From IMG/VR virus record IMGVR_UViG_3300027754_000392, positions 1 through 25,628 of that record: a stretch of 25,628 nt of DNA; one strand, written 5' to 3'. The stretch comes from a virus. Shown piece after piece: positions 1-25,628 of this stretch; the first letter of the stretch is position 1, and each line of letters opens with the position of its first letter. Made by a program: the position numbers and the translations under genes. The notes below the pieces were generated by a model. That model was not told where the DNA came from, made no database searches, and saw only the letters and a list, made by a program, of their open reading frames with translations.

Positions 1-46
1 CCAACTGCTCCCTGTTGAACTCTAATTTTGACACTTGGTTTTGCAT
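1..46 (-). CDS. N-terminus of a gene cut by the left edge; possibly RecT-like
   Basis: An ATG at 46-44 opens a frame that stays open to the window edge, giving MQNQVSKLEFNREQL. It follows the DnaA-like gene in the same direction. The stretch LEFNREQ resembles the opening of phage RecT-type single-strand annealing proteins, which often begin with a similar F-x-R-E-Q element. With only 15 residues visible this is an inference from resemblance and gene order, not an identification. It could be any other early protein. Confidence 0.4.
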   Translation of the reverse strand, partial: MQNQVSKLEFNREQL

Positions 47-61
47 AGTTTAATGTTTATT

Positions 62-70
62 TGTGTAAAA
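62..70 (-). promoter_or_regulatory. Second DnaA-box-like site (one mismatch)
   Basis: The minus strand reads TTTTACACA, which differs from TTATNCACA only at the third base. It has the same orientation as the perfect box at 83-91, 21 bases away, close to two helical turns, so two proteins could bind the same DNA face. Weak on its own. Confidence 0.35.
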
Positions 71-82
71 ATATAAAATAGT

Positions 83-91
83 TGTGAATAA
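83..91 (-). promoter_or_regulatory. Perfect DnaA box
   Basis: The minus strand reads TTATTCACA, an exact match to the DnaA-box consensus TTATNCACA. It lies in the 51-base gap between the stop of the DnaA domain IV gene (98) and the start of the gene at the left edge (46). This placement suits autoregulation, or a binding site for host DnaA or for the phage DnaA-like protein. A single 9-mer can arise by chance, so the support comes from its position and its partner site at 62-70. Confidence 0.5.
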
Positions 92-97
92 ACAAAA

Positions 98-364
98 TTA
101 AATTAAGATATTTAAGTTGAAAACATCTTTTTTAATCGTGTCATCGTAGGGATGGGTTATGTAATTATTTACCATTTTTACTCCGTGTAATACTGTTGAA
201 TGGTCTCTATCCCCCAATATTTCGCCTATTTGCTTACAGGTTAGCCTTGTATTTTGCCTCATTAGATAAATAGCAACGTGCCTTGCCAATACGTTTTTTC
301 TTGACCTGTTTTTACCTTTGATGGCTTTTAAAGAAACATCGTAATACTCGCTTACTGTTTCCAT
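98..364 (-). CDS. Stand-alone DnaA domain IV-like DNA-binding protein
   Basis: An 88-aa protein made of little more than the C-terminal DNA-binding domain of DnaA. The start of bacterial domain IV is mirrored by METVSEYYDVSLKAIKGKNR, and the DnaA signature appears as GDRDHSTVLHG at residues 51-61, where DnaA has GGRDHSTVLHA. The R-x-x-V-L-A-R-H and L-T-x-x-x-I-G-x-x-L helices are also present. There is no AAA+ ATPase domain, so it should bind DnaA boxes without opening DNA. The ATG at 364 was chosen because it sits 5 bases after the previous gene and begins exactly at the domain. Longer forms starting at 400 or 442 overlap that gene and add unrelated residues. A perfect DnaA box lies just downstream. 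Likely roles (inferred) are regulating early transcription or replication, or competing with host DnaA. Confidence 0.85.
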   Translation of the reverse strand: METVSEYYDVSLKAIKGKNRSRKNVLARHVAIYLMRQNTRLTCKQIGEILGDRDHSTVLHGVKMVNNYITHPYDDTIKKDVFNLNILI

Positions 365-368
365 AATA

Positions 369-551
369 CTAACTCCCTTGTCCGTTTGATTCTCTTTCGC
401 CATCAGCTTTTGTTTGTAGCTGGGCATTGTCCAATAACTCATTTAATTCAATTTTTAATTTTCTAATTTGGTTTCTTAACATCTCATTCTCCATTTCTAG
501 GATTTGATTTAATCGCATAAAATCCCATTTTGACTTATCTATGTAACTCAT
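369..551 (-). CDS. Small coiled-coil protein, unknown function
   Basis: A 60-aa protein not recognised as a known family. Residues 14-42 are rich in Leu, Glu, Asn and Lys with heptad-like spacing (ILEMENEMLRNQIRKLKIEL), suggesting a short coiled coil and oligomerisation. The tail is polar and probably disordered. It lies 5 bases ahead of the DnaA-like gene and just after the 99-aa gene, so it belongs to the early operon. It could be an accessory partner for a neighbouring DNA-binding protein, but nothing in the sequence shows that. Confidence 0.65.
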   Translation of the reverse strand: MSYIDKSKWDFMRLNQILEMENEMLRNQIRKLKIELNELLDNAQLQTKADGERESNGQGS

Positions 552-553
552 AT

Positions 554-853
554 TTAAAATCTTAAAAGGTTAACAGGTAACATAAACTCCTCCGCAATAA
601 TATAAAGGTCAACGACTAGCCATTTATAGCTTCTTAATAATCGTTTCTCTATATCGTGCATCCTTGCAATCTTAATAAGGAAATCGTTTTCAGTAGAGAA
701 TAAACGAATGTTGTCGTAAGGTCCAGCTTGTCGGTAAATTCTTAAGTCATTCTCAATGGATTCCCTTCTTAATTGTGCCTTTGTAATAAGTTCTAATAGG
801 CAGTTGCCTCTTTGCAATAGTTGTCTTTGTCTTTGGTTTTGATGGAGTGTCAT
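554..853 (-). CDS. Hypothetical early protein, 99 aa
   Basis: No known family recognised. The N-terminus is rich in Gln and Arg (HQNQRQRQLLQRGN), and the rest alternates charged and aliphatic residues as in a mostly helical protein, with an aromatic/hydrophobic C-terminal half (WLVVDLYIIAEEF). No signal peptide or convincing membrane helix. Spacing is 2 bases to the next gene and 3 bases from the previous one, so it is a tightly packed member of the early operon. Confidence 0.65.
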   Translation of the reverse strand: MTLHQNQRQRQLLQRGNCLLELITKAQLRRESIENDLRIYRQAGPYDNIRLFSTENDFLIKIARMHDIEKRLLRSYKWLVVDLYIIAEEFMLPVNLLRF

Positions 854-856
854 AGT

Positions 857-1003
857 TTAATTTTTAGATTCATAGTATTTTTGTACAATAATGGAAACTA
901 ATTTGCTGGGAGCGAGATACATTTTCTTTGCCTCTGCATCCACTTTCTTTTTGATTAATTCAGGTAACCTGATACACACTACTTCTTGTTTTTCTTTTTT
1001 CAT
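857..1003 (-). CDS. Ribbon-helix-helix (Arc/MetJ-type) DNA-binding protein
   Basis: A 48-aa protein with the layout of ribbon-helix-helix regulators: a basic N-terminus, a short strand (EVVCIRLPE) followed by helix 1 (LIKKKVDAEAKKM) and helix 2 (APSKLVSIIVQKYYES). Proteins of this class bind operators as dimers of dimers, the strand lying in the major groove. The ATG at 1003 is preferred over one at 1042, because the extra 13 residues come from the region encoding the upstream micropeptide. It lies downstream of the palindromic control region at 1.8-2.2 kb, whose inverted repeats are plausible operators (inference). It could instead be an antitoxin-like protein, but no toxin partner is evident. 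Confidence 0.65.
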   Translation of the reverse strand: MKKEKQEVVCIRLPELIKKKVDAEAKKMYLAPSKLVSIIVQKYYESKN

Positions 1004-1004
1004 A

Positions 1005-1091
1005 TTATAGGTTTTGTAAATAAGCACACATAATGAAAGCAACGATTAATATAACGATTGCTTGAAAGTTCTTGTTTTGTTGTTCTGACAT
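1005..1091 (-). CDS. Single-helix membrane micropeptide, 28 aa
   Basis: A 28-aa frame: a polar N-terminus (MSEQQNKN), one hydrophobic helix (residues 9-25, FQAIVILIVAFIMCAYL) and a short polar end. It fills the gap between the 59-aa gene (stop 1094) and the ribbon-helix-helix gene (start 1003), with 2 and 1 bases between coding regions. That packing and the clear membrane segment argue that it is expressed. Function unknown. Confidence 0.5.
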   Translation of the reverse strand: MSEQQNKNFQAIVILIVAFIMCAYLQNL

Positions 1092-1093
1092 AA

Positions 1094-1273
1094 TTAAAGT
1101 TTTACGATTGATAAAATAATTTGATTGTTTGCAAGGTCAATGGTGCGAAATTTGACTAGGAAAAACCTGCTACCATCAATTTCATAATCAAGGAATACGT
1201 TGTCGCCTCCTAATGGAATAAACTGCCCATTGTAGGGGTAAAAATTGTTTTCGTAAGCTAATACTGATTTCAT
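1094..1273 (-). CDS. Hypothetical early protein, 59 aa
   Basis: A 59-aa frame beginning MKSVLAYENNFYPYNG and ending SIVKL. Alternating hydrophobic and polar residues (NVFLDYEIDG, RFFLVKFRTIDL) suggest a small beta-rich domain. The ATG at 1273 follows an AT-rich leader with runs of AAAAC, as upstream of several neighbours. It is 17 bases after the 70-aa gene and 2 bases before the micropeptide. No family recognised; the gene model is well supported by packing. Confidence 0.6.
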   Translation of the reverse strand: MKSVLAYENNFYPYNGQFIPLGGDNVFLDYEIDGSRFFLVKFRTIDLANNQIILSIVKL

Positions 1274-1290
1274 ATTGTTTTGTTTTGGTT

Positions 1291-1503
1291 TTATATTTTA
1301 CTTCCTTTATTTACTTTAACTACTTTCATAACTTTATAGCTATCCCAAGTGTTTTTAACTGTAAAGACAGGTTGAAATCCCTTATTGATATATGACAATG
1401 CTTTATTGTAAAATGTCATATTAAGATGCCCACATCTTTTGTATGTGTTAATAGTTTTAATTAAAGTTTCTTTTGTGCAAGGTTCGTATCTAAATGTAAA
1501 CAT
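1291..1503 (-). CDS. Hypothetical early protein, 70 aa
   Basis: Unrecognised 70-aa basic protein (many Lys, Thr and Asn). The N-terminal half looks helical (KETLIKTINTYKRCGHLN); the C-terminal half carries strand-like segments (FQPVFTVKNTWDSYKVMKVVKV). Its 5' leader contains the hairpin cluster at 1529-1563, so its expression could depend on RNA structure. Single Cys residues at 9 and 24 do not form an obvious metal site. Confidence 0.6.
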   Translation of the reverse strand: MFTFRYEPCTKETLIKTINTYKRCGHLNMTFYNKALSYINKGFQPVFTVKNTWDSYKVMKVVKVNKGSKI

Positions 1504-1528
1504 ATACTTGGTTTTGATTTTAAAATAT

Positions 1529-1563
1529 GTGCGTTGGTCAGCCGCACCCCTGACTTTGGGGGT
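1529..1563 (-). promoter_or_regulatory. Intergenic RNA hairpin cluster with competing stems
   Basis: Between the 59-aa gene (stop at 1570) and the 70-aa gene (start at 1503) the minus strand can form an ACCCC/GGGGT stem (1559-1563 with 1546-1550) and a GTGCG/CGCAC stem (1543-1547 with 1529-1533). A third stem GTCAG/CTGAC (1550-1554 with 1537-1541) uses bases of both and cannot coexist with them. The GC content is striking against the AT-rich surroundings. The sequence after the last stem is ATATTTTAAAAT, not a clean U-run. An attenuator, processing site or protein-binding element is possible. Confidence 0.45.
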
Positions 1564-1569
1564 TAGTAT

Positions 1570-1749
1570 TTAATCATTCCAATTATCAGTATCTAATGTC
1601 CAATAATTGTATTCTGAAATATTGTGTGGATGTTTGCCTTTAGCATAATTTAAAGCATTACCAAAACAATCAGAAACAACTTCATATCTTGTTTCATATT
1701 CGTTTTCTAATCCAGCAAAACTTGTAATGTAAATAATAAATGTTTTCAT
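1570..1749 (-). CDS. Hypothetical first gene of the early operon, 59 aa
   Basis: A 59-aa acidic, aromatic-rich protein starting MKTFIIYITSFAGLENEYET and ending NWND. The opening resembles small proteins with an N-terminal strand followed by a helix (NALNYAKGKHP). It is not a recognised family. It is the first gene after the control region and has the window's best promoter 42 bases upstream (-7 box TATATTTG at 1798-1791), so it may be strongly and early expressed. Confidence 0.6.
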   Translation of the reverse strand: MKTFIIYITSFAGLENEYETRYEVVSDCFGNALNYAKGKHPHNISEYNYWTLDTDNWND

Positions 1750-1790
1750 AATTTTTGGTTTTTCAATTGGGTTAATTCCCTTTTGTTACA

Positions 1791-1820
1791 CAAATATATA
1801 AAAGATTACAATACCAACAA
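1791..1820 (-). promoter_or_regulatory. Bacteroidota-type promoter of the early operon
   Basis: On the minus strand a -7 box TATATTTG (1798-1791) matches TAnnTTTG exactly, and TTG (1820-1818) lies 19 bases upstream, as expected for the -33 element of Bacteroidota sigma factors. The predicted transcript starts near 1787 and has a leader of about 35-40 bases before the ATG at 1749. This is the window's most complete promoter. Confidence 0.6.
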
Positions 1821-1914
1821 TAAATTATTTAAATTATTATTGTTAAAATAGTGTTAAAATGCTATGTATTTGAAAATCAAAGAGTTATGCAATAAGTTCA
1901 CTAATAGAGAACTT

Positions 1915-2034
1915 TTGTAACCAAATTGTTAAATAGTTAGGGTATAATATGTTAATTGTTGTAACATTATTAGGGTAGATATGTTACTGATTTATAAGGG
2001 ATTGTAACAAGATTTGTTAATTGTTAGTAGCTAT
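1915..2034. repeat. Three degenerate direct repeats with TTGTAAC core
   Basis: TTGTAAC occurs at 1915, 1959 and 2002, spaced 44 and 43 bases apart. Sub-elements are shared: GTTAATTGTT at 1951 and 2016; TTAGGGTA followed by ATATGTTA near 1938 and 1970; and TTGTAAC, AATT, GTTAA in the first and third units. The mosaic sharing looks like decayed tandem duplication or iteron-like binding sites. Confidence 0.4.
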
Positions 2035-2063
2035 ACTACGCAAATGTTCACATTTTTAAACCT

Positions 2064-2079
2064 TTCACGGATTCGTGAA
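2064..2079. promoter_or_regulatory. Perfect palindrome, operator-like
   Basis: TTCACGGATTCGTGAA has two 6-base arms around GATT, extended on the right by C. A further GTTCAC half-site at 2046-2051 matches the outer arm, so three half-sites lie within 35 bases. It falls just inside the predicted transcript of the promoter at 2101-2132. It suits a dimeric repressor site or an RNA hairpin in the leader. Confidence 0.45.
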
Positions 2080-2100
2080 CATTATAAACTCTTGTTGTAC

Positions 2101-2132
2101 CAAAATTATAAAGTCAAGCTATAACTTGACAA
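2101..2132 (-). promoter_or_regulatory. Candidate promoter with a palindrome in its spacer
   Basis: The minus strand has a -7 box TAATTTTG (2108-2101) and TTG at 2132-2130, 21 bases upstream. The spacer is almost filled by GTCAAG-CTATAA-CTTGAC (2113-2130), a perfect inverted repeat overlapping the -33 element. A repressor bound there would block polymerase, the usual logic of phage early control. The candidate binder is unknown; the downstream ribbon-helix-helix protein is one possibility. Confidence 0.45.
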
Positions 2133-2180
2133 ATGAGCCAAATACAAGTCAATATCGGCTCAATGTGACTTATATGGAAC

Positions 2181-2204
2181 AAATGCACATCAAAAAGTGC
2201 ATTT
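2181..2204. repeat. 8-bp inverted repeat hairpin
   Basis: AAATGCAC (2181-2188) pairs with GTGCATTT (2197-2204) around ATCAAAAA. The low-GC stem is not followed by a long U-run in either direction, so a protein site or DNA cruciform is as likely as a terminator. Confidence 0.4.
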
Positions 2205-2241
2205 TATGACACATTACGCATATTTACGAATACATACGGAT

Positions 2242-2274
2242 AAAAAAAAGGAGGCATCGTAGAAACGAACCTCC
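2242..2274 (-). terminator. Second (distal) terminator of the late transcript
   Basis: On the minus strand GGAGG (2274-2270) pairs with CCTCC (2254-2250), with an inner CGT/ACG pairing, followed directly by eight U residues (2249-2242). This is a classical intrinsic terminator for leftward transcription, 40-odd bases beyond the first one. Confidence 0.75.
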
Positions 2275-2316
2275 GTAAAACCATTTGTCTATTAAACTAT
2301 GCTCACAAACTTACAT

Positions 2317-2344
2317 AAAAAAACTCGGCTTTTTAGACCGAGTT
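2317..2344 (-). terminator. First terminator of the late transcript
   Basis: On the minus strand AACTCGG (2344-2338) pairs with CCGAGTT (2328-2322), with a 9-base loop and a following U-run (about 2323-2317). It lies 28 bases after the stop of the metallopeptidase-like gene and closes the long late operon. Confidence 0.75.
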
Positions 2345-2372
2345 AAACCAACATATGAGAAAACCAAACAAC

Positions 2373-2642
2373 CTACTTTGACCCATCCTGTAAAGGCATA
2401 TCATTACTGTCATCAATTTTACGATAACCTTCTTTCCATAAGATGTTAGTCAAAGTTACACTTTTGCGTATAATCGCCTTTTCATCATCCGTTGGGTTCA
2501 ACAGGTGTAATACTTCGTGTAACAATATTTCAAGGTGTTTCTTGCCCTTTAATCTTGTATCTATATATACAATACCATCACTCTCTGCAATGCCGTGTGC
2601 TTGTTCTCTGCCCAATTTCTTGTATATGATTTTAATTTTCAT
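2373..2642 (-). CDS. Minimal HExxH zinc metallopeptidase-like protein
   Basis: An 89-aa protein with HEVLH at residues 42-46 in a helix after two predicted strands (KIKIIYKKLG and GIVYIDTRL), the arrangement of the zincin core. The helix ends LLNPTDDE; an acidic residue at 52-54 could be a third zinc ligand, but no downstream His/Glu ligand is obvious. It resembles the compact metallopeptidase domains of ImmA/IrrE- or SprT-like proteins, but is shorter than either. Substrate unknown. It overlaps the previous small gene by 11 bases and is the last gene before the tandem terminators. It may be an active protease or a degenerate domain used for binding. Confidence 0.55.
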   Translation of the reverse strand: MKIKIIYKKLGREQAHGIAESDGIVYIDTRLKGKKHLEILLHEVLHLLNPTDDEKAIIRKSVTLTNILWKEGYRKIDDSNDMPLQDGSK

Positions 2643-2826
2643 TCTTTAAAACTGCTTCATCAGGTCGTTCAACTTCTTTTATTATTACTTTATTGCCACC
2701 TCTTATTTTGGATAGCATACGTTTAACATCCTCCTCCATCTTGTAATATTCTGATAGTTTCTTTACTAGATAACTTTCTTGTTCGGATAATGTCATTTTG
2801 TTGAATGCTTTAGGAAGTTTAATCAT
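2632..2826 (-). CDS. Small helical charged protein, 64 aa
   Basis: Unrecognised 64-aa protein, strongly charged and probably helical throughout the first 45 residues (MTLSEQESYLVKKLSEYYKM). It begins 8 bases after the exonuclease gene and overlaps the metallopeptidase-like gene, suggesting translational coupling with one of them. No membrane segment or metal motif. Confidence 0.6.
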   Translation of the reverse strand: MIKLPKAFNKMTLSEQESYLVKKLSEYYKMEEDVKRMLSKIRGGNKVIIKEVERPDEAVLKNEN

Positions 2827-2833
2827 CTCTATA

Positions 2834-3583
2834 TTATTTGTCAGTTTTAGAATGGTATTTATTACAAGTATTGCATTTGTATTGTATTCTAGTCAATCCT
2901 GTTGCGGTTACAACTTTATTATTTCTTATTAATTCATCACTTCCACATTCAGGGCAAGTTCCTCTATCCTGTCCAAATACAACTCCGTAATGTGTTTTGG
3001 GTTCTATGTGATTGCTTAAAGCCTTGTAAACTTGTTCTAATAATACCACATCTTTTTTGCAATATTTAATCATTTTCTCCATTGCAACTTTGTCCTTTTT
3101 TAAAAGAATATCTTTCCAAAGACTGTATTCAGTTTTAATCTTTTGACCTAAACCTAAATAATCGGCTATGTAATTAAGTCTATTTGAGTTAAATTTGAAC
3201 TTTGACCTTGCTACTTTTAAAGTATCTATTGTAACGTATTTAGGAAACATATCTATCTTGTGAAATAGGCATCGTGTACGAATCCAAGCTAAATCAAATT
3301 TGTCTCCATTATGACCTATCATTTCGTTAGAAAGATTTGCAACCTCAATAAACTTTTGTAGCATTGTTTTGTCGTTCTGCTTTGCATCCCATTGTAAGGA
3401 ATAAACCTCCTTTTCATCTTCCCATTTGTAACAAATACAAATGATTGCACGTTCTTGTATAATGTTTGAATAATCAATATTCTTTTTGTAACCAGCTTCC
3501 CAAAACAATCCTATGTTTGGCGAAGTTTCGATGTCGAAAAATAGCCTTCTCCGCTTTGTTTTAAGCGTGTTTGGAGTTGTCAT
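2834..3583 (-). CDS. DEDDy-type 3'-5' exonuclease with C-terminal zinc ribbon
   Basis: A 249-aa protein of the RNase H-like exonuclease fold. Motif ExoI is FFDIETSP (D17, E19), ExoII is HNGDKFDLAWI (D94 or D97) and ExoIII is YCKKDVVLLEQV with Y174 and D178, the Y-x3-D spacing of the DEDDy class. It most resembles the predicted YprB-type exonucleases used by phages. Residues 210-240 add a zinc ribbon (C210-x2-C213 and C237-x2-C240), likely for nucleic-acid binding. Expected activity is metal-dependent 3'-5' digestion of DNA or RNA; the substrate cannot be told from sequence. It lies directly after the lysozyme, an odd place for a DNA-metabolism gene, but in the same operon. Confidence 0.85.
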   Translation of the reverse strand: MTTPNTLKTKRRRLFFDIETSPNIGLFWEAGYKKNIDYSNIIQERAIICICYKWEDEKEVYSLQWDAKQNDKTMLQKFIEVANLSNEMIGHNGDKFDLAWIRTRCLFHKIDMFPKYVTIDTLKVARSKFKFNSNRLNYIADYLGLGQKIKTEYSLWKDILLKKDKVAMEKMIKYCKKDVVLLEQVYKALSNHIEPKTHYGVVFGQDRGTCPECGSDELIRNNKVVTATGLTRIQYKCNTCNKYHSKTDK

Positions 3584-3596
3584 ATATTTAGTTTTG

Positions 3597-4199
3597 TTAT
3601 GCTATTGAATCCCTTATCAAATCAGCTTCGGCTTCCCTTCTCAAAACCAAGCCATCTAAATTTTTATGTTCCCACAATCTTTTGCTCTTTTCAATCTCCT
3701 CTGCAATTCCGTGATAATCTTGCTTTGCAACTAAATCCACGATTGCTTTCATTTCCGTTCTTGAATCGCCTTCTAATTTCATTCCTCTATTGTAAACCAT
3801 AGAAACCAATGCTCCCTGTGTGTCCTCGTTTAATGTTTCTAATTGCGGATAAATCAATTTAGTCATTTGAAAGTATCTAGGAATTGATGTCTTAACGAAA
3901 ACCTCGTATGCAATATTGTACGGAATACGGACATTTAATATTTCGCCTTTCATCATGGCCTTAACTCCTTCGCCTTTAATACCGCAAAATCTTTTAAGGG
4001 CATTCAAATAGTTTAGGTTTAAATCCTTCCAATCAGTAAAAAGGGTTTTCTCCGTGCAATAGCCGATATCATAGCCAATCCCAATGGTGCATCCTGATTG
4101 CCCACCTGCCCACGTAGGTTTGTTGTACTTTTTTTCGTACACGGTACGACCACCAATTTCTTGCTGGATAATTAAATCTACACTTTTACGACTTATCAT
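3597..4199 (-). CDS. Phage lysozyme / endolysin (GH24-like)
   Basis: A 200-aa muramidase-like protein. Residues 9-17 contain the catalytic Glu (LIIQQEIGG, E14), followed at 36-44 by GCTIGIGYD, the T/C-x-G-x-G-x-D beta element of GH24-type lysozymes. Residues 128-139 (QGALVSMVYNRG) match the conserved L-V-x-x-x-x-N-x-G helix. It would cut the glycan backbone of host peptidoglycan. There is no signal peptide, so export should depend on a holin; the preceding 58-aa membrane protein fits and overlaps its start. A pesticin-like or other GH24 relative is possible, but the lysozyme role is well supported. Confidence 0.82.
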   Translation of the reverse strand: MISRKSVDLIIQQEIGGRTVYEKKYNKPTWAGGQSGCTIGIGYDIGYCTEKTLFTDWKDLNLNYLNALKRFCGIKGEGVKAMMKGEILNVRIPYNIAYEVFVKTSIPRYFQMTKLIYPQLETLNEDTQGALVSMVYNRGMKLEGDSRTEMKAIVDLVAKQDYHGIAEEIEKSKRLWEHKNLDGLVLRREAEADLIRDSIA

Positions 4200-4362
4200 T
4201 TTTCTTAAGTATTGAATCAGGACTAAATACTAAACCAATTCCAAGTGTTATAACAACAACTGCTCCTGTCCAATCCGCCTTACCCATAAAAACACTTGCT
4301 AAACCGCCACCGATAATTACTAAACCCATTAGGCTAGTTTTCCATTCCATTACGTTTTTCAT
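4186..4362 (-). CDS. Two-helix membrane protein, putative holin
   Basis: A 58-aa frame starting MKNVMEWKTSLMG with two hydrophobic stretches (about residues 11-26 and 33-47, split by MGKADWTG) and a short charged tail (ILKKNDKS). Size, two helices and a start immediately upstream of the lysozyme, overlapping its first 14 bases, are those of a small holin. It also overlaps the previous gene by 4 bases. No family motif proves the function; it may be another lysis-cassette membrane protein. Confidence 0.65.
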   Translation of the reverse strand: MKNVMEWKTSLMGLVIIGGGLASVFMGKADWTGAVVVITLGIGLVFSPDSILKKNDKS

Positions 4363-4892
4363 AATATCTTTTTTAAATATCCTATTTGCAACTGATTTGT
4401 AGTTACACTAAATTGAAATAAGTCATTTTTAGCCGTTTTAAACCCAATGCCAACTCCTACACCCACTTTTTCATCAAACCGCCTTAAATCGCCTATAAAC
4501 CCCAAATAAACCTCTTTTTTAGATGGGTTTACTTTGGTAGTTTCTATTCTTATCGTTCTTTTCTCTATTTCTGCCTTAAATCCCCTTCCTTTTATCTTGT
4601 TTTCGCTTATGGTGTCGCTTATGTATGCGTACCCAAGTGAATCTATGCGTATTGTATCGTTGTAGTTTCGGACCAGCTTATAATCTTCAACTATCCTCAT
4701 AGTATCGTGGATGGTTAAAGTATCAATACCCAAAACGACAAAAGGGATTGAATCCCCTTTGCGATATTTAAAGACCTTCTCAACTTTTACAATAGTGTCA
4801 ACCTTTGTTATTACTATCGGTTCGACATTCTTTGGACTGAATATAAATATTAGCACCACAATTAATAATATGGTAACTAATATCTCTTTCAA
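4359..4892 (-). CDS. Membrane-anchored envelope protein, spanin candidate
   Basis: A 177-aa protein with an N-terminal hydrophobic anchor (residues 4-19, ILVTILLIVVLIFIFS), then a Thr/Asp/Ile-rich periplasmic-type region (VDTIVKVE, DTLTIHDTMRI, DTIRI) and a C-terminal strand-rich region (VGVGVGIGF, LFQFSVTT, LQIGYLKKIL). Similar anchored proteins sit in lysis regions of Bacteroidota phages. A role in bridging to or disrupting the outer membrane is inferred from position and topology. Translation starts at TTG (4892-4890), overlapping the TGA of the upstream gene as TTGA, so the two are probably coupled. Confidence 0.6.
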   Translation of the reverse strand: MKEILVTILLIVVLIFIFSPKNVEPIVITKVDTIVKVEKVFKYRKGDSIPFVVLGIDTLTIHDTMRIVEDYKLVRNYNDTIRIDSLGYAYISDTISENKIKGRGFKAEIEKRTIRIETTKVNPSKKEVYLGFIGDLRRFDEKVGVGVGIGFKTAKNDLFQFSVTTNQLQIGYLKKIL

Positions 4893-5107
4893 TCTCTATC
4901 TTGTTTGTTTTGTAATGCAATAGCCATCTTGTTAATTTCGGCTAAAATGTGGTCTAGTTTCTTATATATTTGGTCATCCTGTTTTTCAACCATATTAACC
5001 CTAATTTCTAACTCCTTTAGTTTAAGAGATATCTTAACATAAATTCCTATTAAACCTCCTATTATTATGATGGATTGACCGATAATAAAAATAACTAGAT
5101 TTTCCAT
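4889..5107 (-). CDS. Small membrane protein with coiled coil, lysis cassette
   Basis: 72 aa: a single membrane helix at residues 4-26 (VIFIIGQSIIIIGGLIGIYV), then a long amphipathic helix (residues 27-66) with heptad-like Leu/Ile/Val spacing. This anchor-plus-coiled-coil plan occurs in phage holin accessory, Rz-like and XhlA-like proteins, although XhlA has the anchor at its C-terminus. It starts at the base after the previous gene's stop and is coupled to the downstream spanin candidate. Lysis role inferred from neighbours. Confidence 0.6.
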   Translation of the reverse strand: MENLVIFIIGQSIIIIGGLIGIYVKISLKLKELEIRVNMVEKQDDQIYKKLDHILAEINKMAIALQNKQDRD

Positions 5108-5494
5108 TTACAATTCTTCTTCTTCTTCTTTAACAAATGCGATACCTGTTGTCCAATCTTCTAAGAATGTAAAGTTTTCCAATCCTGCTGGATTCACTAC
5201 ATTGATTTTATCAAAGGCAAACTCTTTGTTTCCTAATTCAGTTACCTGAGCAGTTAGCTTCTTGATAGCTTCTTTAGTAAACTTGTAGCCACCTTTCTCA
5301 TCCAATAAAAGAATGTCTTTGTCATCGGCTGAGGCGTTATCAAGGCGGAGTTCTTCAACTTGGGCTTGATAGCTTTCGTGGTGGGATTTGACTTTTTCAT
5401 AAATCTTAAATAGTTTCTTTTGGATTTTTGTTTCCTGATTGCCAATAACCGCATTAATTGATGCGACTAGGTTGTTGAGTTGATTGTACTTCAT
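5108..5494 (-). CDS. Hypothetical phage protein, DUF1617-like (128 aa)
   Basis: A 128-aa protein whose first two thirds are helical and charged (NQLNNLVASINAVIGNQETK, VKSHHESYQAQVEELR) and whose end is acidic (VKEEEEEL). The layout recalls the uncharacterised DUF1617 phage proteins found between tail fibres and lysis genes. The ATG at 5494 is preferred over one at 5515, because the longer form would begin upstream of the predicted transcription start from the -7 box at 5520-5513. First gene of the lysis-side transcription unit. Confidence 0.6.
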   Translation of the reverse strand: MKYNQLNNLVASINAVIGNQETKIQKKLFKIYEKVKSHHESYQAQVEELRLDNASADDKDILLLDEKGGYKFTKEAIKKLTAQVTELGNKEFAFDKINVVNPAGLENFTFLEDWTTGIAFVKEEEEEL

Positions 5495-5512
5495 ATTGTG
5501 GTTTATTTTATA

Positions 5513-5520
5513 CAAATATA
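5513..5520 (-). promoter_or_regulatory. -7 box upstream of the lysis cassette
   Basis: TATATTTG on the minus strand, identical to the early-promoter -7 box, ends 19 bases before the ATG at 5494. No TTG is found at the expected -33 distance, so it is weaker than the 1791 promoter. It would allow lysis genes to be transcribed separately from the long fibre gene. Confidence 0.4.
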
Positions 5521-5523
5521 TAA

Positions 5524-5856
5524 CTAAATACTATTTGTTGGTGCTTCTTCTAAAATAGGTTCTACCACTTCGCTAGGAGTTTCTACAACAGGAGGAACAT
5601 AATCTCCTACGATTGTAAGGTTAAGGCTATTAGCTACAAACTCCCAAGCATAAGCATCATTAGCTCCCCACTTTGTGTAATCTTCCCCTTGCATTAATAA
5701 GTTTCCTTGTGCAAGTTGTAATTGGTTAGCATCTAATATACCCCACCAAAAAGTAGCATATTGACCTAAAGTTACATTAATGGCATAAGCATTTAAGATT
5801 ACACCTTCTTTGGATTGTCCATTATTCCAAATGTTTACTGGTTGAATTGTTTTCAT
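5524..5856 (-). CDS. Small fibre-adjacent protein, 110 aa
   Basis: No catalytic motif recognised. Residues 1-85 are aromatic- and Asn/Gln-rich with strand-like segments (VNIWNNGQS, LNAYAINVTLGQYATFWW), followed by a Pro/Glu/Val tail (residues 88-110) typical of flexible ends. It begins 2 bases after the fibre stop. Small proteins in this position are often fibre-associated structural or chaperone proteins, but that is positional inference. Possibly a virion-surface protein. Confidence 0.6.
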   Translation of the reverse strand: MKTIQPVNIWNNGQSKEGVILNAYAINVTLGQYATFWWGILDANQLQLAQGNLLMQGEDYTKWGANDAYAWEFVANSLNLTIVGDYVPPVVETPSEVVEPILEEAPTNSI

Positions 5857-5858
5857 TT

Positions 5859-8800
5859 TTATTTATTTAATAATTGTTTAAGTTCATTAATTTGCTCTTG
5901 TTGCTCTTGCACCGCTTTAATTAACATAGGTACAAATACGGAATATTTAACTCCTTTTATTTTTACGTTCTCTCCTAAATTGGTTGATTCTTCAATCATA
6001 TTAGGGAAGATTTCCTCTAACTCTTGTGATATAACACCTAATTGCTTATTTGATTCCCCTTTAAGATTGTAGTTTCTAACCTTTACTTTCATTAAATCAG
6101 CTAATTTAGGAGTTGCATCTATAATGTTTTCTTTTAATCTAGCATCAGAAATTGCACCATATGAGTTATTGGTATTTTGAATATTACCATTAGAGAATAT
6201 TTTTAAAGCAACTGTTGATGTAGATTGTTGTCCGTAAAAGAAATAAGAACCTGTGCCACCTGTTGCGGTCATAGAAGCCACTACGCAAGACTTGGTATAA
6301 GTTGCACCTGTGTTATTAAACACGAACATATCTACGTTAGAATGCACAACGGCTGCTATAGTGCTTGTAGATACGATACTTCCGTTAACTTGTAATTTGT
6401 TTACACCATCATCAGTAGTAGTTCCTATTAATACATTACCTCCACCTTTAATAATCATTCTTGTTGTTCCTGATAAGTCAGAATCAAAAAATAAATCTTT
6501 ATCATTAGCTGAATTATACCATCTAATTCTTGATTGATTATCTTGAACTTCAAAATCAAAATTGTTTGGAGTTGTACCTGTTCTTTGTAAAGAAAGTTTA
6601 GTATTTGTATTATTTACTATTGAAATAATATTACCGCCTGTTTGAACACTACTAGAGAATGTAGCTGCTCCGTTTGAGGCTAACGTTAAACAATCTATTG
6701 AATAATTGTTAAAAGCTAACCCATTGCCACTTGATGTGTTATATATTTGCCAATCAGGTAATCTAAAGCCAAAGCTTGTTCCTCTACCACCTGTTGAAGT
6801 AAAAATTGTTGCTGAAACATTAGCAGAGAATGTAGCTGCTCCTGAATTTTGAATCCAAAAAGGTAATTCTGCTGTTGTTACATTATAAATACCCCAACCA
6901 GGACCAGGTCCATAATTACCATTAAATAAATAAAATGTATTTGCAGTAGCTACACTTTCCCATCTCATTCCATTTTGTGAACTTCCACCTGTTAATGATA
7001 TTTTATTTGCAGATGAATTTCCTATTTGTAAATAACCATTCCCACTATCAGTAGTAGTTCCTATTAATACATTGCCTCCTGTTAAAACAATAGGCTCACT
7101 ATTAGCTGATGCTATTTCAAAGTATGCATTTTCTGCTCTTAATCTATGTTGAGAACCACTTGCTACACCATATCTATTTATATACAATGTTTTTACTGCA
7201 TTTACAGAACCTTGAATTTCCATTACTGCTCCTGTTGCAGTTGTGGTTGTTGCCGTTACACTACTAGAGAATGTAGCTGCATTGTTAAATGAAAATGAAC
7301 TTGCAGCAAAATCCATTTGATTATAAGTTGCCCCACTTCTATTATATGCTTGAATTAAAGTTTTATTACTTAAATATCCTGTTCCAATTTCTAAACCTTC
7401 AGCACCACCATTTGAAACAACAAGTTTATACAATGGATTTGTTGTTCCTATACCTACATTGCCTCCATAAAAGCAAAGCATATTATCATATATTGCTGTG
7501 CTATTATCTACATCATAAGTAAATTTAATTCCAGCAGTTGTCCAATTTGTGCCTGTGCTTTGTCTATATGCAGTAATCCCTAAACCAGCGTGATTTCCAC
7601 CAGCGTCAAAACCTAAATTGGCTATTTTGGCAGTATTACCAGTTGTTCCACCAAGATTTGCACCATTAACATTAAAAATTGAATTAAAAGCAGAACCGGG
7701 AGTATTTACTGCTGTTCCAACACTTACACTACTAGAGAATATAGCTGCTCCTGTTGCTCTAAATGTTCCTGTAACATCTAATTGATATGCTGCTGTTGAA
7801 CTACCAATACCTACATTATTTCCGTATGGATTTAATATTAATGGGGTTGAACTCCAAGATTGCATCCAAGCATAACCACCTGCGGTATAATAACCAAGTG
7901 ATAATTTACCACCTGTTGTTGCAGGTGTAGAAGTTCCATTAATATCAAAATATTGATTTGAAGTTACTATCCCACTAAAGCTTGCATTTGTTCCACTCAA
8001 TGCACCATATAAAGTAGTATTACCACCATTTGCAACCTTTAACCCTACGGAACCATTTGGTGCTATATTTATATCATATCCACCTCCAGTTCCTAATGTT
8101 AAAGTATTTTGATAAATACCTCCAATTGCACTACCTCCAACTCTAATAAACCCAAGATTAATATTTGCATCATTTCCTAATCTAAAATCCGAACCACCAG
8201 TTGATGAAGCATTATAAACTCTTGCAAAATCAAAACTAGCAGAATTAAAATTTAAATATAAATCACCAGTTAATGGAAAACTTACTCCAGCACTTAACGG
8301 CAAATAACCACTTAAAGCACTACCATAGTTAGGTATGTTTAAAGTGTTTGAACTAAACGTTGCTGCACCACTTGTTCCTGTTGTGGTTAAGGTTATTGTT
8401 CCCTGCTTTGAATTGAATGTACTCCAATCCGCACTTGATAATGCCCCACGATTTGCTGCACTTGCAGTTGGTACATTTAAAGTAATTACAGGAGTTGTTG
8501 TACTTGTTGCAACTGTTGAACTTAAATCCGTTCCGCTTGTTCCTATTGTTAAAGCAGCTACGCTTGTAACTGTTCCACCACTTGAAGGTGAAGTATTTGT
8601 TATAGTAAAGTTTGGATAAGTTCCTGTTACACTAATTCCTGTACTTGCAGTTAAAGCAACTGTTTGGTCAGGAGCAGAGTTTGTTATAACACCTGTTGTA
8701 TTGTTATAACTTATTCCTACACCTGCACTTAAAGAACCTAATGTAATATAGTTTGCTCCGTTAGTAATTTGCGTATTGTTTGTTGGAATAGTAATAATAC

Positions 8801-10265
8801 CTGTTGTGCTATTATATGCTCCTGAACCTGCTGCAAAACTTAATGATGTTAAAGTAATGTAATTAGCACCATTGGTTATTTGTGTGTTATTAGTAGGTAT
8901 CGTTATAACCCCTGTTGTAGAGTTATAAGCACCACTACCTGCAACAAAACTTAACGCTGCTCTTGCTCTTGTATCGGTATAATAAAGTCTTGTTCCTTCC
9001 GTTACTAAAGTCGTTGTATAATCTCCACTTGTAGCTACCACCGCACCTGTACGACCAAAAACCGAAGTAACAGGATAAGAAATGTCGCTTGTTAAGGCAA
9101 CTGTTCCTGAAGCATTAGGGAAAGTATAAGAACGATTTGCGGTATTAGCAGAAGTAACAAATTTGTTTAAATAAAGATTTCCATTTTGCCATCCTAAATC
9201 CCCATTAACATCTGCAAAAATCATACTTTCATTAGCACTACCTGTTGGAGATGCCGTTTGATGTTTCAATCCTAAATGACCTGCTCCAGCCGTTCCTTTA
9301 ACGTGTAAGGCTTGTGCGTTTAAAACGTGTGTACCTAAATCTACATCCGTAGTTGCACCTGTGTAGGGAACATATCCTGATAAGGCTGAACCATAGTTAG
9401 GAATATTAAAAACCCCTGTTGTATTATTATAAGTCGCTACTCCACTCGTTCCTGTTGTTGTTAAACTTAATGCCAATCTTGCTTTTGCATCAGTATATGA
9501 ACTTATTTGAACACTTGCATCAGGGAAAATTAATCCTTGAGCATTAACCTCCATTACTGAACCTGCTCCTGTACTATTTGTTAAGGTTAATTTATTGTAT
9601 TCTAATACACCGAATATTGTTCCAGCTGCATTCTCAACTCCAAATAAAGATGGAGACATTTCACTATTGTATGTTCCATTATTTGCAATAAATGAATGAG
9701 TACCTATATTCACATTTGCAGTTGCTCCAGTGTAAGGAACAAAACCTGTTAAATCAGGAAATGTTGTTAAGTTTCCTGCTCCGTTTACATATTGACCTGA
9801 AGTACCTGCAAAAGCAAAAGCTAAAGTTCCTGCCGTTGTAATTGGAGAACCTGTGATTCCGATTGCACCTCCTGTAATAGAAGCACCAACCGAAGTAACT
9901 GTTCCATTTTGTCCGTTAGATTTCTGCCAAGTTCCACTTCCGTATAACACCCAATCCCCTACCGCAAAAGTAATAGGAAAAGCACCAAAGTTCACAGTTC
10001 CAGAAACATTACAAATGTACATATCCCCAGCATCGCCCACACCATTCGTTAAGGTCGGAGTATTCGTAGCAGCATTCCAAGTACCTAAATAAGTTACTAC
10101 CGATGAAGGTAATTGAGATACAGGCACTTTACCACCACTATCAAGCGTTGCTACACCATTGGCAGCACCTAATGGAACTGAACCTACTACACCACTTGTG
10201 CCTGTTAAAACCCCATTTAAATTCCTAACTTTTGCACCTGAACTTATTACGATTTGATTACTCAT
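5859..10265 (-). CDS. Tail fibre with C-terminal S74 intramolecular chaperone
   Basis: A 1468-aa receptor-binding fibre. Residues 1-200 form a Gly/Val/Thr-rich shaft and anchor region (VPLGAANGVATLDSGGKVPV is typical of such N-termini). Residues 200-1000 are beta-rich repeats such as GVGISYNNTTGVITNS and YVPYTGATTDVDLG, and later repeats alternate VGIGTT/VLIGTTT and ATFSSSV modules. The end is a peptidase S74 (endosialidase-type) domain starting at SDARLKENI (S1373, D1374), which folds the trimer and then cleaves itself off before this Ser, and finishing in a coiled coil (AVQEQQEQINELKQLLNK). Two tandem 37-residue repeats lie at 438-511. It follows the second tube-like protein by 14 bases. 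The target on the host surface is unknown. Confidence 0.9.
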   Translation of the reverse strand: MSNQIVISSGAKVRNLNGVLTGTSGVVGSVPLGAANGVATLDSGGKVPVSQLPSSVVTYLGTWNAATNTPTLTNGVGDAGDMYICNVSGTVNFGAFPITFAVGDWVLYGSGTWQKSNGQNGTVTSVGASITGGAIGITGSPITTAGTLAFAFAGTSGQYVNGAGNLTTFPDLTGFVPYTGATANVNIGTHSFIANNGTYNSEMSPSLFGVENAAGTIFGVLEYNKLTLTNSTGAGSVMEVNAQGLIFPDASVQISSYTDAKARLALSLTTTGTSGVATYNNTTGVFNIPNYGSALSGYVPYTGATTDVDLGTHVLNAQALHVKGTAGAGHLGLKHQTASPTGSANESMIFADVNGDLGWQNGNLYLNKFVTSANTANRSYTFPNASGTVALTSDISYPVTSVFGRTGAVVATSGDYTTTLVTEGTRLYYTDTRARAALSFVAGSGAYNSTTGVITIPTNNTQITNGANYITLTSLSFAAGSGAYNSTTGIITIPTNNTQITNGANYITLGSLSAGVGISYNNTTGVITNSAPDQTVALTASTGISVTGTYPNFTITNTSPSSGGTVTSVAALTIGTSGTDLSSTVATSTTTPVITLNVPTASAANRGALSSADWSTFNSKQGTITLTTTGTSGAATFSSNTLNIPNYGSALSGYLPLSAGVSFPLTGDLYLNFNSASFDFARVYNASSTGGSDFRLGNDANINLGFIRVGGSAIGGIYQNTLTLGTGGGYDINIAPNGSVGLKVANGGNTTLYGALSGTNASFSGIVTSNQYFDINGTSTPATTGGKLSLGYYTAGGYAWMQSWSSTPLILNPYGNNVGIGSSTAAYQLDVTGTFRATGAAIFSSSVSVGTAVNTPGSAFNSIFNVNGANLGGTTGNTAKIANLGFDAGGNHAGLGITAYRQSTGTNWTTAGIKFTYDVDNSTAIYDNMLCFYGGNVGIGTTNPLYKLVVSNGGAEGLEIGTGYLSNKTLIQAYNRSGATYNQMDFAASSFSFNNAATFSSSVTATTTTATGAVMEIQGSVNAVKTLYINRYGVASGSQHRLRAENAYFEIASANSEPIVLTGGNVLIGTTTDSGNGYLQIGNSSANKISLTGGSSQNGMRWESVATANTFYLFNGNYGPGPGWGIYNVTTAELPFWIQNSGAATFSANVSATIFTSTGGRGTSFGFRLPDWQIYNTSSGNGLAFNNYSIDCLTLASNGAATFSSSVQTGGNIISIVNNTNTKLSLQRTGTTPNNFDFEVQDNQSRIRWYNSANDKDLFFDSDLSGTTRMIIKGGGNVLIGTTTDDGVNKLQVNGSIVSTSTIAAVVHSNVDMFVFNNTGATYTKSCVVASMTATGGTGSYFFYGQQSTSTVALKIFSNGNIQNTNNSYGAISDARLKENIIDATPKLADLMKVKVRNYNLKGESNKQLGVISQELEEIFPNMIEESTNLGENVKIKGVKYSVFVPMLIKAVQEQQEQINELKQLLNK
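6646..7749 (-). repeat. Dispersed ATFSSSV-module DNA repeats in the fibre gene
   Basis: CTACTAGAGAATGTAGCTGC (plus-strand view, encoding AATFSSS) recurs nearly unchanged at about 6649, 7261 and, with one base changed, 7729; a shorter version is at 6822. A second element, ATCAGTAGTAGTTCC plus the next 18 bases (coding VLIGTTTD), occurs near 6409 and 7049. Repeats this similar at DNA level suggest recent duplication or module shuffling. Confidence 0.6.
8733..8954 (-). repeat. Two tandem 37-codon repeats, synonymously diverged
   Basis: Copies at 8954-8844 and 8843-8733 encode residues 438-474 and 475-511 of the fibre. They differ at only 3 of 37 residues (V/A, V/I, T/G), yet 23 of the 34 shared residues use different codons. 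The shared protein motif includes GAYNSTTG, TIPTNNTQITNGANYITL. Confidence 0.8.
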
Positions 10266-10279
10266 CTTATTATTTTTAT

Positions 10280-10984
10280 CTATTGAAATAATGCTCTAAC
10301 ATACTCACCACTTCCCAAAACTCTGCTAAATGTTAAAATTCCTGTTGTACTTGCCCATTTAACTTGTTCATCAACTGGAGTTCCTGTTGTTAATATATCC
10401 TGAACATCCACACCACCTCTTGATACATAAAGACAAGATTTCCCAATCATATCAGTATATGTAATAGTTGTTTCTCCACCTGCTGCCGTATATCCTTTAG
10501 TATATATTACACCACCTGCAACAATAACTACACCACTTGGATTGATTGTCGTTCCTGTAGTTCCATAAGCACCTGAACCTTGTAAAGACACGGAATAAGT
10601 TGCTATGTCTTTATATGGTGCGTTTAATTGTAAACTTGTTAAATTGCAATTTCCACTAATTATGACTAAACCATCATCTCCATTATCCACTACAAACTTT
10701 ACTAAAATTGTAGTTCGGTTTTGTTGTTGTTGTAATAAGAAAAGATAACCATAGCCATCTAAAGTAATTAAACCATCACAAGTAACTATCCACGTTGCTA
10801 TATCATTCTTAAATTCACGATACCAAGCCGATGTTTGACTTGTAACCTCTTTTTGGTCAACATTTACACTAAATGTGCAATTTGTAGAACAAGAAAATGC
10901 AATATCCCTTCCTGTTGGATAAGTTTCGGAAGCTGGCTCGTGATAATAGAGCATTATATTTTTACCAATTACTTTGTCTGCCAT
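10280..10984 (-). CDS. Second tail-tube-like protein with C-terminal extra domain
   Basis: A 234-aa protein. Residues 1-140 follow the pattern of siphovirus tail-tube proteins: a GRD...AFSCST strand, EVTSQTSAWYREFKND (compare DATSKCG in the tube gene at 15148), TWIVTCDGLI, a Leu/Gln-rich helix, then ISGNCNLTSLQ and a closing strand YSVSLQGSG. Residues 145-234 form an additional Gly/Thr/Val-rich beta domain. It lies after the distal tail gene and before the fibre, not next to the first tube gene. It may form a tube-like ring at the tail tip or an adaptor to the fibre. Tube homology is by pattern, not alignment score. Confidence 0.6.
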   Translation of the reverse strand: MADKVIGKNIMLYYHEPASETYPTGRDIAFSCSTNCTFSVNVDQKEVTSQTSAWYREFKNDIATWIVTCDGLITLDGYGYLFLLQQQQNRTTILVKFVVDNGDDGLVIISGNCNLTSLQLNAPYKDIATYSVSLQGSGAYGTTGTTINPSGVVIVAGGVIYTKGYTAAGGETTITYTDMIGKSCLYVSRGGVDVQDILTTGTPVDEQVKWASTTGILTFSRVLGSGEYVRALFQ

Positions 10985-11000
10985 TGTACAAATTTAATAT

Positions 11001-12947
11001 TTAAAAATTAGTTGTTTGGTAGAAATATTTTTTTTCGTTAGTTGCAGCTATTTCATAATTTGATATTTGTAATAAAGTCGCCTGAGTTTCATCTTTTGCG
11101 TAATCAATAGTGCAATTTCCTAACATATAACCATAAGAACTAATATTAATAGCAGCTGGGTCTGTATCAGTTGCAAACATCAATTTTGAAGCATCTAACA
11201 AAGGATAATCTGCATTTGTAGTATAAAAACTACTCAAATTACAATCTACATTAATAATATTTTTACCAAATATGTTGATGTATTGTTGTACAATTAATTC
11301 TTGTAAAGTACCAAAATAATTAACTGTATCTATTCCATATCTTCTCCAAATATCCGCCTGTGAACCATCTGCTAATAATAATACACCTTTTGCAGAAGGA
11401 TATTCAGCTACACCAACATCTCCACCAAAAAAACCAAATGGCAATAATATTTCTTTAACATATTGAGTGCTATCATTAATAAATGCTTGATAACGATACT
11501 TTTCAATGTTAGATTGTATTTGTAAATGAAAATTTCCAATTGATAAAAATGTTGGTCCACCTTCTTCTAATCTATATTTAAAAGATAATTGCCCTCCAAT
11601 TGGGAACGGAGATGAACTAATACTTAATAAAAAAGGTTCTGCAATATCTCCCTTTAATGTTGAATAAGCACTATATGCAGTAACACTATTTTGCCATTCT
11701 GCATCACTATTTAAATACCAAGTAGTTATACCATTTGTTATTGTAATATCTATTGTACCAATTACCGCAGCAGTTACTTCGGTTTGTATAGTCATTGATA
11801 ATTTAAAGCAATCTCCTTGCCTTACTTGTGGCAAATAATCACTTTGAATACTTGCAAATGTAGAACTTGGAGTTACACCATTTGTTAATTCATATGTATT
11901 ATAAACGCTTTCTGCATCCTCTATTAAAGCTATTGTTGAATCAGGACCAACCGCAGTAGTCCAATAATCTGCATTTCCACTTGTTATTTGCTTTAATGTC
12001 CAATTAGCTATATAATTATTAGCCATTTCAACATTTGCTTGAGATATAACCTTATTAAATCCCTTTTTCAGTAATTTAAATTGACTATTGTCAATAAAAT
12101 ATAAATCTGAAGTATTTGCTAAATATGGTTGTATTTCGCTTGATGTATTTATTTGATTGCCATCTCCATTATTAATAGGAATTAATAAATTAGAATATTC
12201 CGTATAATAAGAATTGACTACACTAAATTCATTTATAGCTACTATCCACCATTTACCTTTTGCTTGAAATATTCTACATCCAAAAGACCTAGCTATTTGG
12301 CTTAAAATATCTAAACAATTAATAAATGTTTCATCACTATTTATAAATGTTCTGAATGGCAAATATGTTTGATTAAAAGGCTCATTGCTTGTGTTATCTG
12401 CTCTTGTGTCCATTCCAGCTGCGAAATAAGAACACATTGTTACTATATTTCTATTTGTAGGGAATTGAGTAGCATTAAAACAAGCATACATATAAACCAA
12501 TAAAGACCTTGTTTCATTACATCCTAACCAATTAAATTCTTCAATTGGAAAAGGAATATCTTGTAACATACCTAAACCATCAACTGCATTAAAACTTAAT
12601 TCTTTAATACCTGTTGAATAAGATATATAAACATTATCATTTAAAACCCAACCAACCCATTCAATTACACCATTAACTAACATTTCTACATAAAGAAATC
12701 TATCATTAATATTTGTAAAATCTAAAACCTCACTTGTATTATCAGTAATGTCAATGGTAATACCTAATTGACTTGCTAAAATAGGTTCAAATGGGTCATC
12801 TGATTGTGGAATATATTGTAAATTGATATCAATTCCTTGAAATTCAATTATTTCCTCGCCAGTGTAACCATCTTGGTAAATCTTAATGACAACATCTTTA
12901 TCAGGTTTAGTAGCGTATGTTATTTGATATTTTTGTCCGTATGCCAT
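11001..12947 (-). CDS. Distal tail / tail-tip protein, 648 aa
   Basis: A large structural protein at the usual place of Dit/Tal-type proteins, directly after the tape measure (TAATG overlap). Residues 35-135 show the alternating pattern of Bacteroidota prophage tail-tip proteins: QSDDPFEPILASQLGITIDI, FLYVEMLVNG, WVGWVLNDNVYIS and ending SFNAVDGLGMLQDIPF. The middle is beta-rich with scattered Cys, and the C-terminus is acidic. It probably forms the hub at which tube and fibres join. No lytic or peptidase motif seen. Function is by position and motif resemblance. Confidence 0.65.
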   Translation of the reverse strand: MAYGQKYQITYATKPDKDVVIKIYQDGYTGEEIIEFQGIDINLQYIPQSDDPFEPILASQLGITIDITDNTSEVLDFTNINDRFLYVEMLVNGVIEWVGWVLNDNVYISYSTGIKELSFNAVDGLGMLQDIPFPIEEFNWLGCNETRSLLVYMYACFNATQFPTNRNIVTMCSYFAAGMDTRADNTSNEPFNQTYLPFRTFINSDETFINCLDILSQIARSFGCRIFQAKGKWWIVAINEFSVVNSYYTEYSNLLIPINNGDGNQINTSSEIQPYLANTSDLYFIDNSQFKLLKKGFNKVISQANVEMANNYIANWTLKQITSGNADYWTTAVGPDSTIALIEDAESVYNTYELTNGVTPSSTFASIQSDYLPQVRQGDCFKLSMTIQTEVTAAVIGTIDITITNGITTWYLNSDAEWQNSVTAYSAYSTLKGDIAEPFLLSISSSPFPIGGQLSFKYRLEEGGPTFLSIGNFHLQIQSNIEKYRYQAFINDSTQYVKEILLPFGFFGGDVGVAEYPSAKGVLLLADGSQADIWRRYGIDTVNYFGTLQELIVQQYINIFGKNIINVDCNLSSFYTTNADYPLLDASKLMFATDTDPAAINISSYGYMLGNCTIDYAKDETQATLLQISNYEIAATNEKKYFYQTTNF

Positions 12948-14467
12948 TATTTTCCTCTCCTTAAGTTTAAGTTTTGTTGAGACCTTGTTGTTGCTAAAAC
13001 TAAATCACTTCCTTTTAATAAAAACTCTCCCATTAAACCGCCACCTTGCCCAAATGATGCTGCACCTAAATCTAAACCTGCTAAGGCTGGAGTTCCTAAA
13101 CCTAAAGCATTTAAAATAGCTTTAAATATTAATGTTTGTGCAACCAATTCAACTAATTGAATTAATATATTTTTAAACACTTCTGCTAACGCATCTCCAA
13201 AATCTTGTCCATTAATAAATGATTCAAATAAACTATTAAAAGCACCTCCTGCTATATTTGCTAATTCATTTGTCAATTGCATAGCTTGGTCTAACACTTC
13301 AAATTGTCTTGTTAAATCCATTAATGCTTGTGCATCCAATATTCCTTGTGCTGGTTGTATTCCGCCTTCAGGCAATGTTTGTGGTGCTTGTGTAGGTAGT
13401 ATTGGATTTACTACTTGTGGTACATTTGCACCATTCATTTGTGGAAGTCCAGCATAACTTATTTTGCTTAAATCTGCAACTATCTTCCCTGTAACATCCT
13501 TTAATTGCTTTGCACCATTTGTTATTGTATTAAATGGATTTGTAGCAGCAGCCGTAACTGTTTGTTGTAATTTATCGTTTAAACCACCAATTTGGTTTTG
13601 TAATTCAACCGCTGCATTTGCTGCTTCAACATATCTATCTTTAGACTTTTGTATTATTCCATTTTGAACAATAGAAGCATCAACATAACCATTAGTCATA
13701 TTTTTAGATACTTCTAATGTATTATTATATTCTTGTGCTGCTTTTAATGCCTTTTCTGTTGTATTAGTTAATTCAATTTGTTTATTTGCAATTTCATCTA
13801 CATATCGTGATGTTATTGCTTGAGCAATTAATGCTTGTGTATATAAATCAACCGCTGCACGTGCTTGGTCAGTTGTAGTAATTGTTTGAGCATAAGCAGA
13901 ATTTACTTTTGCTAATTCACTAACAACAAACTTTAATGCGTTTGCCCTTTTATCTTCTGAAATTGTTACATTATCAGCAATACCTAAATATGCTTGTAAT
14001 TTTATTCCTGTTTCACTCGCCGATGCTTTTGCTTTATCTAAACTTTGAGCAAACTTATCTTCAGCTTTACTTGCTTCATTTGTACCATTGATGAAACTTG
14101 CTATTTTAGGACCGAATGCGACAATGATAGATGAAACCGCACCTAAAGCTAAACCAATACCTGCTGGACCCATTAAACCCTGAGCCATTGCTTTTAAAGC
14201 ACTACTTGTACTACCTGATTCCTTTTGTAAACGTTGGAATGATTCTAATAATGGGTTTAAGTTATTCGCAATACCTATAAATCCATATGGAGCATCCTGA
14301 GCAACTCTTGACAAGTTAGTCAAAGCATTTGTTGCTTGATTACTTGTATTTGGTAATTGTTTAAACGCATTACCAAGACTATTAGTAGCGGTAATCGTTT
14401 GTTGTATATTATTAACGGCATCTTTATTATCTGCCGTAATCGTAATTTTGAGAGTTTCTTGTGCCAT
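12947..14467 (-). CDS. Tail tape measure protein (short, 506 aa)
   Basis: Position (right after the chaperone frameshift pair), coiled-coil content and hydrophobic blocks identify it. Residues 1-60 are helical and polar; VAQDAPYGFIGIANNLNPLL (residues 55-74) is a motif seen in Bacteroidota tape measures. Hydrophobic stretches lie at about 98-127 (LMGPAGIGLALGAVSSIIVAF) and 432-460, and the tail ends GGGLMGEFLLKGSDLVLA. Roughly 1.5 angstroms per residue would predict a tail near 75 nm. No muramidase or peptidase domain is visible. It overlaps the next gene by one base. Confidence 0.8.
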   Translation of the reverse strand: MAQETLKITITADNKDAVNNIQQTITATNSLGNAFKQLPNTSNQATNALTNLSRVAQDAPYGFIGIANNLNPLLESFQRLQKESGSTSSALKAMAQGLMGPAGIGLALGAVSSIIVAFGPKIASFINGTNEASKAEDKFAQSLDKAKASASETGIKLQAYLGIADNVTISEDKRANALKFVVSELAKVNSAYAQTITTTDQARAAVDLYTQALIAQAITSRYVDEIANKQIELTNTTEKALKAAQEYNNTLEVSKNMTNGYVDASIVQNGIIQKSKDRYVEAANAAVELQNQIGGLNDKLQQTVTAAATNPFNTITNGAKQLKDVTGKIVADLSKISYAGLPQMNGANVPQVVNPILPTQAPQTLPEGGIQPAQGILDAQALMDLTRQFEVLDQAMQLTNELANIAGGAFNSLFESFINGQDFGDALAEVFKNILIQLVELVAQTLIFKAILNALGLGTPALAGLDLGAASFGQGGGLMGEFLLKGSDLVLATTRSQQNLNLRRGK

Positions 14468-14471
14468 TTTT

Positions 14472-15133
14472 TTAATTTACTCCGTACAACTTTAGTGTCC
14501 TTTTAAATTGGTCATCCGTTAATTTTGGCGATTCATCTTCAACCTCATCACTTGGAAGTGGGAAAAAGGATTTAATACTCTTTGGTGCTTTGTCCGTTGT
14601 GTTTGCTCGGTACATCATATAAGCTAAAGTCCTTGTTCGTTCCCACTCTTTTATTTCCCTGTTCTCGTAAGCCATTCTATATAATAAAAATTCTCGCCAA
14701 GATAGTTGCCAAAACTCTTTAATTGTCAAGCCAACCTCTAATGCGAGAATAATTATTGAATCCCAGCTATAAAATCCTATTTTTTTTTTCCTTCCTTCTT
14801 CTCATCCTTTTTAAGGTCTGGTATCATAGAATCTTGCATATATTTCATAAATGCAATTAATTGCCCATCCTTTGCAGTTAAACCACCAGCTTCATCTATC
14901 CATTCGCACACTTCGTACTCACTAAAATCAATTGGCTTTTGAAGGCTTTTATAACCACTTTCAGCAGCAGCCATTACGATATGTACAATTGTATCTAAAT
15001 CGTATGTGCCACTTGATAAAACTGTTATTAGTTCCATTAGAGTTTTTTTCTCTAATTCACAAAAACGTTTCATCGACCAAGTACCCCATTTTAAAGGGAT
15101 TGTGTTGTTGTTGTTCAGTCTTAATTCAAACAT
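14472..15133 (-). CDS. Tail assembly chaperone G/GT pair, probable -1 frameshift
   Basis: The short product (15133-14777, 118 aa) starts MFELRLNNNNTIPLKWGTW and ends EGKKK before TAG. A second frame, shifted by -1, runs without a stop from the slippery site to 14472 and contains GLTIKEFWQLSWREFLLYRM, the pattern of the T part of lambda-like GT chaperones. A shift on the A10 run would make a fusion of 220 aa. Such pairs occur just before the tape measure in siphoviruses, as here (4 bases upstream of it). They chaperone the tape measure during tail assembly. The separate T frame could only start at TTG without frameshifting, which is less likely. Confidence 0.75.
14780..14791 (-). promoter_or_regulatory. 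Slippery A10 site for -1 frameshift
   Basis: The message reads GGAAAAAAAAAATAG, with the G-frame Lys codons AAA AAA AAA just before the TAG stop. An A-run of ten allows tandem tRNA-Lys slippage by -1 (or transcriptional slippage). Codons in the new frame are ATA GGA TTT TAT, with no stop until the end of T. No strong downstream hairpin was noticed. Confidence 0.65.
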
Positions 15134-15147
15134 AGTTTAGTTGTTTA

Positions 15148-15588
15148 TTATGCGGTTTCAGTTTGTGTTAATGGGGGTGTAGTTACTACGAAAGTTGCAG
15201 TAAATTTAACATCATCAGCATCATCTGCTTTAACACTAAAATCGCTAATAAATACTTGACCTGAATAAGTAATATCTCCACTTGTAGGTGTAGCTTTACC
15301 CATCTTCATATTAAATGAAGTTTTAGCAGCGTGAGCAGCATACAATTGTTGGTAAGAATCCTTACTAGGAGTTCCTGTTTCATCAATTGCAAATCCTTCA
15401 CAATCAAAAGATTGACTGAATACAGGACTTGGAGTGTAAGAGTTACCACACTTTGAAGTTGCATCAATAGTGTCATTTGTAGATGTAAATGAGTTAGTTG
15501 TAAGACAAGCAACAGGTTTGAATGTACTGTCGCCATCTATATCAGCAAGAAGGATATAATCACGACCGCTTACTTTAGTTTCTGCCAT
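15148..15588 (-). CDS. Major tail tube protein, 146 aa
   Basis: Typical siphovirus tube subunit by size and gene order (after the tail terminator, before the chaperone). It opens AETKVSGRDYILLADI, has the conserved FTSTNDTIDATSKCGN stretch that precedes a Phe/Asp/Cys strand (SFDCEGFAID), and closes with YSGQVFISDFSVKADDADDV followed by a beta strand and short tail. Hundreds of copies stack into hexameric rings around the tape measure. A related protein lies downstream at 10280. Confidence 0.78.
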   Translation of the reverse strand: MAETKVSGRDYILLADIDGDSTFKPVACLTTNSFTSTNDTIDATSKCGNSYTPSPVFSQSFDCEGFAIDETGTPSKDSYQQLYAAHAAKTSFNMKMGKATPTSGDITYSGQVFISDFSVKADDADDVKFTATFVVTTPPLTQTETA

Positions 15589-15593
15589 TTTAT

Positions 15594-16001
15594 TTAATTT
15601 TGAGTTATTATTATATTATAAGTTATTATCGTTCTAAAAACGTTTTCCGTAGGGTTTAAACCATCTAAGTTTCTAATGCTACCAACCACTAAACTTGAAG
15701 CATAAAATCCATTGCTCAAAGTTATATTCGTGTCTGAATTAATAGCAGTCAAAACTAAATCGCTTATTGTTTCGGCTCGTTTATAGCCAAAGTTACTATT
15801 TTTTACAACAATGTCAACTACAATTGAAATGCCATTTGTATAACCAGCTTTTCCTTGTTCTTGACTTGAAGTTCTGCCATCCATAATTATATACTCATTG
15901 GGTGCAGAATTAGGTGCTATCCCATCATAAACAGGTAAAGTTGTAGCACTTACCAAATTGGTATAAAACCACTTTTTTATTTCTATATTAGGGTTAAGCA
16001 T
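15594..16001 (-). CDS. Tail terminator / completion protein, DUF3168-like
   Basis: A 135-aa protein beginning MLNPNIEIKKWFYTNL and containing EYIIMDGRTSSQEQGKAGY and GYKRAETISDLVLTAI, the helix-strand layout of DUF3168/gpU-type tail terminators that cap the tube and bind the neck. It overlaps the gp10-like gene by 8 bases and precedes the tube gene. Assignment rests on pattern and order. Confidence 0.65.
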   Translation of the reverse strand: MLNPNIEIKKWFYTNLVSATTLPVYDGIAPNSAPNEYIIMDGRTSSQEQGKAGYTNGISIVVDIVVKNSNFGYKRAETISDLVLTAINSDTNITLSNGFYASSLVVGSIRNLDGLNPTENVFRTIITYNIIITQN

Positions 16002-16413
16002 TTAATAAATCATTTAATCTTTTAATAAGTTTTGGTTTCTCTTGTTCAAATGCTGGTATTAAGAATGGTCTTGCTCTTAAGTTTACTTTTCTTATTCCTT
16101 TGCCTTTAAATTGTATCGCAAAATCCTCATATCCAGCAGGAACATCAACCATTCCTCCTGTTCCGAATTCAACATAAGGAGCATATTTTGCTCTTGCCTC
16201 TACACTATATGTTAAACTCCCTTTTGAATCAGGATTGATTGCAATTGAACTCCTTAAAGTAGAATTATCCACTTTAACTTCTCTTTTAGCATCAGTATAT
16301 ATTTTTAAAGCAGATGCGTTAATTTCATTAGATACATCAGTCATAATTAAACTTAATTTGTTCAATTTACCTTCAACTTCCTTCAATCCATTTAAATTAA
16401 CTGAAAATGCCAT
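15994..16413 (-). CDS. HK97 gp10-like neck/tail protein
   Basis: A 139-aa protein with the family hallmark YAPYVEFGTGG (residues 77-87) and ARPFLIPAFEQ (114-124). These are the two conserved blocks of HK97-gp10-like proteins, which act at the head-tail interface. The N-terminal 50 residues form helices with a coiled-coil character. It starts by a TAATG overlap with the head-closure gene, so translation is coupled. Confidence 0.85.
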   Translation of the reverse strand: MAFSVNLNGLKEVEGKLNKLSLIMTDVSNEINASALKIYTDAKREVKVDNSTLRSSIAINPDSKGSLTYSVEARAKYAPYVEFGTGGMVDVPAGYEDFAIQFKGKGIRKVNLRARPFLIPAFEQEKPKLIKRLNDLLNA

Positions 16414-16754
16414 TAGTAGTACATTTCAATTTCATAAAATCTAAACTGATTTTCAACATCCTTAATAGAATGAATGGTATATCGTTCCCCTTCCACTTCT
16501 AATTGATATGTATCAGTTATGTTTACATCATAACGAATAAACAACTTTGCTGACCTTGTAAATGTCAATTGTGCTTCTTGCAATGCTCTTGATTGTGCTT
16601 GTGGTCTAAAGTCTCCAAATACAACTCCTTGTAAGGCAAACGTAGTTGTATAACCACCTTGCCCATCAGAAACACTTGTAGGAGCATATAAACCAACTTC
16701 TGAATACATTGTGTTGGCATCTACATAAAGACCTTTTTTACTTCCTATTTTCAT
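16413..16754 (-). CDS. Head-tail joining (head closure) protein
   Basis: A 113-aa small beta-barrel type protein. It contains the motifs SVSDGQGGYTTTFALQGVVF and FGDFRPQAQSR, then strands that end IHSIKDVENQFRFYEIEMYY, as in SPP1 gp16/phage head-tail adaptor proteins. The ATG at 16754 overlaps the stop of the connector gene as ATGA; an ATG 42 bases earlier (16796) would extend into it and is rejected. It would close the connector once DNA is packaged. Confidence 0.75.
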   Translation of the reverse strand: MKIGSKKGLYVDANTMYSEVGLYAPTSVSDGQGGYTTTFALQGVVFGDFRPQAQSRALQEAQLTFTRSAKLFIRYDVNITDTYQLEVEGERYTIHSIKDVENQFRFYEIEMYY

Positions 16755-17284
16755 AGTATTGGACTTATTCTTGTCCACCTTTGACAGGCTTTCCAAGATT
16801 TTTCACAAATTCCGTTATCTGAATCTAAACCTCTATTCTCGTAATCATAACTCACTTGGTCTAATATTGCTATTTTTAAATCCTTTGGGATGGTTGTATA
16901 ACCGCAAGTGTATGTCGCTTTAAGGTTATGCCATAAAGGAAATTGCATTTGTGGAAACTTACCACCCACCAAAGAATAATCAGCAGCAACAACTGTATCT
17001 CCGTTATTATCTATTAATGATGTAAATGAGTTTATTGGTCCGAATGGAAGATAAAAATTACCATCGTAATTAGTAAACCAAACTATTGCAGTTTTTGGTA
17101 TTAATGACAATCCTGTTGCTTTTTCAATGGCTTCCCTTGCTTGGGTTATCATTGTTTCAATTTGAGCATCATCAGCCGTATTAGTAACACGGCAATATAA
17201 TTTTGCCTCTGCAAGAGTAACTGGTTCGGTTACAGGAGCAGTATCAGTTAAAGTAAAATCTATGATAAAATTAGAATATGCCAT
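16751..17284 (-). CDS. Head-tail connector, gp6/phiE125 gp8-like
   Basis: A 177-aa protein with VTEPVTLAEAKLYCRV near residues 18-33, the conserved entry helix of gp6-like connector proteins (L-x-E-A-K-x-x-x-R), then DDAQIETMITQAREAIEKAT. The C-terminal half ends with an aromatic/basic stretch (WKACQRWTRI). It assembles as a ring below the portal. First gene after the MCP terminator, with a TAAATTTG box 12 bases before its ATG. Confidence 0.8.
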   Translation of the reverse strand: MAYSNFIIDFTLTDTAPVTEPVTLAEAKLYCRVTNTADDAQIETMITQAREAIEKATGLSLIPKTAIVWFTNYDGNFYLPFGPINSFTSLIDNNGDTVVAADYSLVGGKFPQMQFPLWHNLKATYTCGYTTIPKDLKIAILDQVSYDYENRGLDSDNGICEKSWKACQRWTRISPIL

Positions 17285-17296
17285 ATATCTTTTTTA

Positions 17297-17304
17297 CAAA
17301 TTTA
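17297..17304 (-). promoter_or_regulatory. -7 box between MCP terminator and connector operon
   Basis: TAAATTTG on the minus strand, matching TAnnTTTG, just beyond the MCP terminator. No TTG at the -33 distance, so this is a moderate candidate. It would restart transcription of connector and tail genes. Confidence 0.4.
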
Positions 17305-17316
17305 CATTATTTATAA

Positions 17317-17345
17317 TAAAAAACCCCTACTAAAAAGTAAGGGGT
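17317..17345 (-). terminator. Intrinsic terminator after the major capsid gene
   Basis: On the minus strand ACCCCT (17345-17340) pairs with AGGGGT (17328-17323) around an AT-rich loop, followed by a U-run (17323-17318). It lies 24 bases after the MCP stop and would limit read-through, keeping MCP message high relative to connector genes. Confidence 0.75.
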
Positions 17346-17368
17346 CTTTATATCTATGTAAGATTAAA

Positions 17369-18457
17369 TTAAACGTTACCCAAATCAGCATAGATTGCTG
17401 AAGTTGGTAGCATCAAGTTGATGTCCTCATAACACTCAATTCTCGCAGTAACCATATTTTGTTGGAAGTTAGATGCGTTCTCATAAGAGAATTCAATAGC
17501 TAATCCTTCAACTTCAATACGTTCTACGTAACTGTTGTCCATAATAAGAACCTTATCATCAGTAACCCAAGATGCAGCAATAATAGGAGTTCCCCATATT
17601 GTCATACCACCATTTGGATTAACGATAACTGAACCATTACCAGCATAGTAACCCAAAGTGATTGTTTCTTTTAATAAACGACCTAATTGTGTAGGGCTTA
17701 CTAAAGCAACTGAAGATACAAAGTTTGCACTCTTTTGGTTGCCAATGTAATCAACTAATTGCTTTAAATCAACAGTTTCAGCAGTTGTTGTAGAACCAGT
17801 TGCAGCAGCAGATACAGTTGCAAAGAAAGCAGCATTTTCTGCTTTAAAGAAATCTCTAGTCAACATTCTTGGTAAAGTTGTGCTTAAGAAAGGCAAACTT
17901 CTAGCCATTTGTTTTGAGAATGTAGAGAAACCTGCGATGTAATCATTAACCACTTTAACCTCGCTTAATGCGTAGTTGTTCTCACCTTTGTTTGAACCTT
18001 CAGTTTGTGCAGCAATGTTGTTAGTAGTTGCAGTCTCTTTGTAGAATACATACAAACCACTTTCACTTCTTACTGTTGGAACTAAATCACGGAAGTTGAT
18101 TGCTTGACTTGGTAAAATTGCAGCGTTGATAGCATAAGATGCTTGAGCATCTCCTGTTAAAGAAGCACCTAAAGTCATTGACTTAACATCTCTTAAATCT
18201 AAACGATACTTACCATTTGATTTCATTGATTTTTCCATTTCATCCAATCTACCATCTAATTTCTCAATGATAGCCTCATCTAAAAACTTTACTTGTTTAG
18301 ATGCGTTTTTCTTTTGTGCAGCAGCTTGAGCATCAAATTGTTTTTGTGCTTCATCTCTTACAACTTTAATCTCAGCTTTAGTTTCTTCTAACTTAGCTTC
18401 GATATTAGCTTGAAAACCTTTAAGGTTCTCAGCCATTTCGTTAATTACGTTTTCCAT
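17369..18457 (-). CDS. HK97-fold major capsid protein with delta domain
   Basis: 362 aa. Residues 1-85 are a long charged coiled coil (ENLKGFQANIEAKLEETKAE), the scaffolding delta domain that the protease removes. The shell domain follows with typical elements: AINFRDLVPTVRSESGLYVF (E/N-loop region), AALVSPTQLGRLLKET-like helix (VALVSPTQLGRLLKE) and GTPIIAASW. It is placed directly after the protease, 2 bases apart, and is followed by a terminator. The cleavage point is not visible; about residues 85-105 is expected by analogy with HK97. Confidence 0.9.
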   Translation of the reverse strand: MENVINEMAENLKGFQANIEAKLEETKAEIKVVRDEAQKQFDAQAAAQKKNASKQVKFLDEAIIEKLDGRLDEMEKSMKSNGKYRLDLRDVKSMTLGASLTGDAQASYAINAAILPSQAINFRDLVPTVRSESGLYVFYKETATTNNIAAQTEGSNKGENNYALSEVKVVNDYIAGFSTFSKQMARSLPFLSTTLPRMLTRDFFKAENAAFFATVSAAATGSTTTAETVDLKQLVDYIGNQKSANFVSSVALVSPTQLGRLLKETITLGYYAGNGSVIVNPNGGMTIWGTPIIAASWVTDDKVLIMDNSYVERIEVEGLAIEFSYENASNFQQNMVTARIECYEDINLMLPTSAIYADLGNV

Positions 18458-18459
18458 TT

Positions 18460-19215
18460 TTACTTTTTTAGTATTTTATTAAATTCTTTAATTGCCTTTA
18501 GAACTTCTGCATCATTGTTTTTGATTTCCTCAATTATCGGCTGCGGTGCTTCTGCGACCATAGTGATTTCTTTAATGATTTCAATCTCCAATAAATCTGC
18601 TTGAATCCTTTTTATTTCAATCTCCATTAACGCAAAGGTTTCATCAGTAAATTTACCACCTTTAAACGCTTTCAAGAGTTTCTCTAGCCTATTTGCTAAT
18701 TGTTCTCTTTTAACTTCACTCTTTACGGAAATAGTTGGTGTTTCAGGGTTTGCTGCCCATAATACCGCACTACCTTCATATAGTTTAAGTTCAGTTATTG
18801 TTCTTATACCATCCTTGCCTACACTTGAATTTATTGTAGTAAATCCAATAGAGTGTTGGTTTATTAAACCAGCTTCATACATTTTTAAAACATCTTCTCC
18901 TGTTTCAGTCATTACAATTGGAGTGATAGCAATAAGCATATCTCCTTCAACGTATAATTGTTCAGGCTTACCTATTACGGCTTCCATTTCAGCACAATGG
19001 TCAACTAAAGACCATATTAAGTTTTTACCTGATGGACCTCGTTCTCTTAACGTTTTAGTAAATGCTTCAGGAACGATAATATCGTTATCTAAATCCACGT
19101 TACCAGTTCTTGCCCATACGGCTTTTATTCTGCGTTGTTCGGTATCAACATCCATTACTTCATAACCAATATCTTGTTTTTCAACAACGATGTCTTTATT
19201 TGTGTATGTTTTCAT
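18460..19215 (-). CDS. HK97-type prohead protease
   Basis: A 251-aa serine protease of the U35 (HK97 prohead) class. The catalytic His is H73 in WSLVDHCAEMEAVIGKP, and the Ser is S149 in LYEGSAVLWAANPET, where HK97 has V-S-I-V-x-x-P-A-N. HSIGF (121-125) is the family landmark. Residues 170-251 form a helical extension that may act as an internal scaffold and be cut away. The ATG at 19215 is chosen because the domain begins there; an ATG at 19308 would extend 31 residues into the previous gene. It trims capsid delta domains and itself. Confidence 0.88.
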   Translation of the reverse strand: MKTYTNKDIVVEKQDIGYEVMDVDTEQRRIKAVWARTGNVDLDNDIIVPEAFTKTLRERGPSGKNLIWSLVDHCAEMEAVIGKPEQLYVEGDMLIAITPIVMTETGEDVLKMYEAGLINQHSIGFTTINSSVGKDGIRTITELKLYEGSAVLWAANPETPTISVKSEVKREQLANRLEKLLKAFKGGKFTDETFALMEIEIKRIQADLLEIEIIKEITMVAEAPQPIIEEIKNNDAEVLKAIKEFNKILKK

Positions 19216-19220
19216 ATTAA

Positions 19221-19228
19221 CAAAGTTA
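19221..19228 (-). promoter_or_regulatory. -7-like box just before the protease start
   Basis: TAACTTTG on the minus strand matches TAnnTTTG and ends 5 bases before the ATG. Without a -33 TTG it is weak; if used, the message would be nearly leaderless. Confidence 0.3.
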
Positions 19229-19238
19229 TAATTTTTTT

Positions 19239-20120
19239 TTAATCTGCTAAAGTATCTATCACTAAATTGGTAACTTCCATCAAAGCAAAGTTTGTAAGTA
19301 AGTTCCAAATGAATCCAGCATCGCCCTGTGGTGGGTTATTTTGTAGTGTCATTAGTTTGCCTTTTGAATCTCTTTGTGCCTCATATCCTAATGTACAACG
19401 GCAATTGCAAACATCTCCAGCACTTCCACTTGAATCGCAAGGATGTAACATTAAATCAAAACCACCTTTTTTGTTTTGTAGTTTGAATTTAGCATCAAAT
19501 GGAATCTTAATTCCATCCATATTTAAATGGTCAAATTGGTCTCTTGGAATCCTTCTTGTTCGGTTATCCCTTGCACTTATCCACTCCTTCAATGTAACCA
19601 ATCCTGTGGATGCCGTTCCAACCATTGAACCTATATTTGCTGCCCTTCCTGTTTCCGTTCTTGCGATAAGTTCAGCACGATAATCGGTTATTCCGCTAAC
19701 CCTCAAAAGAGCAATTGTTTCAGGCAAAGTATAATTCTTTTCACTTGATTGAATTAAGAATCTTCTTATTTGTTCTTTGGTAGTTTCGGTTATGTCGTAG
19801 GCTAATTGGCTTAAGCCTTGATTTTCTAAATACTGAAGAATAACGTAAGCAAATAGGTCAGTTTGTGCTGATTTGGTCTCAAATGCCTCGTAAATGCCCT
19901 TTACGGACCTTTTAACGGACTTTTGTACTATTTGTGCCATCTTTACTCCCATAGCAACGTGGAGCTTCTGAATTGTCTTCTTTAAGGCTTTATCACTAAT
20001 TGCATTATAGTTTTGGGTACGGCAATATGTATCTACTTGCTTTTGCAGTTCCTTTTTGAACTTGGGCGAATAGGTTTTTAATGCGTTGGCATATAGTTTT
20101 CTATAATCTTGCCAAATCAT
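19239..20120 (-). CDS. Mu F-like / SPP1 gp7-type minor head protein
   Basis: A 293-aa head morphogenesis protein. The conserved block is ELIARTETGRAAN (residues 150-162), followed by EWISARDNRTR (179-189), DHLNMDG (197-203) and the CNCRCTLGY (238-246) signature with its paired cysteines. These are the landmarks of the Mu F family, which sits inside the capsid near the portal and is injected or assembled with it. The N-terminal 120 residues are helical. Gene order portal-MuF-protease-MCP is standard. Its stop is 2 bases from the end of the portal unit on one side and leaves a 23-base gap before the protease. Confidence 0.85.
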   Translation of the reverse strand: MIWQDYRKLYANALKTYSPKFKKELQKQVDTYCRTQNYNAISDKALKKTIQKLHVAMGVKMAQIVQKSVKRSVKGIYEAFETKSAQTDLFAYVILQYLENQGLSQLAYDITETTKEQIRRFLIQSSEKNYTLPETIALLRVSGITDYRAELIARTETGRAANIGSMVGTASTGLVTLKEWISARDNRTRRIPRDQFDHLNMDGIKIPFDAKFKLQNKKGGFDLMLHPCDSSGSAGDVCNCRCTLGYEAQRDSKGKLMTLQNNPPQGDAGFIWNLLTNFALMEVTNLVIDTLAD

Positions 20121-20121
20121 T

Positions 20122-21507
20122 TTATGGATTTAAGTTATCAGGAATATTCAAAGGTTGAAATTGGTCAGTTGGTTGCAATGATGAAGGAATGTAAAGTTTT
20201 TCCATTTCCTCAGCAGGAATATAATCAGGAGTTTTAATACCCATAATTTCATTCTTTTGAGAAGGCGGAATCCACCACGCAGTATTTAACCAAGAAACTT
20301 GCTCTGATTTATTAGCCTCTAATTCTTGATAAACTTGAATATCATATCCAACATACAATCCACTGTTTCTATATCCCCAATCGGTATGTAATTTTCTATT
20401 AAGATTTTCAGTTAATGAATCTAACAAAGGAATAGCACAACGTAATGTCAATGCCTTTTCGCCTTCTAATTGGTTGTTGTATGTCTTGTTATCAGCATCG
20501 TTTAACAATTGACTAGGTACTCCGTAAATATTACAAAGTGCCTTCATATCCCACTTTTCTGATTCAATGATATTAAGTTCAACAGGAGATAAACCGATTT
20601 GTTTCCAATCTACTTTATAACCTGATACGGCAATTGAATTAAAATTAGCTGCACCACCTTTTTGGCTAACCGCAGTCTTTAATGCTTGTGCTTGTTGTTG
20701 TCCACTTATAGGGTCAAATCTTTCATCGTTCATAAATAGAACTCCAGCAGGTCCACCATTTTGGAATGATGCAACGGCAGCGGTCTTAGCTTCGTTACTT
20801 CTTGTTAAAGTTCTTGCAGCTGCAAGTAAAGGACTTTGTCCGTATAATTGACCACCTGTAACTGTCCATTCAGGGTTAAAGTATTTATCGTGCAATATTT
20901 CTCTTGGGTCAAAGGACCACATTGCTCCATAGTATAATTGATATCCCACTCTTGTTGGTGGGAACACTTCGATATTTGCAATAATAGCCATATACTGAGC
21001 AGGTAAAGCAAATAATTCAAACGGCTTACCTTGATTGTTTCCAGTTTCAATAAGTTTTCCATATATGAATGAATTACCTGTAATTAACTTAAATCCACAC
21101 CATTGTTCAATTAAATCTGCCCAAGTATCTTCTCCATTAGGATATTTTAATAGGTCGTTTAATCTTTGGTCTCCTGTGTAAATCTCAAATGCTTTCTTAT
21201 GTAAATCTTTTACCTCTTGCCAATTGGTAATTTTATCAGGTTGTTTCATCAAAGACTTATATCTTTTAGCAGACATTTCATCTTTTACCTTATAAACGTG
21301 GAATGGAGCAAGTTTTGCTTTATCAGTTATAAGTTTTACAATTGAGTAAACGATATCATTAGCTATATATCCATCTCGTACAAATGCTCTTGAATCTCCA
21401 CCTTGCCAAGTAACAATACCTCGTTGAATAGCAACACTTGTATCAAAAGGAATATTAGGTAATAGAGTGTTTATCTTCTTTTTAGTTAAGAAGTCAAAAA
21501 ATGCCAT
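20122..21507 (-). CDS. Phage portal protein, HK97 family
   Basis: 461 aa. Family marks: a polar N-terminus (FDFLTKKK), an early FVRDGYIANDIVYSIVKLIT helix, LIEQWCGFKLITGNSFIY (residues 133-150), a Gly/Pro-containing turn and strand (PREILHDKYFNPEW), and the stem helix region KWDMKALCNIYGVPSQLLND, where IYGVP is the characteristic signature. It forms the 12-subunit ring at the packaging vertex, working with TerL. Its start follows a 36-base gap after TerL, where a TAACTTTG box occurs. Confidence 0.88.
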   Translation of the reverse strand: MAFFDFLTKKKINTLLPNIPFDTSVAIQRGIVTWQGGDSRAFVRDGYIANDIVYSIVKLITDKAKLAPFHVYKVKDEMSAKRYKSLMKQPDKITNWQEVKDLHKKAFEIYTGDQRLNDLLKYPNGEDTWADLIEQWCGFKLITGNSFIYGKLIETGNNQGKPFELFALPAQYMAIIANIEVFPPTRVGYQLYYGAMWSFDPREILHDKYFNPEWTVTGGQLYGQSPLLAAARTLTRSNEAKTAAVASFQNGGPAGVLFMNDERFDPISGQQQAQALKTAVSQKGGAANFNSIAVSGYKVDWKQIGLSPVELNIIESEKWDMKALCNIYGVPSQLLNDADNKTYNNQLEGEKALTLRCAIPLLDSLTENLNRKLHTDWGYRNSGLYVGYDIQVYQELEANKSEQVSWLNTAWWIPPSQKNEIMGIKTPDYIPAEEMEKLYIPSSLQPTDQFQPLNIPDNLNP

Positions 21508-21523
21508 ATTATTAGAATTTAAA

Positions 21524-21531
21524 CAAAGTTA
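21524..21531 (-). promoter_or_regulatory. -7-like box before the portal gene
   Basis: TAACTTTG on the minus strand in the 36-base TerL-portal gap, 16 bases before the portal ATG. No TTG at the -33 position. The same octamer recurs before the protease gene. Confidence 0.35.
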
Positions 21532-21543
21532 AAGAAATTTAAG

Positions 21544-22710
21544 TTAAAATACACTTACTTCAAATCGCATCTTGGTTAAATGCGTAAATACTGCATACCT
21601 TGAAGCATCTAAAGCATCATCATTTGCTTTGACTGGTTCTTCAATTACATTATCATTTTTATCCTTCTTCCATTTGTAAGACATAAATTCCCTTCTTAGG
21701 TTTTGACTTCGGTAATGAATGTTTATAGGATAAGATTTCATTTTTACTATTCCTGCCCATACATCTTTTTGAGCAGGTTTAATATTAAATCCTTGTCGGT
21801 AAAGTTCCTCTATTGATTTGGGTTCTGCTGCATCTGCGTAAATGGTTGCTCGTTCAGGTACTTTCTCTTTTATCAATCTTGTTAAGTCGGATAGTGTAAG
21901 ACCGCTTTGATAAATTATTTCCTCAAAATAGTTTTCGCCTTCGTGATGTGTAACCTTTATGAGTGCAGCTGGATGAACATAACCAAAGTCAAGTCCGTAG
22001 AACACATCCCCATCAGGTGCGATGTCATATTGTTTCCATTGAGTATAAATAAGTTCTTTTGCTGCTCCACGTTCTCCTAGTCCGTAAACCTTCCACATAA
22101 AGTCATCAGGTAGGTTTTTATATTGCTCAATGTTCTTTATTTGTGAATCAGATAGGTTTGGTAAGTTGTTAAGGTATGTTGAATGAATGCGTTTGTTTTC
22201 AGGATTGTCGGCTACTTCATAAACCCAATTGATAAAATCGGCAGGATTCCAATCAAGGAAAACCTTGCCTGTGGTTCTCATTAGAAGTTGGTCGTAAAGT
22301 GTTCGCTTAATTAGGTTAGCCTCGTTTATGAATAAAACATCCCTTGCTGGTCCTCTTGCTTTGCTTTCATCCTCTAAACCAAACAGTTCAATGTAAGAAC
22401 CATTTGGATAAGTATAAATGAAATCGGAAAAACTAAAGTCATTGTCTGACCATAAACCCCACGTTTCCATTATGCTTTTAAAGTCTCTATAAACTCCACG
22501 TTTGATGTGTGGAAGTGAATGCGATACGATTGAAATACGTGTCTTTGGATTGTTATAGGCAATCTCAATAAGTAATTGAACTATGGAATAAGACTTTGAA
22601 GAACGTGTGCCACCTTCATTGCAAATGACAGGATAATTACCTTCATATGCTTTTTTGTTGGCAAAGAATACTGGTGTGGCATTAATCTTCAATTGGTTTA
22701 CATCGGTCAT
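21544..22710 (-). CDS. terL: Terminase large subunit (TerL)
   Basis: 388 aa: the packaging motor. The ATPase domain has Walker A GGTRSSKS (residues 33-40), Walker B VLFINEAN (125-132, catalytic E130) and the coupling element FLDWNP (151-156). The nuclease domain has acidic residues D241 (YGLDFGY), D293 (YADAAEP) and D364/D365/D368 (NDDALDASRYA). It resembles PBSX-type terminases (Terminase_3 family). The gene overlaps TerS by 29 bases. Complete by length and motifs. Confidence 0.93.
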   Translation of the reverse strand: MTDVNQLKINATPVFFANKKAYEGNYPVICNEGGTRSSKSYSIVQLLIEIAYNNPKTRISIVSHSLPHIKRGVYRDFKSIMETWGLWSDNDFSFSDFIYTYPNGSYIELFGLEDESKARGPARDVLFINEANLIKRTLYDQLLMRTTGKVFLDWNPADFINWVYEVADNPENKRIHSTYLNNLPNLSDSQIKNIEQYKNLPDDFMWKVYGLGERGAAKELIYTQWKQYDIAPDGDVFYGLDFGYVHPAALIKVTHHEGENYFEEIIYQSGLTLSDLTRLIKEKVPERATIYADAAEPKSIEELYRQGFNIKPAQKDVWAGIVKMKSYPINIHYRSQNLRREFMSYKWKKDKNDNVIEEPVKANDDALDASRYAVFTHLTKMRFEVSVF

Positions 22711-23032
22711 CTTCTTGTATTACTATTTGAACGCTACCTTGTATGTTTGCATTAATATCGGTTGTTTGTTTTGCTCTGCCTTCTAATCTATCAAGAATCT
22801 CCTGATAAGCACGAATATCTGATTTCATTGCCTTAGCAATTATCTTCATATCTAACTGTTCAGCTATTGTAAACTCCTCATCTTCGCCTGTAACAGGGTT
22901 ACGCACTTTAGTAACGAGTTGTAATAAACGCAATAGTCTTGTTTTGCTATGTTCAACTCCTTTAGGTTTCCCTGCTGGGTTTCCTGATTGTCCTTTTTTA
23001 AATTGTCCTATTTCTTGGTTAGGTATTGCCAT
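22682..23032 (-). CDS. terS: Terminase small subunit (DUF5681-like)
   Basis: A 116-aa protein with the DUF5681 entry motif FKKGQSGNPAGKPKG (residues 11-25), common in small terminase-type DNA-recognition proteins, followed by a helical core (SKTRLLRLLQLVTKV, IAEQLDMKIIAKAMKSD) and a Lys/Asp/Ile-rich tail. It lies directly upstream of, and overlaps, TerL, which fixes its role as the packaging initiator. Packaging site unknown. Confidence 0.8.
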   Translation of the reverse strand: MAIPNQEIGQFKKGQSGNPAGKPKGVEHSKTRLLRLLQLVTKVRNPVTGEDEEFTIAEQLDMKIIAKAMKSDIRAYQEILDRLEGRAKQTTDINANIQGSVQIVIQEDDRCKPIED

Positions 23033-23053
23033 ATCGCCTGTATTTTGCCTGAA

Positions 23054-23482
23054 TTACAAAGTTACACCACAATTAGGACAAGTCTTACATCCTTTAGTAT
23101 TGTCCTTTGGTTCTTCAATATCATTATTTGCAAATGCTGGTATATCTAAACCCCAATTATCTAGGTCTTGTATTTCCCATTCGTTAGCAAGAAGGTCAAA
23201 ATCCCAATCTCCTGTGCTAACATTATCACGAACAATAAATTGTTTCTTTTGTTGTTCGGTTAAGTTATTTGCGTGAATGACAGGAACTTCGGTAAGACCA
23301 GCTTCAATACAAGCACGAAATCTTTGATTGCCACCTAGAATCATATTTGTTTCATCAATGACTATTGGGCGTAGGTTAAGCATTTCAGGGAACTCTTGAA
23401 TAGACTTAACTAATAACTTGAATTTAGCATCACGGCAAATTCTAGGATTGTTTGGGTTTGATTTGATTTGACTTACTAGCAT
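23054..23482 (-). CDS. ParB-like nuclease-fold protein with Cys-rich end
   Basis: A 142-aa protein consisting of the ParB N-terminal domain: SNPNNPRICRD, a middle region LRPIVIDETNMILGGNQRFRACIEAGL with the ParB nucleotide-binding GGNQRFRA (50-57), and EVPVIHANNLTEQQKKQFIVRDN. There is no DNA-binding C-terminal domain as in chromosomal ParB. It ends CKTCPNCG (C132, C135, C138): a cysteine knuckle of three Cys, possibly a truncated zinc ribbon. Phages often carry such proteins next to terminase genes. It starts at a TAATG overlap with the zinc-ribbon gene. Role could be DNA binding, modification or CTP-dependent loading; unknown. Confidence 0.75.
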   Translation of the reverse strand: MLVSQIKSNPNNPRICRDAKFKLLVKSIQEFPEMLNLRPIVIDETNMILGGNQRFRACIEAGLTEVPVIHANNLTEQQKKQFIVRDNVSTGDWDFDLLANEWEIQDLDNWGLDIPAFANNDIEEPKDNTKGCKTCPNCGVTL

Positions 23483-23670
23483 TATCGGTTTTTTGTTTCG
23501 GTTCTGATTGAATGCAATTGTGTTTTTACCTTAAGGTTTTTAGTATCTAAATATTTGCCACAATTTTTGCATTTTACTTTAGTTGCTTCAATTAAAGATT
23601 GCCAAACGTAATATTCGCTAATGGTATTGCATTTGCATACATATTCTCTTTTTGCGTAGGTATCTTTCAT
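23482..23670 (-). CDS. Small zinc-ribbon protein, 62 aa
   Basis: A 62-aa protein with CKC (C12, C14) and CKNC (C33, C36), the latter followed by GKYL, the spacing of a zinc ribbon/zinc-finger fold. It resembles small phage or host regulatory zinc-ribbon proteins in general plan only. The C-terminal third is basic and polar. It is coupled to the ParB-like gene by a shared base. Function unknown. Confidence 0.6.
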   Translation of the reverse strand: MKDTYAKREYVCKCNTISEYYVWQSLIEATKVKCKNCGKYLDTKNLKVKTQLHSIRTETKNR

Positions 23671-23673
23671 AAC

Positions 23674-23793
23674 TTATCTGCCTTGTCCAATGTAAGGTTT
23701 TGGTTTAGGACTGTGTTTATTGTAGGATTTCTTTGCCTTTCCTTTTTTTCTACTACCAAAGGAAACTTTGCCACTTGGATTTAATTTAGCCAT
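23674..23793 (-). CDS. Small basic phage protein, 39 aa
   Basis: 39 aa, very rich in Lys, Arg, Ser and Pro: AKLNPSGKVSFGSRKKGKA, then a KKSYNKHSPKPKPY stretch and IGQGR. Similar tiny Lys-rich proteins seem to recur in Bacteroidota phages. It overlaps the end of the NinG gene by 8 bases and stops 3 bases before the zinc-ribbon gene. The charge suggests nucleic-acid binding (inferred). Confidence 0.6.
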   Translation of the reverse strand: MAKLNPSGKVSFGSRKKGKAKKSYNKHSPKPKPYIGQGR

Positions 23794-24145
23794 ACTTTTC
23801 TATTAATTCGTTTAATTCTGCACGTGTCCATTTGTAAACTTTTACACGTGTAGCAATTGTTTCCAATCCTTTAACTGCTTTTTCCCCAATCTTTTCTACT
23901 AACCCTATGCGGTACATTGCTTGGTTGCCGTGTTTATAGCAGTTGCATCCAGCACATTGAAGGTTTATATTCCATTCGTTAAATCTCAATGCGGAATGTC
24001 CTTTGACTGCAAAATAATGTCCAGCTTGATTTGCGTTATTACTTCCACAAGAGATACAAGGCAAACCTTCATCCCTTTTGCGGATATATGCGTTTACGAC
24101 TTTTTGTGTTTTCTCTAGCAATTTTGGTAATGGTATCAATCCCAT
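23786..24145 (-). CDS. ninG: NinG (Rap)-type recombination protein
   Basis: 119 aa. The family pattern is clear: KLLEKTQKVVNAYIRKRDEG (9-28), CISC (C30, C33), a conserved AGHYFAVKGHSALRF (41-55) and NLQCAGCNCYKHGN (61-74, C64, C67, C69), giving a zinc/HNH-like core. Lambda NinG (Rap) promotes Red-dependent recombination and cuts branched structures such as Holliday junctions or D-loops. It is about 119 aa here, shorter than lambda's roughly 200 aa. Its location beside small DNA-metabolism genes fits. A TAGTTTTG box ends 5 bases before its ATG. Confidence 0.85.
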   Translation of the reverse strand: MGLIPLPKLLEKTQKVVNAYIRKRDEGLPCISCGSNNANQAGHYFAVKGHSALRFNEWNINLQCAGCNCYKHGNQAMYRIGLVEKIGEKAVKGLETIATRVKVYKWTRAELNELIEKYG

Positions 24146-24159
24146 ATTACAAAACTATA

Positions 24160-24357
24160 TCATTTTGCAATACGAAACGTAATTTGCCTTTCCTGATAGG
24201 TAAACCGCTTTTTATTCATTGGGTTTAATGCTTGTTTGATTTGGTATTCAATTATTCCTATGGTTCTTCTTGCGTAGGCTACTGATTTAAATATTGTTTC
24301 CTCTTTCGTGTCTAGGTATATCATTTTCACTGGTTGTGCGTTCTCGTGTCCTTTCAT
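24160..24357 (-). CDS. Small DNA-binding-like protein, 65 aa
   Basis: Hypothetical. After a polar start the core IYLDTKEETIFKSVAYARRT and KQALNPMNKKRFT recalls the small NUMOD-like DNA-binding modules (Asp/Thr turn, F-x-S, then a basic helix), but the resemblance is weak. The start is uncertain: ATG at 24357 (used here) overlaps the previous gene by 71 bases; an internal ATG at 24324 would give 54 aa; the longest frame uses TTG at 24366. Confidence 0.5.
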   Translation of the reverse strand: MKGHENAQPVKMIYLDTKEETIFKSVAYARRTIGIIEYQIKQALNPMNKKRFTYQERQITFRIAK

Positions 24358-24727
24358 ATGCTGCAATGTCGTTTAGTAATGTTGTAAATGGAATTAAAAG
24401 TCCTAATGATGTGTTGTTATCGCCTCCGTTTCTTATGTATTTCTTTTCTTTTAAGTATTCTCTGCAAATCTTCTTTAGTTTTTCGGTTGGAATGATAAAA
24501 GCAATATCTAATTCATTCATTCGGTAAATCCAATAGTTAGCGGTTGTTATTGACAATCCACTAGGCTTTCCTCTTGATTCGTATTCAATGAATATGTTGC
24601 CTGTTTTATGAACTAGGCGGTCATTTTTAACTTCAATAAGTTTTCCATTAGAAAACATATCGTTTAACCAATCTTCTGCTTTTTCTCCAAAATTAAGGTC
24701 GTGTGTAAAGCTGGATGAATGTTTCAT
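24287..24727 (-). CDS. Putative PD-(D/E)XK-like phage protein, 146 aa
   Basis: Contains FGEKAEDWLNDMF (residues 13-25), LIEVKNDRLVHKTGNIFIEY (30-49) and GKPSGLSITTANYWIY, an arrangement shared by phage proteins suspected to have the PD-(D/E)XK nuclease fold; E15, D36 or E32-x-K34 may be active-site residues. The C-terminus is polar and variable. The assignment is by pattern only. Gene start ATG 24727 overlaps the preceding micropeptide stop as ATGA. If active, it may process recombination intermediates beside NinG. Confidence 0.45.
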   Translation of the reverse strand: MKHSSSFTHDLNFGEKAEDWLNDMFSNGKLIEVKNDRLVHKTGNIFIEYESRGKPSGLSITTANYWIYRMNELDIAFIIPTEKLKKICREYLKEKKYIRNGGDNNTSLGLLIPFTTLLNDIAAYERTRERTTSENDIPRHERGNNI

Positions 24728-24795
24728 TTGTTTATAATTTTATAGTAAATGGATTTAATTAGTTCCCAAAGAATTATGGTTAAAATGTATTTCAT
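24724..24795 (-). CDS. Micropeptide, 23 aa, translationally coupled
   Basis: A 23-aa frame MKYILTIILWELIKSIYYKI, ending INK. Half hydrophobic, with Trp/Tyr and basic residues, so an amphipathic or membrane-associated helix. It overlaps the gene before and the gene after by ATGA, meaning it may serve mainly to pass ribosomes on. Protein function unproved. Confidence 0.35.
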   Translation of the reverse strand: MKYILTIILWELIKSIYYKIINK

Positions 24796-24920
24796 TTGAA
24801 TTTTTTTATAAGTAATAAAACTACTGCCATTAAACCTATCGTTCCCAATAGGAATAAGCCAAGTACTGCACCGATTAAAAGCCTTGTAAATTCTATTAAT
24901 ATCATTAGTATTTCTTTCAT
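24792..24920 (-). CDS. Small membrane protein, 42 aa
   Basis: 42 aa with one hydrophobic region spanning roughly residues 13-37 (LLIGAVLGLFLLGTIGLMAV followed by VLLLI) and a charged end (KKFK). It overlaps the 235-aa gene by ATGA and the 23-aa micropeptide by the same motif. The uninterrupted coupling supports its reality. Function unknown. Confidence 0.5.
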   Translation of the reverse strand: MKEILMILIEFTRLLIGAVLGLFLLGTIGLMAVVLLLIKKFK

Positions 24921-25624
24921 AGGTTATTAAAATAAATCATTAATGAATATTTTTTAGCAAGTGTTTTCATTTGCTCATCTGATATAATCACTTCGCTGGG
25001 TTTTGTTGCTTTGCCTAATATAGATATCCTAACCTTTTCTTTAATACTATCGGCTTCTTCTTTGGTTAGTTTTATTAATTTACGTTTCCATAAATAATCA
25101 AATATTGTATGGTTAATCATTTGCCAATCCTTTTTTGATTTACCCCACCATTCTATTTCCTCCTTAATAGCTTGTTCTTCATCAATTATAACTTGTGATA
25201 CATTTTGCGTTTCTTTAGGTTCTATCTTTTTTCTAACCTCAACGGCAATCCTTTTGTAAGCTGACATCACATCGCCAATCAATTTAGGGTTAAAATTTAT
25301 GTGTGTTCCAATTTGGAACTTATCCTCCGCATACATTTTAAAGGCAACCCCTAATTCCTTTAGTTTGTATTGTCCATATGTTTCTATAATAAACTGGACA
25401 CAAAATTCAAATATCTCCTGTGTGGGTATTTGTGTTCCACTTAATGCAAGACAAGTCTTTAGATGTTCTTTTACTTCTATTCGTGAGCATTTATTAATAG
25501 ACATTGATTCTAATGCTTCATAAACTTTAATCTCATCCTTATCAAAGGTTTTTAAGGCGATTCCATTCTCTTTCTGAATAGGAAAGTTTATCGCTGCTGG
25601 TATTATTTCGTGTAATGATTTCAT
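24917..25624 (-). CDS. Hypothetical protein, replication-module position (235 aa)
   Basis: A complete 235-aa protein starting MKSLHEIIPAAINFPIQKEN, mostly helical and charged, with Lys/Glu pairs and no catalytic motif. Segments such as YGQYKLKELGVAFKMYAED and INFNPKLIGDVMSAYKR resemble proteins near helicase loaders in Bacteroidota phages, so a replication role is possible but not shown. It is coupled to the membrane micropeptide by ATGA. Confidence 0.6.
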   Translation of the reverse strand: MKSLHEIIPAAINFPIQKENGIALKTFDKDEIKVYEALESMSINKCSRIEVKEHLKTCLALSGTQIPTQEIFEFCVQFIIETYGQYKLKELGVAFKMYAEDKFQIGTHINFNPKLIGDVMSAYKRIAVEVRKKIEPKETQNVSQVIIDEEQAIKEEIEWWGKSKKDWQMINHTIFDYLWKRKLIKLTKEEADSIKEKVRISILGKATKPSEVIISDEQMKTLAKKYSLMIYFNNL

Positions 25625-25628
25625 CGTT

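Follow-up and report, generated by a model that had tools for sequence, protein, structure and literature searches.

The DNA analysed here, which we call the window, is an entire linear IMG/VR record of 25,628 bases. It carries a free-standing gene for a DnaA domain IV protein (dnaA_C) directly upstream of recT, and a DnaA-box-type 9-mer that is conserved in place among relatives lies between the two genes in a promoter-like context. On balance, we favour the reading that the dnaA_C protein is an operator-binding regulator that holds down the recT operon through this single 9-bp site; its binding, the regulation and the sign of that regulation are what we infer. The left end of the window holds the gene, the sites in the gap and recT, all on the minus strand, and the terminase that the window encodes is nearest to those of Parabacteroides and other Bacteroidota phages (~40% identity).

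A free-standing DnaA domain IV protein

The dnaA_C open frame spans 98–442(−), with 114 codons from an ATG at 442 and a stop codon at 98–100. Its sole match in a Pfam search is Bac_DnaA_C (PF08299), with 83.7 bits (E 9.4e-24) against a gathering cut-off of 31.5 bits, and all 19 relatives searched also score above that cut-off. Because PF08299 is the only family matched, the initiator domains of DnaA (the AAA+ domain III and domain I) are missing from the frame. The sequence-only reading had described the protein as essentially DnaA domain IV, which is what it is. That reading had also proposed an 88-residue gene starting at 364, a start that is possible but less supported than the ATG at 403: an ATG or TTG occupies the latter column in clade W, to which the window belongs, and in the related clades R and S. 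The gene therefore most likely spans 98–403(−) and encodes 101 residues (MAKENQ...).

A structure prediction, which had been suggested for comparison with DnaA domain IV, supports the domain assignment. By sequence, the nearest proteins of solved structure are domain IV of Escherichia coli DnaA (1J1V; E 1.6e-10, 32% identity) and of Mycobacterium tuberculosis DnaA (3PVP; 28% identity). The predicted model (mean pLDDT 89) matches 1J1V with an rmsd of 1.0 over 92 residues (Z 18.9) and 3PVP with Z 18.4. Unlike either protein, the phage protein is free-standing and lacks domains I–III. The helix-turn-helix (HTH) fold and the DNA-contact residues are retained in the predicted structure and the alignment, including the equivalents of E. 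coli R399, D433, H434 and T436.

The recT operon

Only the first 15 codons of recT fall within the window (1–46, minus strand), where the gene runs off the record. The translation of positions 2–46, MQNQVSKLEFNREQL, is the RecT N-terminus of the relatives, and the full gene in one of them, L002, matches PF03837 (E 1.5e-28), so that an earlier guess at the identity of this gene proved correct. In the operon below, recT is followed by a small ORF, a Lin1244/replication-initiation-like protein and others. The small ORF looks SSB-like by eye, and a Pfam search with it gave no match. In the close relative L004, the recT block is separated from the replication gene by an ORF (1960–3084) that by eye resembles a DNA cytosine methyltransferase; it is missing at this position in L002 and L003.

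Several other ORFs deserve mention. The window encodes a stand-alone DNA polymerase exonuclease-like protein at 2834–3583 (phrog_403, E 2.4e-57; RNase_H_2), with a possible but weak C-terminal zinc ribbon, and a 1468-residue repetitive tail-fibre-like ORF at 5859–10265, which contains repeated motifs and whose end resembles an intramolecular chaperone by eye. The relative L024 has a 385-residue protein (9419–10576) that combines a ParB_N-like part (a weak match) with an N6/N4 DNA methylase; a 142-residue ORF at 23054–23482 of the window resembles its N-terminal part by eye and stops before any methylase.

DnaA-box-like sites between dnaA_C and recT

The gap between the dnaA_C stop and recT is 51–52 nt long in the window. 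The proposed operator, TTATTCACA at 83–91(−), lies 6 nt after the stop and matches the DnaA-box consensus TTATNCACA with no mismatch. A second box-like 9-mer, TTTTACACA at 62–70(−), has one mismatch. As the sequence-only reading had it, the two share one orientation and start 21 nt apart; both are 3′ of dnaA_C. Over both strands of the window the exact consensus occurs once, against 2.3 occurrences expected. The 9-mer by itself is therefore not rare, and the improbable thing is its position: about 0.005 matches are expected per gap at window composition, with P ~0.02 for a gap of like composition (the composition being counted with the box itself).

One-mismatch boxes number 34 in the window against 48 expected, no excess over chance, and little can therefore be read into the second box. 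It also fails to show the conservation of the first: at the corresponding position clade R has AATTTCACA or variants containing TACA or AAA, and clade S has no box. A role for it as a co-operator 21 bp away was rejected because of this variation in R and absence in S. The 9-mer at 62–70 overlaps a candidate promoter element (below) and probably has no function as a box.

Conservation of the site among relatives

Searching with the window protein gave no more than three loci, all very close, and a search with RecT found 37. We surveyed relatives through an alignment of four RecT sequences, which confirmed 566 loci; the best 80 of 566 were used together with 18 from the single-RecT search (98 loci; the two sets share contigs). 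Among these, 65 have a DnaA_C frame immediately 5′ of recT and a readable gap: three in clade W, 21 in R, 38 in S and three others. In most of the remaining loci, recT is farther away or the upstream sequence is too short. A further search with an S protein, from which the best 80 of 94 loci were used, found TTATTAACA five bases past the dnaA_C stop in all 80 and recT as the next gene in 79; the other record, L204, ends too early.

Pooling these loci (the best 80 of 566 plus 18, and the best 80 of 94) gave 98 context-distinct sequences, meaning sequences that differ over ~550 nt, among which copies of one contig cut differently may persist. Among the matches listed, 95 of the 98 with dnaA_C directly 5′ of recT have TTATN[C/A]ACA at the same position. 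These comprise three clade W sequences with TTATTCACA, 18 clade R sequences with TTATTAACA (12) or TTATCAACA (6), and 74 clade S sequences, all with TTATTAACA. The three outliers (L099, L127 and L128) have TTATTAACG (one) or TTATTATCA (two) in place of the 9-mer. In one additional locus, L013, the W box is present and the upstream DNA is too short to show dnaA_C. Since W, R and S are homologous, they do not represent three independent origins of the arrangement.

A scan of related phages for boxes at the same place had been proposed earlier, with their absence from close relatives that keep the gene counting against the idea. The 9-mer is conserved in place across W, R and S. The strict consensus TTATNCACA is confined to the window clade and is indeed absent from the larger clades R and S, but the site itself is not: TTATYAACA, one mismatch from the consensus, occupies its position there.

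Three gut matches deposited as ‘Bacteriophage sp.’ (L009, L010 and L011; MT837670, MT838540 and MT836067) were excluded as stand-alone relatives, having full-length DnaA reading frames. These frames lie amid DnaA boxes, and the three records are therefore probably bacterial DNA; in L011, TTATCAACA occurs among TTATCCACA boxes around the full-length gene. Alignment A1 did include them, as did the HMM, which was used for detection only. A search of genome contigs for a Bacteroidota prophage found none.

Promoter-like context of the proposed operator

The Bacteroidota promoter consensus, as given in an excerpt of PMC6847099, consists of TTTG at −33 and TANNTTTG at −7; the −7 element is likewise described in an excerpt of PMC9723704. 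In the window gap, TTTG (93–96, minus strand) is followed by the box and then by the candidate −7-like element TATATTTT (68–75, minus strand), which lies 16 bases past the box start and has five of the six fixed bases. An alternative, TATTTTTA (66–73, minus strand), lies 18 bases past the box start, and the S gaps have TAATTTTA at 19 bases. W and the majority of S gaps combine TTTG with a −7 match of five of the six fixed bases; in most R gaps the −7 match is weaker. Some S gaps have lost TTTG and have TTAG or TTTT there.

We propose that the domain IV protein, devoid of initiator domains, would bind one DnaA-box-type operator just past its own stop codon. This operator would sit inside the promoter that drives the following operon, flanked by the −33-like and −7-like elements. 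The bound protein would cover the region between these elements, and for that reason the simplest mechanism is a block to RNA polymerase. The recombination/replication operon (recT, the Lin1244-type replication protein and others) would thus be kept down until the right time, the sign and timing of this control being what we infer. The regulator is probably a repressor; activation is less likely, and origin marking is less likely than regulation.

The gap as a whole is conserved, with divergences of 2.0% in W (one pair), 2.8% in R and 5.9% in S, compared with 21.6, 17.3 and 25.0% at fourfold sites of recT. Conservation thus extends beyond the box, and promoter or leader constraint contributes. 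The nine bases themselves are invariant across 20 unique S gaps, which also contain a five-base hypervariable stretch 14–18 bases past the box start; in clade R they vary only at position 5, which is N in the consensus. In view of the constraint on the entire gap, it could be argued that the gap is kept merely as a promoter or leader for recT and that its likeness to a DnaA box is coincidental, all the more so as TTATTAACA is AT-rich and 1.5–5% of gaps of like composition contain a 9-mer that fits. We consider such a coincidence unlikely. The 9-mer is retained in S gaps where the adjoining 5′ TTTG has been lost. The window clade has the exact consensus next to a gene for the matching protein. 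Finally, among the matches listed, the 9-mer is missing from all 21 recT loci without an upstream DnaA_C, on both strands over the 120 nt nearest the start. Among the controls, six loci have a RecT with 59–65% identity over 176–207 residues, many of the others being G+C-rich and from other hosts. In one control, L135, a DnaA_C gene is present at another place and no box adjoins it.

Other candidate elements in the gap were rejected. An RNA hairpin or attenuator is not indicated in the window, whose gap folds no better than shuffled versions (z −0.63), and a TTTGG/CYAAA inverted repeat in S is, by eye, broken without compensation in the TTAG and TTTT variants. Inverted repeats in R and S are centred differently by eye; they are therefore not the conserved feature, and a shared palindromic operator was discarded.

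Distribution of the 9-mer and the question of an origin

The 18 S loci examined (99 kb) contain 29 copies of the 9-mer against 18.7 expected, and 18 of the 29 are the shared site. The rest are scattered, except that five loci share a copy on the opposite strand at +667/+668, a distance that places it inside recT. In ten longer S records the 9-mer occurs 2–7 times per record, unclustered. No recurrent TTATN[C/A]ACA lies upstream of the dnaA_C gene in the 18 S loci (up to 3 kb), and autoregulation through an upstream box was dropped as a candidate. The sequence-only reading had listed control of the protein's own gene among its options; that option is weakened because the box is 3′ of dnaA_C.

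Another of its options was that the box marks an origin. The box and AT-rich gap might form a phage replication origin at which DnaA_C, or host DnaA with it, assembles and helps to recruit the host helicase. The neighbourhood suits this idea, holding recT, the SSB-like ORF (by eye, without a Pfam match) and the Lin1244/replication-initiation protein. No DnaB helicase gene was found in any of the 12 long relatives searched, records that may be fragments, and PHROG 27829 and 30669, which consist of a single DnaA_C domain, are annotated as replication initiation proteins. A DnaA-type origin is, however, recognized by a cluster of boxes, and here each locus has a single shared site, the others being scattered and mostly non-recurrent. 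The protein also lacks the AAA+ and DnaB-binding domains, and the spacing of the site is promoter-like. We therefore regard an origin as somewhat unlikely.

Predicted protein–site recognition

An excerpt of PMC5742627 describes how E. coli DnaA reads its box: Arg399 enters the minor groove at the 5′ TTA, and the helix comprising residues 434–451 reads TnCACA in the major groove. The phage residue aligned with Arg399, R46, is one of five residues that are invariant in 18 relatives; T83 is another. TTAT is likewise constant in all sites of the three clades and in the outliers, with changes confined to positions 5, 6, 7 and 9. The recognition segment is GDRDHSTV, GNRDHSTV or GDRDHTTV in W, NRDHTTV in R, NRDRTTV in S and GIDRSTA in the outlier L127; the residue aligned with H434 is thus Arg in clade S. 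Sites in both R and S deviate from the DnaA consensus at C6. The recognition segment and the 3′ half of the site both vary, which is the pattern expected if protein and site change together, with few independent changes to support it.

Compared with that of E. coli DnaA, the HTH turn in R and S lacks one residue, and its covariation with position 6 likewise reflects few lineage changes. The M. tuberculosis DnaA box retains C6. M. tuberculosis DnaA has the shorter turn as well, so the turn alone cannot explain the change from C6 to A. From these comparisons, the phage protein is the likely reader of the 9-mer. More tentatively, and with appreciable doubt, a DnaA domain IV may, in one phage lineage, have been cut loose from the initiator to become a dedicated repressor of the recombination/replication operon. 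Its operator would descend from a DnaA box and would have changed specificity with the protein: the TTAT half, read by the conserved Arg, would be frozen, and the recognition-helix half would shift from TTCACA to TYAACA, accompanied by the loss of one residue from the HTH turn and by a His-to-Arg substitution in one clade.

Host DnaA could in principle read the site instead, tying recT to the level of host DnaA with the phage protein as a competitor. The W box is the canonical consensus, and E. coli DnaA does regulate transcription (PMC5742627, in part). Yet the sites of R and S have moved away from the consensus at C6, a drift shared with the DnaA_C proteins of these clades, and the site tracks the presence of the phage gene; we find this arrangement quite improbable. 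Still less credible, to the point of being very improbable, is a protein aimed mainly at the host that occupies the DnaA boxes of oriC and blocks initiation. Surplus domain IV is able to interfere with initiation, and the contact residues for the DnaA box are retained. Such a function would nevertheless leave the conserved phage site unexplained, and the Arg at the H434 position in S might weaken binding to host boxes.

A coiled-coil-like segment beside DnaA_C

Just upstream of dnaA_C is a 60-residue coiled-coil-like ORF (369–551, minus strand) that overlaps the 98–442 frame in another reading frame. This out-of-frame overlap is found in both W and R. Clade S encodes the counterpart and DnaA_C in a single frame, as a protein of ~145 residues (e.g. 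L118:3482–3919), which differs in this respect from domain IV of the E. coli and M. tuberculosis proteins. Comparison of the two coil profiles aligned 28 columns (probability 90, E 1.6e-6). Between coiled coils, a match of this kind argues weakly for common descent; the same position and order support descent. The in-frame fusion in S, with a counterpart in W and R, suggests that the coil and DnaA_C work together, perhaps as a dimer.

Relation to known systems

Stand-alone phage DnaA_C proteins are already known. Olleya phage Harreka_1 has a single-domain DnaA_C like that of the window, and Pelagibacter phages Greip, HTVC100P and HTVC204P encode a single DnaA_C domain a few genes from an ssDNA-annealing protein; unlike in the window, no box-type site adjoins the gene in any of these phages. 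E. coli DnaA itself regulates transcription by binding DnaA boxes at promoters, as in dnaA autoregulation and at uvrB (excerpts of PMC5742627 and PMC6015884), whereas the putative regulator of the window would be a dedicated phage protein that has a single operator and lacks an ATP-binding domain. Domain IV is also reused in some HuH transposases, which carry a C-terminal Bac_DnaA_C; there, in contrast to the window, it is fused to a nuclease and the flanking sites are unlike DnaA boxes (PMC6006769, in part). The available part of PMC11242194 mentions DnaA only as a reference gene. In the literature within our reach, which covers little of the subscription literature, we found no account of a stand-alone DnaA_C acting as an operator-binding regulator with a conserved operator in a recT promoter. 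What appears to be new is the conserved predicted operator beside such a protein, with a mechanism that is testable.

These findings suggest that a group of viruses of Bacteroidota has turned a replication part into a dedicated gene switch. If so, the DNA-reading part of a near-universal bacterial initiator would have been reused as a simple regulator, and clades W, R and S and the outliers would form a natural series of proteins and sites with shifted DnaA-box specificity, from whose pairs the recognition rules of domain IV would be directly testable. For this lineage of a recurrent phage family, the automatic label ‘replication initiation protein’ would then give way to a more specific function.
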